From positions 39,650 through 103,649 of IMG/VR virus record IMGVR_UViG_3300021180_000005: a stretch of DNA of 64,000 nt. One strand, given 5' to 3'. A model generated the notes under the pieces. The model did not search any database. It was not told where the DNA came from and saw only the letters and a list, made by a program, of their open reading frames with translations. This DNA comes from a virus. Shown in pieces: positions 1-64,000 of this stretch (position 1 is the first letter of the stretch; the number at the start of each line of letters is the position of its first letter). The position numbers and the translations under genes were made by a program.

Positions 1-3000
1 CATACTGTTTGTCTTCAGTAGGTACAGAAGATCACGCATTACGAATGCCCCCATACACGGCTGTGCGTTCTCACTGGTAGTATCTATGATTCCTCCTGAT
101 GAGGACGCATCGATAGACTCTGGTTTTCCAATGTACGATCCATATACCTGTGATTTTAGGTATGGAGTAGATGTGTCAAATACCTCTATGCGATCAATTT
201 CACAATCGCTACCAGACCCTAAATCTACTACCTGCACTGACAGTGTAAGAGTAGATGGCACCCCTCCGCTACTGGCAAAAGGAACTGTCAGTAGTTTACC
301 AGTGAATACCTGAATGTTGGTGCTCATACTGGAAAGGGGAACAGTAAACGATCCCCAAACTGGAAAGAACTGGCTATCGGGTGTACTGTTATTCTGGTTG
401 TAATTGCTTAGTGTAATAGTAAGCGTCCCTACGGTCCCTCCTGAGGGCGCTCGCGCAGCCACTCGTACAGAGTACTGCGTGTTTATATCTATGATTGGTA
501 CTTTGTTAGTGTCTTTGTAAGCTGTTTGGAATATCAACCCAGCATTGTGAATGGTAGACCCTGTAGTGTTGTTTATATACAGAGACTGACCCGTCACTGC
601 GCTTGTTATTAGCGTAGCATCTGTGATGCCCTGTGCAGCTTGCCATCCAAGAGGTATTACATTACCACCTGTAGCGCTGGGTAAAAATCCCCCATCAAAC
701 GTCAGACCTCCACCAGATGTCCAATTATTTATCTTGTTCAACTGCAAACCGTAGAACATACGCCCTGCGTATGCCACGTCCCATGCTGAGCTTCCTAGCT
801 CAATTAAATTGAACAGGTTATCTCCCTGTACATCTATTTCTCTTGAGTTGAGGAGCACGGCATCCGAGAACGTAAGCGTAGCAGTTGTACTTAGATTGTC
901 ATTGATCACTGTGGACTTGTACGTAACAGGAGAACCATTCTGTACTTGCACCACTACGTCTTGTTCGATTACGTAGAAATTGGCTCCCGGTACTCCATTT
1001 TGTCCTGCCTCTGTTAGGGCAATTCCTCTTGCTACTACATTTGGTGGTCCGATGGGTAAATTAGTTACCTGTATAGACGTTGCGTTCTCTGGTACCGTAA
1101 ACACAACTGGGTATGAAGGCGTTGTTTCATAACCAGTCTTGGTTATGAAAAATACTACACCTTGCCTAGTTCCTGCCCCAATTGCTGGTGCGTTAGGGTT
1201 AGAGGTAAAGAATAACCCAGTGGTTGCTGAAGACGGTCCCGCATTTCCATATATTGGGTTTGTACCAGTGCCCAAAGTCAGAGTACCGGGGTCTATAGTA
1301 AAGTTTTTACCAAACGTTACACCTTGCCCGTTTTCTGACGCTAAAGGTATAGGTAGTCCAGAAGTGAACCCTGTAATGTCAAATGAACCCGCCCCTAATG
1401 AACCGGGTACGATGATGTTGGCGATTAGATTAAATGGGGATAGAGTGTAGCCTGCTCCGCTATTCGTGCAACCTGTGACCGATATTGTTTGTCCATTTAC
1501 AGGGGCTACTCCACCTGAAGGTACAGAGTACGTGTAGGTGGCTACTCCTGAGTTAGACATTTGCGTGCTAGTGATTGTAACTGTAGCACTAGATAAAGCT
1601 TCTACAATGGTCCATGTACTGTTCCAGTTTGTAGGAGTCTCCCCAGTTATCCGCACAGATGTTCCTGCGGCTAACCCCGGTACAGAGTTTGTCATAGTAA
1701 CTGTAGCTATGGTTTGCTGGTATGTACCCGAAGTTCCGTTTGGATAGGAAAGTCCAGTAACTCCCACGTTAACTACGAAGTAAAATCTTGCTGCCCCTGC
1801 AGTTCCAGACGGCTTTGCACTTCCTACAGAGGTGACTAAATACGTCTGATTAGAGAACTGTGGAAAATTTGCTATAGTTCCTAGATAAACGTATGTAGCT
1901 AACTGATGTGCGTTGAAATACGTAGTCAACGCAGTGTCTTCTGTCTGGGAATAGTAAATTACAAAGTTTGAACCAGATGTATGTGTAGGTCCGGGTCCTG
2001 CACCCCAGAATGCTCCTGCTCCATCTCCTGAACCAGTAAAAGTATGCTGAGCTGGTTGGGTTATGGAGGATATAGGATAATTAAACTGCAACGTGCCCGT
2101 AGCCGCTGGGGATATAGCTGTTGTGCCTATATTCGCCTCAGGACTTGGTAGGTCCATTTCAAAAGTTGTAGGTGTAAGACCTGTACTAAGGACAGTACCT
2201 GAAAAATTTAAGAATGTAGGTGTTGCACCTGTTATGCTGTATACCTGATCTTGAGCTACTACTGGTCCTACGTTGTACGTGAACGTGACCACATTGTTGG
2301 TTATAGAGTAAGAAGTAATGGTAAGAGTGTTACTACTGCCTGACCCTGATGCTGCTGTAAAAGCGGGAGGTGCTCCGGGTCCTATTTGCGATAAAGGGCC
2401 AAACGTTACCCCGTCGTACACGCGTGGTCTCTCGGTGCCGATAGAAAGATCAGAGAACACGATGTGCTCTTTGTTATTCATCGTTACGCTTTTTGCAAAG
2501 GAACCCGGAAGAATACCAGTCAAAGCGATATACAAAACTCCGGGGTTGCTGGTAACGTTTTCCTCCCACAGTATTCCACTGGCGTCTAATGCCAAGGTGT
2601 AAGTCTGACCGTTGTTTTGAATGTACGATTTTACGTAGTTGAAATTTACCTTTGCTGGTGAAAGATACGCCAACACATCTAGGTCATTAACAAACACTGT
2701 ACCTAGACCACTTGCAGTTACCTGTACTCCGAACTGTGCGTTGTTAACGTCAGAGAATAACCACGTAGAATTCCACAAATCTATTGCACTGCCTAGGCTA
2801 TAGATGGTAGGTACTGTGGTTAACGCCTGTGTCTTTGGTGATCCTACAGGTAACCCGTTCTTCATCAACTGAAGGATTATTGAAGACGACCCGGTAGTGT
2901 ATGCTTGAAAAGTAGAAGTAAACCCTGTTATACCTGAGGTTGCTGGAATAGAAAAGTTATAAAAAGTTGTCTGCAGGGCCTGTGTGCCTGAGGCTAAGGT

Positions 3001-4035
3001 GTAATACACCGTAACCTTGATGTTGTTTGCTGAAATTGTTGCTGACCCACTGGAAACTGTTCCTGCAATTACAAACCCAAGATGTGAGTTGTTAATGTTC
3101 CCTGCAGGGGTTAACGTAGTGCCCCATTGGTACGAAGATGACCCTGCCGTGTATGTAGCTTTTGTGGTTCCTACTGGAATGTTGACTGTGCTGATGGGAT
3201 TAAAAGACACCGCATCATTTATCAAACTAATCTGCAGTGATCCCACTCCAAACACTGAACAAAACGAATCCACTGTCACCTTTATACCGTTAACAGTGGC
3301 GTCTGCTGGTATAGATGCTGTGGCAAAGTGATCTATAACCAGATGACCTGAGCTTTGCGCAGTTAGGTTAACCGTAGTGTACGATGTGCCAGTGGCTACA
3401 ATATTAGTAGGAGTATTCCATTGCTGTGGTCCGGGGGCATCTCCTTCGTTAGCGGTTCTGCTAGGAGTTGGCGATACGCTGTTAGGTGATCCAGATATTG
3501 CTGAGGCAAATCCCGTAATTCCAAGAATGTTGTTTGGACTTTGCCATGCATTGCCTGTACCAGTAACCGTAGCTACAGTAGGGGCATTTGGTCCAGAAAA
3601 TTCTCCTGTAGTAGACGCGGCAATTCCGACAAGAGGTGCGTACGTACCCGGAGCTAATGTTACGCCTGCAACGGTAAATGTCTTGCCTATGGCGTTTACT
3701 GATACTACCGTCACCGTTTGTCCGTTTAGAATTGATGTCTGTCCTGTGAACCCACTGAGGACAAATTGTTCATTAACCGTTGGGTCAGTACCGATGTAGC
3801 TGAAAGTTGCCAACCCTGCACTGCCTACTACAATCTGAGTTATAGTTAAGGTCTTGGTGAAGACATACACCGAGGACAAACCTGCGCGGGTAAAACAACT
3901 TCCGGTTATGTAATCCACGTCCCAATTTCGTGGGCTTGCTCCCTCTGGTAAGTCTGATGGATTGGCTGCCGTAATAAGCCCTGCGAACGTGTCAAGAGAC
4001 GCTGTTCCGAGCTGGTCAAAGATTGTGGCCCACTG
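1..4035 (-). CDS. Large tail/appendage structural protein, 3' end outside window
   Basis: One reading frame stays open from about 4047 to the left edge (over 1,340 codons). The protein is rich in Thr, Ser, Gly and Val, with repeated beta-strand-like segments and a recurring WNSTW motif, typical of phage tail, baseplate or receptor-binding proteins made of beta-sandwich domains. I see no enzymatic motif. The start is a problem: a GGAGG lies at 4042-4046, but the well-spaced GTG (4031-4033) is in another frame and ends after five codons. The first in-frame GTG is at 3918, although the 39 residues before it look like genuine protein (QWATIFDQLGTASLDTFAG). It is the last gene seen of the virion block. 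Confidence 0.75.
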
Positions 4036-4095
4036 GGTTTTCCTCCGTTATAAATATAGGCCGATTTTCACGGCCATTCCTGTTAAACAGGTGAA

Positions 4096-4344
4096 TTATG
4101 CCTGATTGGTATTTCCAACCTTCCAGCACTGTACTGGGCTTACAACTAGTGTGACGTTCTTCTGTTCTCCAACATTACCGGGTGTTTCCACGGTCAATGA
4201 TACAAGATCAGCAGGGCCACCATTTCCGCCTGCGCTTATTGGTGTAATGCTAGACACAAGGCATCGGACCATTACGTAGTCTCCTACGACAAACGGCGAT
4301 CCTTTGATGTCTCTTTCTTCAAGTGTTCCTTTAGTTGACGACAT
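4096..4344 (-). CDS. Small virion-block protein, unknown function
   Basis: 82 residues, soluble, predicted mostly beta. It lies 3 nt downstream of the ice-binding-like fusion gene and upstream of the giant tail protein. The segment GDYVMVRCLVSSI is followed by a VSLTV strand and a C-terminal KNVTLVVSPVQCW strand, suggesting a small beta-barrel. A small decoration or fibre-associated protein fits the context, but there is no recognisable family. Confidence 0.6.
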   Translation of the reverse strand: MSSTKGTLEERDIKGSPFVVGDYVMVRCLVSSITPISAGGNGGPADLVSLTVETPGNVGEQKNVTLVVSPVQCWKVGNTNQA

Positions 4345-4347
4345 GTA

Positions 4348-5412
4348 TTATCCTCGCACCGATGTTCTATCTACCCAAACTTCAAACAACAATACATCAG
4401 CCAACACTGCTAAAGGTATGGTTTGATTAGCAATGAGTTCTACAGACACTCCTGTAGCATTGCTAAAAATTTGAAGTGTATCAGTAACTGGGCTGTAATG
4501 ATAAGTATATGCTGAGCTAGCTCCGATAAGAATGTTGGTAGGTTCTTCTCCCCACACATCGCATTTAAGGAAGCCGTTTACATCCACAGTTCTAGCATCC
4601 AAGAATGGAAATAACCCCATTGGAATTCCTCCAGTGGTGTAACCTCCGGGGGTGATAGTTACTAAACCCCATGCTCTTATCACTTTTCCAGTTATGTCTG
4701 GGAAGCAAAGCTCTGTTAGGCCTGCCAAACCAATAGTAGAAGACACAGAAGATGTACCAATAGGAGGTACAATAGCTCCCGCAGAAGGAGCAACAATAGC
4801 GTTGCTTAAAAGTGTAACTGCGCCATTACGTGCAAGGGCTCTGCCATTGAGAGCTGCTCCCGTTCCAAGAGATATAGAAGATAAAGCTACTATGTCTCCC
4901 ACAACAACAGCGCTGGTTCCTATGGTTGCAGAACTGGTCACTTGCCATAGAACGTTTTTAGCTTGCGCTCCGTTAGTTAGTAAAACAGTTGATCCTACTC
5001 CAAAAGTCAAAGAGGATGCTGCTTGGAAGATGAACTGAGCGTTTGGATTTCCTTGTCCATTCAGGGTGACCGTTTGTCCTACATTAAGCAAAATTGCTCC
5101 ACCGCTGTAAAGTCCAGCTGTGAAGGTTTGCCCGTCTAGTGCCCCTACAATAGGAGTAGCAGGAGTCAAACCAGCAAAGTACAGATACGCAGTAGTAAGG
5201 TCTGTTTGTGCCTGTGCGGCCACCGCGTCAGTGATGTGTTGCGTTGCCGGGGGAACTACTATTCCGGGAGGAAATCCAGTTACAGAAGTTCCGGGGGACA
5301 AGCCTAGGTTAGCCCCGCTGATTACAGTAGCACCAGAGTTTGTAACTGTGCTACCTGCAAGTACGGCGAAGTTATCTGCTGATCCCAATAATTGATCAAT
5401 TGTTAAAGCCAT
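4348..5412 (-). CDS. Ice-binding-like (DUF3494) domain fused to a virion surface domain
   Basis: 354 residues in two parts. Residues about 10-215 match the DUF3494/ice-binding-like adhesion fold: FAVLAGSTVTNSGATVI at the start, ALDGQTFTAGLYSGGAI in the middle, NAQFIFQAASSLTFG and NVLWQVTSSATIG near the end. This fold is a discontinuous beta-solenoid known from bacterial ice-binding proteins and adhesins. Residues about 225-354 resemble the whole product of the neighbouring gene at 5438-5815 (shared FPDITGK, AWG, DARTVD, NGFL and YHYSPV motifs). So this looks like a duplicated virion protein with an adhesin domain added at its N-terminus. It has no signal peptide, consistent with a capsid or tail surface protein. 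Ice binding itself is not shown; cell-surface or particle adhesion is as likely. Confidence 0.75.
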   Translation of the reverse strand: MALTIDQLLGSADNFAVLAGSTVTNSGATVISGANLGLSPGTSVTGFPPGIVVPPATQHITDAVAAQAQTDLTTAYLYFAGLTPATPIVGALDGQTFTAGLYSGGAILLNVGQTVTLNGQGNPNAQFIFQAASSLTFGVGSTVLLTNGAQAKNVLWQVTSSATIGTSAVVVGDIVALSSISLGTGAALNGRALARNGAVTLLSNAIVAPSAGAIVPPIGTSSVSSTIGLAGLTELCFPDITGKVIRAWGLVTITPGGYTTGGIPMGLFPFLDARTVDVNGFLKCDVWGEEPTNILIGASSAYTYHYSPVTDTLQIFSNATGVSVELIANQTIPLAVLADVLLFEVWVDRTSVRG

Positions 5413-5437
5413 ATTTTTTCTCTTTTCTATTTTGGGA

Positions 5438-5815
5438 TTAGCCTAACACTGTGGTGCGGTTCCAAGTAGCAAAAAACAAATTTGTATCATTCAAAACTTG
5501 TGGTGGAATTGCTGCACCATTTGCCAACTCTACTCCGTTTAAAAGAATCTGTAGCACATCACCCACTGGACTGTAGTGGAATGTGTACCCACCAACTGAT
5601 GCTGTTACAACATCTTCTCCGTATACTTCGCAGCGAAGAAACCCATTGAAGTCTACAGTGCGTGCGTCAGCAAACTGCAGAAGTCCCATAACAAGACCTC
5701 CAGTAACATAAGTACCTGCTGAGAAGTTAACTTGTCCCCACGCTTGGATGGTTTTTCCGGTAATGTCTGGAAATGTTAACTCTGAAAGGGTGATTGTTGA
5801 AATTAATGAACTCAT
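5438..5815 (-). CDS. Virion surface/decoration-like protein, paralogue of the next gene's C-terminus
   Basis: 125 residues, beta-rich, no signal peptide or membrane segment. Shared motifs with the C-terminal part of the 4348-5412 product include LTFPDITGK, QAWGQV, DARTVDFNGFLRC and YTFHYSPVGD, so the two genes arose by tandem duplication. It lies at the distal end of the virion block, after the sugar genes, and a surface-exposed structural role is inferred from position. Confidence 0.65.
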   Translation of the reverse strand: MSSLISTITLSELTFPDITGKTIQAWGQVNFSAGTYVTGGLVMGLLQFADARTVDFNGFLRCEVYGEDVVTASVGGYTFHYSPVGDVLQILLNGVELANGAAIPPQVLNDTNLFFATWNRTTVLG

Positions 5816-5873
5816 TTTAGTTATCTTTCCCCGCCTTACCGATTTTTGTCGGGTTTATCGGATACGTCGTCGT

Positions 5874-6098
5874 TTAAAATTGCCTATGTTTTGGCAAAAC
5901 TTGATTTGTTAAGGGTTTCCTAATTTGCAAAGCATTGAATTTTCTTCTAACTATAAATTCATACACTTGTGGCTCTTTAGGTTTCTCTTGTTTAGCTCTT
6001 AATCTGCTCATTTCTGATCTGTGCTCTATTTCGGAGAGGTGGGCTTCTTCTTTAGCTGCAGCATTTGCTGCTTTCATTTGTTCTTCAGCGTCGCTCAC
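5874..6098 (-). CDS. Small coiled-coil protein, unknown function
   Basis: 74 residues. The first 40 are Ala/Glu/Lys/Met-rich and predicted helical or coiled-coil; the rest is basic (VRRKFNALQIRK). Its ATG overlaps the stop of the upstream glycosyltransferase gene (ATGA, 6095-6098), so it is probably translationally coupled. No family recognised. Confidence 0.5.
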   Translation of the reverse strand: MSDAEEQMKAANAAAKEEAHLSEIEHRSEMSRLRAKQEKPKEPQVYEFIVRRKFNALQIRKPLTNQVLPKHRQF

Positions 6099-6787
6099 TG
6101 GGTCTTTTCCTTAAATACTCTCTTCATCTCTGCAATGTTTTGTTCATCTGGAAGATTTCTGTATCCACACCACGGTATGTACATTACCCACGCAAAAGGA
6201 CTATCCACGGGGTTTATCCATGGCTTGTCACGTTTAGGTGCTCGCAGACTTCTGACTTTAGGTGCAAAATCTTCCTGCTTACCTGTGTGGATTATGTATC
6301 TAGAATCATGGTGTAGAGCTATGCCTTCTTTGGACAAAATGCTGGTTACCCATACTTCATCGTTGTTGTCTCTAGGTAGCTCGGCCTTAGCTACAATACT
6401 CATAGAACGTTTTGAAAGCCAGTAGCAAAACCCGTACGGTACGGGGTATGTCCTAATGTCATTTCTGTGACCTACAAAGTCATAACTTTGAAAGTTAGAG
6501 GACAACAACTTATGAGGAATAGTTACCACATCGTCATCTATCTTAAGGATATAATCGTATTCCTTCCCCAACGCCCACCTTGTAATACCGCGTACTTTAC
6601 TTGGTAATCCTGCGTAGGAATCGTCACAATTTACGAATACCTCATCGGAGTTTGGTTCACGCTCTGCTGGTCCAAGGAAAAACCTAACGTCTGCTCCTTG
6701 CACAAGAGGCAACCATGTATCACGTATACACTGCTGATACAATAAACGCGTATGACAGTTAACAACGGCAAGTAACACTTTCATCAC
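6095..6787 (-). CDS. GT31-like (beta-1,3-galactosyltransferase type) glycosyltransferase
   Basis: 230 residues. It has the hallmarks of the galactosyltransferase/GT31 family: an early IRDTW (residues 21-25) and the metal-binding KIDDDV (DDD at 84-86), which coordinates the nucleotide sugar in the GT-A fold. A later GFCYWLSKRS segment matches the family's acceptor-side motif. It is cytoplasmic, with no membrane segment, unlike eukaryotic members. It overlaps the flanking genes by 4 nt on each side and belongs to the sugar operon; GACTCAGGAG lies just upstream as ribosome binding site. The N-terminal half resembles that of the 12914-14320 product, suggesting duplication. The acceptor is unknown. 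Confidence 0.75.
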   Translation of the reverse strand: MMKVLLAVVNCHTRLLYQQCIRDTWLPLVQGADVRFFLGPAEREPNSDEVFVNCDDSYAGLPSKVRGITRWALGKEYDYILKIDDDVVTIPHKLLSSNFQSYDFVGHRNDIRTYPVPYGFCYWLSKRSMSIVAKAELPRDNNDEVWVTSILSKEGIALHHDSRYIIHTGKQEDFAPKVRSLRAPKRDKPWINPVDSPFAWVMYIPWCGYRNLPDEQNIAEMKRVFKEKTQ

Positions 6788-7554
6788 GCTCTCCTGAGTC
6801 TTTGTGGTGCTCTTATCCCTCTTGCTACAGGTTGTGAAGCTATTTGTACTGTTACAGAATCCAAAGCCACATTAGAGGCAATTTGTGCCACTGTTTTTGT
6901 TCCCCATTTATTCTGAAACTTCTCTGCACCTGTACGGCAATCCACTCCCGGTCCTGTGCGTGCAAAGGTGCTTCCTGCATGTCTGTGCTCTACAGATACC
7001 TTAGAAGTAATAGCTAAGGTATAGCCTGCTAGTTGTACCCTGTGGCTATAATCGTCATCGTCATAGCCATAACTTCCACCAAACACTGGGTCCATCCATC
7101 CCACCGCGTCTATGGTTTCCCTTTTTATGTACGTGCAGATAAGGGCTAGTCTTTGATGAGAATAGGTTATACCCTCTACCATTGGGTACATTTGCAAATT
7201 ATTACCCGCTGATCCAAGTATACGAGGGGAAAGCATTCCAATCTTAGGGTCTGAGTATGCCACTTCTTGTAGCAGCTCCCACGTGTTGCTCTGTAGGAAA
7301 CGTACGTCATCTCCGCAGTATAAAATATCACTGTCCGGTGCAGCTGCTTGCCACGCCTTATTTGCATTTCCGGGATTACTAAAAATTGGAGGACCTTGTA
7401 AACATGTCCACTTGTCCCCAGTTGGCATGGTAATCTCATTGCCATCTCGTACGAATACTTTTGGAATATCTGGCAAGAACTTATCAGCGCTCTCCACAAA
7501 TACGTTAAAGATATCTGGGAATTTTCCAAGTACTGCAATTGTTACTGGGCGCAT
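6784..7554 (-). CDS. GT2-like glycosyltransferase (GT-A fold)
   Basis: 256 residues. It has GT-A features: ILYCGDDVRFL as the DXD-like metal site, a later GYDDDDYSHRVQLAGY corresponding to the family's acidic ED segment, and VEHRHAGST near the C-terminus, where many GT2 enzymes carry a metal- or substrate-binding His. There is no membrane segment. It starts inside the end of the aminotransferase-fold gene (12-nt overlap) and ends 4 nt inside the GT31-like gene. The donor may be one of the sugars made by the linked nucleotide-sugar genes; this is inferred from position only. Confidence 0.65.
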   Translation of the reverse strand: MRPVTIAVLGKFPDIFNVFVESADKFLPDIPKVFVRDGNEITMPTGDKWTCLQGPPIFSNPGNANKAWQAAAPDSDILYCGDDVRFLQSNTWELLQEVAYSDPKIGMLSPRILGSAGNNLQMYPMVEGITYSHQRLALICTYIKRETIDAVGWMDPVFGGSYGYDDDDYSHRVQLAGYTLAITSKVSVEHRHAGSTFARTGPGVDCRTGAEKFQNKWGTKTVAQIASNVALDSVTVQIASQPVARGIRAPQRLRRA

Positions 7555-8705
7555 AGTCCCTCCGCAACAACCTGAGCGATGAAGTGCATATCTGCTGGAG
7601 TAAGTCCTTGGTGAATTCCAATAAAAGCTCCTTGTTTCTCCAAACGACTAGCCACTGGGTACTGCTCTGCCATACCGGGGAACAGTTTTCTATAAACAGG
7701 CTGACTTAACAGAGGAAACATAAAGCGAGTCTCAATTCCCCTTTGCTCCATATATAGAAGCAAAGCATCTCTGTCCACTCCATCTTTACATACGAACGGC
7801 CACATCATAAAGCTGTGTTCATACCCATCAGGTATACTAGGTAGTTGTAGTTTATCCTCAAAGGGCTTCAATAAGACAGTTAAACGCGTGGCGTTTTCTC
7901 TACGCCGGGCTATGTTAGGTTCCCAACGTTCCAATTCAGACAGAGCAATTGCGGCTTCTATCTCCGTACAGCGATATGAGTATCCTACTCGGTCAAACTT
8001 ATACCTACGCTCTATCATGTCCTTTGTAATGCTGTCATCGTCGTCTATGCTGGTGTAGATGCTGTCTCTTCCGTGTGCCATAAGGCTTCTGCACATTTCA
8101 TCGTACTTTGAAGAATTGGTTGTTACCAGCCCTCCTACTCCACCTACAATAAGGTGAGCTACATAGGTAGAAAAGCAGGCCATGTCACCAAAGCTTCCTA
8201 CGGATTTGCCGTTTATAGAAGAGAACATAGTCTCACATGAGTCTTCTATTACGTCTAATCCATAGTAATTTGCAATGGACATAATCCTAGGCATGTTAGC
8301 TGGTAGGCCAAACAAATGCACAGGTATAATAGCTACGGTTTTACTAGTCACTTTCTCCGCAATCTTATCTGGGTCCATGTTGAACGTAAGAGGATCAACG
8401 TCCACAAAAACCGGAGTAAGATTATTCTGCAGCACCACATTAGACGTAGCAATAAAAGTGATCGCCGGAACAAGTACTTCGTCTCCGTCTTCATAACAAT
8501 GGCGTTCCTTTAGTGCCGCCAATGCAATCTGCAGGGCAGAAGTACCGCTATTGCAGAATACTCCGTGTTTACAGCCGTGCATCTTAGCAAAGTCATGTTC
8601 AAATTTAATTGTGTATTTACCTTTAGAAAGTCTATTTGAATCTAGACAGTCGTTAACATACTTTTTGCCTTGGTCGCTTATTAACAGGTAACCTAGTGTT
8701 ATCAT
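7542..8705 (-). CDS. DegT/DnrJ-family PLP enzyme, ColD-like GDP-4-keto-6-deoxymannose 3-dehydratase candidate
   Basis: 387 residues, full length for the DegT/DnrJ/EryC1 fold type I PLP family. Cofactor features are present: FCNSGTSALQIAL phosphate site (residues 50-62), the PLP-nitrogen aspartate in VIEDSCE (D155), and FGDMACFST before the Schiff-base position. At that position there is His (H184, in YVAHLIVGGVGG) and not Lys. Lys to His is the signature of the dehydratase branch, known from ColD, which removes the C3 hydroxyl of GDP-4-keto-6-deoxymannose without a Schiff base to the enzyme. The linked Gmd gene would make that substrate. I infer a 3,6-dideoxysugar step; a sugar aminotransferase is unlikely without the lysine. 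Confidence 0.75.
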   Translation of the reverse strand: MITLGYLLISDQGKKYVNDCLDSNRLSKGKYTIKFEHDFAKMHGCKHGVFCNSGTSALQIALAALKERHCYEDGDEVLVPAITFIATSNVVLQNNLTPVFVDVDPLTFNMDPDKIAEKVTSKTVAIIPVHLFGLPANMPRIMSIANYYGLDVIEDSCETMFSSINGKSVGSFGDMACFSTYVAHLIVGGVGGLVTTNSSKYDEMCRSLMAHGRDSIYTSIDDDDSITKDMIERRYKFDRVGYSYRCTEIEAAIALSELERWEPNIARRRENATRLTVLLKPFEDKLQLPSIPDGYEHSFMMWPFVCKDGVDRDALLLYMEQRGIETRFMFPLLSQPVYRKLFPGMAEQYPVASRLEKQGAFIGIHQGLTPADMHFIAQVVAEGLCAQ

Positions 8706-9478
8706 CTGAGTCTCTTCCTTATCTCTTCATCAATTCTTTTATGAAGGTTTGTGTACTTCATAGCTTCGTGAAGATTGTCATCAATAGACTTGAGCTTAGA
8801 CTCATAAAAACTTGAGGAAAGACCTCCTAAAATATCCATGAATTCCTGTTGTGTTTCAAATGACAATATACTGTCTGTATTAAAATACTCATTGACATTG
8901 GGACAACCCCAGTAAATCGGTACAGTGCGAGATACCAAGCAATCTATCAACTTTTCTGTGATCCAATTCTTACGTTTTCCGTTTTCCATGACTATAGCGT
9001 ACTGGAACGGGTATAAAAATTCCTTCTTGTCTTCCACATATGGAGGAGACATGTGCTTAATGATGGGTATTTGCCCCGCTTGTGCTGGTAGAGTGTTATA
9101 TATGTCGTGCCTAAAGTAATGACCCTTGCACATAGTCTTGGAGCTGGTTAAATAAGACACAGAGAACTGCTTTTTGGACACATCACAGTCATCTGTCGGG
9201 TCTTCAGCCCAGCGGCATGTGCCAAAGATAAACTTATGTGAATTATTAGGGCATCCTTCTAAGGTTCTTACATTCCACGCTAATATAAGATCATAAAATG
9301 TATGACTGTCAAGTAACGTTTGTTCTGTTGGTACGATGTCGGGAGGTTCCAACTGAAAGAACACCTTATACTCTGTGGTGTCGGAAAAGTCAAATGTATC
9401 TGTGGCTATAGACACAGGTCTAATTTGATCTGCAAAATGATTGTGTAGCGTCCCACCTATGGTTTTTGTTTTGAACAT
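8702..9478 (-). CDS. GT10-like (alpha-1,3-fucosyltransferase type) glycosyltransferase
   Basis: About 258 residues from the ATG at 9478 (the frame opens further upstream to 9565 but would then overlap the fcl-like gene by over 100 nt). The C-terminal half carries the conserved GT10 donor-binding block: YPFQYAIVMENG, NWITEKLIDCL and TVPIYWGCPNVNEYF. GT10 enzymes transfer fucose, or related 6-deoxy sugars, from GDP. The adjacent Gmd- and Fcl-like genes would supply the donor. It overlaps the PLP-enzyme gene start by 4 nt. No membrane anchor is visible. Confidence 0.8.
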   Translation of the reverse strand: MFKTKTIGGTLHNHFADQIRPVSIATDTFDFSDTTEYKVFFQLEPPDIVPTEQTLLDSHTFYDLILAWNVRTLEGCPNNSHKFIFGTCRWAEDPTDDCDVSKKQFSVSYLTSSKTMCKGHYFRHDIYNTLPAQAGQIPIIKHMSPPYVEDKKEFLYPFQYAIVMENGKRKNWITEKLIDCLVSRTVPIYWGCPNVNEYFNTDSILSFETQQEFMDILGGLSSSFYESKLKSIDDNLHEAMKYTNLHKRIDEEIRKRLR

Positions 9479-10398
9479 TGAGTCGTATACCAATCTATGG
9501 TACTCTGAAGTCCTTTCCATAAGGGTGTTCTGGCTCTGAATCCGAAAGTTGTGGCGCGGGTGCAATCGAACAATCTGCGAGATTGCCCTTCTGGTTTACT
9601 GCTGTCCCATTTTGTCAACCCTTGGTGCCCTAGTAGAGAGGTTATCAAACTAACAACGCTCTCTATAGATACTTCATCACCTGTAGCAATGTTGACTGGT
9701 TCTTCATCGTCATATAATTCTGTAGCAAGTACTATAGCCTCTGCGCAGTCCTCAACATACAGGAACTCACGGCTAGCTTTACCTGTTCCCCAAGCTGTGA
9801 AGTCAGTACCGTTTTGCATGGCTTCCATACATTTGCGTATGAGTGATGGAATCACATGGGAACGTGCTGGGTCAAAACTATCTCGTGGCCCGTACATGTT
9901 CACAGGTACAAGTCCGATAGCATTCATGCCGTACTGCTTGCGATACGCTTTGCATTGCTCCAAAAGGACACGCTTGGCGATGCCATAGGGGGCATTGGTC
10001 TCTTCTGGGTAACCATTCCATAGGTACTCTTCTTTAGCTGGTAAACTAACGTTCAACGGGTAGGCACACACACTGCTAATTGCTACGAACTTCTCTACGT
10101 TATGTTCTCTGGCACCTTCTAGAACTTCTGTATTCATTGTCAGGTTATCATATAGGAACTTTGCAGGGTTTGCAGAGCAGGACTGTATACCGCCGCACAT
10201 AGCGGCTGCGTGAATTACAACATCTGGGGTATACGCACTATACAGCTCACACACTTCTTCACGTCGTCTCAGGTCATAGTCTATGTGTCTAGCAGATACT
10301 ACATCTTTGCATCCGTGCTCGTGTAGTTTGTCTACAACGTGGCTGCCGAGGAAACCTTCTCCTCCAGTTACCAGTACACGTTTGGTTGTGAGATTCAT
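9457..10398 (-). CDS. GDP-L-fucose synthase-like SDR epimerase/reductase (Fcl/ColC type)
   Basis: 313 residues, the usual length for the extended SDR family. It has the nucleotide-binding GGEGFLG (residues 12-18), the catalytic YGIAK (Y138, K142) and the family's [11 protein letters not shown] segment. Fcl converts GDP-4-keto-6-deoxymannose to GDP-L-fucose by 3,5-epimerisation and 4-reduction; ColC is a close relative that makes GDP-L-colitose after ColD. Because a ColD-like gene sits two genes away, both outcomes are possible. It overlaps the upstream gmd by 4 nt. The 5' region carries AAAGGA before the ATG. Confidence 0.85.
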
Positions 10399-11354
10399 TG
10401 TCTGAGTTCCTTTAGATCAGCCTCTACCATCATTATGAGAAGTTCATTCCATTTTACCTTAGGTTCCCATCCAAGTTCTCTTTTAGCCTTAGAGGCATCG
10501 CCTTGTAAAATATCAACTTCTGTTGGCCTAAAATACTTTTGGTCGATTCCCACATAGTCATGCCAATTCATGTCTAAATGACTAAAAACTACTTCAAGCA
10601 TCTCTTTAATTGAGTGGGTCTCTCCAGTGGCTAAAACATAATCAGATGGAGTGCCCTTCTGAAGCATACGCCACATACCTTCTACATACTCAGCCGCATA
10701 GCCTATATCTCTCTTTGCCTCTAAATTTCCAAGAAGCAATTTGTCTTGAAGTCCTAACTTTATACGAGCGGCTGCAAGAGTTAATTTGTGCGTTACAAAG
10801 GTTTCTCCCCGGCGAGGACTTTCATGGTTGAATAGTATACCGTTGCTGGCATGCAATCCTTGCTCTCTTGCATTCACTGTATACCAAAATGCGAACTGCT
10901 TGGCAATGCCGTACGGGCTACGAGGGTAAAAAGGTGTGGTCTCTCGTTGTGGCGTCTCCAGAACCTTGCCGAATAATTCTGAAGAACTAGCTTGGTAGTA
11001 CCTTGTCTCTGGGCAATGTGTTTTTACAGCCTCCAGAAGTCTAAGTGTTCCCATAGCGTCTACATCAGCTGTGTATTCAGGGCAGTCAAAACTCACACGT
11101 ACGTGGGACTGAGCGCCCAAGTTGTAGGTCTCATCGGGTTTTATTTTAGACAGCATAGACCCAAGCGCACTGCCATCGCTGAGGTCTCCGAAGTGCAGAT
11201 GCAATTGGTCAAAAATATGATCTATACGTGCCGTGTTCAAGGAAGATGAACGCCTCACAATGCCATGCACTTCGTATCCCTTGCTTAGCAATAGCTCCGA
11301 CAAGTAGGACCCATCTTGCCCTGTCACCCCGGTAATTAGCGCCTTTTTAGGCAT
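10395..11354 (-). CDS. gmd: GDP-mannose 4,6-dehydratase
   Basis: 319 residues, slightly short for Gmd (usually 320-370) but with all core motifs: [10 protein letters not shown] (residues 9-18) for NADP, the [14 protein letters not shown] block, SSSELFG with the catalytic Ser/Glu (123-129), and YGIAK (Y148, K152). It converts GDP-mannose to GDP-4-keto-6-deoxymannose, the branch point for L-fucose, colitose and D-rhamnose. It heads the nucleotide-sugar trio and overlaps the fcl-like gene by 4 nt. GACTCAGGAGG lies upstream as ribosome binding site. Confidence 0.92.
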
Positions 11355-11515
11355 CCTTCTTCCTCCTGAGTCTTACATAGTTTATGCATAAGGAAGTACT
11401 CTTTATCTCTAATCTCTATATGTGCATCTACTGTTTCTACTCTGTTGGAACACAACACACACCGTCTGCTGTACAGTTTGAAGTACATCTCTAATGCTAA
11501 TTTTTTCCATTTCAT
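11336..11515 (-). CDS. Small zinc-binding-like protein, unknown
   Basis: 59 residues from the ATG at 11515, which overlaps the stop of the GT11 gene (ATGA), favouring this start over the ATG 12 nt upstream. It contains CVLCSNR, a histidine in VDAHIEIRD and a later HKLCK, so one zinc site is plausible. The C-terminus overlaps the start of gmd by 19 nt. No family recognised. Confidence 0.5.
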
Positions 11516-12249
11516 ATTCTGAGCCATCGTTCTGGTACTATATCTATTGAATCTTCATTGCCTGTTCTAAACCACTGCTTAGGAGCTATCACGGTTCCTG
11601 TTTTGTCTGCCCCCAACCACGCGCCCCACCATGAGAACGAAGAATTGGCAATGATGGCATTCTTGCACTTACTCATTAACCATATGTCTTCATGCGGTGC
11701 ACAATTTACTCTAGTCATTGGGTATGGCAGTTCTAAATTATAATTCGCATCATCTGAGAACACAAAGAAGTGTGGATTAGAAAAATGTTTGGCGGCTTCT
11801 TGATAATAACTCATAGGCAGCGTACCATGTCTCTGTGCAGCCCATGTAAGGTAGTCCCCTCGTCTAACATGAAGCATTACGCTATTTGGTGTATCTCTGA
11901 TAATAGAAGCTACCACCTGAGCAGATGAACTAGGCGTATCCCTAAGAGTAAGTTCTGATTTTAGTTCATTTTCTACTATATTGAAATACCTCTCACACTG
12001 GTAATAACCTGCCAATATAGCCGGGTCTTCAATTTCTGGATTGGGGTCAAAACGCAGTGATCTCTCTGCAACCCATCTCCAGCCGGGATGAGGCAGTATA
12101 GGCAGCGCTATGTTGAAACGGTTGAGTTGACACCCATATTGATTGCAAGAGTCCAGCAGGCTTACCGAATGTGTTTTAGATAAAGAACGAGCAAAGGCAT
12201 ATTGAAATAGAGTGTTGCCTATACCTCCGCATAGATTAACGGATATCAT
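11512..12249 (-). CDS. GT11-like (alpha-1,2-fucosyltransferase type) glycosyltransferase
   Basis: About 245 residues from the ATG at 12249; the frame is open far upstream, but only here does the family N-terminus appear (CGGIGNTLFQYAFARSLS). GT11 motifs follow: VMLHVRRGDYLTW, FFVFSDDANYN and NAIIANSSFSWWGAWLG near the C-terminus. GT11 enzymes move L-fucose from GDP-fucose to galactose-type acceptors with an alpha-1,2 bond. The length is short for the family (usually 270-300). Together with the GT10-like gene and Gmd/Fcl it makes a coherent fucosylation-type set. It starts 8 nt after the preceding glycosyltransferase. Confidence 0.85.
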   Translation of the reverse strand: MISVNLCGGIGNTLFQYAFARSLSKTHSVSLLDSCNQYGCQLNRFNIALPILPHPGWRWVAERSLRFDPNPEIEDPAILAGYYQCERYFNIVENELKSELTLRDTPSSSAQVVASIIRDTPNSVMLHVRRGDYLTWAAQRHGTLPMSYYQEAAKHFSNPHFFVFSDDANYNLELPYPMTRVNCAPHEDIWLMSKCKNAIIANSSFSWWGAWLGADKTGTVIAPKQWFRTGNEDSIDIVPERWLRI

Positions 12250-12257
12250 TCTGAGTC

Positions 12258-13028
12258 CTAACTGTTGATCGGACTGGGCCATGTACAATGGCTCCACGTG
12301 CGATCCGCATGATCCCTGTAGTACTGTTCCTCTTCTGAGAAAGGCTTTTCTAAATACCACGGCGTATGCTCCATTACGTACGGCATGTCCATACGAATAT
12401 TTTGCCATCCTGCCCCAATCCATGGTGAATATGAATTGTAAATAGCAAAAGTGGTATCTATAGGTGCTAAAAACTCTCCAGAGGAGTGTTTTTTCTTCCA
12501 AAATACACCTTCACCTTCCCAACCTTTACCGTCTCCATTGGTGATAAAGTCTCTGCTTAAATCAGGTATATTGTCTAGTCTAAGGCCGGGACCTACCTTA
12601 CCACACCCCGGATTATCCTTAAGCAACCCTAGAAGCTTATCCACAAGGTCTGTTGGGCAACACTCTGACGGTATAAGATCAGAATCCGTCACCACGTATG
12701 GTGTTGCTTGCGTTAGGTGCCTCCCAGTGCTCCAAAAACCCCATGGACCTAGGTTAGCCTGTATTTCCACCGTTACGCCCTCTGGGAGGTCTCTATACCA
12801 CTCCAGAAGAGGTCCGTAGGTGCTAGCGTTGTCCAAAATGACCACTTTTACGGTGCCTGCCTTCAAAAGCCATTCTATTAATACTTTGGTACTGCTCAAC
12901 CTGTCTCGATTGTTCACGAAGATTGGGATGTCTGAAGCCTGTACTGGGGTAATTGGCGGTATGTCCACGTTACTTGTGGGACGTACTTGAACCGTGCTCC
13001 TGCTGAGGCGGCGTTTAGGAAAGTCCAC
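12258..13028 (-). CDS. GT2-like glycosyltransferase
   Basis: 256 residues in the open frame. GT-A-like features: DIPIFVNNRDRLSSTKVL at the start of the real domain, VKVVILDNAST, then TPYVVTDSDLIP with the DSD metal site. Family-like similarity starts only after about residue 30, and the frame overlaps the upstream gene by 115 nt, so translation probably begins further in at an alternative start that I cannot fix. It belongs to the sugar cluster; substrate unknown. Confidence 0.6.
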   Translation of the reverse strand: MDFPKRRLSRSTVQVRPTSNVDIPPITPVQASDIPIFVNNRDRLSSTKVLIEWLLKAGTVKVVILDNASTYGPLLEWYRDLPEGVTVEIQANLGPWGFWSTGRHLTQATPYVVTDSDLIPSECCPTDLVDKLLGLLKDNPGCGKVGPGLRLDNIPDLSRDFITNGDGKGWEGEGVFWKKKHSSGEFLAPIDTTFAIYNSYSPWIGAGWQNIRMDMPYVMEHTPWYLEKPFSEEEQYYRDHADRTWSHCTWPSPINS

Positions 13029-14320
13029 TGATCTTCTCCGGGGTAGTGTTTAAGGTCAAATCCGCCGATTTTCTCGAACATGCTTCTGCGGAATAAGCAT
13101 GTAACAGGAATGTAGTTAGCAGTTTTAACTTCATCATAGTTAAATTCCCTAGTGCGCCAAGTTTTTACAAAGCCTTCTTCTTGGCAATCACTGTATATAA
13201 CATCTGCGCCTTCACTGGCTGCTGCTAAAACTGCAATATGTTCAGGCATGAGGAGGTCATCATCATCACAAAAAGCCAACCATTCATATGACTGATCTAT
13301 GCCTTGTACAATGGTATTGCGCATTGTGGCGGCACCAACTTTATAGCAGTCTTCTTCCACAGCGTGCAAAATTTCCCCATCCCATGTCTGAGCTTTAACG
13401 GATGCCTTGCATTCCTCAAGAAGTTTACTTCTACTTGCCACTGTGGGAGTAATCACAGCTATTTTTCTTATTTTATGTTCTCTGCCCTCTGGGTTAAACA
13501 TTTCGTGTTCCCAATCATAAAATTCACGTATGTCTTTATTATGAAACCCACTTACTGGAGCAACTACACCTTGCATCCAAGCAGTGTGCTTATCATATAC
13601 CCACGATTTATCAAACTTTGACGGAGAGCCTTCTACGTAGTTTGTACGCGATAGATGTATGCTAATGGTACTGTTGTTGTGCTCTGGACCTCTGCCATAT
13701 ACATTCTCCTCATACCGAGTATCGTGGTGTATTTTTAAGTCTTCATGAGTATACACCAAGCCACCTGTCCAGCGGTCTTCGGCCCATGTTAGGACGTTTA
13801 ATACTTTTGTCACCGGAGCATTGTTCGGCCTATGTGGTGCCCTTGATCTTAAAGGTCTTCTATTTGGAGACACTACTACGATTGTGTCCTCTATGGGGAT
13901 ATGCGCAGTTGCCAATGGTCCATATGCTTTTTTACTTAACCAATAACCAGAGCCTCCAGTGGCATATGCAAAGCCGCCCTGCGGCCTGCACGCAAAGTTG
14001 CCAACATAATCGTATTTCTCAAACCCACTATTTAACAACCTGCTGGGACATACATATGTATCAGGGAAACACTTAAAAATAAAATCATACTCATGTTCCA
14101 AAGCCCACTTATACATAGCACGCGTTTTATAAGTAACATTCTGGTAGTCATCTGGGACATCTAAAAATACTTCATCAGGTTGAGAACAGATGCTCCCTTG
14201 TCCCATAAATATTCTGTAATCTGCCCCAGATACCAGAGGTAACCACGTGTCCCGCATTGCTTGATTGTTTCCGTTTGTGCGGAACAATTCGCAAGACAAT
14301 ACCGCTATGAGTACTTTCAT
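12914..14320 (-). CDS. Two-domain glycosyltransferase: GT31-like plus GT2
   Basis: 468 residues. Residues 1 to about 250 resemble the 6095-6787 product: MRDTWLPLVSGADYRIFMG, then a stretch aligned with the DDD motif that reads KCFPDTYV (residues 83-90), leaving a single Asp (D87). Residues about 285-468 form a GT2 domain with KIAVITPTVASRS, WLAFCDDDDLLMPEH (DDDD at 352-355) and a C-terminal GEDQWTFLNAASAGARF. The first domain may have lost or changed metal-dependent catalysis; the second looks intact. Its ATG overlaps the stop of the holin-like gene (TAATG). Confidence 0.7.
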   Translation of the reverse strand: MKVLIAVLSCELFRTNGNNQAMRDTWLPLVSGADYRIFMGQGSICSQPDEVFLDVPDDYQNVTYKTRAMYKWALEHEYDFIFKCFPDTYVCPSRLLNSGFEKYDYVGNFACRPQGGFAYATGGSGYWLSKKAYGPLATAHIPIEDTIVVVSPNRRPLRSRAPHRPNNAPVTKVLNVLTWAEDRWTGGLVYTHEDLKIHHDTRYEENVYGRGPEHNNSTISIHLSRTNYVEGSPSKFDKSWVYDKHTAWMQGVVAPVSGFHNKDIREFYDWEHEMFNPEGREHKIRKIAVITPTVASRSKLLEECKASVKAQTWDGEILHAVEEDCYKVGAATMRNTIVQGIDQSYEWLAFCDDDDLLMPEHIAVLAAASEGADVIYSDCQEEGFVKTWRTREFNYDEVKTANYIPVTCLFRRSMFEKIGGFDLKHYPGEDQWTFLNAASAGARFKYVPQVTWTYRQLPQYRLQTSQSS

Positions 14321-14607
14321 TACTTCTCCGAGTCGTCTTTGTGATCATCCTTTTTAAATGCCCCTACAATCTTACCTATACCGTATGGTGCTGTAGAGAA
14401 TGTAGCAAGAGAGCCTATTACCAAGGGTAAGTTTCCCATCCACACCGATAGTTTATCAACAGGTTGTGACATCATGTGCCTAAATATAAACCATATCAAC
14501 GCCATAGATGATAACGACAACCATGTACTGGTTATGCGAGAGGAACTGGGAGAGCCATTCTCGCTAAACGCTTTACCAAGGAAAGACCAAACGCGTTCCA
14601 TGTTCAT
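14320..14607 (-). CDS. Holin-like two-TM membrane protein
   Basis: 95 residues with two hydrophobic stretches: LSLSSMALIWFIF (about 30-43) and NLPLVIGSLATFSTAPYGIG (about 59-78). A highly charged tail follows (KKDDHKDDSEK). Size, two membrane segments and charged C-terminus fit class II-type holins, which permeabilise the inner membrane at lysis. No endolysin lies next to it, so the call rests on architecture only; another small membrane protein is possible. It sits between a tail protein and the sugar cluster. Confidence 0.45.
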   Translation of the reverse strand: MNMERVWSFLGKAFSENGSPSSSRITSTWLSLSSMALIWFIFRHMMSQPVDKLSVWMGNLPLVIGSLATFSTAPYGIGKIVGAFKKDDHKDDSEK

Positions 14608-14616
14608 ACTGTGCCT

Positions 14617-15750
14617 TTACTCGTAAAGTGGAGTATTAAACCCGTCTCCGTCTGCTGAGATAGGAGTAAATGGTGTAATTGTTCCAAGACTTGCAGGAAG
14701 AACTCCAGCTACTGATGGGTTAGCCGCCGTGCCACAACGTGTTGCGTTTTTAATATAAAGAGGCATGGCTCTAGTTCCTGCAGCGCTTTGAAGTACTATA
14801 CCTGTAAATGTATCTGCCCCTCCAGCTGTAGTGCTGGTTTGTGCATGCCAATATGTTCCGGGAGGTAGGGTTACAGAAGGGCTTATGGTATTTGTCTGGA
14901 CTGTAGGAGAGGTAAGACAGGTGAACGTCCCTGTGTCTAACAACTTGTTGCCTGCAAAACTATAAATACCAAATGCTGCCACTGGACCAATGGTGTTATT
15001 TGTACAACTAATACTGGCTTTAGATACAGTTATAGCCACGTCCAGTTGAAACAAATAAACAATTACTTTATTGGCTGTATTTACTCCGTTCACAGCAGTT
15101 GCTGATGGTGCTTGCCAACCTCCACTAGTAAAAACTGTACCTAAGTCCCGTATGCCGGGACCGTACATAAATGATGCACTACCAGAGAAAGAAGCAGAGC
15201 TAGCTGCTATGGTGGTTCCTCCGAAGGCGTCGGACGTGAGGGTAACGTTGGCTCCTGCGATAAGGTTGTGTACACTTTGAAGAGCGTTTGGTGTACCATT
15301 AGTTTGAAATACTGCACCTGTTATATTGACTGTTCCGTTTCCTGCATCGGATACAGATACACTGTTCTGTCCCTGCAAGTTCAGTAATAGTTGATTTACG
15401 TTCGGCGTGCCATTTACTTGCAATGCGAGTGCCGTGCCTATACCACTGCCTGTACCTACTCCCCCGACGCTCTGGTCAGTATATACCTGCGATATTTTGC
15501 CACCGAAGGCTACTACCAGTGTATACAGTCCGGGATTAAGATATACATCCCCATGTCCAAAGCCATCCGTCAACACAGGAAAGGTCAAAGGTACTAACCC
15601 TGCCGGATCAGAAAACGCAACTGCCACTGGTGTGGGAGGATAAGTAGTAATGTTAGCTGGTTGGTTACACCAGAATAACTGCGCACCCGGAATTGCTGGC
15701 CCTAAAACTGTTTTTACAAACTCGTCTACTCTGTATAAATTTGCTGACAT
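14617..15750 (-). CDS. Phage structural protein, probable tail fibre or appendage
   Basis: 377 residues, Gly/Thr/Ser/Val-rich and beta-rich. The N-terminal part (YRVDEFVKTVLGPAIPG... PLTFPVLTDGFGHGDVYLNPG) resembles the attachment domains of phage fibre-type proteins, followed by repeats with VNGTPN and TNGTPN and a C-terminal domain with cysteines (SISCTNN, GTFTCL). It lies 121 nt downstream of a connector-like gene. A fibre or baseplate protein is the best reading; the exact role is unknown. Confidence 0.6.
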   Translation of the reverse strand: MSANLYRVDEFVKTVLGPAIPGAQLFWCNQPANITTYPPTPVAVAFSDPAGLVPLTFPVLTDGFGHGDVYLNPGLYTLVVAFGGKISQVYTDQSVGGVGTGSGIGTALALQVNGTPNVNQLLLNLQGQNSVSVSDAGNGTVNITGAVFQTNGTPNALQSVHNLIAGANVTLTSDAFGGTTIAASSASFSGSASFMYGPGIRDLGTVFTSGGWQAPSATAVNGVNTANKVIVYLFQLDVAITVSKASISCTNNTIGPVAAFGIYSFAGNKLLDTGTFTCLTSPTVQTNTISPSVTLPPGTYWHAQTSTTAGGADTFTGIVLQSAAGTRAMPLYIKNATRCGTAANPSVAGVLPASLGTITPFTPISADGDGFNTPLYE

Positions 15751-15871
15751 ATTACTCTAGCCCCATGTCCATCCGCAGATACATTTCAAAACTTCTGCTA
15801 AGCTTGATTTTCTCAACTCGCGCCCACACAATGGGCACTTGCGCATCCAGAAGTACACAAAGCACCTCTAT

Positions 15872-16726
15872 TTACCAACTCAAAAAACTAAACTCGTTAT
15901 TAAGGTCCCCATCACTATTACCAAATGGAATGCGATGTATTGTCTCGTGCTGCATACGCCGTATATTAGCGTTTTTCAATGCGAACATTTGTGCAGCTGC
16001 TTCTGCTTTTAAATCCGCTAGACCCGGTGACCCCAACATGGTTGCGTATAGCACAGCAGTTTCAAACGCTAGGAAATCCGTACAATCAGGTACAGGTACA
16101 AACGTAGCGTTAAAATCCAGCGTTGGGCTGAAGAACTGAGGTAGAGAACAATAGTACCGCATGCGAATATCTCTCTGCGATGTTGCTCCTATGAAATTCA
16201 GCTTAAGATTACGCCATTCCCAGTATCTTAAATGCCTGCCTTGCAAAAGGCTAGGCAATCCCCCGGAGGGTGCCTCCATATCCCTAAAAGGATCGTTTGA
16301 CCCTGTAGAGCGTTCCCATAACTTTGTAGGGTACAACATATCATTTGGTAATATAAAGTTGGGCCAAATCTGTGTACCATCAAAGTACCCTTCTGGTCCT
16401 AAAAAGGTCTGTATCGAAGGGTCAGAACTGCCCATGCCTTGCGTTGGGCTGTTGATAATAGGCAAACCTGTGACAATGACATTATCACGAATTAGAACTG
16501 GATCACCTACTCCTCTTAGCGATCTGTACAGCTTTCGTATAGATGAATTAAGCATCGGTTGAACGAAAGGCGAGATTGCTGGATTGTCGGTAAAAATTTG
16601 TCCTTCTCCCGGCGTATTCGTAGCACCTGCCTGAGAGTCGTTAATGAGCGCCCTGATCAAATTACAAATTGTTTCCAAACTAGTACTGCTGTCCGCCTGA
16701 GGCAGATTAAGTGTAGGTGATGACAT
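15872..16726 (-). CDS. Virion-block protein, possible head-tail connector or tail protein
   Basis: 284 residues, no membrane segment. It has a helical N-terminus (SLETICNLIRALINDSQAG), a middle beta-rich part with IRKLYRSLRGVGDPVLI, and a helical C-terminal stretch rich in Ala (LADLKAEAAAQMFALKNANIRR). It keeps a structural-gene position between tail-type genes, interrupted only by the glycosyltransferase upstream. Function inferred from context; family not recognised. Confidence 0.55.
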   Translation of the reverse strand: MSSPTLNLPQADSSTSLETICNLIRALINDSQAGATNTPGEGQIFTDNPAISPFVQPMLNSSIRKLYRSLRGVGDPVLIRDNVIVTGLPIINSPTQGMGSSDPSIQTFLGPEGYFDGTQIWPNFILPNDMLYPTKLWERSTGSNDPFRDMEAPSGGLPSLLQGRHLRYWEWRNLKLNFIGATSQRDIRMRYYCSLPQFFSPTLDFNATFVPVPDCTDFLAFETAVLYATMLGSPGLADLKAEAAAQMFALKNANIRRMQHETIHRIPFGNSDGDLNNEFSFLSW

Positions 16727-16729
16727 TTT

Positions 16730-17731
16730 CTAATCCTTTAAAACTCTTAGCCATTGCTTGGCACTACGCCTAGCGTAAATAACCAGTTTTATACTGTTAA
16801 ACAACGCGCTTATAACACCTAGTGGACATAGCTGCCGAGATATGCCATTCTCTATGGCTTTCACATTTGTCTCTGGAACAATAGACAAGAAAGAAGCCCA
16901 CGGTACTTGAGAAGAACAAAGCAAAGGTGTATATACGGACACCGCATCTGCTGCAGTTAAGCAAAATGTTTCGGTAAAAGATACGCACATTGCTAAGTCC
17001 ATCTTGCTCATTGTCACAAGGAAAGCCCTACGCTCTAACCAAGGCAGTTCCTTAAGAGTATGCTGTGTATTAGCAAACAGAGACCTGAGATTCTTTAACA
17101 CTTCTTCTCCTCCCTGCTCTACTCTGGAGTTTACGTAGAAGTGCAGCTCTTTGCTTTTGTTATTGGCATAACTTATTGCTGCCATGGCTTGCTCTAGGTG
17201 GTTTTTCAGTGGACGTATTGCTCCGAAGCATCCTATATGCAATGCTGGATGTTTAAATTCACTATCATACCTAGTCTCTGGGTAGTAATTAGGAAGGTAT
17301 AAGAAACCTCTACTGCTGCCTGCTGCTTCTTTGAAAGTTTCTCTTGCTCTTTTATCGTTAAATGCTACGTACACGCCTCGCTTTATGTACTCAAAAACCC
17401 ATGACACCGCTACGCCTTCGCTGGCTAAGAATGGCACATCGCTATGCAGTCTTACTATCCACTTAACGTTTGGATGCAGATTTTTCAATATGTCGAATTT
17501 CTCTGGTACAACCCACAGAGCTTCTACTATAACCACGTCTGGTCTAAACTCGGTTACTTCTTTGTCTATACCGTTGTTATCCACTACGGTCACTAACTCA
17601 GCGTCAACTCCGTTATCTCGTAGCATATCCACTACAAACTTTGCAGAATTAAAAAGGCCGCTTGAATTGTAGTGGTGCTTACCACCGCCGTGTGTATAGC
17701 CATTTTTCTTAAGTATAAATAGTACTTTCAT
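16730..17731 (-). CDS. GT-B-type glycosyltransferase (GT4-like)
   Basis: About 333 residues from the ATG at 17731, which has GGAGA seven nt upstream; the open frame extends 33 codons further but without a ribosome binding site. The N-terminus KVLFILKKNGY followed by GGGKHHYNSSG is typical of GT-B enzymes, and the C-terminal half holds IGCFGAIRPLKNHLEQAMA and SFTETFCLTAADAV, matching the donor-binding E-x7-E region of GT4. It lies outside the main sugar cluster, next to a connector-like gene, so it may be an independent insertion. Substrate unknown. Confidence 0.75.
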   Translation of the reverse strand: MKVLFILKKNGYTHGGGKHHYNSSGLFNSAKFVVDMLRDNGVDAELVTVVDNNGIDKEVTEFRPDVVIVEALWVVPEKFDILKNLHPNVKWIVRLHSDVPFLASEGVAVSWVFEYIKRGVYVAFNDKRARETFKEAAGSSRGFLYLPNYYPETRYDSEFKHPALHIGCFGAIRPLKNHLEQAMAAISYANNKSKELHFYVNSRVEQGGEEVLKNLRSLFANTQHTLKELPWLERRAFLVTMSKMDLAMCVSFTETFCLTAADAVSVYTPLLCSSQVPWASFLSIVPETNVKAIENGISRQLCPLGVISALFNSIKLVIYARRSAKQWLRVLKD

Positions 17732-17814
17732 TGTCAAGTCTCCATTGCAGGTTTGGGGGTTTCTGTAATGGACTTGGCCAGTAGGTCCAAAGTATTTGCG
17801 ATATAAATAAGCAT

Positions 17815-17881
17815 AGGGGGAGTGGAGCAATATACCTCTAACGGACTCAGATCGTTAGTTGTTTATACTCACACTCCCCCT
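17815..17881 (-). promoter_or_regulatory. Two-level hairpin in the intergenic leader
   Basis: AGGGGGAGTG (17815-17824) and CACTCCCCCT (17872-17881) form a perfect 10-bp stem. Inside it CTAACG (17838-17843) and CGTTAG (17853-17858) form a second perfect stem. It lies 84 nt or more upstream of the GT4-like gene start, in its leader, and downstream of an endonuclease gene. It could be an RNA switch, an attenuator or a terminator without a T-run. Confidence 0.5.
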
Positions 17882-17968
17882 AAGGTCTAGTGCTAAAATT
17901 ACATGGCACCCTACTAATTACACACTGCAATGCGTGACTCAGAAACGCTATGCGAGTTTTCATTTTCA

Positions 17969-17986
17969 AGTACCAAGCTTGGTACT
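17969..17986. repeat. Perfect 18-bp palindrome after an endonuclease stop codon
   Basis: AGTACCAAGCTTGGTACT is self-complementary over all 18 bases. It lies 6 nt beyond the stop codon of the 17993-18577 gene. It may be a protein-binding site or the stem of a transcription terminator; in the gene's direction it is followed by TTGAAAATGAAAA and not by a clear T-run. Confidence 0.45.
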
Positions 17987-17992
17987 AATCTC

Positions 17993-18577
17993 TTAATGAC
18001 GAGCAGCAATCTCTTTGCAAAGTGCTATGAATTCATCATGTGACAAACTTTGTTTTGCAAGGTTTGCATCCTTACAACATGGTACGCAGTTCTTTAGCGT
18101 ATAACCTATAGCTGAGTCTAAACGGTCAATTCCGTTATATGTGTAGGTATCATTACCTACCAAAGATAAACCACGTTTGGTTCTATTTCGTGAACTTACA
18201 GATGTGTATATGTTTGATGGTTCTCTACCTGTGTAATAGCAGGGAGATTCCGTAAGTTTTCTAAACTGTTCCTGAGTCAGTTCCCACATAATGCCACGGC
18301 TTTTAGCTTGACCTTTGTAATTTCCAAATAGTCCACTAAACTCTGGATTGCTCACTGTACGAAGACAACCACAGCTGCCTACACGGTTAGACCTTAGCTC
18401 ATTAGTAGGGACATTTTTAGTATTACCACAGTCACAAAAGCATTGCCACGCTGTGATTCCATTTTCACTGATGCGTTTTTGCACCACTAAGCGCCTAAAG
18501 CGCTGTCCTTCTAAGTCTAAGTGCGCTTTTATTTTTCTAGGTGCTAAATCTTTACTTCCTTTTGGTCTTCCTAACAT
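17993..18577 (-). CDS. HNH-type homing endonuclease with zinc ribbon
   Basis: 194 residues. The N-terminal part GQRFRRLVVQKR plus WQCFCDCGNTKNV and SCGCLR is the zinc-binding module seen in many phage endonucleases. The C-terminal part holds YNGIDRLDSAIGYTLKNCVPCCKDANLAK, with the paired Cys and an N/D-rich core of an HNH-like nuclease; the same core occurs in the broken gene at 41820-42325. A pseudoknot leader lies directly upstream. It is a free-standing selfish gene between structural genes. Confidence 0.75.
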   Translation of the reverse strand: MLGRPKGSKDLAPRKIKAHLDLEGQRFRRLVVQKRISENGITAWQCFCDCGNTKNVPTNELRSNRVGSCGCLRTVSNPEFSGLFGNYKGQAKSRGIMWELTQEQFRKLTESPCYYTGREPSNIYTSVSSRNRTKRGLSLVGNDTYTYNGIDRLDSAIGYTLKNCVPCCKDANLAKQSLSHDEFIALCKEIAARH

Positions 18578-18584
18578 GATACCT

Positions 18585-18624
18585 CCTTCAAAGGTCGAGA
18601 AGGGAGCAGTTGAAGGCTGCTCCC
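18585..18624 (-). promoter_or_regulatory. SD-sequestering pseudoknot, copy 1
   Basis: Minus-strand RNA: stem GGGAGCAG/CTGCTCCC (18617-18624 with 18602-18609) with loop CCTTCAA (18610-18616). The loop is complementary to TTGAAGG (18585-18591), which runs into the GGAGG ribosome binding site of the 17993-18577 endonuclease. Forming the pseudoknot would cover the SD. Confidence 0.7.
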
Positions 18625-18664
18625 AACTCTGACTCAGGATTATAAGCCCTGAGGTATTAAAAAT

Positions 18665-19507
18665 TTACTTCTTTTCCATAGGCAGTTGAGGCGATGGCTG
18701 AGTCATAGTTTGTTTTGGGGCGTATTTCAAGTTCTCCGTAGCTTCAAAAGCTTGTGCCCTAGAACGTACACCTGCCTTAATTGCAGAATCCCAGTCTCCA
18801 ACGCACAGCCCACCACCTTCAAGAGCGTGGAACGGTGCTCCAACTTTGGCAGGTTGGCCACAACGTGGGCAACTGTCTAGGTGGACCTCGCGTTTATGCC
18901 AGTTAAAAGTTTCGTGAAAGTATTCAGCCGCTGCGTGATGCGCCGGGGTTAACATTGCTGATAGTGACGCAGGATTAGAAGTCTCTACTGCACGTGCTTC
19001 TGTAAGAAGTCCACGGTAATGCTGTTCTAACCTACGTGTAGCAGCGGCTAGCTCTGTCTCATTAGGCTTCTCGTTGGTAGACCAGAATACTCCCAGTCTT
19101 CCTAGATTTTGACCAACAGAGAAACTATTGGTAATGACTGCGTCTTGGTCTAAAGAAAGATTGTCAGGATTGACAATGTCCATAGCCATGCGACGACCAT
19201 CGATAACAACAATATCGATATCGTTTGAGTCTACATTTCCCTTTGGGAACTTAAAAGGAGAAGGTAGTGAGGTAACTACGGCGTACTTTTCCCCTTCCTT
19301 ACGTGCCGGAATGATCATCTCTTTGATCAGCGGTAGGCGGGAAATCTTATATTCTTGCTTTGCGATGTTGAATAGATATACAAAAAAATCTGCTGGGCGA
19401 CTAAGCATATAGTCGGCAGTAGAAAAGTTCCAATCAATATTGTTGGCTCTAGTCATACCGTCGCTTAGGTCTGGTCGTCCCTGAGGTCTGCTGCATGTTG
19501 CTTCCAT
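18665..19507 (-). CDS. Virion-block protein with zinc-ribbon-like motif
   Basis: 280 residues. The N-terminal two thirds mix beta and alpha (STADYMLSRPADFFVYLFNIA, DIDIVVIDGRRMAMDIV); a CPRCGQPAKVGAP zinc knuckle lies near residue 215, followed by CVGDWD. The C-terminal 20 residues are low-complexity (TMTQPSPQLPMEKK). Position between capsid-side and tail-side genes suggests a structural or assembly function. No family recognised. Confidence 0.55.
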   Translation of the reverse strand: MEATCSRPQGRPDLSDGMTRANNIDWNFSTADYMLSRPADFFVYLFNIAKQEYKISRLPLIKEMIIPARKEGEKYAVVTSLPSPFKFPKGNVDSNDIDIVVIDGRRMAMDIVNPDNLSLDQDAVITNSFSVGQNLGRLGVFWSTNEKPNETELAAATRRLEQHYRGLLTEARAVETSNPASLSAMLTPAHHAAAEYFHETFNWHKREVHLDSCPRCGQPAKVGAPFHALEGGGLCVGDWDSAIKAGVRSRAQAFEATENLKYAPKQTMTQPSPQLPMEKK

Positions 19508-19548
19508 TTGTTACTCCTTGAGTCTTCTGAGTTTGTAATTCTTAGTTG

Positions 19549-20280
19549 TTAAACAGGGTTGGTATGTGCTGATAATCCACGTCCGAGTTTACTTGCCGTG
19601 GTCATCATTTTATTCCAATTCCTTTGCATAGCTTCTATTTTTTTGTCAATCAGCGCAGTACGACACCCTTGACGCTGATAAGATACAGGATTTCCCTTAA
19701 ATGGTACTGCGTTGCTTCTCATAACGTCTTCTATCATGGCAATATCTGCTTTATCTTCTCTTTCTTTCAAATCTGCCATAACGGCCTTGGTTTTTTCCCA
19801 ACTGATGTCTTTAGCCGCCACTATGATAGGAACCACTGTGTCTAGAAGGAACGTATTGAGAGGCATCATCTCAAATAAGAGCTTGCCGTTTCTCATTTCA
19901 CTCCAACGTAAATTGTAAAGCATTTGATAACGTCCACTGTATGGGTACTCACCTAGTATCTGCAAACCGGAATCTTCATCAAAGTTTTGTATATAATAAA
20001 TTTCCGGTGTACCATACTCCAACGCGTCGTGCCATTGTAAAAGTGCCCAGCAGGGAACTCCTCCCCCTATGAGAAGGTCTCGGTACCCTGTATAACCTAT
20101 CTGGTCTTCTCCAGCCCATGCACCTCCTGCTCTGTACATAGACCGTGGGTCTCCACCTTGCGACCAAACCAGTAAAAAGTTTGGATCATCATAGCGGTTA
20201 ACCCCACCAATAGCCGTGAGTCTTTCTTGAAATTCTTCAGGGCATAAATTCTGCTGGTAACTAGCTGTTAGACTGGGCAT
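19549..20280 (-). CDS. Virion-block protein, unknown
   Basis: 243 residues, soluble. The first half is rich in Trp, Tyr and Gly (FLLVWSQGGDPRSMYRAGGAWAG, PCWALLQWHDALEYG); the second half is helical and charged. It overlaps the upstream small gene by 20 nt, so the two are probably coupled. A neck or tail-completion function fits its place in the order capsid to tail, but the sequence alone does not prove it. Confidence 0.55.
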   Translation of the reverse strand: MPSLTASYQQNLCPEEFQERLTAIGGVNRYDDPNFLLVWSQGGDPRSMYRAGGAWAGEDQIGYTGYRDLLIGGGVPCWALLQWHDALEYGTPEIYYIQNFDEDSGLQILGEYPYSGRYQMLYNLRWSEMRNGKLLFEMMPLNTFLLDTVVPIIVAAKDISWEKTKAVMADLKEREDKADIAMIEDVMRSNAVPFKGNPVSYQRQGCRTALIDKKIEAMQRNWNKMMTTASKLGRGLSAHTNPV

Positions 20281-20545
20281 TATTCATTGCCTCTCGCTGT
20301 GCTTGTACTTGCGCTTTTTTCACTTCTACATACACGTCAATTTCCTGACGATCTGTAATTCCTAGTTTCTTTTCTAGGATGAAGTTAAGCAGTAACGCTG
20401 CAGTGTCTGCCATGCCCATAAGCTCATTGTCATTAGAAGCTAGCTTCATAAACAACGTGTGTGCCTCACGTCTGGACATAGGAGCATCCCAGTACTTATC
20501 GTAAGGTTGTTGAATCGGTGAATCTGAACTTATGATCTGAGTCAT
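20261..20545 (-). CDS. Small helical virion-block protein, unknown
   Basis: 94 residues, mainly helical (SRREAHTLFMKLASND, TAALLLNFILEKKLGI, VKKAQVQAQREAMNNAQ). Its ATG overlaps the stop of the inserted endonuclease gene (ATGA, 20542-20545), and its end overlaps the next gene by 20 nt, so it belongs to one translational chain. No family recognised. Confidence 0.55.
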   Translation of the reverse strand: MTQIISSDSPIQQPYDKYWDAPMSRREAHTLFMKLASNDNELMGMADTAALLLNFILEKKLGITDRQEIDVYVEVKKAQVQAQREAMNNAQSNS

Positions 20546-20949
20546 TTGTTCCTTTCAATATAATCAGCTACTTTTCTCATCCTATCAGGATTGTCATTGA
20601 ACAAGCCCATACCTCTGTTGCATTTAGTATGTACTATACCTCTTATTTTACCTGTCAAGTGGTCATGGTCTACTGGAGGGAATCTATCGCCGTTTTCTTT
20701 CTCAGGTAGAGGTTCTTCGCAGGCTGCGCATAACCCTTTCTGCTCTTTCCATCTTTGTGCATATTGCTCTGGTGTTAATCCAAAGCTACTTTTTAATGAG
20801 CTTTTTCTATGGGATTCTATGGTTTTTTCTGGATTTCTATTTCGCCATTCCTTAGTATGTGTGTTCTTGCACTCTAAGCAAACTAATCTCCCACCCTGTT
20901 GCACCTTAACATGACCCTGTGGACATGTAGATGTACTTGGCCTACCCAT
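20542..20949 (-). CDS. Endonuclease VII-family homing endonuclease
   Basis: 135 residues. It matches recombination endonuclease VII-type HNH proteins: LTPEQYAQRWKEQKGLCAAC, VDHDHLTGKIRGI (HNH His-Asp core) and CNRGMGLFNDNPDRMRKVADYI. N-terminal CPQGH and CLECK add a zinc site. It overlaps both neighbours (8 nt and 4 nt), so it is inserted between the GroES-like gene and the next structural gene. Unlike seven other minus-strand copies it has no pseudoknot leader. Confidence 0.85.
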   Translation of the reverse strand: MGRPSTSTCPQGHVKVQQGGRLVCLECKNTHTKEWRNRNPEKTIESHRKSSLKSSFGLTPEQYAQRWKEQKGLCAACEEPLPEKENGDRFPPVDHDHLTGKIRGIVHTKCNRGMGLFNDNPDRMRKVADYIERNK

Positions 20950-21580
20950 TGCTACTTTCCAATCCTTCTTCTGCGGTGTTTTCTCTTTCTACCATACGTA
21001 TGTCCTGTACACGTACCACGCGTAAGCCTTCTGGGTCTGGTTCATAGTTCATTTGCACTGAATCACAGAGTACTTCTACTTTTTTCTCATCCATAATGAA
21101 TACCTCTGAGTTGTAATCACCATAGGTAACACGATCTCCTACACGTACCACATCTCTCATGGGTATTTTCTGTCCACCAAGGATTACGAATTGTCCGACT
21201 GCAAGCACAATACCTACATTAGAGTGCTGTCTGTACTTCGCAGCAATGACAAGTCCTGTCTTTGTGTTTAGAACGCTGCCATCTTCCATGATCTTCATGT
21301 CTGAGTTTTCTGCACATCTCTTAATCAGTACACGGTCAAGAATAGGTGATCCCGAAGCATAGGTCTTATCTGGGTATTTCTTTGGCGCTAATGGAGCTTC
21401 TTTAACCTCTGTAGATAACCAATTAGTACGCCTATCAATGACTGTTATACCTGAACCAAGTTCTTGTGGTTCTTCTGGTGCTACATTTCGTAGTTCAATC
21501 GGATCGTTTACTGTGCTTCCACCTGCTGAAAACTGTGCACTGCGTGCGCCCCTAGCTAGGGAATCGCCTCCGTTTAACAT
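20942..21580 (-). CDS. GroES-like co-chaperonin
   Basis: 212 residues. Residues about 80-196 follow the Cpn10/GroES fold: ILDRVLIKR, then a shortened mobile-loop region, VGIVLAVGQFVILGGQKIP, RVGDRVTYGDYNSEVFIM and a final VRVQDI strand. The first 75 residues are an extra, disordered-looking extension. Phage co-chaperonins such as T4 gp31 fold capsid protein with host GroEL; here the gene lies in the capsid block just downstream of the major capsid gene, which fits. GACTCAGGAG precedes the start. Confidence 0.7.
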   Translation of the reverse strand: MLNGGDSLARGARSAQFSAGGSTVNDPIELRNVAPEEPQELGSGITVIDRRTNWLSTEVKEAPLAPKKYPDKTYASGSPILDRVLIKRCAENSDMKIMEDGSVLNTKTGLVIAAKYRQHSNVGIVLAVGQFVILGGQKIPMRDVVRVGDRVTYGDYNSEVFIMDEKKVEVLCDSVQMNYEPDPEGLRVVRVQDIRMVERENTAEEGLESSNG

Positions 21581-21624
21581 GATTGAGTCTCCTGAGTCTT
21601 TTAATGTAATACTACCCCGGCTAT

Positions 21625-21656
21625 CCAGTCTCGGCGTGTTTGCGCAAGGAGACTGG
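21625..21656. repeat. 8-bp hairpin in the intergenic gap
   Basis: CCAGTCTC (21625-21632) and GAGACTGG (21649-21656) pair perfectly around a 16-nt loop. It lies in the 169-nt gap between the 21750 gene and the GroES-like gene and is not followed by a T-run. Leader structure or processing site are possible. Confidence 0.35.
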
Positions 21657-21708
21657 GGCCGAGGTTATGCCTGCACTAGGCGCAAACCTACGCAGGACAA
21701 AGTTGTGC

Positions 21709-21742
21709 AAAACAAAAGGCCCTGCGAGGTTTAGCAGAGCCT
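21709..21742 (-). terminator. Intrinsic terminator after the 21750-21962 gene
   Basis: On the minus strand GGCTCTGC and GCAGGGCC form an 8-bp stem (one G-U pair) with an 8-nt loop, followed by TTTTGTTTT. It sits just past the stop of the small membrane-protein gene, so it should end transcripts from the capsid region before the GroES-like gene. Confidence 0.7.
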
Positions 21743-21749
21743 GTGAATC

Positions 21750-21962
21750 TTAAACCAATTTTGCCAACTCCGCTTTAGCTGCGGCGACTACCTTAACCGC
21801 ATCCGCGATGATCAACGGGTTAAGCTTATTAAGGTCCGTTACAATGGCCGCTTCTACTATTGGCGCTTCCTTCACAAACGCAGCCTTAATCTTTCGTCCA
21901 ATGCTAGGCGTAAACGCACCTACTACGTATGCTGCTACGCCACCTGCAATGAGTTCTACCAT
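21750..21962 (-). CDS. Small membrane-associated protein, unknown
   Basis: 70 residues from the ATG at 21962, chosen because GGAGG lies seven nt upstream. A hydrophobic N-terminal helix (MVELIAGGVAAYVVGAF) is followed by an amphipathic Ala/Lys-rich region (ADAVKVVAAAKAELAKL). It could be a minor virion, lysis or membrane-perturbing protein; no family recognised. A strong terminator follows it. Confidence 0.5.
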   Translation of the reverse strand: MVELIAGGVAAYVVGAFTPSIGRKIKAAFVKEAPIVEAAIVTDLNKLNPLIIADAVKVVAAAKAELAKLV

Positions 21963-21988
21963 ACAATTACCTCCACGGGGGTTAAAGG

Positions 21989-22501
21989 TTACTGAGTACT
22001 GTTGTGTTTCTGAGTCCAAAATCTAAGGTATTGCATTGCCCGGTCAAGCCATGTACCGGGGATGGGTGTGAAATCTCCCTGAGCTAGTAGTATTTCTAAA
22101 TTACCCAGCTTATGGTTGCACTCCCAACACAATAATCCACGAAGGCATTTTCCACATGACACTTTTCTATCACAACATGAATGTTCGTGGTCAATGTGCA
22201 ATCTTACGTGAAAACCTGTACCCTCAGTTGCTGGGCACAATGCACAGTGTCCTTCTTGCAACTTTAACTTATCTTCGTAGTAATTTTTAGGAGCATGGTG
22301 CTTTCTGGCATTGCCATACTTTTTATAAAGAGACTTATCGCGCTCTTTTGCTCCTTCTCTGCACACCTTACAGCCTTTGTTAAATCTTGAATCCTCTTCA
22401 AATGTTTTGTGGAACCCACACCACTTCAGACCTTTATCTTTTGCTTCTCTGTACGCCTCTGTAGTGATGCCATATTTATATAGTCGTGCTTGTCTTCTCA
22501 T
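21989..22501 (-). CDS. Endonuclease VII-family homing endonuclease
   Basis: 170 residues. The C-terminal half is a clear endonuclease VII-type HNH domain: GHCALCPATEG, LHIDHEHSCC, CLRGLLCWECNHKLGNLE and a final helical region. Extra Cys in the N-terminal part (CGFHKTF, CKVCREG) form another zinc site. It has its own consensus promoter (22591-22619) and a pseudoknot leader (22512-22547). It lies just downstream of the major capsid gene. Confidence 0.85.
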   Translation of the reverse strand: MRRQARLYKYGITTEAYREAKDKGLKWCGFHKTFEEDSRFNKGCKVCREGAKERDKSLYKKYGNARKHHAPKNYYEDKLKLQEGHCALCPATEGTGFHVRLHIDHEHSCCDRKVSCGKCLRGLLCWECNHKLGNLEILLAQGDFTPIPGTWLDRAMQYLRFWTQKHNSTQ

Positions 22502-22511
22502 TTTCTCTCCT

Positions 22512-22547
22512 CTGCAAAGGTCAAGCAGGGCCTGTTGCAGCAGGCCC
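22512..22547 (-). promoter_or_regulatory. SD-sequestering pseudoknot, copy 2
   Basis: Minus-strand RNA: stem GGGCCTG/CAGGCCC (22541-22547 with 22528-22534), loop CTGCAA (22535-22540), complementary to TTGCAG (22512-22517), which directly precedes AGGAG of the 21989-22501 gene. The 15-mer TGGGTAATTAGTCCA (plus strand, 22559-22573) just upstream is repeated before copy 5. Confidence 0.7.
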
Positions 22548-22590
22548 CACTCTAGTACTGGGTAATTAGTCCAGCAATCTTTACTTCAAT

Positions 22591-22619
22591 AGTATAGCAC
22601 AAGACGTGTAGAGCGTCAA
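22591..22619 (-). promoter_or_regulatory. Sigma70-type promoter for the 21989-22501 endonuclease
   Basis: Minus strand: TTGACG (22614-22619), 17-bp spacer, TATACT (22591-22596). Near-consensus and placed just before the pseudoknot leader, so the endonuclease has its own transcript independent of the capsid operon. Confidence 0.75.
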
Positions 22620-22677
22620 GTGCTACACTAAGGGATGTCAGGTCTCTACACCAAGACATCAAACTTCTAAATCACGA

Positions 22678-23581
22678 TTAGATCGTGGGAACAGCAGCGT
22701 TCTGTACATAAAGTCCAGCACGAGGGGCGCTATTTGCTAAGTTGAAGCACGTATTATAGGCAAACATATGGCTGGTCAAATACGTTCCGTTCGTGGTACC
22801 CACGTCAGGTACGGGTGCAACCACATTGCCGCCGCCGAAGTCATAAAGCTCCAGAGGAGAAAGCTCGCCAATGTACCAATTCTCCATGATTAGGAGGTCC
22901 ATACGCGATGCAGTTGCTGTGGCAGACTTGTGGTACTTACGTCCACCGAACGTGTCCGAGAAATAACGCTTGGACATGTCCAGAGTCTTCTCGCCCTTAA
23001 CTTCCTGAGCGTTTACGATCTGAACGTTGTACATCAAGTTACTCTGTGCAAATGCCTGCTCAAGAGGACCATACCAAATGCCGCTCTTTAGCGACTCTGC
23101 ATCTGGACCGAGTGCTCGTGTCAACAGTACTTCTGCACGTTGCGCGATTCCGGGGGTAATTGCTGCGCCGTTCAGGTTAATGGTTGGCGTGCTAAGACGA
23201 CCGGGGTACGCGTTGCGGTTCAGCCCACCGATGGTTCCAGTGTTGCTGTTAACATCCCAAGCCTTAATACCTAGGATGGAGTTTCCGCTGCCGTACGATG
23301 CACCAGCTACGACGATGTAATCGGTAACAACTACGTCAGAAGGTAGAACGGTGCTGAAATATAGAGTGTTGCTAGGGCCATCAGAGTAGCTGATAGTTGC
23401 CTGTGTAACACCACCAGTACGTTGGACTCCACCTGTGCTGTAGAACTTTACGACCTGTTGATCGGTAAAGGCTACTGCAACGTTGATACCAGCAATGCTA
23501 GCAGTCTGGGAAGCGGGTGATCCGCCGCTCAGTACAATGGTAGCTGTTGCAGGAATCTGGTCGATCATCAAATATGTTGCG
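22678..23581 (-). CDS. Major capsid protein, exon 2 (C-terminal part)
   Basis: About 300 codons completing the capsid protein begun in exon 1 (24245-24705). The frame is already open at ATYLMIDQIPATATIVLSGG, with no proper ribosome binding site, as expected for a 3' exon. It contains beta-rich capsid-type segments and ends NAAVPTI. Joined after the T at 24245 the two exons give an unbroken frame of 455 codons including stop. The assignment as major capsid protein follows from position directly after the scaffold and a small decoration-like gene, plus size and the intron location. Confidence 0.75.
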
Positions 23582-24244
23582 CCGTTTCGTTTGTATAAAC
23601 GGCTCTCGTAATTACTTACGAGTTCAGACTATATCATACCTTTACGGTTCAACTGTACAAGTTGATCTCTTAGTTCTTGTCTCTTTTGGTGAGCCTCAAT
23701 GTATATAGGACTGTCTGTAGTCAGCTTCAATCCCTGCTGACATCCATTTCTTCCTTCGTATACCCGCTCAAACTCTAAACCAATAAGAGCCTGCCGCTTC
23801 TTTATCACTAGATAAGGAAGCATTGTTTCAAGAACTGCTATTCGATTGTTCTTACCTTTAGGCATCCATGCGTATTGTGTTTTGCAGTTGTTCTTGTTTT
23901 TAGAGCAACTAACAGAGTACATACCACCAAAATTACTAATCAACCACTGCATCAACTCTAGGTTGGTGTTTGCTATCTTCACGTTCATCTGGAAGATGGT
24001 TGTGTTGTTTTTGTTGTGGCTAGTACTGATACAAACGGTGCCTTCACCATCGAACAGCCCAGCCAGATACGACCAGTGCGTTTCATTTGAGTTTTTCATA
24101 AAAGTTGTAGTGCTTCGGTCTCACTTGAGACCTACTCCCTTGCGGGATAGTCGTTACACCTTCCTCAGTTCCGAGGAGCGGCTCGGTATTGTCTGATATA
24201 CGATTCTATTATATCAGGTTTCCACCGAATTCTCTACATTTTAC
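23582..24244 (-). mobile_element. Group I intron in the major capsid gene
   Basis: The capsid reading frame is cut by about 660 nt with group I hallmarks on the minus strand: GACAATACCGAGCC (P4/Q-type core) near 24180, GTGTAACGACTA (P7-type) near 24155, and GATATAGTCTGAAC (S-type, P7 3' strand) near 23630. An LAGLIDADG gene sits between the last two. The splice points given keep the frame and leave a terminal G; a two-nt alternative (24242 to 23583) also keeps it. Such introns home into conserved capsid genes. Confidence 0.75.
23629..24099 (-). CDS. LAGLIDADG homing endonuclease (intron-encoded)
   Basis: 156 residues with one clear LAGLIDADG helix (YLAGLFDGEGTVCIS, residues about 11-25) and a later helix-strand repeat (LETMLPYLVIKKRQALIGLEF), the usual arrangement of a single-motif LAGLIDADG enzyme that works as a homodimer. 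It lies inside the peripheral region of the group I intron and would cut intronless capsid alleles. The stop codon overlaps the downstream S-type intron core. Confidence 0.85.
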   Translation of the reverse strand: MKNSNETHWSYLAGLFDGEGTVCISTSHNKNNTTIFQMNVKIANTNLELMQWLISNFGGMYSVSCSKNKNNCKTQYAWMPKGKNNRIAVLETMLPYLVIKKRQALIGLEFERVYEGRNGCQQGLKLTTDSPIYIEAHQKRQELRDQLVQLNRKGMI

Positions 24245-24705
24245 ACGGGCAGATTTTGTTTACCCGTGCCATCACTGTTGATCAAACCTTCGATACCCTG
24301 CATTGCTGCATCCAAAGAGTTCTTCATTTCCTGTGCTTTGACAGCGAAGAGACCCTTCTGCTTGGAATCTGTGGAAGCCTGAGCTAGCCAAGAGATTTCG
24401 CAAACGTTGAACAGGTATACTGGGGCCAGAGCGAAGGAAGCCCATTGTGAACCGCTGCCACGTAGCATGCTATCTGCGTTGCCAGTGCCTTGTGAAATTG
24501 CCGCACCAGCCTGTACCCGGAAAGGTACGCGGAATGATGCACGTTGTGTCCCGCCAGCGTTCGACTGGTTGGATACAGGAATCTTTGTTGCTTCAGCCTT
24601 GAACATGCTGTATGCGGTAGTTCCGTGGAAAACTAGATCGGGAATTTCCTTAGCAAACGCATCAAGTTCAACTGCTTCTACTGCTGCTTCTAAAAGTGCT
24701 GCCAT
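24245..24705 (-). CDS. Major capsid protein, exon 1 (N-terminal part)
   Basis: About 153 codons before the intron. It starts MAALLEAAVEAVELDAFAK and contains FHGTTAYSMFKAEATKI and a conserved-looking GTQRASFRVPFRVQAG segment. Read on without splicing it would stop at once in the intron (LPV then TAA), so the real product needs the downstream exon. It lies 260 nt after a small decoration-like gene. A long leader without obvious genes separates them. Confidence 0.75.
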
Positions 24706-24965
24706 ACTAACCTGCTATACTACTAAAAGTCTCTCGTAAAATAGTGTAACCTCTGAGCGAGTTCTACTGAGACTGTTCCGCTGAGTCGTTCATTGCGTTT
24801 GTGCTACAGCAATTCTTGGTGTGCCCATATTTAAGGTGTTGTCGCCACCATCACACTTTAGAACTGACGTTGAGATGTAACTCCGTGACCGCCTTGTTAT
24901 ACGCTAGCAACAGGCCTTATGTTTCTTCAGGCAGTCGCGGAGGCACATCTCTGTGCCTTCTTTTA
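24706..24965 (-). other. Leader region before the major capsid gene, no gene seen
   Basis: 260 nt with only trivially short reading frames. A hairpin AGGCAC/GTGCCT near 24941-24958 is followed on the plus strand by TTCTTTTATTA; on the minus strand, the transcribed one, there is no T-run after it. A long leader with possible promoter elements for strong capsid expression is likely, but I cannot place a convincing promoter. Confidence 0.4.
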
Positions 24966-25163
24966 TTACAATGTCTGCGTTGAGGCTGCTATATCCTGAG
25001 CCTGAACGTTCACAACAAGTCCAGAGCCTGAAAGGGTAACTGGAATCAGTGTGGTTGGTCCGCTGTTAGTTGGAACGGTTCCTAATGTTCCAACGATTGT
25101 TGCGGCATCTCCAGTATTAACTGGTTTGCCGTCTCTGCTATTTGGTCCTGAATTTGTTGACAT
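24966..25163 (-). CDS. Small decoration-like protein, unknown
   Basis: 65 residues, no membrane segment. Low-complexity N-terminus (STNSGPNSRDGKPVNTGDA) and beta-type C-terminus (TLIPVTLSGSGLVVNVQAQDI). It sits between scaffold and major capsid genes, the usual place for capsid decoration or stabilisation proteins. Function inferred from context. Confidence 0.5.
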   Translation of the reverse strand: MSTNSGPNSRDGKPVNTGDAATIVGTLGTVPTNSGPTTLIPVTLSGSGLVVNVQAQDIAASTQTL

Positions 25164-25182
25164 ACTTTATTCCTCTTTTAGT

Positions 25183-26685
25183 TTACTTTCTCCAAGTCAC
25201 AAATTTTACCGATTTGCCATCTGGAGTTTTTACGAATCCCCGACCAGTTATTTGCAACGTAATCAGATCAGAAGATGTATAATCCTTACCACCTACTTTA
25301 ATAGGATCACGCACAAGGTTCGTGGGACGACTAGCAACATAAATAGGCTTTCCTGTGTTTACCGATTGTGTTGCTGCTTTTGCCGCTGTTTCTTTCTTCA
25401 CCGTAGCTGCGGCTGCTTTACCAGCTGCTGAGCCACCCTTGGCGTAATTAGGGTAGCGTGCTTGAATAGTCTTTGTAACTACATCAGTGGCGATAGAGTT
25501 TAACTTGGCTTCGTGGTATTGTACAATCTTTGCGCGATCTGGAGTTTTCTGCTTCCACATTGCGCTCATTTGTGTCTGATATGCATTATCTGCTTTTAGG
25601 GCTGCATACAGACGTTCCTTAATTCCGTTTCCTAAATCAACTTTGGTCTCATATGGGAAATCTTTGAAGAAAGGCATCTTCAAGAATCCACCTAAAACCT
25701 TACCTAAAGATACGTTATTTTTCTTTTCGCACTCTTCGGCTACTCCAGTTTCAAACTTTGTGCGATCTTCCGCTGCTGAGTCTGCTTTGGTCTTCTCGAA
25801 TGCAGCTTTTTCTGCTAAGAACTTCTTACGCTCTGGAGTTTCCGTAGGGGTAGTAGTTCTTGTCTTTGCATCGTTGCTCAAATCGTTGTACCAGTCAGTA
25901 ATGCTCTTAACTAGACTAGTAATCTTAGCAACATTTGGTACTACTTCTCCCTTTTCGTTCTTCTCTACAAGGGCTGCATTGAACTGACTAACGAAGGAAT
26001 CCATGTGGACTTCCTTCAGTGCGTTTGCAACTACAGGAATAGTGGTATTATAAAATGCATCTACATCATGTACCTTCAACTTCTCCAAAAGAGAAGGTGC
26101 CAATTCACCCAGTGCTTCGGGATGACCGTTAGCCTTAAGGTCCTCAATAACGTTGTCCCAAATCTTACTATCTGCTGCGTAGAGCATCTCATCTACAGCA
26201 GCAACCGAGTCTAACGCCTCCTGCATTTTCTGGTAGCCTTCGGGTCCACCGATTGTGTCGATAAACGCCTTGGCTTCCTGCATCTCTGAGACGCCTTTAG
26301 GGAAAATTTGTTTTGCAGCCGACCAACGTTCAAATGCTCCGTGAAGTTCTTTAACTACAGAAGCATTCTTGGGGTCCGCATCTCGCATTGCTTTAAGCGC
26401 AGATCGCACATTTGCAGGTGTTGCATCTTTTAGTTTATCTGTTGCTTTTTCAGAAGCCTCGGTTTTAAACTTTTCCTGTTCTTCAGGTGTTTTGTCTGTA
26501 CCATCGGCATTCTTTGTTTCGGTCTCTACTCCCTCGGTAGTTTCCTCTACAGGTTTATCTTCTGTTGCCTCTTCTGTTGAGTCTACGGCAGGTGTTTCAA
26601 CTACGGTTGAGTCTACTGTGGTTTCTGGTTCTGCTACTGCTGTGGATGTATCCGCAATTGCGAAGTCCACCATTTCTTCGGACAT
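25183..26685 (-). CDS. Capsid scaffold protein candidate
   Basis: 500 residues, highly charged and helical. The first 90 residues are Glu/Thr/Val-rich and disordered; the middle has coiled-coil stretches (KFLAEKAAFEKTKADSAAEDR); an Ala/Lys-rich linker (GKAAAATVKKETAAKAATQ) precedes a small basic C-terminal domain (ITGRGFVKTPDGKSVKFV) that could bind coat protein. Position between portal and capsid genes is that of scaffolding proteins. No protease motif is visible. GACTCAAATG with an upstream ACTCAGGAG marks the start. Confidence 0.7.
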   Translation of the reverse strand: MSEEMVDFAIADTSTAVAEPETTVDSTVVETPAVDSTEEATEDKPVEETTEGVETETKNADGTDKTPEEQEKFKTEASEKATDKLKDATPANVRSALKAMRDADPKNASVVKELHGAFERWSAAKQIFPKGVSEMQEAKAFIDTIGGPEGYQKMQEALDSVAAVDEMLYAADSKIWDNVIEDLKANGHPEALGELAPSLLEKLKVHDVDAFYNTTIPVVANALKEVHMDSFVSQFNAALVEKNEKGEVVPNVAKITSLVKSITDWYNDLSNDAKTRTTTPTETPERKKFLAEKAAFEKTKADSAAEDRTKFETGVAEECEKKNNVSLGKVLGGFLKMPFFKDFPYETKVDLGNGIKERLYAALKADNAYQTQMSAMWKQKTPDRAKIVQYHEAKLNSIATDVVTKTIQARYPNYAKGGSAAGKAAAATVKKETAAKAATQSVNTGKPIYVASRPTNLVRDPIKVGGKDYTSSDLITLQITGRGFVKTPDGKSVKFVTWRK

Positions 26686-26699
26686 TTGAGTCTCCTGAG

Positions 26700-27134
26700 T
26701 TATTTCTGAGTCTTGTACTTCTCTATATAGTCTGCGGCCATTCTGAGTATAGTAGGGTTGTCTTGAAAAAGTCCTAAAGCATGGTTACAAGAAGAACACA
26801 ACAATCCACGAGGAACCGGAGGCACAATGTGCTCATGGTCAGCATGCGGAGTATTAGTGAACTCTCTAGTGCATATTGCACAGCGATTATTCTGTTCTAT
26901 CTTTGCTTTTTCTATAGACTCCTGAGTCCATCCAATTTTAAGTAAACGTCTATTTTGTTTTCTTTTATAGAGTTCGACTTTGTTTTCTTTCCAGTACTTC
27001 TTGTGGAGTCTACTTTTGGCTTCACCTTGGTATGTAGCTTCATAACACGACCTACATAAACCTTTGGCATGGTGTTTTCTCTCAGGATGACACGTGTTCA
27101 CCTTGAGTTTTCTTACAAAAATTCCTTTTGGCAT
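26700..27134 (-). CDS. Endonuclease VII-family homing endonuclease
   Basis: 144 residues from the ATG at 27134 (GGAAGG upstream). HNH core: NNRCAICTREFTNTPHADHEHI, RGLLCSSCNHALGLFQDNPTIL and a final helix ADYIEKYK. An N-terminal CHPERKHHAKGLCRSCYE zinc motif precedes it. It sits between the portal and scaffold genes and has a pseudoknot leader (27144-27187). Confidence 0.85.
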   Translation of the reverse strand: MPKGIFVRKLKVNTCHPERKHHAKGLCRSCYEATYQGEAKSRLHKKYWKENKVELYKRKQNRRLLKIGWTQESIEKAKIEQNNRCAICTREFTNTPHADHEHIVPPVPRGLLCSSCNHALGLFQDNPTILRMAADYIEKYKTQK

Positions 27135-27143
27135 TTCTTCCTT

Positions 27144-27187
27144 CCTAATCAAGTTCGTACGGGGAGAGGATTAGGCTCTCCCCGTAC
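27144..27187 (-). promoter_or_regulatory. SD-sequestering pseudoknot, copy 3
   Basis: Minus-strand RNA: a 12-bp stem, GTACGGGGAGAG/CTCTCCCCGTAC (27176-27187 with 27157-27168), loop CCTAATC (27169-27175), complementary to GATTAGG (27144-27150), which abuts AAGGAAG before the ATG at 27134. It has the longest stem of the seven copies. Confidence 0.7.
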
Positions 27188-27214
27188 TAGCTCAAGGGAG
27201 CTACCCTTGAGATT

Positions 27215-29806
27215 TTATGCTATTGGTTCTTCTAATGCTTTTGGAATTGCCTTGCCTGCTATCTTATGATCTAACGCCTCTGCTGCATGTTGTGCAAACA
27301 TTTCGGGTGTAGATTGTACGCTCATTTTTGCAAGCAATTGCGTAGCTACTGGAGGAGGCATCTTGCTTATATCGGCGGAAATGCTCTCACTTGGTGGCTT
27401 TGGAGGAGGCTGGTTAGCTGCTGCAATTTTCTTTGCTTGTGCTAAATGCTCCATAAAATGCAAGTGTACATTGGCAAAACCTGCCTGTTGTTCTGGTGTT
27501 CCCCAGCGGAATTTTTGTCCCTCGATAGAATTTAACCACTCTCCGCATTCACTTGCCTCTACGCTATGATTCTCACTTTCATCCTGCGCAACTGGCACGG
27601 TGCTCACCTGCTGTGGCATTGATTGCATACCCTTTTGCAGCTGATCTACCATAGCTGCTGCTTGTGGTGGCACTTGCTGTCCACTCAAAGCTGCAGCCTT
27701 CATACCTGTAGTGACTTTTTCCAGTCCAACTTGCATTTGAACAAGTTGTGGGTTAGGCATAGGTCCGCTACGTAGAAGTTTTTCAAATTCGCATCTCTGT
27801 TTAGTTACAGAAGATGCTCCTTCTACTTTGAAGTTCTTCAAACGCAAAGCGCTTGATACTTCTACTAAATTAGCAGGGCTGAATATCCACTGTGCAAACG
27901 GTGTTCCGGGTGCGGTAATTGCTTTATCAACCAAGCTCATTACCTTTACCGATTTTTGTTCTTCAGTTTCTGGAATAGATGGGTTGCTTTCTGGATAACA
28001 CAGCACATTGCCGCCTAGCAAGTTTGCAGTGTTAACAGATATGTTCTTACCATCTATGTTCTGTTTTATTTCTTTACCATCACGGCACTCTGCTGCACAT
28101 TTAACAGCCTGTGCGGCTGCAGCGGCGAACATGTCCTGAATATTATTCCATGGACATCCTACGCGCTGTAGAGCTTGATCCCTTTGAATAACAGCGTTTC
28201 CTACTGTATTCTCTCCTGTAGCGTTACCAAACAGGGAAGGAAGTGCTCCTGATATTTCTTCAGAAAGTGTAGTGATAAACCATTTGATGAAATCCGGCAA
28301 CGCTGGTTGGTGCTGTGGCGTTGGTTCCACCATGATATATTGTGATTCTGTAGTCAACCCCGGTTGTGGTAGAAATGGCCCTATACTGCCGGGAACGTTG
28401 GGTTCTTTCTTAATAGCATCCATATCGAATGCTTCAGAATTCATCCACTTCTTTGGTACTGTACGCTTAAAGAAGTCGTCTAAAAGATCAACCCAATCGT
28501 TAATTCTTTTTTGGACGGAAATTAACGCAGTGCCCATGGCTCTGCGATTTTGTCCTTTGCCTGCCGAAGGATGTCCTATGACTATATGGTCATCCATCTT
28601 CTCGTTTCTTGAGAAGGCGTACTCTTGTCCAGCGCGTGCCAATAGAACACCGTCTGGAAATGCTTCTAGTAGTTCTGCTTTAACTTCATCGCCAACGGAC
28701 TGGTCGAGAAACATTGATGGACGCATCCATGTATACTTAACAGTGGTATGGCGACTCAATGAATCTCCGGTTACGTATGCACCAAGTACTGCCTGTCGTA
28801 CGTTCTCTCTTGCGATACGGTCTAACTGTGTCGCTGATTGACCGTCAGTGCCGGGACTAATTTTGCTTGCAATCCATGGGAACATACCACGAACCATAGC
28901 AACATCATAATCCAGCATCAGTTGTACATACTGCATCTCAGAGAAGTTATCCACAGATATAGGAACCTTATGGTCTAGTTTTCCGTGTACTGTAGTTACT
29001 TCCATACCAAGGGGCTTCTTGGAATTATTTCCTACTCCTGCCGAATTTAGAAGTCCCTCTATCTCTCCTCCGGTTTCTGCGGCGGATTCTGTGGTCTCTA
29101 AGAAATCCTCCTGTCCTTCTTGTCCGGTAGGTGTGCTGTCTGGAGGGTTAAGAATGTTCTCAGGTACAGTTGGTGTTCCCTGATCTTTCTCAAAACCGTA
29201 CTTCTGTCCGTTCAGCTCATATCTCGTCCACATCAACGTGCGATCTTCATTCCAAAATACTCTTGCGCATTGCACTAGTAAATCGTGAAGATTATTATTT
29301 CTTGACCATATGTCTTTGAATCTAGCAGCTTCTTCGGCTGCTATCTTATCTGGTCCCCACTCCGGGTCTACGGGAAAAAATTCTACCTTAGGTATCTCTC
29401 GTGACAGTGCAGAGACAATAATGTCTCCCTTTGGTCCGTACACGTTTGTGTCGTATATGCTATTGTGATTTCTCTCGTTGGCTTTCTTTCCTTGTCCGCC
29501 TCCGGGTAGTTCCCAACCTCCTCGCTTACCACGAAGAAGATGCTGATAGCCTCTCTCAAAATGAAGAGCTTCCCATGCTTGCTCAACTTCCATACGTCGT
29601 GCAGCTACATCTGCTTTCGTGCAGATATCATCAAGCGCAATCAACGTACCTCGTGCTGTGTCTGATAACTCAGCAAACGGCTCTGGAGAATAAGGGAATG
29701 GCGCATATACTCCCAGTGGACTATCGTTAGGAGACTCTGGTGCATCACCTTGCTTATTGGAACCTTCAGCCTCTAGTCCTGTTACCTCTGAAACGTCGTC
29801 TGCCAT
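27215..29806 (-). CDS. Portal protein
   Basis: 863 residues, the size class of P22/podovirus-like portals. Portal-type features include the N-terminal YQHLLRG... region, GDIIVSALSREIPKVEF, long central helices (QKRINDWVDLLDDFFKRTVPKKW) and the ALPSLFGNATGENTVGNAV segment, followed by a Gln/Pro-rich helical tail (MQSMPQQVSTVPVAQ). It forms the dodecameric ring through which the terminase pumps DNA. Order terminase, small genes, portal, scaffold, capsid supports this. Confidence 0.85.
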   Translation of the reverse strand: MADDVSEVTGLEAEGSNKQGDAPESPNDSPLGVYAPFPYSPEPFAELSDTARGTLIALDDICTKADVAARRMEVEQAWEALHFERGYQHLLRGKRGGWELPGGGQGKKANERNHNSIYDTNVYGPKGDIIVSALSREIPKVEFFPVDPEWGPDKIAAEEAARFKDIWSRNNNLHDLLVQCARVFWNEDRTLMWTRYELNGQKYGFEKDQGTPTVPENILNPPDSTPTGQEGQEDFLETTESAAETGGEIEGLLNSAGVGNNSKKPLGMEVTTVHGKLDHKVPISVDNFSEMQYVQLMLDYDVAMVRGMFPWIASKISPGTDGQSATQLDRIARENVRQAVLGAYVTGDSLSRHTTVKYTWMRPSMFLDQSVGDEVKAELLEAFPDGVLLARAGQEYAFSRNEKMDDHIVIGHPSAGKGQNRRAMGTALISVQKRINDWVDLLDDFFKRTVPKKWMNSEAFDMDAIKKEPNVPGSIGPFLPQPGLTTESQYIMVEPTPQHQPALPDFIKWFITTLSEEISGALPSLFGNATGENTVGNAVIQRDQALQRVGCPWNNIQDMFAAAAAQAVKCAAECRDGKEIKQNIDGKNISVNTANLLGGNVLCYPESNPSIPETEEQKSVKVMSLVDKAITAPGTPFAQWIFSPANLVEVSSALRLKNFKVEGASSVTKQRCEFEKLLRSGPMPNPQLVQMQVGLEKVTTGMKAAALSGQQVPPQAAAMVDQLQKGMQSMPQQVSTVPVAQDESENHSVEASECGEWLNSIEGQKFRWGTPEQQAGFANVHLHFMEHLAQAKKIAAANQPPPKPPSESISADISKMPPPVATQLLAKMSVQSTPEMFAQHAAEALDHKIAGKAIPKALEEPIA

Positions 29807-29820
29807 TTTATAGCCTCTTC

Positions 29821-30030
29821 TTAGTGCCGCATAGCGGCGAACCCTTTGGCCGAAGCCTTCATATGCTTTACGTGCTCACTGTCTCCCGGCTTAGGTTCTT
29901 TTTGCGAAGCCGTCAGTTTCTTACCTTGCGGAACTCCTAAAGCTTCGTGGAGTCCACCTTTCTTAATTTCGAATGAACCTTTCGATCCAAGGTCCACTTC
30001 GTGCTTTTTGTGACCAATACCTGTTGCCAT
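29821..30030 (-). CDS. Small basic protein with N-terminal GIG motif
   Basis: 69 residues, start ATG at 30030 after GGAGAAGTG. It begins MATGIGHKKHEVDLGSKGSF and is rich in Lys, His and Gly, with a C-terminal HMKASAKGFAAM. The opening TGIG followed by basic residues recurs in the next upstream genes. No family recognised; a packaged internal protein is possible. Confidence 0.55.
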   Translation of the reverse strand: MATGIGHKKHEVDLGSKGSFEIKKGGLHEALGVPQGKKLTASQKEPKPGDSEHVKHMKASAKGFAAMRH

Positions 30031-30038
30031 CACTTCTC

Positions 30039-30185
30039 CTACTTTTTAGTAGCGCGTGCGTTTGTACCTTTTTTAACACCCATAATCACTCGTTTAAAGG
30101 AAGATGGATTCTGATCTTTTGCAGACAAAGGAGGTTGTTGTGGTGATGGGTTCAGTTTGGTTCTTCGTCCTATTCCTGTTGACAT
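30039..30185 (-). CDS. Small basic protein with N-terminal GIG motif
   Basis: 48 residues: MSTGIGRRTKLNPSPQQPP at the start, then a basic tail with VIMGVKKGTNARATKK. It has GGAGAATGTA upstream of the ATG and is separated by 8 nt from the next gene and 9 nt from the preceding one. It belongs to the run of short genes between portal and terminase. Function unknown. Confidence 0.6.
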   Translation of the reverse strand: MSTGIGRRTKLNPSPQQPPLSAKDQNPSSFKRVIMGVKKGTNARATKK

Positions 30186-30194
30186 TACATTCTC

Positions 30195-30371
30195 CTATGC
30201 AGCTCTCATAGAGCCCTTTACTAATTGACCACCAGAATCAACTCTTGGTTTCTTTCTACGCGGTGCAGGCATAGGTGCCTCTCCCTGTAGCCAACTAGGT
30301 AAAGGTGTAGAGTTTACAGACGCAGTCTCTGCTGGTACTTTTGGTTTCTTTGGTGTTCCTAGTCCTATCAT
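30195..30371 (-). CDS. Small basic protein with N-terminal GLG motif
   Basis: 58 residues: MIGLGTPKKPKVPAETAS at the start, Pro-rich middle (PLPSWLQGEAPMPAPRRKK) and RVDSGGQLVKGSM at the end. Its ATG overlaps the stop of the upstream Cys-rich gene (ATGA, 30368-30371). Same N-terminal theme as its neighbours. Function unknown. Confidence 0.6.
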   Translation of the reverse strand: MIGLGTPKKPKVPAETASVNSTPLPSWLQGEAPMPAPRRKKPRVDSGGQLVKGSMRAA

Positions 30372-30967
30372 TTTGCCTCCGCTGGTTCGTTGTCTTCACA
30401 GCAGGCGTTATCTTCTACTGAGTGACCTTTTAATGCGCACCAGCGTGTACGTCCTTCGCTGTCTGGTTTGGGCATTTGATTTTGTCCGTATTCACACCTA
30501 ACACACCCAAAACCTTTAGGGTTTTCTGTAGAACCAAATCCTATGCGCTTATCATCCATTCTGCCTTTTGGGCAGTATCTAGCTTCTGGGTCTCCAGCGT
30601 TTCTAATTTCCCAATATCCACAGCTTTCAGCAGTAGGATTTTCCAGAGGTTTAATACGTATGAGACACTCTGATTTTCCAACAAACTTATTACACGCTGA
30701 ACTAGAGCCATCTTTGCACCCGCCACAAAGGTACGCACCTTTTGGATCATACGTATTAGGTAGTCCACATTTAGAGTCCGCATACGACGCCAAACGCACA
30801 CTATCAAGGCGTCTTTTAGCCCATTCTACTTCATCTTTTGCTGTGAAGTTTTCTCTAGGTACAACAAACAACCCGTCTTTAACAGGCCCATATAAAATAG
30901 GTCTAAGGTTGTCATCTTTAGAGTTATTGTTTTCTTCTTTTTTATTACTACCTAATCCCAGAGGCAT
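30368..30967 (-). CDS. Cys-rich protein with N-terminal GLG motif
   Basis: 199 residues from the ATG at 30967, which has GGGAGGAAGAAAA upstream. It begins MPLGLGSNKKEENNN. About 14 cysteines are spread over the C-terminal two thirds (YLCGGCKDG, CGYWEI, RYCPKGRM, CVRCEYG, CCEDNE), suggesting an iron-sulfur or multi-zinc protein. It lies in the virion block between terminase and portal. No family recognised. Confidence 0.65.
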   Translation of the reverse strand: MPLGLGSNKKEENNNSKDDNLRPILYGPVKDGLFVVPRENFTAKDEVEWAKRRLDSVRLASYADSKCGLPNTYDPKGAYLCGGCKDGSSSACNKFVGKSECLIRIKPLENPTAESCGYWEIRNAGDPEARYCPKGRMDDKRIGFGSTENPKGFGCVRCEYGQNQMPKPDSEGRTRWCALKGHSVEDNACCEDNEPAEAK

Positions 30968-31124
30968 TTTTCTTCCTCCCAAATCCCGGAGCCTTCTTAC
31001 GCTCAGGGAGTCCCTTAGGAGAGCCTGTTGCACCAATCCACTCCTTGACTCCCGAATTCCCTAGCTTCTCTTTAGCGTCATCTGTGTGCAACCATCTGAA
31101 TTGTGCCTTAGATTCTGCTGGCAT
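30948..31124 (-). CDS. Small basic phage protein, unknown
   Basis: 58 residues from ATG 31124 to TAG 30948, preceded by CTCAGGAGTAAGAT. Sequence opens MPAESKAQFRWLHTDDAK and ends with a basic stretch ERKKAPGFGRKK; it overlaps the next gene's start by 20 nt. The SKAQ...W opening and the PKGLPER segment are common in short phage structural-region proteins of unknown function. Confidence 0.7.
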   Translation of the reverse strand: MPAESKAQFRWLHTDDAKEKLGNSGVKEWIGATGSPKGLPERKKAPGFGRKKNASGIR

Positions 31125-31127
31125 ATC

Positions 31128-31637
31128 TTACTCCTGAGCGTAGATATCAGGGGCCATGAATCCATCTTCCTCTGAAGATGCTCCCTGTTGTGCCTTTCCC
31201 TTATGGAACGGACTATCCTTCTCTTCGTTACCTTCTTTGCCTGCAGGAGGTACTGCAGATAATTCTCGCGCCTCGTCGTGTGCTTTGTGTGCATGCTCAT
31301 GGACATTTGTATGAACATGGCCATCTGCATGGTGACTTTGAACGGTGTGACGCCCTGAGGCTTCATCGTGGTGGATTACTACTTTATGTGCTTTTCCGTG
31401 TTCTTTAACAGCAGGGTGTTCTTCCCCGCCATGCATTTCATCATGCATCTCAGATTCTTTATCTTCAAAATTCTTGTCCATACCTTCGCGCTCACCAGCT
31501 TCAAACTCTGGTGTTTCCTTAGCTTCATGCTCAGGCGATTCGCTATGCATACCATCTTCGGTATGTGCTTCGTCGTACTTGCGACCTGCGAAGATTGATC
31601 CAAACTTCTTCCCCGGTGTCCGCTTAGATTCGTACAT
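31128..31637 (-). CDS. His/Glu-rich protein with shared N-terminal peptide
   Basis: 169 residues, extremely polar. The N-terminus MYESKRTPGKKFGSIFAGRK is closely similar to that of the phosphatase-like product at 31865-32569. The middle is acidic (Glu, Met, His); a His-rich part follows (HKVVIHHDEASGRHTVQSHH, HVHTNVHEHAHKAHDEA), which could bind metal. It lies in the virion block. The shared N-terminus may be a capsid-sorting or assembly tag. Confidence 0.6.
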   Translation of the reverse strand: MYESKRTPGKKFGSIFAGRKYDEAHTEDGMHSESPEHEAKETPEFEAGEREGMDKNFEDKESEMHDEMHGGEEHPAVKEHGKAHKVVIHHDEASGRHTVQSHHADGHVHTNVHEHAHKAHDEARELSAVPPAGKEGNEEKDSPFHKGKAQQGASSEEDGFMAPDIYAQE

Positions 31638-31665
31638 TTTTAATCTCCTCTTCGGCCATGCCGAG

Positions 31666-31863
31666 TTACTTCAAAAGTTCATTGATCTTTTTCGTTAAGT
31701 CTTCTTTGGTGTTACATACGTACTTGTCAGGCTCAACCCAAGGAGACGGAATCCATCCTTTTTTCTGACTAAGTGTTTTCTTTGGCTCATAACAAGCCTC
31801 AATTTCGTACCCGTTTTTAGCTACACAAATTGACAAACGGGTTAATTTACCTTTATCTGCCAT
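31666..31863 (-). CDS. Small basic protein, unknown
   Basis: 65 residues from the ATG at 31863, placed directly after the stop of the phosphatase-like gene; the longer open frame overlaps that gene and is not used. It contains LTRLSICVAKNGYEIEACYE, a strand-rich core, and KEDLTKKINELL at the end. Similar short proteins occur near portals in phages, without known function. Confidence 0.55.
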   Translation of the reverse strand: MADKGKLTRLSICVAKNGYEIEACYEPKKTLSQKKGWIPSPWVEPDKYVCNTKEDLTKKINELLK

Positions 31864-31864
31864 G

Positions 31865-32569
31865 TTAACTCGCCTCTGGATTATTATTTCTATCGTCTTT
31901 TGATCTCTGTCCCTTAATTGTTTTTGCTGTCCATTTTCCTTCACTGTCTGGTTGCATTGCAAATAAACCGGATTCGTCAATGTCTAGGGCATCTCTATCA
32001 CCTGTACATAATTCACTTATGCGGCGGCATGCTGAGCCAGACAGTACCATAATAAACGGTCCATCCTTCTTTGATTTATTTTGCAGGCCTTCGACAAAAG
32101 GATCAAGCCTGCTAGTAAATTCATCGTAGGACTCTCCATCCGGCGCTTCCTTGGAAGGGTTTTCAAGTAGCTCTTTTACAAACTTCTTGTTTGGCTTCTT
32201 CCGGTCGCCTGCCATGCTTCCAAGGTTCCATGTCTTCATCTTATCCGTTACTTCAATTTTAGGATCAGAAGTAATACCAGACTTAAGTATCTCAGCTGTT
32301 TCTTTTGTTCTCTTCAGGGAAGAAGTATATATACACGTGAAGGGAATACCTTTTAGGTAGTCTGCCAGTACCACTACGATGTTCTTTCTACCTTCGTCAT
32401 CCAGAGGCAAATCCAACCATCCATCGCTGCGATGAAGGTCGTCCAATGCAGTTTGTCCATGTCTAATACAGTATATACGTTGTTTATCCTTTGTTTTTTC
32501 TGCATCGTATCTACGTTGCGCAAATACATTTGGAAATTTCTTATCAGGATTAATCTCTGATTTAAACAT
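31865..32569 (-). CDS. Histidine phosphatase-like (phosphoglycerate mutase fold) protein
   Basis: 234 residues. Residues 31-40 carry the family signature RIYCIRHGQT (R36, H37, G38), followed by YTSSLKRTKETAEIL with the second arginine (R87). The position of the second catalytic His reads MVLSGSACRR (residues 174-183) in place of a SHG-type motif, so activity may be reduced or altered. Residues 1-22 (SEINPDKKFPNVFAQRRYD) match the N-terminus of the His-rich protein two genes on. A phosphatase in the virion block is unusual; a particle-packaged role is inferred. Confidence 0.7.
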   Translation of the reverse strand: MFKSEINPDKKFPNVFAQRRYDAEKTKDKQRIYCIRHGQTALDDLHRSDGWLDLPLDDEGRKNIVVVLADYLKGIPFTCIYTSSLKRTKETAEILKSGITSDPKIEVTDKMKTWNLGSMAGDRKKPNKKFVKELLENPSKEAPDGESYDEFTSRLDPFVEGLQNKSKKDGPFIMVLSGSACRRISELCTGDRDALDIDESGLFAMQPDSEGKWTAKTIKGQRSKDDRNNNPEAS

Positions 32570-32578
32570 AGACCTCCT

Positions 32579-32953
32579 TTAACTCTTGGAGGCCACTGCG
32601 GCTTCCTCTGCTAATTCTTTTTCTATTTGTAAATCATGTGCTTCAACTTCCGCTTGCCAACTTGTTTTGACAGGTGGGGAAGTAAACGATGCGAAACTGG
32701 GCTTCTCTGCGCGTTTACGTGTAGGGTCAATACCTACCCTTGCGTTGATGTTTAATTCGTACATTGAGATTTTAGTTTGGAGAAATGATTTTTCGCTTCT
32801 TAGCTCTGCTATAGTTTGGTCTTTGTCTTGTCGTAGTGCTTGGTTTTCCATTTGCAGTCTAAAAATCTCCGCTTGCATTATCTCTGCTAGACGTGAACCA
32901 AACAGTTTTCTGAGCGCTTCCCTAAACGCCTGCGCTGCATTCACAATGCTCAT
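32579..32953 (-). CDS. Coiled-coil protein, unknown
   Basis: 124 residues from the ATG at 32953, which overlaps the terminase stop (ATGA). Residues about 25-70 form a coiled coil (MQAEIFRLQMENQALRQDKD, TIAELRSEKSFLQTKI); a Pro/Lys-rich linker and a helical Glu/Ala-rich tail follow. It could be a packaging or head-assembly factor. No family recognised. Confidence 0.6.
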   Translation of the reverse strand: MSIVNAAQAFREALRKLFGSRLAEIMQAEIFRLQMENQALRQDKDQTIAELRSEKSFLQTKISMYELNINARVGIDPTRKRAEKPSFASFTSPPVKTSWQAEVEAHDLQIEKELAEEAAVASKS

Positions 32954-34626
32954 GCTGAGTCCTTCCCCATCCACACTGGCTGGTCCTGCGGCTTAAATGA
33001 TAAGGTTTTGTTTGCTGCCTCTGCATCTAGTTTCATTTTTAAGAAATGCGCCGCAAGGGGATCATTCTTCTTTAATGCAGCTATTCTCTCTGCCTCTGCT
33101 TGCGCTTCTGGTTTTTTCTTTGCGGCTAAATGACCATACAGACCATAACGCAGAGCATCATAGCAGTCGTCCCCTTTTGCGTCTACTTTTAGAACATCGT
33201 CTAAATTGTCTGGGTCACGCATTAAGGTTGGAATAGCAAGTATAATTTCTTTACAGGTATCTAAGAAAACCAGCTCACCCTTTTTTAGCATATTGTACAT
33301 CAAGGATGCAGAACCAATACGGTCCCTAGTGGCAGGTGTCACAGAAGGCAAACCTACTACTCGTAATGCACGTGAGTACTCATCTGCTGGTGATCTAGCT
33401 TCCATCTGTCTAGCAAATTTTTCATGAGAAAAATATATGGCTTTAAGTTTGAAAGTTTGTCCATTTGGGAGCTTACATTTAGCTTGAAGGATAGACACTA
33501 GCTGATCCATGGTCTTACCTCCAGTTACAACTATTTCTCCAAAGCAAACTGTTTTAAGTTTATAATCTTCTCCTACCGAGTTCTTAACCATCGCTTTTGT
33601 AAATAAATATAAAGCATTTGCATGCTGTACTCCCCAGTCATGTCCTGCCCATACTGGTTGATAGTCTTGCCAAATTATAGCTTCTGGGTCTTCTCTTAGA
33701 TTTATAACGTGATAGTATGAATCAAACACGTCAAAATATTGCCCCTCTACTGTTCCATCTAAGCCGAGAAGCATTTTATCTCGCTTCGCCTTAGGCATAG
33801 ACATGAGTCTGGAAATAATTCCGGGATCACGTTTTAGCAGTTCAGTGTTATCCATCACTGTAGAACGTTGACAGGCGTACTTACTTGGGTCGTAAATGCA
33901 CCGCCATTCTCCGCCTTCGGTTACCCACCATGTGCCATTGGTTTCATCCTTGCGTGCATCCTCAGGCTTATCCCATGGCTCTTTTTCTACAAAAAGTTTT
34001 CTATAGTATTCATAGTGAGGCCCAAGTGGATTGCTACATCCAATAATTACTGGAACCGGAAGATTACCCGCCTCATCGCGTTGGCAACCGGGATTAATTA
34101 TGTTTCTAGAATACAACATTAACCACGCATCTGCTGAGAACTGTCCACACTCATCTACTAAAATTCCACAATATGCTTGTCCTAGATATTGAGCAATATC
34201 TTTTTCTCTTAAGTTGTTGCAATGCCCAAATATAATTTTGGAACCATTTTTAAAAGTAGCTACGTGCTTTGTTTGGTCGTAATCGTATAGTTCTTTTGGT
34301 ACGAAAGTACGAAAGTCGCTAATGGCCCCTGCCTCTAGTTCCTTAAAGGTTCTGCGAAGGACAAGAACATTACACCCCGAAAATTGTAAACAATAATGCA
34401 TGGTTAAATAAAGTAACCAACCTGAGGTTTTACCGCTACGAATGCCGCCAACACTTAAGACTTGCTGTGCCACAGGCTGGACATAAACTTTACCGTTCCT
34501 CATTACATTTCTAAGCAGCTCCGTCTGTTTCGGTTGAAATCTGAATATCTTCTCGAAGTTAAGAGTACCGTCAGCGTTGATATACGCAGGACGTTCTCCT
34601 CCCTCGATTATTTTTTTTCTAGGCAT
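32950..34626 (-). CDS. terL: Terminase large subunit
   Basis: About 558 residues from the ATG at 34626, which overlaps the end of the inserted HNH gene by 8 nt. ATPase: Walker A GGIRSGKTSG (residues about 60-69), adenine-side VLRRTFKELEAGAI, Walker B GILVDEC (D158, E159). The C-terminal nuclease half starts around AGHDWGVQHANALYLF. It packages DNA into proheads through the portal. Small-subunit candidate 35156-35668 lies upstream, separated by an endonuclease gene. Confidence 0.92.
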   Translation of the reverse strand: MPRKKIIEGGERPAYINADGTLNFEKIFRFQPKQTELLRNVMRNGKVYVQPVAQQVLSVGGIRSGKTSGWLLYLTMHYCLQFSGCNVLVLRRTFKELEAGAISDFRTFVPKELYDYDQTKHVATFKNGSKIIFGHCNNLREKDIAQYLGQAYCGILVDECGQFSADAWLMLYSRNIINPGCQRDEAGNLPVPVIIGCSNPLGPHYEYYRKLFVEKEPWDKPEDARKDETNGTWWVTEGGEWRCIYDPSKYACQRSTVMDNTELLKRDPGIISRLMSMPKAKRDKMLLGLDGTVEGQYFDVFDSYYHVINLREDPEAIIWQDYQPVWAGHDWGVQHANALYLFTKAMVKNSVGEDYKLKTVCFGEIVVTGGKTMDQLVSILQAKCKLPNGQTFKLKAIYFSHEKFARQMEARSPADEYSRALRVVGLPSVTPATRDRIGSASLMYNMLKKGELVFLDTCKEIILAIPTLMRDPDNLDDVLKVDAKGDDCYDALRYGLYGHLAAKKKPEAQAEAERIAALKKNDPLAAHFLKMKLDAEAANKTLSFKPQDQPVWMGKDSA

Positions 34627-35083
34627 CTGAGTGCTTTCTACATAAGTCTGTTCGGAAAGCTGCGCTACAGGTAGTACCACAAAACTTTTTCTTTTTTGTC
34701 TGTGCAGTAATTGGTGCACCACATTCCCAACAGCTTATTGTCCATGGTTTTCTTAACAAAGGTCGCCCAGTTCTCCCAATTCCACGTGGAGCATGGTGAA
34801 CTCTATGCTCCCTAACAGGAAGCAGCTCATAGTTACTTCCGTCAATTGGGTTATTAAGTGGATTTTCATCTTTATGATGCACTTCAAACCCTTCATCAAT
34901 GCTACCGTTTTTGCTTTCATAAATAGCAACATGAAGGTACGTTTTAATTCCCTGTCTCCAACCTTTGTAATAAACTCTATCAGACCTTCGTGCGGATTCT
35001 GGGTATCTGTAATAAATAACATCTTCGAACACCACAGTTTGTGAAACAGCAGGCGTACGGTCTTTTCTAAATCCTTTTGGCAT
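34619..35083 (-). CDS. HNH homing endonuclease with zinc finger
   Basis: 154 residues. HNH core: YLHVAIYESKNG, EGFEVHHKDENPLNNPIDG, SNYELLPVREHRVHHAP. A C-terminal zinc finger (CWECGAPIT... KKFCGTTCS) follows. It is wedged between the terminase subunit genes and overlaps terL by 8 nt; a pseudoknot leader precedes it. Confidence 0.85.
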   Translation of the reverse strand: MPKGFRKDRTPAVSQTVVFEDVIYYRYPESARRSDRVYYKGWRQGIKTYLHVAIYESKNGSIDEGFEVHHKDENPLNNPIDGSNYELLPVREHRVHHAPRGIGRTGRPLLRKPWTISCWECGAPITAQTKKKKFCGTTCSAAFRTDLCRKHSDA

Positions 35084-35095
35084 TGCTTTACTCCT

Positions 35096-35137
35096 CCATT
35101 AAAGGTCGAGGAGAGCGGTGTTAATGGCACCGCCCTC
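35096..35137 (-). promoter_or_regulatory. SD-sequestering pseudoknot, copy 4
   Basis: Minus-strand RNA: stem GAGGGCGGTG/CACCGCTCTC (35128-35137 with 35111-35120), loop CCATTAA (35121-35127), complementary to TTAATGG (35096-35102), which runs into GGAGGAG. One stem pair is G-U in the minus-strand RNA but would be an A-C mismatch in plus-strand RNA, which indicates that the minus-strand transcript is the selected one. Confidence 0.75.
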
Positions 35138-35155
35138 TACTCTGCTCCAAGCTGA

Positions 35156-35668
35156 TCAAGGCTTGGGATTTGTATGTACATCCAAAACTTCTGCAAAGCT
35201 AGGCTTAAGAAGTTCCTTAGGTTTTTCCTCTATAATTTCTGGGTGCATCAACTGTGGAGCTTGTATAACTACTACTTTCACTGCTTGATGTGTGAGCTTG
35301 TCCAACTCTTGCTCTGATGGGTCTTCCTTTCCTAGGCCTCTACGCATAAGTATCTCGTACGCCTTAGCCGCAGCCATCATGGCTTTGGGATCAGAGTCGG
35401 GATTCTGCGCTATACGCAGCATGTTCAAAGTAGCTACATCGCATTCGGATAATCCTTCTTTACCTTTTTCTTTACTGGGTGAGTAAAGAATTTTCCTTAT
35501 GCGTCTCGTAAATTCAATTGTTGGTATTAGTGGTTTAGGTTTCTTAACAAAATGTCCTTTATCACTACGCAACATTTCTCGAACGCCACCTTCTTTTGTT
35601 TTTACTACAACTAAAGAAGTACCTTCAGGCAACTCCTGAGATATTGGTTTTGGTTCTGAATTAGACAT
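35156..35668 (-). CDS. Terminase small subunit candidate
   Basis: 170 residues, helical and basic. The middle (IEFTRRIRKILYSPSKEKGKEG, DVATLNMLRIAQNP, AMMAAAKAYEILMRRGLGKED) has the helix pattern of DNA-binding small terminase subunits. It lies just upstream of terL (apart from the inserted HNH gene) and overlaps the endonuclease gene upstream by 8 nt. Assignment rests on position, size and helicity, as small subunits are poorly conserved. Confidence 0.55.
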   Translation of the reverse strand: MSNSEPKPISQELPEGTSLVVVKTKEGGVREMLRSDKGHFVKKPKPLIPTIEFTRRIRKILYSPSKEKGKEGLSECDVATLNMLRIAQNPDSDPKAMMAAAKAYEILMRRGLGKEDPSEQELDKLTHQAVKVVVIQAPQLMHPEIIEEKPKELLKPSFAEVLDVHTNPKP

Positions 35669-36077
35669 TTGCTCCCCATTTCCTAAGATAGCTTAAAGCT
35701 AGATGCATGAACTCTGTGTTCTCTATAGAACCGAGCATCGTATTGCACCTATTGTGTAATAAACCTCTAGGTGTTGGAGGATCATTATGCTTATGGTCGG
35801 CACAAGGTGTCTCATTTTCTTCAAAAGGCTGTTTACAAAGATCACAACAATTATTCTGTATAGACTTTGCTTCTTCTATTGAGTCCGGTGTCCATCCTAT
35901 TTTATTCAGTGCTGATTTTCTAGAGCTTTTTATATGGCTGTTTCTAAATTCTACATCATTTTCATATCTATCTTTATATCGCTTTTTCTCAGTTAGTTTC
36001 AAACACTTAATGCAGGCCTTATTCTTATCTATGTTTCCCGTTGTTCTTTCGTGACCACGTTTACAATGTGTTTTCAT
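35661..36077 (-). CDS. Endonuclease VII-family homing endonuclease
   Basis: 138 residues. CKRGHERTTGN and CIKCLKL form an N-terminal zinc site; IGWTPDSIEEAKSIQNNCCD leads to the HNH core TPCADHKHNDPPTPRGLL and CNTMLGSIENTEFMHLALSYL. It overlaps the small-terminase candidate by 8 nt, and a pseudoknot leader lies upstream. Confidence 0.85.
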   Translation of the reverse strand: MKTHCKRGHERTTGNIDKNKACIKCLKLTEKKRYKDRYENDVEFRNSHIKSSRKSALNKIGWTPDSIEEAKSIQNNCCDLCKQPFEENETPCADHKHNDPPTPRGLLHNRCNTMLGSIENTEFMHLALSYLRKWGANV

Positions 36078-36083
36078 TTTACC

Positions 36084-36123
36084 TCCAATAAAGGTTGAAC
36101 CTAGAGTGTATTGGGCACTCTAG
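36084..36123 (-). promoter_or_regulatory. SD-sequestering pseudoknot, copy 5
   Basis: Minus-strand RNA: stem CCTAGAGTG/CACTCTAGG (36115-36123 with 36099-36107), loop CCCAATA (36108-36114), complementary to TATTGG (36084-36089), which continues into the GGAGG of the 35661-36077 gene. The 15-mer TGGGTAATTAGTCCA (plus strand, 36132-36146) lies upstream, as before copy 2. Confidence 0.7.
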
Positions 36124-36155
36124 GCTCTGCGTTGGGTAATTAGTCCAACGATTAT

Positions 36156-36485
36156 TTACAGCTTCTTAAACTGTGATAATGCAGCGTCAAAAATGTAAGA
36201 AGTTTTTTCTAGAGCATACTTCTTGAATAAACCTTCTATATAATCTGTATACTGTTTTGATTTTGTCTCAGTGATTTTACTTAGGCGTTGAATCTCTAGC
36301 TGGGCCTTTAGATATTCTAATTCTGCCTCTCGCAAAAAGAGCTTTTCTTCCGCCGTGATGTTTACCAGAGCAGCCTTAACAGCTTCCTCGGCTTTAACAA
36401 CTTCACCTTCGATTTTTTCAACTACAGACTTTGCTTCTGTCTCAACTGTTTTAACTACGTTTTCAACTGCTGTTTCTACGCTCAT
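36156..36485 (-). CDS. Helical charged protein, unknown
   Basis: 109 residues from the ATG at 36485 (ACTCAGGAGAACTCAGAT upstream). Val/Glu/Lys heptads in the first half (VVKTVETEAKSVVEKIEGEV) and a long helix after (REAELEYLKAQLEIQRLSKI) suggest a coiled coil. It starts the run leading into the terminase genes, after the SprT-like gene. No family recognised. Confidence 0.55.
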   Translation of the reverse strand: MSVETAVENVVKTVETEAKSVVEKIEGEVVKAEEAVKAALVNITAEEKLFLREAELEYLKAQLEIQRLSKITETKSKQYTDYIEGLFKKYALEKTSYIFDAALSQFKKL

Positions 36486-36511
36486 ATCTGAGTTCTCCTG
36501 AGTTTTATTTA

Positions 36512-36847
36512 TTACCAAACATCAACGAACGCTCCTGCATTTGCTAGGCGTTTCATTTCTTCCTGAAAAACTTCCCCATGATCTGCTCTGGGTTTTGATA
36601 CATGTACCATTTCATGCAACAGGTCGGCAACTACATAACGCATAGATTTTACCTTGGTTCTCTGAATCAAAACAACCGGAGGTTTATCTGCATAAAAATA
36701 TGTAGATGCGCAGTTGCTTTTTTCTGGACTCTTGCTCTTGCCTATTCTACGCACGAAAAATAATTTGGTACCAACAGGCAGTTCGTTGCTAAAGTACTTC
36801 TCGTTATAAATATTATATAAACCTTTTAAATAAGACGAAGCACGCAT
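36512..36847 (-). CDS. SprT-like zinc metalloprotease
   Basis: 111 residues from the ATG at 36847 (GGAG eight nt upstream). The zinc motif is LLHEMVHVSKPRADHGEVF: HEMVH (H78, E79, H82) with a third ligand His (H90), as in the SprT/Spartan family. A preceding beta-rich region contains VVLIQRTKVKSMRY. Spartan-type proteases cut DNA-protein crosslinks; phage versions are small and of uncertain function. A minus-strand terminator lies just upstream (36930-36963), so it probably has its own promoter in the short gap. Confidence 0.75.
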   Translation of the reverse strand: MRASSYLKGLYNIYNEKYFSNELPVGTKLFFVRRIGKSKSPEKSNCASTYFYADKPPVVLIQRTKVKSMRYVVADLLHEMVHVSKPRADHGEVFQEEMKRLANAGAFVDVW

Positions 36848-36929
36848 ATTTACTACTCCTATGCTCACCGCGTTCGCTTTCGAGCAATATGGAGCGAGGC
36901 ATAATGCTACGCGGCCTCTGCGCATATAA

Positions 36930-36963
36930 ACGACAAAACCTCACCCGGATTAAAGGTGAGGTC
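36930..36963 (-). terminator. Intrinsic terminator
   Basis: On the minus strand CCTCACC and GGTGAGG (36939-36945 and 36955-36961) form a stem with a 9-nt loop, followed by TTTTGTCGTTT. It ends transcripts coming from the 37.0-38.7 kb minus-strand genes before the SprT-like gene. Confidence 0.75.
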
Positions 36964-37028
36964 TATTTATTTCTTAAAATGTCCCGCTGTCAGCGTCAAA
37001 TGACGGCTTACAAACTTTAGGGAGCGGG

Positions 37029-37280
37029 TTATTCCCTTACGTATCCAGTTGGCCGTAGCGGGATACTTGCGCCTTTGTCCGCTGGTACTTGGCAAGCCAT
37101 CCACGGACGAGCAGAAGAAGGGATGATCACTCCCAAAACATCTGCAATGCCCACGTTCCGCCACGCCTTGCGTGAATCGTGTGGGACTTTCGACAGAGGA
37201 CTGCCGTCCTTCATTGTCGAATCTTTACAAATTGTTGTGCGATTTTTGTAAGTGTCGCCCTTAAACGCCAAGCGCTCCAC
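37029..37280 (-). CDS. Uncertain short ORF between endonuclease remnant and terminator
   Basis: 83 codons from a GTG start two nt after the preceding stop, no clear ribosome binding site. It has a Lys/Arg/Asp-rich N-terminus and VGIADVLGVIIPSS in the middle. The other frame (36967-37164) has an equally protein-like end (YPATANWIRKGITRSLKF), so this may be one frameshifted gene. Treat as tentative. Confidence 0.3.
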   Translation of the reverse strand: MERLAFKGDTYKNRTTICKDSTMKDGSPLSKVPHDSRKAWRNVGIADVLGVIIPSSARPWMACQVPADKGASIPLRPTGYVRE

Positions 37281-37281
37281 G

Positions 37282-37479
37282 TTAATAAATTCTATACCCG
37301 TTTTTCTTAGCCTGTTCTAATTCTACTACACATTCATCTCTGACTTCTGCGGAAATATGTTGTGTAGTTGCGAATTCTATTAAATCAGACATTCTTTGAT
37401 CGAACTTCTCAAGACTGCTCTCATTTACCGCTTTCAACAAGAAAAGCGGTTCGTCATCTTGTGGAATATCGTTACTCAT
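37282..37479 (-). CDS. Small acidic protein, unknown
   Basis: 65 residues from the ATG at 37479, which overlaps the broken endonuclease gene by 8 nt. Acidic N-terminus (SNDIPQDDEPLFLLKAV), helical remainder (EKFDQRMSDLIEFATTQ, DECVVELEQAKKNG). No family recognised. Confidence 0.5.
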   Translation of the reverse strand: MSNDIPQDDEPLFLLKAVNESSLEKFDQRMSDLIEFATTQHISAEVRDECVVELEQAKKNGYRIY

Positions 37480-37987
37480 GTTGGGCACTTTCTTGCTGAG
37501 CCAACTTTTCATTTGTTAACGCAAAATCTTTGTAGTATTTTAAAGCTGCAATGTCGTATGCAGTAACAGCTAATTCCTGAGTATCAAAATACCCTAAATG
37601 TACTTCTTTATTATTTATATGTATGCGCGATCTCCACTTTTCATGAGACTTACTCCACGATACACCTTTATACTTTTGTTTAGCTTTTCTGTTGTAAGAA
37701 TTCTGCTGTCCTGTAGCCGAACGCAAATTGTGGCGCTGACAATTAAGACCATTCCTGTCTTCATGGTCTACTTCGGGTTTTTGCCCACCGGGAAGTCATA
37801 AAATAAAACGATGTAAAGATTGAACTCCTTGTTTTCCTCCTACTCTTGGAGTACTACGCTGAGCATACACAGTGTTCTTCCTTACAGAAGCAAACCATCT
37901 ATACTGTACCGCACGTTCAAAATCTTCGTCATCGACTAAAGCTACATAACCTTGTGTTAATTCAATTGTTTTCATACTAACCTCCAC
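37472..37987 (-). pseudogene. HNH-AP2 homing endonuclease interrupted by an in-frame TGA
   Basis: The frame from 37987 reads IELTQGYVALVDDEDFERA, YRWFASVRKNTVYAQRS and LHRFIL, then TGA (37798-37796), then in the same frame LPGGQKPEVDHEDRNGLN, an LRSATGQQN core and the AP2 domain YKGVSWSKSHEKWRSRI with HLGYFDTQELAVTAYD. Relatives read a Gly codon where TGA stands (HRFILG), so one GGA to TGA change would explain it. It is probably a recent nonsense mutation; readthrough or separate expression of the two parts cannot be excluded. A pseudoknot leader precedes it. Confidence 0.8.
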
Positions 37988-38022
37988 GAAAGGTTGAGGG
38001 CGGTATTCGTGGTACCGCCCTC
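37984..38022 (-). promoter_or_regulatory. SD-sequestering pseudoknot, copy 6
   Basis: Minus-strand RNA: stem GAGGGCGGTA/TACCGCCCTC (38013-38022 with 37996-38005), loop CCACGAA (38006-38012), complementary to TTCGTGG (37984-37990), which overlaps GGAGG just before the ATG of the HNH-AP2 pseudogene. The element is intact although the gene is not. Confidence 0.75.
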
Positions 38023-38299
38023 AGTGTTGCATCTCAACTATGAGTCTTACGACTTTTGATTTGCTGCTCACTGTCTATTGTGCAAACTTTTCACTGCTCA
38101 GGTGGTGTGCCTGATTGTCCTCCAACAAAGGAGGGATGTCATAAAGTCTGGGTGAGACGAGGCGGCAGTTTCGCCGCCTGCTGTACAGCTACGCCTCAGT
38201 CTCTTAGCGCCGGGGCTACAACTCCCAAAGGAGAATAAAGGAGGAACCCCGGCGTTTGCTATCTTCGGCGTTGCGCCGTATGTTGCGGTAAAGAGTTCG
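38023..38299. other. Hairpin-dense intergenic region, no gene seen
   Basis: Between two endonuclease units. It holds perfect or near-perfect hairpins: CCTCC/GGAGG near 38120-38135, GGCGGC/GCCGCC at 38161-38178, and CGCCGGGG/CCCCGGCG (38208-38215 with 38247-38254) enclosing AAAGGAG-type sequences. No open frame looks genuine. Structured RNA or remnants of a mobile element are possible. Confidence 0.4.
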
Positions 38300-38650
38300 T
38301 TATTTATATTTCAATATGTAAGCAGCTGCTTGCAGCAGCATTTGGGGACTATCTTGAAATAGTCCAAGTCCTCTATTGCAATTGGAACACAAAATTCCTC
38401 TTGGCTTAGGAGGTTCAGTGTGCTCGTGATCGGCGCACGTTTTATTACTGTCTAAACCCTTGTTGTTGTGCAAAGGTTTTTCACAGATGGCACATACGCC
38501 TTTTTGCTCATTGAACTTTTCGTTGAATTTATCTCCACTCCAACCTTTTGCTTTCAATCTTCTCTCGCGCTCATCTACAGCACAGTGCTTGCGCAGTTGA
38601 TGGTTGTGTGGGTCTTGTTTGCCCAGTTTGGGCCAACCTACTTCTTTCAT
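38300..38650 (-). CDS. Endonuclease VII-family homing endonuclease
   Basis: 116 residues. KFNEQKGVCAICEKPLHN, CADHEHTEPPKPRGILCSNC and NRGLGLFQDSPQMLLQAAAY form a complete endonuclease VII-type HNH domain. It is the first gene of the minus-strand block, with its own consensus promoter (38735-38762) and a pseudoknot leader (38660-38694). Confidence 0.85.
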   Translation of the reverse strand: MKEVGWPKLGKQDPHNHQLRKHCAVDERERRLKAKGWSGDKFNEKFNEQKGVCAICEKPLHNNKGLDSNKTCADHEHTEPPKPRGILCSNCNRGLGLFQDSPQMLLQAAAYILKYK

Positions 38651-38659
38651 CTTGTCCTT

Positions 38660-38694
38660 CCCTAAAAGGTAAGCCTAGTCTTTAGGGCGACTAG
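38660..38694 (-). promoter_or_regulatory. SD-sequestering pseudoknot, copy 7
   Basis: Minus-strand RNA: stem CTAGTC/GACTAG (38689-38694 with 38675-38680), loop GCCCTAAA (38681-38688), complementary to TTTAGGG (38660-38666), which abuts AAGGACAAG before the ATG at 38650. Shortest stem of the set. Confidence 0.65.
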
Positions 38695-38734
38695 TCCGAG
38701 ATGTGGAATGCACACACTTTCTCTCAGTGTTAAT

Positions 38735-38762
38735 AGTATACCACGGAATTCACCAATGTCAA
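38735..38762 (-). promoter_or_regulatory. Sigma70-type promoter, leftward
   Basis: Minus strand: TTGACA (38757-38762), 16-bp spacer, TATACT (38735-38740). Reads into the pseudoknot leader and endonuclease gene at 38300-38650 and possibly the whole minus-strand block. Confidence 0.75.
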
Positions 38763-38782
38763 GTAAATAAATCTTTAATAAC

Positions 38783-38798
38783 TACGAAATTTTTCGTA
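38783..38798. repeat. Inverted repeat between divergent promoters
   Basis: TACGAAA and TTTCGTA flank a 2-nt centre (38783-38798) between the leftward promoter (38735-38762) and the rightward one (38874-38902). A dimeric repressor operator is a reasonable guess. Confidence 0.4.
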
Positions 38799-38873
38799 CT
38801 ACGTTTGTTTTCAGTGCTGTAGAACCCGCATCGTTTGTGTAAGTTGTTGATTTATATGGCAACATTTAGCGAT

Positions 38874-38902
38874 TTGACATTTAAAACTTCATATGATATT
38901 CT
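38874..38902 (+). promoter_or_regulatory. Sigma70-type promoter, rightward (early block)
   Basis: TTGACA (38874-38879), 17-bp spacer, TATTCT (38897-38902). It is the only strong plus-strand promoter before the DNA polymerase operon and drives 39037 onward. Confidence 0.75.
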
Positions 38903-38947
38903 AATCTTGTCCTTCTCCCGGCAATACTACACATATACCTATATGTA

Positions 38948-38997
38948 GGTAACATAGACTATAAGTTACCATTTATAATCAATAACATTGAGTTACC
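38948..38997. repeat. Repeated GTTACC elements, candidate operators
   Basis: GGTAAC at 38948-38953, GTTACC at 38965-38970 and AGTTACCAT again at 38991-38999 lie downstream of the rightward promoter. The first is inverted relative to the others. GTTACC also occurs at 44773-44778 and twice as GGTTACC between about 45788 and 45818. Confidence 0.4.
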
Positions 38998-39036
38998 ATA
39001 GTCATTCCAAGTTGTTGAAAAGAAAGAACTATAATT

Positions 39037-39279
39037 ATGAAAGAATCAGCTAAAGCTAGGCGGGCTCGTAGCAAGCTGCGGCAGGCCCTATACCTTAAGC
39101 TGAACGTCTGGATCCAGCGCGAGAAAGACATGGAAGTTGCGGTGACCCTGCGGCACCCCGGCGTACCTGAGAAGTTGGAATTTATCCGACAGGAACGAGC
39201 GAAGCTAGAAAAGGAGCTACAGATACTCGATAGGGGCTTCAAGAGACAAAGAGCATGGAGCCAAGGAAAAGTTGGATAG
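39037..39279 (+). CDS. Small basic helical protein, first early gene
   Basis: 80 residues, very basic N-terminus (KESAKARRARSKLRQALYLK) and a helical C-terminal half (KLEFIRQERAKLEKELQIL). It is the first gene after the rightward promoter, preceding the polymerase by 66 nt. Nucleic-acid binding or a host-takeover function is plausible; no family recognised. Confidence 0.55.
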   Translation: MKESAKARRARSKLRQALYLKLNVWIQREKDMEVAVTLRHPGVPEKLEFIRQERAKLEKELQILDRGFKRQRAWSQGKVG

Positions 39280-39345
39280 TCAACGTTACCCACTGACTGG
39301 GGAACGTCCCACCTGAGGTAAAATCAAGGAGCGTATAATAGAAGC

Positions 39346-41823
39346 ATGCCAGAGATTGTGCAACAATTGCGGCCTTTAAACTTGGCCGAGTTACAACCTA
39401 GTTTAAAGCCTATTTTAATTACCGATGATGCTGGGCTTCTGCTGCTGAAAGATTATATCGCACGGAAAAGAGCCAAGGAAGACTTCGTACTTTGTTTGGA
39501 TACAGAAACAAACATATGCGATGATTTTTGGTTTCGTCGTGCACGGACGATTCAGCTAGGAGACCGTGATGAGCAATATGTAATTGATCTACTAGCGTTC
39601 GCTGGATCGAAAGAAAGACTAATTGCTACGCAAGGAGAGTACGGGATAAACAGTGAAGGAGTCTATGACAAGGTCATAGATATCCTAAAACCTATACTGT
39701 GTAGCAGAGAGTTTCTAAAAGTGGGGCAGAACCTTTCATTCGAATACACAATATGGTGGTGGAACTTTGGCCTGCGTATATGGAACCTGTACAGCACCGA
39801 TATGGCAGAGCGTGTCATTCAGGCCGGGACAATATCACTCAAACGCATGGCCGAGTTCTCCATGGCATCTATTGCCGCGCGACACTTCGGCTTGTTGATC
39901 GACAAGAGTGAACAGGAAGGATTCGATCTAGAAACACCTCTTACTCAGAAGCAGATAGATTACGCCGCGCTAGACGTACGCTTTCCACTTGCTATGCGGC
40001 AGGCTCAGGTCAACATTATGACTGCCGACCAATTACTGACCACATCACAAATTGAAAATGATGCCATAGGTACATTTACAGATATGCATCTCAATGGTCA
40101 GAACTTAGATGATGATCGTTGGAAGGAGCGCATCGCTCACGTCATTGAGAGACGTGTTGGTGAACTGAAGATTCTAGATGAAGGCTTCATGCCTATCGTA
40201 GGTCATAAGAACAAGCAGATTGATGAAGTGGAGATTGAAAAACGATATAAACATTGGCAGGAAGATTTTCAACTACCGACTCAGGTTGAGATTGACCTAG
40301 CCTCGCGAAAGAGAGAAGAGAAGGACAAGACTAAGAAAGCGGAACTTGCAGCGCAGTTGAAGGCTGCGGAGAAGAAACGTGCGGAAGAAAAAGCTGCTGC
40401 ACGCAAAGCACACTCAGAGCTTAGCAAGCTTCGTACTGAGTGGAAAAATAAGGTGGCAGATTGCGAAGGCGAAGCCTATATCAACTATGACTCGCGCGAC
40501 CAGCTGCTGTCGGCTCTGCAACAGCTGCCGGGTATGAGGATCATTAAGGACACCACAGACGATACTCTTCTGCGGTTCAATGATCGTCCCCTTATTCAAA
40601 CACTGAGGAAGTTCAAGAAAGGCAAGAAGGATACTGGTACGTATGGGCTGCAGTGGACTCAACGGTGGATAACCAAGCCTCTTGCAAAAGAAGGATGGCG
40701 TCACCCAGTAGATGGGAGATTGCATTGTGTGTTTTCTCAATTAGAAGCAGAAACAGGTAGAACTTCTTCTAGTAAACCTAACGCACAGAATCTTCCTAAA
40801 GACGATGAAGTGCGTTCTTGTTTTATTGCTAGCCTTCCAGATAAAGACGAGCCAGATGGTTATAGCATAGTAACAGTAGACATGGAAGGTTGTGAGCTTA
40901 GAATCATAGCCGAATTAGCAAACGCTCAATCATGGATAACGGCATTTTCAAAAGGACAAGATGTACACTCTGTGTCTACAGAGATTCTGTACCCTGAAAA
41001 ATGGCCTTCTTTGAAAGAAGAAGGCTGTGCATATTACATCCTCAATGAGCAAGGAGAACCACAACGTAAGAAATGTAAATGCAAAGGCCATGTAGAGCTT
41101 CGTAATAATACTAAAGCAACCAACTTTCTTCTTGCATACGGAGGAGGTCCTGACGCTTTGGCTGATGCTTTGGATGTAACAGTAGATACTGCTAAAGAAT
41201 TAATGCGCTTGCACGAATCTAGGTTTCCCGATATTTGGTCTTACTTAGAACGCAGCGGTAAATTAGCTAAATCTATGCGAGAGGCTAGGGATATGTTTGG
41301 GCGTCGTAGGTCATTCCCTGTTCCTACTAGAGAGATGGCAAGACAATGGTGGATTTCTGAAAAAGAAGAAACCTTAGAATTGTCAGAACCAGAAAAAGAA
41401 GCAAGTATATTCAGGTTCAAATCTACTAACCTACGAGAGCCTAACAAAGAAGAACTACGTTCTCTTACACACAGAAGCCCTACAGAAAAAGAAATTGATA
41501 GAGCTATATATTCTCTGAATGGAAGTGTAGAGCGACGTGGTAAGAACCATTGTATTCAAGGAACAAATGCTTCTCTAATTAAACGCGCTATGGGAAGCGG
41601 ATTCGATGTCAACGGAAAACCATACCTCTGGCATCAGCTTCCACAGTATAAAGCAAAAATAGTTAATATGGTCCATGACGAGTTAGTACTTGAGTGTCCT
41701 AAACGTTTTGGACAAGCCGTCGCTGATTTAGTAGCAGATGCTTTTGCTAGAGCCGCAGCAGAAGTGATGCATAAAGTGAAGATGACTGCGGACTATCACA
41801 TTGCGGATCGGTGGATGAAATGA
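39346..41823 (+). CDS. Family A DNA polymerase with 3'-5' exonuclease domain
   Basis: 825 residues. N-terminal DnaQ-like exonuclease: CLDTETNICDDFW (D52, E54), FLKVGQNLSFEYTIWW and DYAALDVRFPL. A Lys/Glu-rich helical insertion lies around 320-365. Polymerase domain: motif A TVDMEGCELRIIAE (D512), motif B RNNTKATNFLLAYGGG (R586, K590), motif C NMVHDELVLE (H777, D778, E779). Motif A lacks the usual SQIELR spelling (EGCELR here). It is the phage replicase; the next gene starts inside its stop codon (ATGA). Confidence 0.92.
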   Translation: MPEIVQQLRPLNLAELQPSLKPILITDDAGLLLLKDYIARKRAKEDFVLCLDTETNICDDFWFRRARTIQLGDRDEQYVIDLLAFAGSKERLIATQGEYGINSEGVYDKVIDILKPILCSREFLKVGQNLSFEYTIWWWNFGLRIWNLYSTDMAERVIQAGTISLKRMAEFSMASIAARHFGLLIDKSEQEGFDLETPLTQKQIDYAALDVRFPLAMRQAQVNIMTADQLLTTSQIENDAIGTFTDMHLNGQNLDDDRWKERIAHVIERRVGELKILDEGFMPIVGHKNKQIDEVEIEKRYKHWQEDFQLPTQVEIDLASRKREEKDKTKKAELAAQLKAAEKKRAEEKAAARKAHSELSKLRTEWKNKVADCEGEAYINYDSRDQLLSALQQLPGMRIIKDTTDDTLLRFNDRPLIQTLRKFKKGKKDTGTYGLQWTQRWITKPLAKEGWRHPVDGRLHCVFSQLEAETGRTSSSKPNAQNLPKDDEVRSCFIASLPDKDEPDGYSIVTVDMEGCELRIIAELANAQSWITAFSKGQDVHSVSTEILYPEKWPSLKEEGCAYYILNEQGEPQRKKCKCKGHVELRNNTKATNFLLAYGGGPDALADALDVTVDTAKELMRLHESRFPDIWSYLERSGKLAKSMREARDMFGRRRSFPVPTREMARQWWISEKEETLELSEPEKEASIFRFKSTNLREPNKEELRSLTHRSPTEKEIDRAIYSLNGSVERRGKNHCIQGTNASLIKRAMGSGFDVNGKPYLWHQLPQYKAKIVNMVHDELVLECPKRFGQAVADLVADAFARAAAEVMHKVKMTADYHIADRWMK

Positions 41824-42325
41824 TTAAAGTTGGAGATGTTCTTAGGAATTGGACTATTATAGGTAAAGGCAAATACCCAGATGGTCACCCTAAATGGAGG
41901 TGCCAGTGCGCATGTGGAAGAATAGCAGACATGTCTACATCGAACCTTTACAGAGGAAAAACAAATACCTGTGTAGGCTGCTACTCTACTTATAATCAAT
42001 TGCATCCTTATGAAGCTCTGTATAATCTGTTATGCAGAGCTTCTAAAGGAAGGGCAGAGGTTGTTATTTCCTATGAAGAATATTTGGAGTTCGTAGGTTT
42101 GAATTGTCATTACTGCGATGAAAAATTACATGGATACCTCACATCAACATTAAGAAAAATGTAAGAGGTTCGGCATATAATTTAGATCGCAAGGATAATT
42201 CTATTGGGTACGCAAAAGAAAACTGTGTAGTCTGTTGTAAGCGTTGCAATCGGATAAAGTCAGACCATCTGACTTACGAACAAATGCTACAGATTGGAGC
42301 ACTGATAAAATCATGGCGTACCTAA
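41820..42325 (+). pseudogene. HNH-type endonuclease broken by a 1-nt frameshift
   Basis: From ATG 41820 (overlapping the polymerase stop) the frame reads a zinc-ribbon module (GKYPDGHPKWRCQCACG, TNTCVGCYST) and GLNCHYCDEKL, then stops at 42164. In another frame the protein continues without interruption from 42131: WIPHINIKKNVRGSAYNLDR, KDNSIGYAKENCVVCCKRCN, ending at 42325. Adding one A to the A-run at 42121-42125 restores one gene, similar to the intact 17993-18577 endonuclease. A real mutation or a sequencing error. Confidence 0.75.
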
Positions 42326-42510
42326 ATTGTCCTTATTGTCCATCCCAAAGTTATCCTACAAATAAGCTAAACCTTTGGCTGACAGGTATGAAGGTTGAAA
42401 TTCCTTTGATGGAGTTTAAGTGTACATTACGGCATACACATTACGTCATAACAGAGCACAAGGAGGAGATCAATGGAGTTCGAAGTATTCAAGAAATACA
42501 AGGGAGATAA
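42313..42510 (+). CDS. Small zinc-finger-like protein
   Basis: 65 residues from the ATG at 42313, inside the end of the broken endonuclease gene. It starts MAYLNCPYCPSQSYPTNKLN with a CPYC knuckle and has CTLRHTHYV further on as possible second half. The end overlaps the MazG-like gene by 38 nt. No family recognised. Confidence 0.5.
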   Translation: MAYLNCPYCPSQSYPTNKLNLWLTGMKVEIPLMEFKCTLRHTHYVITEHKEEINGVRSIQEIQGR

Positions 42511-42889
42511 AGAACCAGCCTCAGGAGATTTCATTAGGTCAGCTATAAATGCCCTGTCTGATGTCTGCCGCTTTGAGGCTGATCGATGGTACTATGATCT
42601 TGAAACTGGACAACCTAAGAAGCTTAACGTTGGAGAACGCTTTGCACTGATGCATAGTGAACTCTCAGAAGCTTTCGAGGGATGGCGCAAGAACAAACAG
42701 GACGATCATTTGCCTCATCGTAAATCTTTGGAAGTTGAATTAGCAGACGCAATGATTCGTATTCTAGACTTCGCTGGAGAGAATGATCTAAACTTAGGTG
42801 GAGCATTCGTAGAGAAATTGGTATACAACCGTGAGCGAGAAGATCACACATCGGCTGCGCGACAGCGGTCAGACGGGAAGAAATGCTAA
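42473..42889 (+). CDS. MazG-like nucleotide pyrophosphohydrolase
   Basis: 138 residues. The all-alpha NTP pyrophosphatase signature is present: LMHSELSEAFEGWRKNK (E63, E66) and LEVELADAMIRILDFAG (E89, D92), the paired Exx(E/D) metal motifs. Phage MazG-like enzymes hydrolyse nucleotides and have been linked to nucleotide recycling or lowering ppGpp. RBS AAGGAGGAG precedes the ATG; it overlaps both neighbours. Confidence 0.85.
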   Translation: MEFEVFKKYKGDKEPASGDFIRSAINALSDVCRFEADRWYYDLETGQPKKLNVGERFALMHSELSEAFEGWRKNKQDDHLPHRKSLEVELADAMIRILDFAGENDLNLGGAFVEKLVYNREREDHTSAARQRSDGKKC

Positions 42890-43116
42890 TGGAAATAGAA
42901 AAGTTTCTTGAATGGAGAAGAATTGATGACCCGTGTCTTATGTGTAGTGGTTCTGGTTATGTTATTTACGGGAGCACTTCTACATACTGGGGTGGTATAG
43001 GTGGAGCAGCTATGACTAAAGGGGTGTGTAATAAGTGCTGGGGGTCAGGAGATAGGAACGTAACATGGCCTTCCCATAAAACCTTCTATGAGATTAAAAG
43101 GAAATTAAAAGAATGA
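42883..43116 (+). CDS. Zinc-binding (DnaJ-type CxxCxGxG) small protein
   Basis: 77 residues. CLMCSGSGYVIYG and CNKCWGSGDRNV are paired CxxCxGxG knuckles as in the DnaJ central domain, spaced to form one zinc site. It overlaps its neighbours by 4-7 nt in the replication operon. Function unknown; a partner-binding role is likely. Confidence 0.6.
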   Translation: MLMEIEKFLEWRRIDDPCLMCSGSGYVIYGSTSTYWGGIGGAAMTKGVCNKCWGSGDRNVTWPSHKTFYEIKRKLKE

Positions 43117-43601
43117 TTACAGCTTATACTGACGGTGCCTGTCGCCTTACCAATCCCGGTCTTTGTAGCTGTGCGTGGGTTTTGTATGACTCATCGGTGC
43201 CTTACTATGAGCTATCAGAAGCAACCTACTTAGGACCAGAAATGCATACTAATAACTATGCAGAGTACCAAGCCCTGCTAAAACTGCTAAGGTACCTGCA
43301 TACGAATGGTTTCACAAACGTAGTGATACACACTGACTCAACTCTGGTCGCTAATCAGGTAAATCAGAAATGGTCAGCGAACAACAATCCCGAACTAAAA
43401 AAGTTTATGGTGGAAGCCTACGGACTTCTTACAGTCGGAAGCCACAGGTTGCTACATGTGTTTGGTCACGGTAAAAATCTTAGTGAAACACACAACAAAG
43501 GAAACGGCAGAGCGGATCAACTGTGCAACGAAATACTAGATGTACATATGGAGGAGTACTATGCAGACACTAAAAACATTATTAATCGCCCTACGGCTTA
43601 A
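43113..43601 (+). CDS. Ribonuclease H (type I)
   Basis: 162 residues. RNase HI motifs in order: ITAYTDGAC (D7), NNYAEYQALLKLL (E51), VIHTDSTLVANQ (D75) and GHGKNLSETHNKGNGRAD (D135, with the preceding His loop). It degrades RNA in RNA-DNA hybrids, for example Okazaki primers, and fits the polymerase operon. Its ATG overlaps the previous stop. Confidence 0.88.
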   Translation: MITAYTDGACRLTNPGLCSCAWVLYDSSVPYYELSEATYLGPEMHTNNYAEYQALLKLLRYLHTNGFTNVVIHTDSTLVANQVNQKWSANNNPELKKFMVEAYGLLTVGSHRLLHVFGHGKNLSETHNKGNGRADQLCNEILDVHMEEYYADTKNIINRPTA

Positions 43602-44100
43602 ACTGAGACCATATTGGCTGGTCGCAAAACGCGACCTCAAGACCCTGTTCACTGCTTGTCAAAAATGCAAAGCCCTAGGCGTATACCCATGCAGCATCGC
43701 AGGGTGTGTCCCTCTCTGCACGTCGTGTCAGCGCGAGGAGAGTATTAGATTGGACATGCGACTGCGTATGGATAAGGCAGAAGCAGCATTACGCTTGAAA
43801 GAGTCTGTGTGGCTGGCTTCACAACGCAGAGAAGACTTGATTATTCTCACAGCATCAATTCTCTATACTGCATGCCCTGCAATCACCGAAGCACCACAAG
43901 CCGTAGCTAAAGCTATGGAGATCGAAGGAGAGGTAAAGCGCCATCTTAGGGAAAAAGAGCGTAGAGATTTGCCTGCAGACTTCAGGGATCATCTACCATC
44001 TGCGTTGCAGTATGCTAAAGATAGACTTGCAGCGGCACAACCGGATATCATAACAGGGAAAACTATACCGGGAGAAGTATGGCCGTACCCGGAAAAATAA
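43561..44100 (+). CDS. Zinc-binding helical protein, unknown
   Basis: 179 residues from the ATG at 43561, which has GGAGGAG upstream and overlaps the RNase H end by 41 nt. CQKCKALGVYPCSIAGC followed by CTSCQREES suggests a zinc cluster; the remainder is helical and basic-acidic (RMDKAEAALRLKES, EGEVKRHLREKERRD). Near the end of the replication operon. No family recognised. Confidence 0.6.
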   Translation: MQTLKTLLIALRLKLRPYWLVAKRDLKTLFTACQKCKALGVYPCSIAGCVPLCTSCQREESIRLDMRLRMDKAEAALRLKESVWLASQRREDLIILTASILYTACPAITEAPQAVAKAMEIEGEVKRHLREKERRDLPADFRDHLPSALQYAKDRLAAAQPDIITGKTIPGEVWPYPEK

Positions 44101-44110
44101 AGGAGAACCT

Positions 44111-44290
44111 ATGACAGTTGTACGCGATATACTTATAAAAGCAATAGCAAGTATTGATAGTGGCATTGCTGAGCAAGACCGTTACAGGCAAAGCTCCTTG
44201 AGAGACGCTGAGCAAAACACAAAGCGCATGTATGCATTGCAAGAGGAGAAGCGAGAGCTAGAAGAAACTATGCGAACGCTTCATCTTTAA
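44111..44290 (+). CDS. Small helical protein, unknown
   Basis: 59 residues, start ATG 44111 after AAGGAGAACCT. Begins TVVRDILIKAIASIDSG and ends in a charged helix (QEEKREL EETMRTLHL). Last gene before the strong terminator at 44330. Confidence 0.55.
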   Translation: MTVVRDILIKAIASIDSGIAEQDRYRQSSLRDAEQNTKRMYALQEEKRELEETMRTLHL

Positions 44291-44329
44291 TGACATTCAA
44301 GACAACACAACCTAAATGACCTGAAGCTT

Positions 44330-44386
44330 GCCCCATGGGTGGAGAGCGTTCTCACGAACGCCGCACCTATGGGGCTATTTTTTTTT
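44330..44386 (+). terminator. Strong intrinsic terminator
   Basis: Outer stem GCCCCATGGGTG (44330-44341) with CACCTATGGGGC (44364-44375, one G-U), inner stem GCGTTC/GAACGC (44346-44361), then TATTTTTTTTT. Ends the polymerase operon transcript. Confidence 0.9.
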
Positions 44387-44973
44387 GTCGTAATGTTTCC
44401 ATGATGGAACTATATTGACGGCCCGAACGTGCTAGGCTCTCGCCGCGCATTCTGCCTCAAAGAACAAGCGACCTCGTCGCAATCTTTCGAAATTTTCTCA
44501 GCGTCTCCCGCGCACAAAGTGGTGTTCAGGATTCCTAGGCGTTCACGTTGCATGAACAAAGGCGATTGCTGAACAAAGTGCAGGTACTTATGCATAAGTG
44601 TTGACGTTTTGTACTCACAACGGGTACGACTGTGCTCAATCTAGGTACAGGCGCTATTCCGCCTAAGGGATTGCTAGGCGCTTTATAGCCTAGGCTCTAT
44701 CAGGGCGCGGTTTAGCGATAGCCCATAGCGTATACCCACGGTATGCAGAGCTGGATCCCGGCAAACCACCATGTTACCGCTCAGGAACATTCCCCTTAGT
44801 TTGTAAGGGGATTGTGCAGTATATTACTGTACGGGAACATTGCCATGATCTATTTTTATGTCACTTTAACCCTGCTGGGCAAATGTGTAGTATACATCAC
44901 TTTGCGCTAGGTTCCGCAAGTTCGTGAGCCCACGCGGTGTGCGGAGATTAGGCCTAGTATTCTCCGCAAATTA
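44387..44973. other. Non-coding region after the replication operon
   Basis: No credible gene on either strand. It holds a weak promoter-like pair (TTGACG 44601-44606 and TACGAC 44625-44630, 18-bp spacer), a hairpin CCCCTTA/TAAGGGG (44792-44810), a CAGTA/ACTG-type hairpin soon after, GGAACATT twice (about 44783 and 44833), and one GTTACC (44773). Small RNA or replication/regulatory sites are possible. Confidence 0.4.
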
Positions 44974-45594
44974 TTATGAGCATTCTTCTCGTAAGCAGTC
45001 TAGACACATACCACAGTTGTTACAAGGTTTATTCCAATGTCGCAAATACTTAGCAGCGGCTTCACATCTATCAGGTGATTCCTTGGCAAAGCCTATTAAT
45101 GAATTGCAGTAGTTACATAACAGTCCGCGTGGTAAAGGTGGTTCTATATGCTTGTGGTCTGCATGGGGAGTTGCTATAAATGTCTCTCGGCATATCGCAC
45201 AGCGGTTGTTTTGTTCTTGCAGTGTGGTATCATAGCGTTCTAGGGTCCAGCCTTTAGACTTTAACCGCTCCGCTTTCTTGGCTGTGGGATATTTAGAGTA
45301 ATGTTTTTCTCTGTGTTGCTTTTTCTTAGCTTTGCACTTAGCGGCGTATTCAGGGTCCGCCATGCGTCTAGCTTTACGGGCCTTACGCGCTGCTGCTCGT
45401 CTTGTACGGGCCTCTTCTGGGTGTTCTAGTGCCCACTGTCTTGCACGCTCTATGCTTAAGGAATTCCACCTTGCTTTGCTGTTCAAATCTCGTTGATGTT
45501 GCCATGTGGCATACCTTTCGTCGCTAGCTTTGCGTTGGTCAGTGGTCATCAAAGCGTTAGCCTTGGCATTCCAGTAGCTTTTTAATCTTGGCAT
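44974..45594 (-). CDS. Endonuclease VII-family homing endonuclease
   Basis: 206 residues from the ATG at 45594 (AGGAG four nt upstream). The N-terminal half is Lys/Arg/Ala-rich (ARTRRAAARKARKARRMADP), likely DNA-binding. HNH core: NNRCAICRETFIATPHADHK, RGLLCNYCNSLIGFAKESPD; a C-terminal CNNCGMCLDCLREEC adds a zinc cluster. Opposes the plus-strand genes around it; its own promoter lies at 45617-45645. No pseudoknot leader is visible here. Confidence 0.85.
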   Translation of the reverse strand: MPRLKSYWNAKANALMTTDQRKASDERYATWQHQRDLNSKARWNSLSIERARQWALEHPEEARTRRAAARKARKARRMADPEYAAKCKAKKKQHREKHYSKYPTAKKAERLKSKGWTLERYDTTLQEQNNRCAICRETFIATPHADHKHIEPPLPRGLLCNYCNSLIGFAKESPDRCEAAAKYLRHWNKPCNNCGMCLDCLREECS

Positions 45595-45616
45595 AAATCT
45601 CCTAGGTACTGTAATC

Positions 45617-45645
45617 AGTATATCACATATAGGTACACTTGTCAA
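45617..45645 (-). promoter_or_regulatory. Sigma70-type promoter for the 44974-45594 endonuclease
   Basis: Minus strand: TTGACA (45640-45645), 17-bp spacer, TATACT (45617-45622). Perfect -35 and near-perfect -10. Confidence 0.8.
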
Positions 45646-46257
45646 GATGTTTTCCGTGCCTATGGAACCCCGGTGGATAAAGCGATGCCCGAGCTTCTGG
45701 GAGGACCCAAAAACAGGGGTACGCCTCCGGGTAAATCTTCGCCATAGATTCGCCTTTGCTTCGCCCTGTCCTTCGCCTTTCCTTCGCGGTTACCAGTTCG
45801 AAGTTCGAAGGTTACCTCCAAGAGTTCGCTATATGTTCGCCTAGCCTGACCATGGATCCACAACGCACGCGCACAGGGAGCGTACACGTCCGGCGCAATG
45901 ACCAGTAGTGTATAGAGGACAGAGACCAGCAGAGCGCTTAGCGGATCGCCTTGCATTTACAATGCGTTAGCCTAGCAGTGGTTATGCTAAGTGCTTGACA
46001 ACATTGCAATGCGGTTGTTAAGTTCAGGTGCCATGGGAACTGCATAGCACAGAGCGTCGGGTACTGGCGGCTTAGTAAATGCAAAGCTATGTCCTTGGTA
46101 TGTGCATGGAAATACTAAGGGTTAGCTACGAATGTCCTTAGCAGTGAGCTAAGCATTACCATATCTTAAGGTGTGTTATGGTAAACACACTGTATGCCAC
46201 ACAGTATAAACCTAGGCATTTGCAGGCTTTATTTATAACAGGAAGGTCTCATAGGCC
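45646..46257. repeat. Non-coding region with TTCGCC repeats and hairpins
   Basis: No credible gene. Between about 45735 and 45842 the short element TTCGC(C) recurs six times or more at irregular short spacing, followed by two GTTCGAA units framed by two GGTTACC copies. Between 46154 and 46215 several small inverted repeats occur: TACCATA/TATGGTA, GTGTGTT/AACACAC, ACTGT/ACAGT. A replication origin or regulatory array is a reasonable possibility. Confidence 0.45.
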
Positions 46258-46494
46258 ATGTCCTTAGAGATTCGCTCTGTAATGGCTCAGGAACGCAAAG
46301 AACGGCTATTCGGTACATGGTTGAGGCATGGTATATCCGTAGCGGACTGCTGTGCTCCTGTCTCTGTGTTCTCCTCTATACAGGCACTCCCAGTCATGGG
46401 CGCGATTCCGTACGCATTGCGTACGCTTAGGTCCGTGCTTGCCTACCTGCTTGGGGAACTCTGTTGTTCAACAAAGTGTAGCCTAGTTCCATAA
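46258..46494 (+). CDS. Uncertain ORF
   Basis: 78 codons, with AGGAAGG 11 nt before the ATG. Composition is unremarkable (SLEIRSVMAQERKERLFGTW at the start, a hydrophobic second half). The 3' end lies antisense to the GIY-YIG gene, which may be the only reason the frame is open. Low confidence. Confidence 0.25.
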   Translation: MSLEIRSVMAQERKERLFGTWLRHGISVADCCAPVSVFSSIQALPVMGAIPYALRTLRSVLAYLLGELCCSTKCSLVP

Positions 46495-46732
46495 GCCTAG
46501 CTATTACTCGCCTCTCGGCTTTGAGAGCGCTTTGCATGTCCGGCTGAGTCTCCATAGTGACCATCATTGGTTTATTGTCACATGCTCTCAACTCCTTGTA
46601 TCTAAGGAGGACTTTGCCGAACGATCCGCCATGCAAGTGCTCATGCTGCCTTCTCTTCAGGTTCTGTGTACTTCCAACACAGTAGAACCTGTAGTCTCTG
46701 GGATCGACCAGAGCGTATATTGTGTAAGTCAT
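46427..46732 (-). CDS. GIY-YIG homing endonuclease
   Basis: 101 residues from the ATG at 46732. The family core is at the start: YTIYALVDPRDYRFYCVGST followed by NLKRRQHEHLHGG with the catalytic Arg, and ALKAERRVIARLMELGYTLLN with the conserved Glu. No DNA-binding extension is present, so target recognition may be minimal. It has its own promoter (46752-46780) facing against the plus-strand block. Confidence 0.8.
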   Translation of the reverse strand: MTYTIYALVDPRDYRFYCVGSTQNLKRRQHEHLHGGSFGKVLLRYKELRACDNKPMMVTMETQPDMQSALKAERRVIARLMELGYTLLNNRVPQAGRQART

Positions 46733-46751
46733 TAATTGTCCTCTACTTACA

Positions 46752-46780
46752 ACTATATCACAACAAAGGTTTGAAGTCAA
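46752..46780 (-). promoter_or_regulatory. Sigma70-type promoter for the GIY-YIG gene
   Basis: Minus strand: TTGACT (46775-46780), 17-bp spacer, TATAGT (46752-46757). The start codon follows about 20 nt after the -10. Confidence 0.7.
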
Positions 46781-46849
46781 GTTCAGGAACACATAATGGG
46801 TGCAAATGGGCGCACTATTGGGTTTATGATCACATTGAATAGCACTATG

Positions 46850-46892
46850 GCCCTTAAGAGCACTTTATCGGTCATAATGTGCCCTTAAGAGC
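46850..46892 (+). repeat. Direct repeat GCCCTTAAGAGC, two copies
   Basis: Identical 12-mers at 46850-46861 and 46881-46892, 31 bp apart (three helical turns), about 40 b upstream of the promoter at 46932. Candidate activator or repressor sites. Confidence 0.5.
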
Positions 46893-46931
46893 GTATCTTT
46901 CATCTATAAGAAAACAAAGTGATTTTAGGCA

Positions 46932-46960
46932 TTGACAGATTTTTGAATAGAGATTAATAT
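46932..46960 (+). promoter_or_regulatory. Sigma70-type promoter, rightward
   Basis: TTGACA (46932-46937), 17-bp spacer, TAATAT (46955-46960). Starts the second rightward transcription unit, whose first clear gene is 600 nt away. Confidence 0.75.
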
Positions 46961-47589
46961 CAGTTCACGTTAGCAGAGAGCCTTCGGGACGGTCTAACGA
47001 GCAAAGCCGATAAGTCAAGAGGCCTAGCGGGGTTCCCAATAACGCCTACGGGTAGATTAGAGGGAGAACACAAAGGCCAAAGCAAAGCAGACCACAAGGT
47101 CGATTCCGCGCAGCGGGGAGTTCAAGCCATCCGCTAGGCACTAGTAGCAGAGAAGACGCGATGCAGCCGTGAACACTCAGAACTAGCAGCCATTAGTCGA
47201 GAGATGCTGAAGCCCAGTTACACTGGTGAAACAGTAGGCAGATTTAGACAGGCGAGGGGCCAGAGTGGACGCACTAGCAACAACGGCAAAGCACAAACGC
47301 AGAATCGAAGCTACTGAAGACGTGAAGGCCAGACGCATAGCAAACGTCAGGCGCGATAGCGAGGCCGCAGCTGAGCCAACCAAAGAAGCATAACCTTCTG
47401 TTGTCTCATTAAACAAAACCAAGACGCTAACGAGTGAACCTGTGATGAGTGAACCGCCACAAGGCGCGAGAGACCCGCACAGCGAGAGACCCTGAGCGCA
47501 AATATTTAGACTTTGACCAAGAGCATGACTGACTGGTAACAGGAAACGTGCTCTTGGATGAAAGGCTAACAATGGAGGACTGGAACAAC
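46961..47589 (+). ncRNA. Long leader, possible structured RNA
   Basis: About 600 nt between a strong promoter and the first small genes. The predicted transcript opens with a GTTAG/CTAAC hairpin that encloses a C(TTCG)G tetraloop hairpin (about 46970-47000). The strand is purine-rich. A 41-codon GTG-started frame (47269-47394, basic and Ala-rich) and a 16-codon frame (near 47451) are present, but neither is convincing. It could be a regulatory RNA or carry tiny genes. Confidence 0.35.
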
Positions 47590-47757
47590 ATGAAAAAGAC
47601 AAAGGAGAAACCACAACGTGATCCTGCAAATAGAACGTGCCCTGACTGTGTTGAGGAACTGGGCGAGATCATTCCACTTGATATTAACGGAACCTGTTAC
47701 AGCTGTGGATCATGCTTTGGTAAGGCACGATGTAGTGATGCTAGGCGCATTGGCTGA
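47590..47757 (+). CDS. Small zinc-finger protein
   Basis: 55 residues from ATG 47590; another ATG lies at 47572. It contains TCPDCVEELGE and CYSCGSCFGKARC, two cysteine knuckles. First gene in a series of small early genes with overlapping ends. Function unknown. Confidence 0.5.
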   Translation: MKKTKEKPQRDPANRTCPDCVEELGEIIPLDINGTCYSCGSCFGKARCSDARRIG

Positions 47758-47863
47758 AGCAAAGCATTGCGAGCAGTGTGGTGCATGGAGACGTTTTTAT
47801 CAGTGCCTAGAATGTGGCACGAGCCTATGCCGCAAGTGCGGAGAACTTCACGAGGCGCTATGA
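47738..47863 (+). CDS. Small zinc-ribbon protein
   Basis: 41 residues: CEQCGAWRRFYQCLECG and CRKCGELHEAL give three CxxC knuckles. It starts inside the previous gene (20-nt overlap) and its stop overlaps the next start (ATGA). Function unknown. Confidence 0.5.
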   Translation: MLGALAEAKHCEQCGAWRRFYQCLECGTSLCRKCGELHEAL

Positions 47864-47976
47864 CTCTCACGTACGTTGTGCATTACTTCTTCACGTTCAT
47901 ACTACAGCCTGCTGATCTGGTACCACTGGCCTATGTAACGTATAAATGGCTACAGGACAGCACAGAGGAACTATAA
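47860..47976 (+). CDS. Tiny membrane protein
   Basis: 38 residues with one hydrophobic helix (YVVHYFFTFILQPADLVPLA). Start overlaps the previous stop (ATGA). Function unknown; early-expressed small membrane proteins are often involved in host takeover. Confidence 0.45.
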   Translation: MTLTYVVHYFFTFILQPADLVPLAYVTYKWLQDSTEEL

Positions 47977-47986
47977 GGAGACCACC

Positions 47987-48136
47987 ATGCAAGCATCCGA
48001 GTATTTCTCACAGCTACAGCTACGTGAGCGGCAGAGCACTACAGCCACACACAAGCCAAATAAGTCTGAAGTAAAGCAAGCTACGGGCAGTGCGGTAATA
48101 GACTGGCATGCAGACCGTAAGACAGAGCAGGAATAA
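47987..48136 (+). CDS. Small hydrophilic protein, unknown
   Basis: 49 residues, start ATG 47987 after AAGGAGACCACC. Begins MQASEYFSQLQLRERQSTT; charged and without membrane segment. Small-gene cluster member. Confidence 0.5.
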   Translation: MQASEYFSQLQLRERQSTTATHKPNKSEVKQATGSAVIDWHADRKTEQE

Positions 48137-48137
48137 A

Positions 48138-48248
48138 ATGACCAAACAATCACCTGTTAAAGACACAGTCAACAGTGTACTGTACATAGTCATGCTAATT
48201 GCTGGCGTACTTGCTGCTCTCTACATTCATGCTTCAGGTATAAGGTAA
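48138..48248 (+). CDS. Tiny membrane protein
   Basis: 36 residues: short basic N-terminus, then one hydrophobic helix (VLYIVMLIAGVLAALYIHA). One nt after the previous stop. Function unknown. Confidence 0.45.
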   Translation: MTKQSPVKDTVNSVLYIVMLIAGVLAALYIHASGIR

Positions 48249-48252
48249 CATT

Positions 48253-48333
48253 ATGCGAGAAGCCATGTATGAACTAGGTCCATTACTGTTGTGGATCATA
48301 GGCTTTGCTTTGGTAATTCTTTATCTGTCCTAA
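48253..48333 (+). CDS. Tiny membrane protein
   Basis: 26 residues, almost entirely one hydrophobic helix (LGPLLLWIIGFALVILYLS). Only a weak ribosome binding site (AAGGTAAC). Tentative. Confidence 0.35.
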   Translation: MREAMYELGPLLLWIIGFALVILYLS

Positions 48334-48343
48334 GGAGATAGTT

Positions 48344-48502
48344 ATGGAGCAATGGAGAATTATAGAAGGCTTTGAAAGTCACGAAGTTTCTAACCTTGGA
48401 CGTGTACGCAACGTTCGTACTGGACACAAAACATTGTGGGTCAAGTATGGCAATGGTCAACCTATTCAGTTGCATCTGCCATTTGCAAAGGAGACCGCAT
48501 GA
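48344..48502 (+). CDS. NUMOD4-type remnant of an HNH endonuclease
   Basis: 52 residues: WRIIEGFESHEVSNLGRVRN is a NUMOD4 motif, the DNA-binding N-terminus of many HNH endonucleases (compare the full gene at 63389). No nuclease core follows; the protein ends after PFAKETA. A truncated selfish gene or a domesticated DNA-binding peptide. AAGGAG precedes the ATG. Confidence 0.55.
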   Translation: MEQWRIIEGFESHEVSNLGRVRNVRTGHKTLWVKYGNGQPIQLHLPFAKETA

Positions 48503-48756
48503 CAGACACAAAGCTAGACCTTGAGCACATCCGAGAGGTAATGGTCGCCAATATTCGCCCCGGTGATCGTGTGACTATCCTCGTGCCTAGTGGCATCGGA
48601 CGTAACGGTCAGGAGTACAGCGAGCGCACAGGACGCGCCGTTATCTGCTCAGGGACACACGTAGCACTGAACATGGGAGGACGCTACGGTACACCCGGAG
48701 TGGCTACGCCTAAGAACATCGTTCGAGTTAACAGTCGTAAGGATGCTAGACAATGA
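48499..48756 (+). CDS. Small beta-rich protein, unknown
   Basis: 85 residues from ATG 48499 (ATGA overlap with the previous stop). REVMVANIRPGDRVTILVPS, TGRAVICSGTHVALNMGGRY and a C-terminal KNIVRVNS strand suggest a KOW/SH3-like barrel. Overlaps the next endonuclease by 4 nt. No family recognised. Confidence 0.55.
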   Translation: MTDTKLDLEHIREVMVANIRPGDRVTILVPSGIGRNGQEYSERTGRAVICSGTHVALNMGGRYGTPGVATPKNIVRVNSRKDARQ

Positions 48757-49247
48757 AACGCATAGCCCTCTCTCAGCATGGCAAGCACAAAGATAAATAC
48801 TTCGCCATAGTGTCTAATGCAGACTTTGTTAGGGTCAATTGCTTCGCATGGTCTGCTCTCATCAAGAAAGACACGGTATACGCGCAACGTAGTGTTTGGC
48901 ACAAAGATGGAAGTCGAACTGTTGTCATGCTGCATCGTTTCATCATAGGTGCAAAGCCTGCACAACAAGTAGACCACAAAGATGGTAACGGCTTGCACAA
49001 CTGGCGAAGGAACCTACGCAAAGCCACAGCCGCACAGAACCAGCACAACCAAGGTCGCAGAACAGACAATGTGAGCGGCTACAAGGGTGTTTGGTGGGAA
49101 CCAAGAAGGTGTTGTTGGATCACACAGATTCAAGTTCGTAAACGACGTATGTATATAGGATCATTCTCTACTGCACTCAAAGCAGCAAGGGCCTATGATG
49201 CGGCAGCACATAAATACTTTGGTAAATTTGCACGCACAAACTTTTAG
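48753..49247 (+). CDS. HNH-AP2 homing endonuclease
   Basis: 164 residues. HNH core: VVMLHRFIIGAKPAQQVDHK then DGNGLHNWRRNLRKATAAQN; AP2 domain: SGYKGVWWEPRRCCWITQI, YIGSFSTALKAARAYDAAA. This is the intact counterpart of the interrupted gene at 37472-37987. ATGA overlap with the preceding gene. Confidence 0.88.
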   Translation: MKRIALSQHGKHKDKYFAIVSNADFVRVNCFAWSALIKKDTVYAQRSVWHKDGSRTVVMLHRFIIGAKPAQQVDHKDGNGLHNWRRNLRKATAAQNQHNQGRRTDNVSGYKGVWWEPRRCCWITQIQVRKRRMYIGSFSTALKAARAYDAAAHKYFGKFARTNF

Positions 49248-49260
49248 GAGGTTCATTCTA

Positions 49261-49404
49261 GTGAATTACAAAACAGCGTACATACTAGGACAGTTCCTAG
49301 GGATGACACAACTAGTCGAGAAAGAATTAGTAACTCTTGAGCAATTTGCAAAGCGTTGTGTTGAAATTGCCAAGAAGTATGAGACCAGCAAGGAGAACAT
49401 ATGA
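49261..49404 (+). CDS. Small helical protein, GTG start
   Basis: 47 residues from GTG 49261, chosen because GGAGG lies nine nt upstream; no ATG fits. NYKTAYILGQFLGMTQLVEK then a charged helix. Stop overlaps the next ATG (ATGA). Function unknown. Confidence 0.55.
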   Translation: MNYKTAYILGQFLGMTQLVEKELVTLEQFAKRCVEIAKKYETSKENI

Positions 49405-49463
49405 TCGTAGGATTCCTGCTGGGGATAATCTTTACGCTTGTGCTAACACGGAGGGGACGATGA
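49401..49463 (+). CDS. Tiny membrane peptide
   Basis: 20 residues, one hydrophobic helix (IVGFLLGIIFTLVLT) and a basic end. AAGGAG precedes the ATG, and both ends overlap neighbours by 4 nt, which argues that it is translated. Confidence 0.45.
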   Translation: MIVGFLLGIIFTLVLTRRGR

Positions 49464-49648
49464 GTCATTACATCGCGTACATCAATCATCCCTATCGCCG
49501 CATAGAACTAGACGCGGACGATTGTCTATCGGCACGGCATCGCGCAGCAATGCTGCTAGATACCCGACGCGTAGATGCCATAGAGCTAATCCAATGTCCT
49601 GCCAAGCACAACGCACAGGACTTGATCGCAGATACAACGGAGGAATAA
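49460..49648 (+). CDS. Small protein, unknown
   Basis: 62 residues from ATG 49460 (coupled to the previous stop). SHYIAYINHPYRRIELDADD and ARHRAAMLLDTRRVDAIELI indicate a small alpha/beta fold. Function unknown. Confidence 0.55.
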   Translation: MSHYIAYINHPYRRIELDADDCLSARHRAAMLLDTRRVDAIELIQCPAKHNAQDLIADTTEE

Positions 49649-49852
49649 ATGGAGGAACGATTTTCTTTCGCTGATTCCCCTACAGGCTTGGAGCATGCCT
49701 TTACTACGACCTTGGCATTGCGACGGTTTGGCTTTGCTGTGCGCCTCGAAACGCATACGCAGACTGTAGGCAAGCAGACCTTTACGCTTCACACTGTACA
49801 CGCCACGCCGCCAGCGCGGCCTAACCGCAAGGAGCGAGGTGCATGTGTCTAA
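49649..49852 (+). CDS. Small protein, unknown
   Basis: 67 residues, with ACGGAGG upstream. Beta-type content (HAFTTTLALRRFGFAVRLET, KQTFTLHTVHATPP). Part of the small-gene chain. Function unknown. Confidence 0.5.
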   Translation: MEERFSFADSPTGLEHAFTTTLALRRFGFAVRLETHTQTVGKQTFTLHTVHATPPARPNRKERGACV

Positions 49853-50060
49853 ACTAACTGGAAGTTCAACGGAGTGCCCACATTGCCATGCAAACCTAAT
49901 AGGGACACCAATACCGGAAGCGTCCCGGTCCTCGTTTGGTGGTGCTACTCACTTCCTTAGGGTCATTGGAATAGAGAAAAGGGATGATGATTACATATCG
50001 GCATATCAATACCCCGACTGTGGCGCAGAGGATTCTAGATTTAACAAGGAGACCGCATGA
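49845..50060 (+). CDS. Small zinc-ribbon-like protein
   Basis: 71 residues from a GTG start at 49845 (AAGGAG ten nt upstream). CPHCHANLIG and YPDCGAEDS suggest a zinc ribbon. It overlaps the previous gene by 8 nt and the next by 4 nt. Function unknown. Confidence 0.5.
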   Translation: MSKLTGSSTECPHCHANLIGTPIPEASRSSFGGATHFLRVIGIEKRDDDYISAYQYPDCGAEDSRFNKETA

Positions 50061-50686
50061 CATATATCGACAACTGGTCCTATGATGAATGCCCGGAAAT
50101 GGACGTGGATTATCCCTATGATCCTGAAGTAGATGACGCCGCGCACAGTCACGAATACAAGAAGCATTGTGTGTGTGGTACTGCAACGTACGAGGACGCA
50201 ATTGGTCAAACCCGTAACTGGGATAACTACACTCGCCACGTTTGCAGCAACGAGATATCAATGGAAGAAGTTCTGGGGAAACCCAAGGAGAACACAATGA
50301 ACAATATCGTTAAGTTCGTACCTCGTCCTAAGAGCGAGCCCAGCGGTATTTCCGCATTCACCCTTAAAGTTGGAGAATATGGGCGCGTCGTTGGGGCTGG
50401 TAGCTATGCAGGCCACATTGTTTTGAAGGCGCGTGAATACGTCGTTGATATTACCAACCCAAACAACATATGGTTGGTCAACGACTTCACTGCTCCATAT
50501 GTGGAAACGCTGAAGACTGGTGATAGGCTGGAGATCACGCTTGGCTTCACCTCAGAGTTTGTGGAGCGTATTGCCAAGATGGCGAAAGAAAATAAGATCA
50601 ACGCCATCAAAGAAGTTCGCACTGTCACCGACTGGGGCTTGAAAGAATCGAAGGAATACGTCGAGTCTTTGTTGCTCCCTTTCTAA
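50057..50686 (+). CDS. Protein with ribosomal L7/L12 C-terminal-like domain
   Basis: 209 residues. The N-terminal 75 are acidic with a possible HCVCGTATYED zinc loop; an internal ATG at 50297 with AAGGAG upstream could give a second, shorter product of 129 residues. The middle is beta-rich (FTLKVGEYGRVVGAGSYAGH). The last 35 residues (NKINAIKEVRTVTDWGLKES) follow the L7/L12 C-terminal pattern of IKxVR followed by GLKEAK, the surface that contacts translation factors on the ribosome. A host-translation link is inferred. Confidence 0.6.
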   Translation: MTYIDNWSYDECPEMDVDYPYDPEVDDAAHSHEYKKHCVCGTATYEDAIGQTRNWDNYTRHVCSNEISMEEVLGKPKENTMNNIVKFVPRPKSEPSGISAFTLKVGEYGRVVGAGSYAGHIVLKAREYVVDITNPNNIWLVNDFTAPYVETLKTGDRLEITLGFTSEFVERIAKMAKENKINAIKEVRTVTDWGLKESKEYVESLLLPF

Positions 50687-50749
50687 TGCACGCATCCAGC
50701 GCACGAACCTGTAAGCCGTGCGCTGTATTGTGTACATCAGGAGATCATT

Positions 50750-50929
50750 ATGCCGCAAGGTAGAATTCCTACAACCGAAGAAGCTATGGTATTCGCACGT
50801 CTTAAGTATTACCGGAAAGCATTAAACCACATCCACGAAGGTGGTAGCATCTACTACGACAAAGGACGCATGGATTCTTACATCATAATTGCCAAACTAG
50901 CGTCGAATGAACGGAGGACATTACAATGA
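50750..50929 (+). CDS. Small protein, unknown
   Basis: 59 residues from ATG 50750 (AGGAG upstream). PTTEEAMVFARLKYYRKALN opens a helical protein; HEGGSIYYDKGRMDSY follows. Stop overlaps the next ATG. Confidence 0.55.
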   Translation: MPQGRIPTTEEAMVFARLKYYRKALNHIHEGGSIYYDKGRMDSYIIIAKLASNERRTLQ

Positions 50930-51432
50930 GCATCGTAGCCGTCAAAATTGAACAAAATCACATCACCATTGGAGCAGACAGCGGGGATATTTGGGGAGAC
51001 ACAAAGCTTTCGACCATGGGCAACAAACTATGGGCTGTGTCTGATGTGCTGTTCGCAGGGTCCGTAGGCAGCGCAGCACTGGGTTCTCTGTTTAGGTATT
51101 ACCTTGCTCACTTACCTCCTATCCACAGTAGCGAAGACTACTGGCTAAGATTTGCCTTAGCATTTAAGAAACACACAGAGCAGCATGGGATGCGTATGGA
51201 TGACAACTCTTTTATAACCGTACATCATGGACGTGTATGGCGCATCAACGGACTACATGTAAACGAGGTCACCACGTTCGACGTTATTGGCGCAGGCAGG
51301 CCCTATGCACTCGCAGCGCTGGCCCTAGGCCACAGCGTAGAGAAAGCAGTGGCAGTCGCATGCGACCTTTGCATTCACTGTGCTTCTCCCATTACGCTGC
51401 TACGTATGCAGCGAAAGGAGGCGCTACGCTAA
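50926..51432 (+). CDS. HslV/proteasome beta-like Ntn hydrolase
   Basis: 168 residues. N-terminus SIVAVKIEQNHITIGADSGD matches the first strands of HslV/proteasome beta subunits (IVAV...IAAD), with Ser where the mature catalytic Thr normally stands. AVSDVLFAGSVGSAALGSLF and FDVIGAGRPYALAALALGH follow the family pattern (glycine-rich helix start). Such proteins assemble as rings; phage members are rare and without known partner ATPase here. Proteolysis is inferred, not shown. Coupled to the previous gene by ATGA. Confidence 0.6.
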   Translation: MSIVAVKIEQNHITIGADSGDIWGDTKLSTMGNKLWAVSDVLFAGSVGSAALGSLFRYYLAHLPPIHSSEDYWLRFALAFKKHTEQHGMRMDDNSFITVHHGRVWRINGLHVNEVTTFDVIGAGRPYALAALALGHSVEKAVAVACDLCIHCASPITLLRMQRKEALR

Positions 51433-51437
51433 TTGCA

Positions 51438-51518
51438 TTGAAGATCGCAGAGCTAATCCTAGCGTTAGTCGCAGGGATCGGTATAGGACTATACATCACA
51501 AAGGAGGATCGACAATGA
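51438..51518 (+). CDS. Tiny membrane protein, non-ATG start
   Basis: 26 residues from TTG 51438; an ATT at 51432 is better spaced from GGAGG (ten nt). One hydrophobic helix (AELILALVAGIGIGLYI). Stop overlaps the next ATG. Confidence 0.4.
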   Translation: MKIAELILALVAGIGIGLYITKEDRQ

Positions 51519-51700
51519 AAGTCGCGCAACCAGACACACCATCATCCGACACAATAACTATATTATCGCGGCATACATGGATGGATTCGTGTGCTACGGG
51601 ACTTACAAACCGCGAATTGCCTCATGTCACAGAGCAGTTCCTAAACCGATCTATAAGGAGATTCAATGACAGACTACACAGACCCCAAGTGGAGGTTTGA
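51515..51700 (+). CDS. Small protein, unknown
   Basis: 61 residues, AAGGAGG upstream, coupled to the preceding stop by ATGA. Hydrophilic, His/Thr-rich (ITILSRHTWMDSCATGLTNR). Overlaps the next gene by 35 nt. Function unknown. Confidence 0.45.
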   Translation: MKVAQPDTPSSDTITILSRHTWMDSCATGLTNRELPHVTEQFLNRSIRRFNDRLHRPQVEV

Positions 51701-51815
51701 TGAGCGTGTCCAGAACCTTATGAACAGAGGAAGAACTCAGCAAGAAGCTGAGCAAATAGTAAAATACGTGATCGATACCAAAGAGCAGGAGCCAAACAAA
51801 AATGAAGTTGTGTGA
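51666..51815 (+). CDS. Small charged protein, unknown
   Basis: 49 residues from ATG 51666 with AAGGAG upstream. TDYTDPKWRFDERVQNLMNR then a helical Glu/Gln/Lys-rich tail. Overlaps the endonuclease gene that follows by 14 nt. Confidence 0.5.
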   Translation: MTDYTDPKWRFDERVQNLMNRGRTQQEAEQIVKYVIDTKEQEPNKNEVV

Positions 51816-52347
51816 GTGTGGTTGCGGAAACCCTGTGCCTATATCTACACGTAACAGGAAAGAACGGGGACAGATAAAGGGGCAACCTGTACGCTACATC
51901 ATTGGACACAGAGCACGTACACATGGGATGACTTACTCTTCTGAGTTCAAGAGTTGGGACAGCGCCAAACAGAGATGCACCAATCCGAACAATTCTCAGT
52001 ATAAACACTACGGGGAACGAGGTATTAAGTTCCTATTTACTAGTTTTGAGCAGTTCTTCAAAGAATTGGGTAGAAGACCTAAAGGAATGGTTTTAGATAG
52101 AAAAGACAACGACGGTCACTATGAGCCGGGAAATGTACGATGGGTAACGCACGCTGTAAGCCAATGGAATAAGCGTGTAAGTAAAGACAGCAAAAGTGGA
52201 GCCAAAGGAGTTTTCTATTCTCCTTGGGGATGGGGAGTATGGATAAGAGCAAAAGGTAAAAAGAAACATCTAGGCACGTTTACAGACAAAAACAAAGCCA
52301 TAAAGGTACGCAAGGAGGCGGAAAGGAAATACTATGGAACCATATGA
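51802..52347 (+). CDS. HNH-type endonuclease with AP2-like C-terminus
   Basis: 181 residues. LCECGCGNPVP zinc knuckle, YSSEFKSWDSAKQRCTNPNN, YGERGIKFLFTSFEQFFKEL, LDRKDNDGHYEPGNVRWVT (nuclease core), then SGAKGVFYSPWGWGVWIRA with HLGTFTDKNKA (AP2-like). The gene at 52651-53034 is a shorter paralogue without the AP2 part. Confidence 0.8.
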   Translation: MKLCECGCGNPVPISTRNRKERGQIKGQPVRYIIGHRARTHGMTYSSEFKSWDSAKQRCTNPNNSQYKHYGERGIKFLFTSFEQFFKELGRRPKGMVLDRKDNDGHYEPGNVRWVTHAVSQWNKRVSKDSKSGAKGVFYSPWGWGVWIRAKGKKKHLGTFTDKNKAIKVRKEAERKYYGTI

Positions 52348-52654
52348 ACTAAACCCAGCGAGGATTGTAGGAGAATGCTATCAATGTGGTCACCTTTACA
52401 ACATCTGTAGCAACGGCTTTGTCTGCGATGCATGTGGTTATACTGGACAACCACGTGGGGCGCGGTTTGTGGACAGGCAAGAAACTTCCATTGCAGCAGC
52501 TGAGAGGGCTGCTGCGATGGCGTGGGAAGAGGTACAGAGGCATCGAAGTAAATACCACGGCAGGTTGGGCTCTCCCTATGCACACACAGAGGGAGACCTG
52601 AAGGACATTGCTGAGCTTAATCACATATTTTCACTGACGGATGAAAGAGTATGA
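52334..52654 (+). CDS. Zinc-ribbon protein, unknown
   Basis: 106 residues. CYQCGHLYNICSNGFVCDAC is a zinc ribbon; the rest is a charged Ala-rich helix (AAERAAAMAWEEVQRHRSK). It lies between two paralogous endonuclease genes with 14-nt and 4-nt overlaps. Confidence 0.55.
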   Translation: MEPYELNPARIVGECYQCGHLYNICSNGFVCDACGYTGQPRGARFVDRQETSIAAAERAAAMAWEEVQRHRSKYHGRLGSPYAHTEGDLKDIAELNHIFSLTDERV

Positions 52655-53034
52655 AACTGTGCGAATGTGGCTGTGGTAGACCTGCTCCTATAGCTACACA
52701 GACAGACAAGAAATGGGGCGTTGTAAAAGGCAAACCTCGTAGGTTTATACACGGCCACCATACTAAACGACATGGTTGGTGTAATACACCGGAGTACCAA
52801 GCCTACCACGATGCAAAGAGACGTTGCGAGAACCTTAGGCATCCAGACTTTGCAGAGTATGGAGGACGTGGTATACGCTTCTTATTAAAAGACTTTGCAG
52901 AGTTCATAAAAGAACTAGGCAAAAGACCAAAAGGTAGAATGTTAGATCGCAAAGATAACAACAAACATTATGCCTTAGGAAACATACGTTGGGTCACTCC
53001 CAAACAAAGCGCAGATAACAGAAAAAGAGGATAA
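52651..53034 (+). CDS. HNH-type endonuclease, paralogue of 51802-52347
   Basis: 127 residues: LCECGCGRPAPIATQTDK, YQAYHDAKRRCENLRHPD, YGGRGIRFLLKDFAEFIKEL and LDRKDNNKHYALGNIRWVT. Same order as the 181-residue paralogue, ending before the AP2-like region. Either a truncated or a naturally shorter member. Confidence 0.8.
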   Translation: MKLCECGCGRPAPIATQTDKKWGVVKGKPRRFIHGHHTKRHGWCNTPEYQAYHDAKRRCENLRHPDFAEYGGRGIRFLLKDFAEFIKELGKRPKGRMLDRKDNNKHYALGNIRWVTPKQSADNRKRG

Positions 53035-53037
53035 CAG

Positions 53038-53175
53038 ATGAACAAGTTACTGTTCGTTATCGCTTTTATTGCAGGAATGCTGCTCACAGTGGTGACATAT
53101 CAAGACCATGTCATCGTACGCCAACGCTTGTTAATTCGGCAGATGGCACAGAACCCAAGCTGCCTTACCCCATGA
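53038..53175 (+). CDS. Small membrane or secreted protein
   Basis: 45 residues: hydrophobic N-terminus (LLFVIAFIAGMLLTVVTY) then a basic soluble end. Stop overlaps the next ATG. Function unknown. Confidence 0.5.
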   Translation: MNKLLFVIAFIAGMLLTVVTYQDHVIVRQRLLIRQMAQNPSCLTP

Positions 53176-53255
53176 GTAGGGGAGACGTTGTGCTGGCTGT
53201 GGTGTATCTGCTTGGTTGGCTTACGTTGTTTATCTATGGAGGAGGGTTGAAATGA
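53172..53255 (+). CDS. Tiny membrane protein
   Basis: 27 residues, one helix (DVVLAVVYLLGWLTLFIYGG). Overlaps both neighbours by 4 nt. Confidence 0.45.
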   Translation: MSRGDVVLAVVYLLGWLTLFIYGGGLK

Positions 53256-53467
53256 GTAAACCTGCAGGAGTACTAGCTAAGACCAAAGATAATTCAAAGA
53301 AGAAACCATATGAACATGAACAATGGATGAAGGGCAAGAAAATCGGAAGGCCTAGGCAAGTGTTCGTAGACACTCGCATGGGTATGTCCTTAACAGAGAT
53401 TGAGCAATTGACCGATGCTCAAATATTAGCGTTACCCAAGCCGGGGTGGCAGAAAGTGAGCAACTGA
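53252..53467 (+). CDS. Small basic protein, unknown
   Basis: 71 residues from ATG 53252 after GGAGGAGGG. Basic N-terminus (KPAGVLAKTKDNSKKKPYE), acidic-hydrophobic end (SLTEIEQLTDAQILALPKPG). Function unknown. Confidence 0.55.
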   Translation: MSKPAGVLAKTKDNSKKKPYEHEQWMKGKKIGRPRQVFVDTRMGMSLTEIEQLTDAQILALPKPGWQKVSN

Positions 53468-53619
53468 TGAACGCAAGAGAATGGCTACTTGCCAACGGTT
53501 ATAGTCAATGGCCGGATGGTTGCTGGCAAAGCGAAGGCTACGAAGCCGACGTAGAGGAAGCACTGCAGGAATACATGGATGAACAGGAGGCTATTAAGTA
53601 TGCAAGAGACAATTCTTAA
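53467..53619 (+). CDS. Small acidic protein, unknown
   Basis: 50 residues. NAREWLLANGYSQWPDGCWQ, then acidic helix (DVEEALQEYMDEQEA). Start overlaps the previous stop; end overlaps the next gene by 20 nt. Confidence 0.5.
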   Translation: MNAREWLLANGYSQWPDGCWQSEGYEADVEEALQEYMDEQEAIKYARDNS

Positions 53620-53959
53620 GATAGAAGAACTTCGTGATGACAACTGGGACGGATACCAAATCACTACCGACAAACGGACCTTGAATGTCGCTGTGGACAA
53701 CGGTCAGTCTTGCTGTGAGGGCTGGGGATATATGTCCTCAGAGGATGACTTGCAGCAGTACATAGGTGCCGCGTTGTTAAAAGTAGAAAGCGTGAATTCT
53801 GCTCTGAACGCAAAAACAGAGCCGGGAGACATCGACGAAGGTACCGTGTACTTCGTTAATTTCTACACGTCCAGAGGTATGTTTCAACTGGCGGTGTATG
53901 ACAGTCACAATGGGTATTATGGACATTCATTTAAAATCATCGAGGAGAAAGAACAATGA
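53600..53959 (+). CDS. Acidic protein, unknown
   Basis: 119 residues from ATG 53600, nine nt after AGGAGG. Net acidic with CCEGWGYMSSEDDLQQYIGA and beta-strands after (TVYFVNFYTSRGMFQLAVYD). Compact alpha/beta protein of unknown family. Confidence 0.55.
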   Translation: MQETILKIEELRDDNWDGYQITTDKRTLNVAVDNGQSCCEGWGYMSSEDDLQQYIGAALLKVESVNSALNAKTEPGDIDEGTVYFVNFYTSRGMFQLAVYDSHNGYYGHSFKIIEEKEQ

Positions 53960-54123
53960 CACACGAATACCGTTTTGCAGTGTACGATGAGGGATACCCA
54001 CAGGGATTCTCTGAGATTCCTGAGGACGATGAGCTGGATGATTGGGATAAAGACTGGGACGAAGAAGATGACTATGCATATCCTCCCTCTGCCCCGTTCA
54101 ATGAAGATGAGGATAGACCGTGA
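53956..54123 (+). CDS. Highly acidic small protein
   Basis: 55 residues, over one third Asp and Glu: PEDDELDDWDKDWDEEDDYA. Only a few basic residues. Extreme acidity resembles DNA-mimic inhibitors of host DNA-binding proteins, but this is only compositional. Coupled to both neighbours. Confidence 0.5.
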   Translation: MTHEYRFAVYDEGYPQGFSEIPEDDELDDWDKDWDEEDDYAYPPSAPFNEDEDRP

Positions 54124-54503
54124 ATGTTGTTGAGCGTGGCTTTTCCGTAGCATTAGCCGCGTCACTACTAAGCGATGCTCCAAGGACAGGGCTGAAGATG
54201 GGTTCGGCCCTGTTCTCAGGCAGTCGCCTATTAAGTATCGGCGCGAACCGCTGGTGTACGCATCCTGCCTCTAACAACGAAGACTTCACTCGCTCACTAC
54301 ATGCGGAACATGTAGCTCTCCTTCGCCGTTGGCACTATGATGCTCCAAGTAGAATGACATTGTACGTTGCACGGCGACGCGAGGATGGTACGCTTGGGTG
54401 CAGTAAACCCTGTCCTAATTGCATACGGTTGTGCAAATTAGCAGGAATTGCACGTATTTGGTTTTACAACCAAGAGAGTAAACCGGAGGGGATTACCCTA
54501 TGA
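54120..54503 (+). CDS. Cytidine/dCMP deaminase-like protein
   Basis: 127 residues from a GTG start overlapping the previous stop (GTGA). Zinc site: SLHAEHVALL (H61, E63) and SKPCPNCIRLCKLAGI (C98, C101), the HAE...PCxxC signature of the cytidine deaminase superfamily. LFSGSRLLSIGANR precedes it. The substrate (free nucleotide or nucleic acid) cannot be told; dCMP deaminases are usually longer. Confidence 0.75.
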   Translation: MNVVERGFSVALAASLLSDAPRTGLKMGSALFSGSRLLSIGANRWCTHPASNNEDFTRSLHAEHVALLRRWHYDAPSRMTLYVARRREDGTLGCSKPCPNCIRLCKLAGIARIWFYNQESKPEGITL

Positions 54504-54895
54504 ATAGGTACACTGTTGTCAGCTACTACCCAAAGCTAGTGCAGATGATTCAAGACGTACTGTCACCCAATCTGCTAGATCACAACTGGCAACGACAGGT
54601 AAAGAAGAGACCATTGTCTGGGTACTGCTACATCGCTTCTGAGGCTCTGTACTACCTCTTAGCAAAGGAAGAGGGCTTCAAGCCAGCACAGATGTGGGTG
54701 CACGTTGGAAACGGTATAGAGATCAGCCACTGGTTTCTGCGCAAGAAGACAGGGGAAGTTCTAGATATCACTGCATCGCAGTTTGGAAAGACGCGCATCC
54801 CGTACCACAAAGCGAAAGGCTGTGGGTTCCTAACCAACTACCCATCTGAAGGTGCAGCCGAGATCATGCGCAGGCTTCCAAAATCTGTGGTATAA
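54500..54895 (+). CDS. Papain-like/transglutaminase-like phage protein
   Basis: 131 residues. SGYCYIASEALYYLL (C43), GIEISHWFLRKKTG (H77) and GEVLDITASQF (D89) are ordered like the Cys-His-Asp triad of papain-fold enzymes. The family seems common in phages but without known substrate. ATGA overlap with the deaminase. Confidence 0.55.
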   Translation: MNRYTVVSYYPKLVQMIQDVLSPNLLDHNWQRQVKKRPLSGYCYIASEALYYLLAKEEGFKPAQMWVHVGNGIEISHWFLRKKTGEVLDITASQFGKTRIPYHKAKGCGFLTNYPSEGAAEIMRRLPKSVV

Positions 54896-54921
54896 TAGTT
54901 AAATCAAAAGGAGTGTACCAA

Positions 54922-55170
54922 TTGAAGACCGTCACTGTTGTTACCATTATGGCAAAGTTCAATCAACTCAAGATCAAACGCGCAGAACAACAGGGCCGAG
55001 GTCGCGGTAGTACATTGCAGGCTGCAGTGAGTGCTGCCATGCGTGACCTTCTAAAGCAGAAGGGCTTAAAACATCAGAGGTACAACACGTTCACTGCAAC
55101 GGTACTGATCGGCAAAGAGCAAGAAGAGGAAACACTGTCAGAAGGGGCACCTAATGAGAGAACATATTAG
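54922..55170 (+). CDS. Small basic protein, TTG start
   Basis: 82 residues from TTG 54922, eight nt after GGAG; an ATG at 54949 is the alternative. NQLKIKRAEQQGRGRGSTLQ and a helix (AVSAAMRDLLKQKG) suggest nucleic-acid binding. Overlaps the next gene by 17 nt. Confidence 0.5.
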   Translation: MKTVTVVTIMAKFNQLKIKRAEQQGRGRGSTLQAAVSAAMRDLLKQKGLKHQRYNTFTATVLIGKEQEEETLSEGAPNERTY

Positions 55171-55549
55171 AGAGGGCTCTGCTAGACAAGCGATAGTAAC
55201 CGCAGATTTGCTAAGGAGAAATTTTGAAGTATGGCAAGAAGTAGGCAATTCCTCTGTTGATTTAATTGCTTGTAAATTTGGATTGTTACTTCGTATAGAA
55301 GTAAAGGGTAACAAGAAACGAAACATATCCAAAAACAATGCACCAGTAGGCGCAGTCTCTGGTTCTGTAGATTGTAGAAGATTTGACATAGTCGCTGTAG
55401 TGTCTAATCATAGTGTTCGATATGTTCGTAGTATTTTACATCAAGTAAACAACGCCTCTATAGAATTAATCCACGAAGAGACCATCAACGTCAGTACTCG
55501 CAAAGACTACATCGCACGGCAAGCTAACATGGCAAAGGAGAGTAAGTGA
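55154..55549 (+). CDS. PD-(D/E)XK nuclease-like protein
   Basis: 131 residues. GSARQAIVTADLLRRNFEVW, SSVDLIACKFG and LLRIEVKGNK give the E...D...ExK order of the PD-(D/E)XK fold as in archaeal-type Holliday junction resolvases and some homing enzymes. The rest is beta/alpha (VDCRRFDIVAVVSNHSVRYV). Either a resolvase or a selfish endonuclease. Confidence 0.65.
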   Translation: MREHIREGSARQAIVTADLLRRNFEVWQEVGNSSVDLIACKFGLLLRIEVKGNKKRNISKNNAPVGAVSGSVDCRRFDIVAVVSNHSVRYVRSILHQVNNASIELIHEETINVSTRKDYIARQANMAKESK

Positions 55550-56865
55550 TCCTTAAGTTAAAAGAAATTCTCCACAATCCTTTTCGTGATTTAAAGTCTA
55601 ACCCACTTATAGAAGATAAAATAGAAAGTTTAGTAGAGTCAATTAATCTCACCGGATTCTGGGACAACGTTGTTGTGCGTAAGAACTCAGCAGGCAAATA
55701 TGAATGTGCATATGGACACCACAGAATCGCCGCTGCTATTCGCGCAGGTCTTGTAGAAGCTGACTTCATTGTGAAGAAACTGAACGATGCTGCTATGATC
55801 CAAATTATGGACAATGAGAATCGTGATACCTACGGCTCTACCCCAGCATCTTTAATTGAATCAGTTAGCGCAATCGTTAAAGCTTTAGCAATCGGGACAA
55901 TACCAGCGTTTGAGATCAACAGTGATACGCGCAAAAACCTGATTCGCTATGCCCCTTCATTTATCCCCGGTAAGGCACCTTCCCCATCAGGTGGGGAACG
56001 TCCCTATACTGCGTTGAGTATATCTCGGTTTTTAGGCAGAGCACGTAAAGGCGGAAAAGAAGCTAGCCCAAGCGTAATCGCAGCATTAGATGCTCTGTAT
56101 CTAAAAGAGCGTGGAAGATTCAATGACTCCTTGCTTGTCACCAAAGACAAAACAGGAGCAAAGGTTCCTGTCACCACAAGCGAACTGCTACGCATCACCA
56201 GCGATATAAAACGCGATGTGGAGACAAAGGACAAGCGCACTATAGAAGCTAAACAGACAGCCGCAGAGTTTGACAAACAGCAACGCGAGCTACAGGCGCA
56301 ACGCAAGAAGACAGAGCAGGAAGCCGAGGTCGCACGTCAGAAACTAGTAAACGAACTAGCCAAAGCCAAGGCCAATGAGAACAAGTCAAAAGTAGAAGCC
56401 ATCAAAGCGGAGATCAAAGCCAAGGAGACCTACGCAGTAGAAAAGGCACTTGATCTTGAGGTAAGAGCAGCGGAGTTAGAAAAGAAAGTTGAGCAACGCA
56501 AACTGACTGAGGCCGCTGTTAAGAAGGAAGATGAGTACCTCCCCATTAAAAGAGAAGTGGAGCGCATCTTGCACAAGCTAGAGGGCGAAACCTCTACCAG
56601 CAAAGAAGCACTTGCTTCTGAAGTCAAAGCATTAAGCCGTCTATCAATCAATGTCACTGACCGTGAAAGATTGAGACAGGCTGCATTAAACATGGGTACC
56701 TTTTACACAGACTGGGTAGCTATGCAGTTTTTGCCACCACTTAGTACTAAAAAGAAGCTAGATGAGTACCGAAAAAGAGAAGATGCAAGACACAGGGCAG
56801 AGGATAAAAATGAGGAAAACACTAAAAGAAAGGTTCTGGGAAAAAGTAAACACATACGGACCTGA
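55546..56865 (+). CDS. ParB-like nuclease-domain protein with coiled coil
   Basis: 439 residues, GTG start coupled to the previous stop. Residues 1-110 form a ParB/Srx-like domain: LKEILHNPFRDLKSNPLIED, LVESINLTGFWDNVVVRKN and CAYGHHRIAAAIRAGL, with the GHHR version of the nucleotide-binding motif. A long Lys/Glu coiled coil spans about 215-330 (AKAKANENKSKVEAIKAEIK). In phages such proteins act in regulation or DNA modification rather than segregation. The exact role is unknown. Confidence 0.75.
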   Translation: MILKLKEILHNPFRDLKSNPLIEDKIESLVESINLTGFWDNVVVRKNSAGKYECAYGHHRIAAAIRAGLVEADFIVKKLNDAAMIQIMDNENRDTYGSTPASLIESVSAIVKALAIGTIPAFEINSDTRKNLIRYAPSFIPGKAPSPSGGERPYTALSISRFLGRARKGGKEASPSVIAALDALYLKERGRFNDSLLVTKDKTGAKVPVTTSELLRITSDIKRDVETKDKRTIEAKQTAAEFDKQQRELQAQRKKTEQEAEVARQKLVNELAKAKANENKSKVEAIKAEIKAKETYAVEKALDLEVRAAELEKKVEQRKLTEAAVKKEDEYLPIKREVERILHKLEGETSTSKEALASEVKALSRLSINVTDRERLRQAALNMGTFYTDWVAMQFLPPLSTKKKLDEYRKREDARHRAEDKNEENTKRKVLGKSKHIRT

Positions 56866-57313
56866 GCCTAATGTGTATACCTACATGCATTACCCAGAGA
56901 TTTCTCAAACTAGATGTTGGCTTTGGACTGGGGCATTAAATGAAAAAGGTAGAGGAAGTATAAAAATTGACGGCAAAGAACAAAAAGTGCACCGCGTGGC
57001 TTGGTTCTTAGCCACAGGGTTGTGGCCATCAAAGAACGTGCTCCATAAATGTGACGTTACAAACTGTGTAAACTTCTTACATTTATTTGAAGGAACACAA
57101 AAAGATAATGTAACGGATAGGGAATTGAAAGGAAGAAGTTTTCATCCTAGAACTACAAAACTGAGCGCTATGCAAGTGCTGGCTATTCGCGCAGCGTTCT
57201 TGGCAGGGGTTACCAAAGCTGTCCTATCACGACAATACCACGTAGTGCACGGGACTATACGTCATATACTCTCAGGAAGAAATTGGAGACCAAGTGCTAA
57301 GTCTAAGAAGTAG
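56810..57313 (+). CDS. HNH homing endonuclease
   Basis: 167 residues from ATG 56810 (AGAGG upstream). ERFWEKVNTYGPEP, CWLWTGALNEKGRGSIKI, VHRVAWFLATGLWP, VLHKCDVTNCVNFLHLFEGT are the classic phage HNH order; a C-terminal helix-turn-helix-like region (VLAIRAAFLAGVTKAVLSRQ) may read the target. Overlaps the ParB-like gene by 56 nt. Confidence 0.85.
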   Translation: MRKTLKERFWEKVNTYGPEPNVYTYMHYPEISQTRCWLWTGALNEKGRGSIKIDGKEQKVHRVAWFLATGLWPSKNVLHKCDVTNCVNFLHLFEGTQKDNVTDRELKGRSFHPRTTKLSAMQVLAIRAAFLAGVTKAVLSRQYHVVHGTIRHILSGRNWRPSAKSKK

Positions 57314-57743
57314 CAGTGTCAGCGAAGATCGCATGCAGCGTACAAACATCATTGGCAGCTTCTGTGGACAACCAATCATTACCATTGACGAGTTGGGAGC
57401 GGAAGTAGACGATGATGCAGAGCTTCATATTAGACTCATGTCTAGCTCTGGTATTAGTATCCCAGCAGAGATTCTACCGGGAGAAGAAAGATGCAAAGAT
57501 GGCATCATACGCAGGCAGACCACAGCAGAAGCGCAAGGTTATGACACATACCACAACCAAGAACAGATTGAGCAAGGCCGAAGTCGTAAAAGTATCCCGT
57601 ATGGCAAGCTCGCTGCAAAGGATGGAAAGATTGTCTACTGGAGACCCCACCGTGCAACGCTTGAAGTGTATACTGTGGGCACTGCACTTGCATGTCTAGA
57701 TAAAGAACCTGAGCCGTTCGTATTAATTGAAGAAGGTGACTGA
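57294..57743 (+). CDS. Protein of unknown function
   Basis: 149 residues from GTG 57294 (GGAG five nt upstream); ATG 57333 is an alternative. IGSFCGQPIITIDELGAEVD and DAELHIRLMSSSG suggest a beta-rich start; the rest is mixed (GKLAAKDGKIVYWRPHRATL). Overlaps the HNH gene by 20 nt. Confidence 0.5.
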   Translation: MLSLRSSSVSEDRMQRTNIIGSFCGQPIITIDELGAEVDDDAELHIRLMSSSGISIPAEILPGEERCKDGIIRRQTTAEAQGYDTYHNQEQIEQGRSRKSIPYGKLAAKDGKIVYWRPHRATLEVYTVGTALACLDKEPEPFVLIEEGD

Positions 57744-57744
57744 T

Positions 57745-58179
57745 ATGTTTAAACACGGACACACAACCCACGACTGGAAAAGTAGAACATATAACAGTTG
57801 GTGGGCAATGCTATGTCGCTGCAATAATAGCAATGTAGCCGAGTATGGGCGCTATGGAGGCAAAGGTGTCCGTGTATGTAAACGTTGGTATTCATTTTCT
57901 AATTTCCTAGCAGATATGGGAGTACGTCCTAAAAATACATCTCTTGGCAGATTTAGAGACAAAGGAAACTACACACCAAGCAATTGTGCGTGGATGACAC
58001 GGCAAGAGCAAGAAGCAGAGAAATGGAAGAACCGTAATAAGCTTTGCAAACGAGGCCACCCACGAACACCAGAGAACACTAAAAAGGTATACAACATTTG
58101 CGTGCATGGGCAATGCAAAATTTGTGACCGAGAAGCTGCTGCCCGTTACAGGAAGAGGAAGCTATGCTTAAAAGTCTGA
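57745..58179 (+). CDS. HNH-type homing endonuclease
   Basis: 144 residues from ATG 57745. RTYNSWWAMLCRCNNSN, YGGKGVRVCKRWYSFSNFLA and LGRFRDKGNYTPSNCAWMT match the phage nuclease family also seen at 58261-58845. C-terminal CKRGHPRTPENTKK and CKICDREAAARYRKR add a zinc finger typical of free-standing homing genes. Confidence 0.8.
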   Translation: MFKHGHTTHDWKSRTYNSWWAMLCRCNNSNVAEYGRYGGKGVRVCKRWYSFSNFLADMGVRPKNTSLGRFRDKGNYTPSNCAWMTRQEQEAEKWKNRNKLCKRGHPRTPENTKKVYNICVHGQCKICDREAAARYRKRKLCLKV

Positions 58180-58340
58180 AAGAAGAACAAGCAGACATGA
58201 GAGCTAGATGGGCAGACCCTAGTTATCGCTGGGCGAATGACTCAGAACTACGGAGAAGATATGCGAAGGAATTCAGAAACACTAACACAAAAGAAGAAAG
58301 ACCAGAAAACGGGGAGGTTTCTAAAGACACACGGATGTAG
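58164..58340 (+). CDS. Small charged protein, unknown
   Basis: 58 residues from ATG 58164 (AGGAAGAGGAAG upstream). LKSLKEEQADMRARWADPSY then Arg/Glu-rich (DSELRRRYAKEFRNTNTKEE). It overlaps the endonuclease genes on both sides; probably a real gene into which the selfish genes were inserted. Confidence 0.5.
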   Translation: MLKSLKEEQADMRARWADPSYRWANDSELRRRYAKEFRNTNTKEERPENGEVSKDTRM

Positions 58341-58845
58341 ACTGGAACCAACTCCTACCTACTACAGTTGGAGCACTATGCTTTCTCGCTGTAGAAACAA
58401 CAAAGGTAAAGACTGGAATCGTTATGGCGGTAGAGGTATAACGGTGTGCAGAAGATGGTTTGTTTTTGCTAACTTTCTTAAAGACATGGGCGAACGTCCT
58501 TTAGGTACTACCCTTGATAGGTTTCCTGACAACGAAGGAAATTATGAACCAAGTAACTGCCGTTGGGCGACCTACAAGCAGCAAGCAAAACAAAGAAAAT
58601 TACCACAAGTAATGCGTAAAGACAGTGCCTCAGGTTACAAGGGAGTGTACTGGTGGCCGCGTGATAATAACTGGAACGCTAAAATAACTGTGAATGGAAA
58701 AACAAATAACCTTGGATATTTTCCTACTGCTAAACTTGCTGCTACTGCCTACGACACTGCAGCTATAAAGCATTTCAAGGAACGCGCCTGCACTAATGAG
58801 ATGCTTGGTATTTTATCGAAGAAAGGAAAGGCAGTTGTCGTTTAA
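58261..58845 (+). CDS. HNH-AP2 homing endonuclease
   Basis: 194 residues from ATG 58261 (GGAG five nt upstream). YYSWSTMLSRCRNN, YGGRGITVCRRWFVFANFLK, LDRFPDNEGNYEPSNCRWAT (nuclease core), SGYKGVYWWPRDNNWNAKI and NLGYFPTAKLAATAYD (AP2 domain). Overlaps its neighbours by 80 nt and 11 nt. Confidence 0.85.
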   Translation: MRRNSETLTQKKKDQKTGRFLKTHGCRLEPTPTYYSWSTMLSRCRNNKGKDWNRYGGRGITVCRRWFVFANFLKDMGERPLGTTLDRFPDNEGNYEPSNCRWATYKQQAKQRKLPQVMRKDSASGYKGVYWWPRDNNWNAKITVNGKTNNLGYFPTAKLAATAYDTAAIKHFKERACTNEMLGILSKKGKAVVV

Positions 58846-60313
58846 TGATCTGATTCAGAAAAAGTTTGGGTCTTCATTTGAAGAGCCTGAGCTACCGCCC
58901 TCCCCTTCCAATGCCTCTTTGGAAAGTTTTATTCAAAAATTTGGACATAAAACTGAAGAGTACTTTTTCTACGACAACACAGTTGCTCTCAGGTTTGACA
59001 CTGAGGAACATGTTTATTACCGAGTAGGAGAACTTGGAAATCTAATACGTTTAGATGGAGTAACAACTGTTGTTGGTATCATAGATAAATCCCTGATGCT
59101 CACCCCGTGGGCGGCAAAGATGGCGATTCAGAAGTTGCTACGAATCATGCCTACGGAAATGGTTGAAGGTATCATTCGTATTAAACCTTTAACGTTTGAT
59201 GAATTCACCACCATCGTGTTGGAAGCTAAGAGTGCACACAAAGACAAGCTAGATGAGGCTTCGGATATCGGCCACATGGCGCACAAGTGCCTTGAAGAAT
59301 CAATCAAGCATGCTATGGTGCATGATCCACAGAGAATCGTACGTCAACTTATCAATGAGCCTCAGGATGAGCAAGCGAAGACGGCGGCTAACAGTGCGCT
59401 AGTCTGCATGCACAACCACAACATCCGATGGATAGAAACAGAAACCAAGATTTATTCGCGCGAGCATGACTATGCAGGGACCATGGACGGTTTGGCGTTG
59501 TGTGATTCGTGCAGCGACAAAGCGTGTTGCCCTGTACCATTCAAGGATCGCATCTGCCTGATCGATTGGAAAAGTTCGAATTATCTTAAGATAGAATACC
59601 TTTTTCAGACGGCCAGTTATAAACATGCTAAAATGGAAGAGCGACCTGATCTAAAGATCGAAGATATCTTCCTATTCCGACTAGGTAAGAGCGAAGAAGA
59701 AGCAGGTAAGTTCGAAGTATGGCACATGACACCTGAAGAGTACGAAGAGGACTTCGAAGGTTTCCTGTGCTGCCTTAATCTGACACGACTGGTGCACAGT
59801 GTAGAGGAACGCATGAAAGCTCAGAAGGCAACTATTCGCGCCGTCAAGAAAGAACAACGCGAAACTGCAAAAGCAATTGGCAAGGAGCAAGAGAAGTTGC
59901 AGAAGGCTATTGCTAAGGCTGAAACTAAGAAGAAAAAAGAAGAAGAGAAAGTACGCATCAAAGCAGAAGCCAAAGCAGAATGCGAACGGTTAAAGGCTGA
60001 GAAGAAAGCTGGGCGTAACTCACAGGTGGAAGTGAACCAGACTGTAAATCTGGCGTCCCAAGCGGACATTGCAGGTTCGATCCCTGCTGCGCCCACCATT
60101 AGACCTGAAGTAATGGCTGCGTTCGAAAAGGTAGTAGAGAACAATGCAGAGTTACTTGAGAAGCTAGTAGACAGTGGTTCCTCCGGCGAGGGTCAGACTC
60201 TTATAAAGTCTTCAGCTCCAGATCAGAGCGGACAGGTTGGATCAACACCAACAACCACTACCATATTTGAAGAGGAGACAGCAGTGTCTACATTCAAACT
60301 GCCTATGGAATGA
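58835..60313 (+). CDS. RecB/Cas4-like PD-(D/E)XK nuclease with tRNA-derived C-terminal tail
   Basis: About 492 residues from TTG 58835 (AAGGAAAGGCAG upstream). The nuclease core is ETKIYSREHDYAGTMDGLAL, RICLIDWKSSNYLKIEYLFQ and TASYKHAK, the order E...D...DxK...QxxxY of RecB-family exonucleases; DIGHMAHKCLEESI is the upstream GxxxH-like motif. A coiled coil follows (VKKEQRETAKAIGKEQEKLQ). The last hundred residues overlap two tRNA genes read in frame: GRNSQVEVNQTVNLASQADI comes from a tRNA-Tyr, SGSSGEGQTLIKSSAPDQSG from a second tRNA-like gene. Confidence 0.8.
   Translation: MSFNDLIQKKFGSSFEEPELPPSPSNASLESFIQKFGHKTEEYFFYDNTVALRFDTEEHVYYRVGELGNLIRLDGVTTVVGIIDKSLMLTPWAAKMAIQKLLRIMPTEMVEGIIRIKPLTFDEFTTIVLEAKSAHKDKLDEASDIGHMAHKCLEESIKHAMVHDPQRIVRQLINEPQDEQAKTAANSALVCMHNHNIRWIETETKIYSREHDYAGTMDGLALCDSCSDKACCPVPFKDRICLIDWKSSNYLKIEYLFQTASYKHAKMEERPDLKIEDIFLFRLGKSEEEAGKFEVWHMTPEEYEEDFEGFLCCLNLTRLVHSVEERMKAQKATIRAVKKEQRETAKAIGKEQEKLQKAIAKAETKKKKEEEKVRIKAEAKAECERLKAEKKAGRNSQVEVNQTVNLASQADIAGSIPAAPTIRPEVMAAFEKVVENNAELLEKLVDSGSSGEGQTLIKSSAPDQSGQVGSTPTTTTIFEEETAVSTFKLPME
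60011..60098 (+). tRNA. tRNA-Tyr (GTA), nested in the nuclease CDS
   Basis: Full class II tRNA: acceptor GGGCGTA/TGCGCCC (one G-U), D-stem TCAC/GTGA, anticodon arm CCAGA-CTGTAAA-TCTGG with GTA at 60044-60046, variable arm GTCC/GGAC, T-arm GCAGG-TTCGATC-CCTGC, discriminator A and encoded CCA (60096-60098). All stems pair perfectly apart from the G-U. It lies inside the nuclease gene, same strand, and is read in frame without stop. Confidence 0.93.
60173..60263 (+). tRNA. tRNA-like gene with UAU anticodon, class II-type arm
   Basis: Acceptor AGTGGTT/AACCACT (7 perfect pairs), anticodon arm AGACT-CTTATAA-AGTCT (anticodon TAT at 60202-60204), variable arm GCTC/GAGC, T-arm GTTGG-ATCAACA-CCAAC, discriminator A and encoded CCA. 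The D-region is only 15 nt (CCTC/GAGG around CGGC), too short for a normal D-arm. UAU would read AUA (Ile), yet a long variable arm is not expected for Ile. Decayed or unusual tRNA. Also nested in frame in the nuclease gene. Confidence 0.6.
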
Positions 60314-60732
60314 ATCCAAAATCTATAGGAGAGAAAACAGAAGCAATAGTTTTGGCTGAGTTAATCAAGAACGATTACACCGTTTTGCTTCCTTTTGGAG
60401 ATAATCAACGATACGATTTTGTAATAATCATTGAATCAACATTCAAAAGGTTACAATGCAAAACTGGTAAACTGAAAAACGGCTCTATATGGTTTCGTGC
60501 TTGTTCTACACAAAGCAACATGCAAAGAACGAAAACTATAAATTATCGTGGAGAGGTAGATTATTTCATAGTACACTGCTACGAAAATGAAGAGACCTAT
60601 TTGATTCCCGTAGAAGATGTAGGTGTAAGCAACGTAGCTTTACGAATAGAAAAGTTACCAAAAACTTCTCCCTACTCAACAACAAGATGGGCTAAAGAAT
60701 ACAAACTTAGGAGAACTAATAACAATGCCTGA
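60310..60732 (+). CDS. PD-(D/E)XK group I-intron-type endonuclease
   Basis: 140 residues. IGEKTEAIVLAELIKNDYTV, LLPFGDNQRYDFVIIIES, FKRLQCKTGKLKNGSIWF and NYRGEVDYFIVHCYENEETY match PD-(D/E)XK homing endonucleases related to intron-encoded I-Ssp6803I. Here it is free-standing, overlapping the nuclease gene by 4 nt and the next gene by 8 nt. Confidence 0.8.
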   Translation: MNPKSIGEKTEAIVLAELIKNDYTVLLPFGDNQRYDFVIIIESTFKRLQCKTGKLKNGSIWFRACSTQSNMQRTKTINYRGEVDYFIVHCYENEETYLIPVEDVGVSNVALRIEKLPKTSPYSTTRWAKEYKLRRTNNNA

Positions 60733-61705
60733 AGAAACAAAGCAACCAACGCAGTTGACAGTTTTGAATCGAGCACCTGAGTCCATGGTAGTTGCACAGA
60801 AGGTTAATGCACTTTCTCGTCTGTTTCAATTAAAACCTAAGACATTGGAATTAGTTTCCAAATCAACACGTCAGGAAGGAGCTACCCCCGGCACGTTCCG
60901 AGTTACTTCTACGAATGAGTCCTTTAAGGAACTGCGTGTAGTTATGCTGGCAGAGCCAGTTGAGCAACGCGAAAAGTACCGTAAGGGAGAATATACCAAG
61001 GATTCTAAGGAATGCTTCTCGCTAGATAATGTACAGCCGCACCCAAGGGCACGTACACCCTTTGCATTGTATTGTGCAAACTGCCCACAAGGGGACATCA
61101 ATTGGGTGAAGTACCGAGAAGCTAAAGCAAAGGGAATCACAGGAGACGCATTGTCGGCCTACCTGCCTCCCTGCCGTAAGTTCTGGCATTTGTTTATTGC
61201 TTCGCGCGAAACACAACGTCCGTATTATTTTAACATTAAAGGCGGAAGTGTAAAACCCTTTGAGGACGCCATGCAGAACGTTGCAGATTTGTTTCAGATG
61301 ATCTATCAAAACATCAAGCAAGAAAACAGACATATTGCTGCAGCCAATGCAAAGAACTCAGACGGTCCGCAGATACCTTTGAAGTCTCTGCCTGAGACGG
61401 TAGGGGATATTATTTGGCATATCTCATTCACCATGTACGCTTGGAATAGGAACGGCGGACCATGGATGGTTGGCTTTAAAGACTTCAAAGTGATGAGTGA
61501 AGAAGACCGAAAGGACTTTGGAAAAATTATTGAAGACATTAAAGCGCGGCGAGCAGCTGGGCAATTGCAGAGCCAAGAGGCGAGCGAGGCCGAAGAGGAG
61601 GCAGCGGTAGTGGAGAAGCCAGCAAGTAGTGGAATTCGCACGGCAGAGGTTATCTCTGTCACTACGAACGAAGTTGCACAAAAGAATGCCCAGATTCAAA
61701 TCTAA
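60725..61705 (+). CDS. Putative ssDNA-binding/recombination protein
   Basis: 326 residues. The central part has paired cysteine motifs (YCANCPQGDINW, LPPCRKFWHLFIAS) around short strands, then YYFNIKGGSVKPFEDAM; the C-terminal 50 residues are acidic and low-complexity (SQEASEAEEEAAVVEKPASS), as common in ssDNA-binding proteins. It lies next to the RecB-like nuclease. No firm family match; function inferred from context and layout. Confidence 0.5.
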   Translation: MPEETKQPTQLTVLNRAPESMVVAQKVNALSRLFQLKPKTLELVSKSTRQEGATPGTFRVTSTNESFKELRVVMLAEPVEQREKYRKGEYTKDSKECFSLDNVQPHPRARTPFALYCANCPQGDINWVKYREAKAKGITGDALSAYLPPCRKFWHLFIASRETQRPYYFNIKGGSVKPFEDAMQNVADLFQMIYQNIKQENRHIAAANAKNSDGPQIPLKSLPETVGDIIWHISFTMYAWNRNGGPWMVGFKDFKVMSEEDRKDFGKIIEDIKARRAAGQLQSQEASEAEEEAAVVEKPASSGIRTAEVISVTTNEVAQKNAQIQI

Positions 61706-61716
61706 AGGAGAATATA

Positions 61717-62250
61717 ATGAAAAAGTTTTTGATGATCGCTTTGTTGTTTGCTGTGTCCACCTTGGCAGTTGCACAAACTGCCTTCTCAGGCCCACGGTTT
61801 TCTGCATCGTTCAATGGTGCGGTGACCTCTAGGACCTATAACAATGCTACTAACTCTAACATTGAATACTCTGCCAATGATGGCACTATCGTCACTTCGG
61901 TTACCGTGCGAACAGTTAATCATCCAATTGCGGTTAACTTTGAGTCGGCTAATTTCTACCACGATCAGGCATGTGGAGAAGGAGCAAAGCAGGTAGGTGA
62001 AGTTAACAATGCATACTATCAAGGTCACCCATTTGCCTTCAGCATTTGTGCATATACAGCTAAGAATGATGTGCCTTATTACACTATGGAGCGCGTCATC
62101 ATAGTTGATGCTACGACGGTTATCTTCATTGATATGGACGTACCCCAGAGCATTGCAGATGTGACCGATAGCCAAGTAACCAGTGCTAGCGGTAAGAAGA
62201 ACGCATTTGTGGGATGGGTTAATTTTGAAAATACCCTGACCATTAAGTAG
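61717..62250 (+). CDS. Secreted protein, unknown
   Basis: 177 residues. Residues 1-20 are a Sec signal peptide (KKFLMIALLFAVSTLAVAQT, cleavage after AVA or AQT). The mature part is beta-rich (FSASFNGAVTSRTYNN, TIVTSVTVRTVNHPIAV) with two Cys. AAAGGAG precedes the ATG. A periplasmic or exported phage protein is rare among early genes; it may be acquired from the host and act on the envelope. Confidence 0.65.
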   Translation: MKKFLMIALLFAVSTLAVAQTAFSGPRFSASFNGAVTSRTYNNATNSNIEYSANDGTIVTSVTVRTVNHPIAVNFESANFYHDQACGEGAKQVGEVNNAYYQGHPFAFSICAYTAKNDVPYYTMERVIIVDATTVIFIDMDVPQSIADVTDSQVTSASGKKNAFVGWVNFENTLTIK

Positions 62251-62519
62251 AAATCTCACGGCAAATGTCGTGAGTTGGTGGAGGAACGCATAACGTAAGC
62301 CGTGCGCTCCCCGGAGACACACTCAGGGTCTCCGTAGCAACATATCCGAGACTATATCCTCAGGGGTCACTGGGCAACAAACTGAAGCAGCGACGGCTGT
62401 CTAGGTTTTTATCCTTGTTATGGCTGGGTGATCTAGATGTCTAACAAAGGCATCTAGGTAGGATATGTTGTGACGAAGGCCCTGAGAGCCTTGAACCACA
62501 AATACAAAAGGAGAATACA
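62251..62519 (+). ncRNA. Candidate structured RNA
   Basis: No gene. CTCACG/CGTGAG (62255-62274) and GGAGAC/GTCTCC (62313-62333) are hairpins. CAACATATCC (62338-62347) pairs with GGATATGTTG (62461-62470) over 10 bp, enclosing a 113-nt interior with CTAGATG/CATCTAG near 62432-62456 and CAGC/GCTG near 62387-62398. This looks like a multibranched RNA followed by the ribosome binding site of the next gene. Confidence 0.45.
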
Positions 62520-62705
62520 ATGCAATCACGTACACCTGAAGGGAAGCACACCAAGCGGTTCATCGTTTTGAGGAAGAGCTTAATTGATGGTAAGTATGAG
62601 CGCTCTGTGAATATCCCTGAGTTCTTCCCCACGAGGGAAGAGGCACAGGCTGCAGTAGCGCAACGCGGAGATGCCGGGATCACCTACAAAGTTCGCCAGA
62701 AGTAA
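62520..62705 (+). CDS. Small basic protein, unknown
   Basis: 61 residues, AAAGGAGAATACA upstream. FIVLRKSLIDGKYERSVNIP and EEAQAAVAQRGDAGITYKVR suggest an alpha/beta single-domain protein. Directly upstream of the tmRNA; function unknown. Confidence 0.6.
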   Translation: MQSRTPEGKHTKRFIVLRKSLIDGKYERSVNIPEFFPTREEAQAAVAQRGDAGITYKVRQK

Positions 62706-63051
62706 TTGACCTTGTATGGATGAAGCTGTAGCTTCCGTTATTGGACGGCGGTTCGATTCCGCCCATCTCCACCAAAGCAACTCACCAGTAATAAGCACTC
62801 TGCCAGATGTGCGAAAATGAGGCATGAACCTGAGTTGCTTTTGTGGGGATGAAAAGGTTTCGACAGTGACGTAGTAAGAGACAGTGGACATACACGCCGT
62901 GCCCTGCCACGTTACGGAGGGGCAAAACCAAAATGCCAACGACAACACCGTTGTGACTCCCAAGGCTAAGGCCATGGGCGCAGCTGCTGGGGTTTAATCA
63001 GCTGTGTAGTTTAACCACGCGAACCGGGGACAAGTTCCCCGGACCTCGCAG
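62706..63051 (+). ncRNA. ssrA: Circularly permuted (two-piece) tmRNA
   Basis: The 3' part precedes the 5' part. Acceptor piece: P2 strand CGTTATTG (62736-62743), GAC, T-arm GGCGG-TTCGATT-CCGCC (62747-62763), acceptor strand CATCTCC (62764-62770), ACCA (62771-62774). A spacer closed by an 11-bp inverted repeat (62774-62784 with 62831-62841) links to the coding piece: GGGGATG (62845-62851, pairs with CATCTCC), tmRNA-type GGTTTCGACAG, P2 partner CAGTGACG (62864-62871), and the tag frame from GCC 62935 to TAA 62997. Tag: ANDNTVVTPKAKAMGAAAGV. The stop lies in a CAGCTG/CAGCTG hairpin as in P5. Processing would remove the spacer. Confidence 0.88.
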
Positions 63052-63071
63052 TGGACTTAAAGGAGAATGCT

Positions 63072-63188
63072 ATGTTGCACAACGGGCATTGGACACATCC
63101 TGAGCTGTGGATGATGTGGTTCGCAGTGGTAGGTACTGCTGTGAATTCATTGTTCATTGCCTATATGTTCTACAAGGAGATGAAATGA
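63072..63188 (+). CDS. Tiny membrane protein
   Basis: 38 residues, AAAGGAG upstream. One hydrophobic helix (MWFAVVGTAVNSLFIAYMFY). Directly after the tmRNA; stop overlaps the next ATG. Function unknown. Confidence 0.5.
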   Translation: MLHNGHWTHPELWMMWFAVVGTAVNSLFIAYMFYKEMK

Positions 63189-63376
63189 ACAAACTAACAG
63201 CACTGAGTAAACTGGCAAATGCCTACTGGTATGTGCGCGATGTATATGGTAATGCGGTTTCTTCTGGTATTTTAGAAGACAAGTTCCATTACATCCGACG
63301 CAGCCTTCGCATTGAAGATTTGAAGCCTGTAAAGTGCACTGAAGGATTGAACCCAGTAGGACCACGGTATCTCTAA
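63185..63376 (+). CDS. Small protein, unknown
   Basis: 63 residues from ATG 63185, coupled to the preceding stop. LTALSKLANAYWYVRDVYGN and EDKFHYIRRSLRIEDLKPVK; helical then mixed. AAGGAG precedes the ATG. Function unknown. Confidence 0.55.
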   Translation: MNKLTALSKLANAYWYVRDVYGNAVSSGILEDKFHYIRRSLRIEDLKPVKCTEGLNPVGPRYL

Positions 63377-63388
63377 GGAGACATTGAG

Positions 63389-63883
63389 ATGGAGAAGTGG
63401 AAAAAGATAAAGGGCTTTGAGGATTACGAGGTAAGCGACTTAGGTAAAGTTAGAAGAGTTAACCGTGCAGGCAACAATCATGCTCCCAAAGTTTTGAAAC
63501 CAAGAGACAACGGACAAGGCTACTTATACGTTGCGCTGTATAGAGAAAGCAAACGTGTTAATAAAGCCATTCACATCCTAGTCGCTACAGAATTTATTCC
63601 AAATCCTTTACACTTACCTGAAGTGAACCACCTTGGCCCGAAGAGTGACAATAGAAAACACAGGTTAGAGTGGAGATCAATGTTAGGTCACCACCAAGAT
63701 CAAGCTAAGAGAAGCCAAAAAGGAGACGGTGTAAGTTTTCGTAAGGACAAAAACAAAAATCAATGGATAGCTATTTACTACCCTTACCCAAAGGTTAAGA
63801 AACACATTGGTAGCTTTGCTACTAAACGTGAAGCCATCACTGCGCGTAACGCTGCTGTACAGGCGCTGCCGAGGGTTCTATAA
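63389..63883 (+). CDS. NUMOD4-HNH homing endonuclease
   Basis: 164 residues. NUMOD4: WKKIKGFEDYEVSDLGKVRR; HNH core: GYLYVALYRESKRVNKAIHI, LPEVNHLGPKSDNRKHRLEW; the end has an AP2-like WIAIYYPYPKVKKHIGSFAT. The HNH triad is slightly altered (VNHLGPKSDN). Full-length relative of the remnant at 48344. AAGGAG upstream. Confidence 0.85.
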   Translation: MEKWKKIKGFEDYEVSDLGKVRRVNRAGNNHAPKVLKPRDNGQGYLYVALYRESKRVNKAIHILVATEFIPNPLHLPEVNHLGPKSDNRKHRLEWRSMLGHHQDQAKRSQKGDGVSFRKDKNKNQWIAIYYPYPKVKKHIGSFATKREAITARNAAVQALPRVL

Positions 63884-64000
63884 ATGGAGCATACACACAT
63901 TGTAGGAGAAGCCATAGCAGGACGATCTGCACAAGTACGTAGAAACTTGATGACTATGGTTTCTAATTTGAGTACCAATACTTTCGACCTAGCAGCGCTG
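63884..64000 (+). CDS. Start of a gene running off the window
   Basis: 39 codons visible from ATG 63884 directly after the endonuclease stop: EHTHIVGEAIAGRSAQVRRN then LMTMVSNLSTNTFDLAALL-like helical sequence. Too short to assign. Confidence 0.4.
   Translation, partial: MEHTHIVGEAIAGRSAQVRRNLMTMVSNLSTNTFDLAAL

Follow-up and report, generated by a model that had tools for sequence, protein, structure and literature searches.

The exonuclease gene of a virus from soil holds, within its reading frame, an entire tyrosine tRNA gene. The window, that is, the whole stretch of 64,000 nucleotides analysed here, comprises bases 39650-103649 of a metagenome-assembled virus record of 103,649 bases. The host gene lies on the plus strand (58835-60313), as delimited by its open reading frame and by alignment with related phages, and its product matches the PHROG exonuclease family phrog_298 (E 1.3e-22). 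The true start is probably the TTG at 58835, which aligns with the MSF of the related proteins, rather than the ATG at 58796, also possible in the same open reading frame. Together with the family match, the conserved GxxD, DxK and QxxxY residues (G228-D231, D257-K259 and Q271-Y275) place the protein, which the preliminary description had called a RecB-like nuclease, among the RecB-like PD-(D/E)XK phage exonucleases, and the motifs GTMDG, DWKSS and QTASY are invariant across the compared nucleases. A sequence search of the PDB with the exonuclease returned no nuclease match, and its structure is predicted with low confidence (pLDDT 46).

The cultured phages nearest by exonuclease are Tunturi_3 and Tunturi_4 (Tunturiibacter, Acidobacteriota), with 43% and 38% identity, respectively. 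Uncultivated phage contigs are much closer, with 77% (L001), 69% (L002) and 62% (L003) identity over the best segment, and these three are referred to as the sisters. The gene order 3' of the nuclease is the same in the window and in the sisters, the conserved next gene (60725-61705, plus strand), defined by its open reading frame and by sister comparison, acting as the anchor of synteny.

The nuclease is organised as a core that extends to about 60008, a hypervariable tail and a C-terminal tip. The core and a K/E-rich region through RLKAEKK, or a variant of it, are common to the proteins of the window and the three sisters; from there on the sequences diverge completely. All four finish in F-x-LPME, L001 with one additional N. 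In the window, sister alignment shows that the coding sequence ends with an acidic stretch, the tip FKLPME and a TGA stop (60264-60313, plus strand), the invariant residues being F500, L502, P503, M504 and E505. The codons for F, L, P and E in the tip differ synonymously (TTC/TTT; CTG/TTA/CTT; CCT/CCC; GAA/GAG), which indicates that the peptide is conserved and not merely the DNA. Since F-x-LPME lies in frame 3' of the two tRNA-like elements described below, the coding sequence does not stop at 60011. Comparison with homologues, which the preliminary description had suggested as a check on where the protein normally ends, gives the same answer: the close relatives carry a tail with this tip, none of them ends before 60011, and the common tip rules out a local frameshift or an early natural end. 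More distant relatives, L015 and Tunturi_3, end earlier or carry a different tail. Given the poor fold prediction, disorder of the tail as a linker is argued from its variability and composition, and the tip may have a docking role. Similar tips are found elsewhere, QLPMEKK and ELPMEEF (18665-19507, minus strand, and L001:9730-10482), and such ends on other proteins of these phages hint at a common short docking motif.

Within the nuclease tail, on the same strand and in frame with the coding sequence, lies a complete class II tRNA-Tyr gene with a GTA anticodon and an encoded CCA (60011-60098, plus strand). Three methods agree on it. ARAGORN calls tRNA-Tyr(GTA) at these coordinates, and RF00005 of Rfam gives 47.6 bits (gathering threshold 29), matching only this one of the two elements called by ARAGORN in the tail. 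A tRNA-Tyr covariance model, for which a plain MAFFT alignment of five phage tRNA-Tyr genes was used and the window excluded from training, gives 85 bits (E 3e-26), a rough score because the model is imperfect in the D arm. The gene shows the features of a bacterial-type tRNA-Tyr, namely the cloverleaf, the long variable arm, the GTA anticodon and CCA, and holds the tyrosine identity bases G34-U35-A36, G1-C72 and A73.

A near-twin of this tRNA occupies an intergenic position in the phage contig L006 and differs from it at four bases. Two of the differences form a compensatory pair exchange (A7-U66 versus G7-C66), another places C for U opposite G in the variable arm (G-U versus G-C), and the remaining one is a single T-loop base. 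Under the same rough model the nested copy reaches 85 bits and the free copy 82.6 bits, and both share the oddity of an A at position 8 in place of U8. The nested gene is thus most likely a working phage tRNA, which, judging from its sequence, would be matured and charged. A different reading takes it for a decaying passenger devoid of function, and the whole arrangement for a neutral accident. Phages often gain and lose tRNAs, and the second element does look degenerate, but the intact structure of the tRNA-Tyr, with its compensatory change, identity bases and encoded CCA, makes such decay improbable.

Counted from the TTG at 58835, both elements start on the first base of a codon, and the open reading frame passes through them without a stop to 60313, so that about 60 residues of the protein derive from the two elements; on all these points the preliminary description is borne out. 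The absence of stops was, however, dropped as a sign of selection, since it is common among tRNAs: in 76 of the 102 distinct tRNA calls made in the sequences analysed, a sense frame is stop-free through the whole gene. The unusual feature is the long conserved coding sequence on both sides of the tRNA, not the lack of stops. With the tRNA nested in frame and the coding sequence continuing past it, one transcript must serve as both mRNA and tRNA precursor, as had been claimed, barring a separate promoter for the tRNA; a scan for sigma-70 types showed none on the plus strand.

The second element (60173-60263, plus strand) is a tRNA-like cloverleaf of class II shape with a TAT anticodon and an encoded CCA, to which ARAGORN gives the label 'Ile(tat)'. 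Its acceptor stem of 7 bp is perfect, the anticodon and T stems have 5 bp each, the variable arm is long and A73 is present; the D stem has 3 bp (one of them a G-U pair) and the D loop 6 nt, and U8, A14 and U54 are lacking. The earlier view of this element as a second tRNA-like gene is upheld less firmly than that of the tRNA-Tyr, and the element is missing from the RF00005 matches up to a cut-off of E<=10. With filters off, the rough tRNA-Tyr model gives it 16.6 bits over the full length, compared with at least 36 bits for genuine Tyr and Ser tRNAs. ARAGORN made no call in 40 shuffled windows and none in 8 Mb of Markov sequence, and a fold by chance alone is unlikely. Real sequence does yield false calls, since the window contains another unsupported one, a tRNA-Phe at 18577 that was set aside as spurious, without CCA or an Rfam match. 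The element is therefore regarded as real as a fold and uncertain as a tRNA gene. Its assignment as an ordinary tRNA-Ile was not accepted in view of the negative general Rfam model, nor was its origin as a duplicate of the tRNA-Tyr, the DNA similarity of the two being marginal (285/5000 shuffles). The likeness between the peptides translated from the two stretches, on which the preliminary description had remarked, is weak but real (14/5000 shuffles).

A phage class II tRNA with a TAT anticodon is also present in Stenotrophomonas phage DLP_6 (L046:14739-14833). This tRNA of 95 nt combines TAT with a long variable arm, an odd pairing for an isoleucine tRNA, and its use as a query returned no relatives that help to place the element of the window. 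Regarding codon usage, ATA accounts for 179 of 505 isoleucine codons in window open reading frames of at least 200 codons, versus 13/101, 21/84 and 5/96 in the sister loci, a difference that mostly vanishes when only a few conserved genes are compared. The heavier use of ATA in the window would fit a need for a tRNA with a UAU anticodon.

The position of the tRNA-Tyr is best defined by comparison with L001. DNA homology between the two breaks off at 60008 and resumes directly behind the CCA of the tRNA, at 60099, and neither of the flanking homology blocks was equalled in 2000 shuffles (0/2000 for each). The insert so bounded (60009-60098, plus strand) consists of CT and the 88-nt tRNA-Tyr, 90 nt in all and a multiple of three, and it occupies a slot that measures 216 nt in L001; both inserts preserve the frame. 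These exact borders are visible against L001 only, the tails of L002 and L003 aligning too poorly there. Beyond the slot, the tail segment IRPEVMAAFEKVVENNAELLEKLVD (60099-60172, plus strand) shows homology to the L001 tail in DNA as well as in reading frame, and the stretch IRPEVMAAFEKVVEN, which separates the two elements, resembles VSPEAFDAFVKILEN of L001 in protein (6/5000 shuffles) and in DNA (0/2000). The nuclease tail also includes the sequence GRNSQVEVNQTVNLASQADIAGSIPAAPTIR.

The nested arrangement is known from one metagenome-assembled record only. No second genome with a tRNA nested in the nuclease was found in IMG/VR, the same nest was found neither in a nuclease-based search of bacterial genomes nor among named phages, and no tRNA-Tyr was seen in the three sister records. 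A single example from a metagenomic record could point to an assembly artefact or a chimera at a repeated tRNA, but the sequence on either side of the slot is homologous to L001, with register and frame preserved, and the downstream gene order matches that of the sisters, so that an artefact of this kind is highly improbable.

In L001, the slot holds nearly all of an out-of-frame open reading frame (6182-6394), whose TAG stop lies within the opening bases of the downstream homology block. Related open reading frames (E 4e-7 to 2e-33) are nested out of frame in the nuclease tails of L002 (6344-6499) and L003 (6350-6589), where they are preceded by the ribosome-binding sites GGAGG and AGGAGG, respectively. 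This micro-gene, MYVY...YLNGG, with a ribosome-binding site of its own and overprinted on the nuclease tail, has no relatives among named phages and is absent from the window genome. The nested frames of the sisters suggest that the tail DNA hosts passenger genes within the nuclease frame, the tRNA being the passenger of the window lineage. With the tRNA missing from the sisters and a different passenger in their slot, the tRNA has the look of an insertion specific to the window lineage, in a linker that tolerates it, and not that of a conserved regulator. The L001 nuclease tail (6177-6515) additionally contains a match, above the cut-off, to TacA1-type antitoxins in their C-terminal region (PF08681, E 8e-8). 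The exonuclease may there carry a fused toxin-binding peptide, and the segment between the two elements of the window aligns with the beginning of this antitoxin-like stretch.

Directly after the tip, with a start that overlaps the nuclease stop, lies a free-standing PD-(D/E)XK endonuclease of homing type (60310-60732, plus strand). It matches PF11645 (E 1.6e-33) and PDB 2ost (E 6e-5), the structure of I-Ssp6803I, a homing enzyme of a tRNA-gene intron. In L002 the junction is empty to the exact base, ATGGAAT being followed directly by AGGAGAACTAATAACAATG (ATGGAAT/AGGAG), and L003 carries at the same junction another endonuclease, of the endonuclease VII family. With its family match and its precise insertion relative to the empty site, the window enzyme is of the I-Ssp6803I-like kind, a putative homing endonuclease at the junction of the nuclease and the next gene. 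Three HNH-type endonucleases lie just upstream of the nuclease, and four homing-type endonuclease genes in all crowd this one gene (56762-57313, 57727-58179, 58237-58845 and 60310-60732; HNH and PD-(D/E)XK). Repair following homing cuts copies flanking DNA between phages, and such copying may have produced the hypervariable tail and the swapping of passengers, with homing as their driver.

The explanation that we favour, and consider probable, is that the exonuclease linker with its conserved tip is a slot for swapped passengers, which in the window contains a stop-free and probably functional tRNA-Tyr. It builds on the observed nesting, frame continuity, conserved tip, exchange of slot contents and intact tRNA structure. 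The exonuclease would comprise a conserved catalytic core and a coiled region, followed by a linker tolerant of changes in length and sequence and by a short docking-like tip. The linker DNA would be the slot, with passenger genes exchanged beside the insertion site of the homing endonuclease: an out-of-frame micro-gene in the sister slot and a complete tRNA-Tyr in that of the window. As the tRNA-Tyr puts no stop codon into the nuclease frame, ribosomes are still able to produce the entire nuclease, its linker partly encoded by the tRNA. Intact transcripts would thus give a nuclease with a tip. Those in which the tRNA folds and is processed would release mature tRNA-Tyr, leaving the nuclease message truncated ahead of the tip. 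Selection on the tip since the arrival of the tRNA has to be judged from a single lineage.

Alternatively, the insertion of the tRNA might have put an end to the nuclease as a single protein. The message would then always be cut and the core would work alone, the downstream frame being either a relic or a product started at an internal ATG soon after the tRNA. In favour of such a split, the core lies entirely upstream of 60009, the protein of the distant relative L015 stops shortly past the core, and gp77 of Tunturi_3 has 392 aa. Against this, the frame is preserved across the 90 nt and the second element, the tip is intact, and the internal ATG has no ribosome-binding site, no internal start with such a site being present in the sequence 3' of the tRNA-Tyr. 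A split gene is for these reasons unlikely.

Cleavage by RNase P at 60011 is expected from tRNA biology and would likely remove the 3' end of the message whenever the tRNA matures. Ribosomes on the cut message would need rescue, for instance by the phage tmRNA. A permuted tmRNA gene, called by ARAGORN and Rfam, is located 2.4 kb downstream of the nuclease (62682-63088, plus strand) and is a candidate rescuer of truncated messages. Two-piece tmRNAs occur across the phage group (L001:8961-9374, L002:7930-8405 and L003:8838-9105), and their predicted tags end in GAAAGx, not in the usual LAA. In a published survey, two-piece phage tmRNAs come mostly from aquatic phages (PMC9004378).

It had been proposed in the preliminary description that the nested tRNA regulates the nuclease, limiting its synthesis. 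The nesting and the read-through are real, the tmRNA is close by, and a precedent exists in Escherichia coli arfA, the mRNA of which is cut inside its own open reading frame and whose product, translated from the self-truncated message, is kept in check by trans-translation (PMC10107115). In arfA, as is predicted for the window, an RNA structure inside the open reading frame leads to a cut before the stop codon; there, however, the structure is an RNase III stem-loop and not a tRNA, and control has been demonstrated, whereas in the window it would be conjectural. The three sisters, moreover, have the tmRNA without the nested tRNA, so that the two are not coupled and give no sign of having evolved together. 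Self-limitation in the form proposed is not upheld, as the slot of the sisters holds a different passenger gene, and a regulatory role of the tRNA appears unlikely. It is likewise doubtful, although conceivable, that maturation of the tRNA and translation of the nuclease are in competition for the same RNA, release by RNase P leaving a stop-less message and a tipless or tmRNA-tagged exonuclease. Demand for tRNA-Tyr, for example under a defence that cuts tRNA-Tyr, would then shift the balance between docked full-length and truncated nuclease.

Among known systems, the Rickettsia palindromic elements are in-frame selfish inserts in genes, and they resemble the present case in that foreign structured DNA is tolerated in frame at a permissive site of a protein. 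Those elements are repeats, whereas the window contains one tRNA gene in the place of another passenger gene. In mycobacteriophage Fionnbharth, a functional tRNA-Lys overlaps the 3' end of gene 37, and the arrival of the tRNA lengthened the C terminus of the protein in comparison with a sister phage (PMC10865867). The Fionnbharth tRNA is antisense, has its own promoter and overlaps the gene only at its 3' end, while the tRNA of the window is in sense orientation and in frame, lies entirely inside the gene and is followed by a conserved tip.

Another comparison is offered by phage T6, whose tRNA-Tyr adjoins the homing endonuclease SegB and counters Septu, a defence that cuts the variable loop of tRNA-Tyr (PMC13096335). 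Both Septu and retron-Eco7 target tRNA-Tyr, and phage tRNA-Tyr genes rescue infection (PMC13096335). The nested tRNA-Tyr may plausibly act against such tRNA-Tyr-cutting defences, by analogy, and this would be its benefit to the phage. The two loci share a phage tRNA-Tyr near a free-standing homing endonuclease, but SegB is a GIY-YIG enzyme and the neighbour of the nuclease belongs to the PD-(D/E)XK type (PF11645), so that the locus is not a counter-defence locus of the SegB type; in addition, the tRNA of the window lies inside a coding sequence.

Overlaps between tRNAs and coding genes are easily mistaken for annotation errors, and the documented phage overlap that was found is antisense and at the 3' end of a gene. 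A search of open-licence papers yielded no published case of a sense-strand, fully internal and frame-preserving tRNA within a coding sequence, which, given this coverage, is weak evidence of novelty. Here, comparison with relatives reveals a sense tRNA wholly within a coding frame that runs on to a conserved tip, and a sister phage puts another overprinted gene in the same slot. The locus is a concrete example of a single DNA segment constrained both as tRNA and as protein, and suggests that tolerant linkers can serve as landing sites for genes. Automatic annotation may omit such genes or shorten such proteins.

A further same-strand tRNA within a long frame is seen in another phage contig (L019:1385-2155), where a phosphoesterase open reading frame continues in frame through a complete tRNA-Thr and about 36 codons. 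It differs from the window in having no conserved tip after the tRNA, and similarity to its best homologues breaks off at about residue 184, ahead of the tRNA; the case therefore looks like a lost stop.
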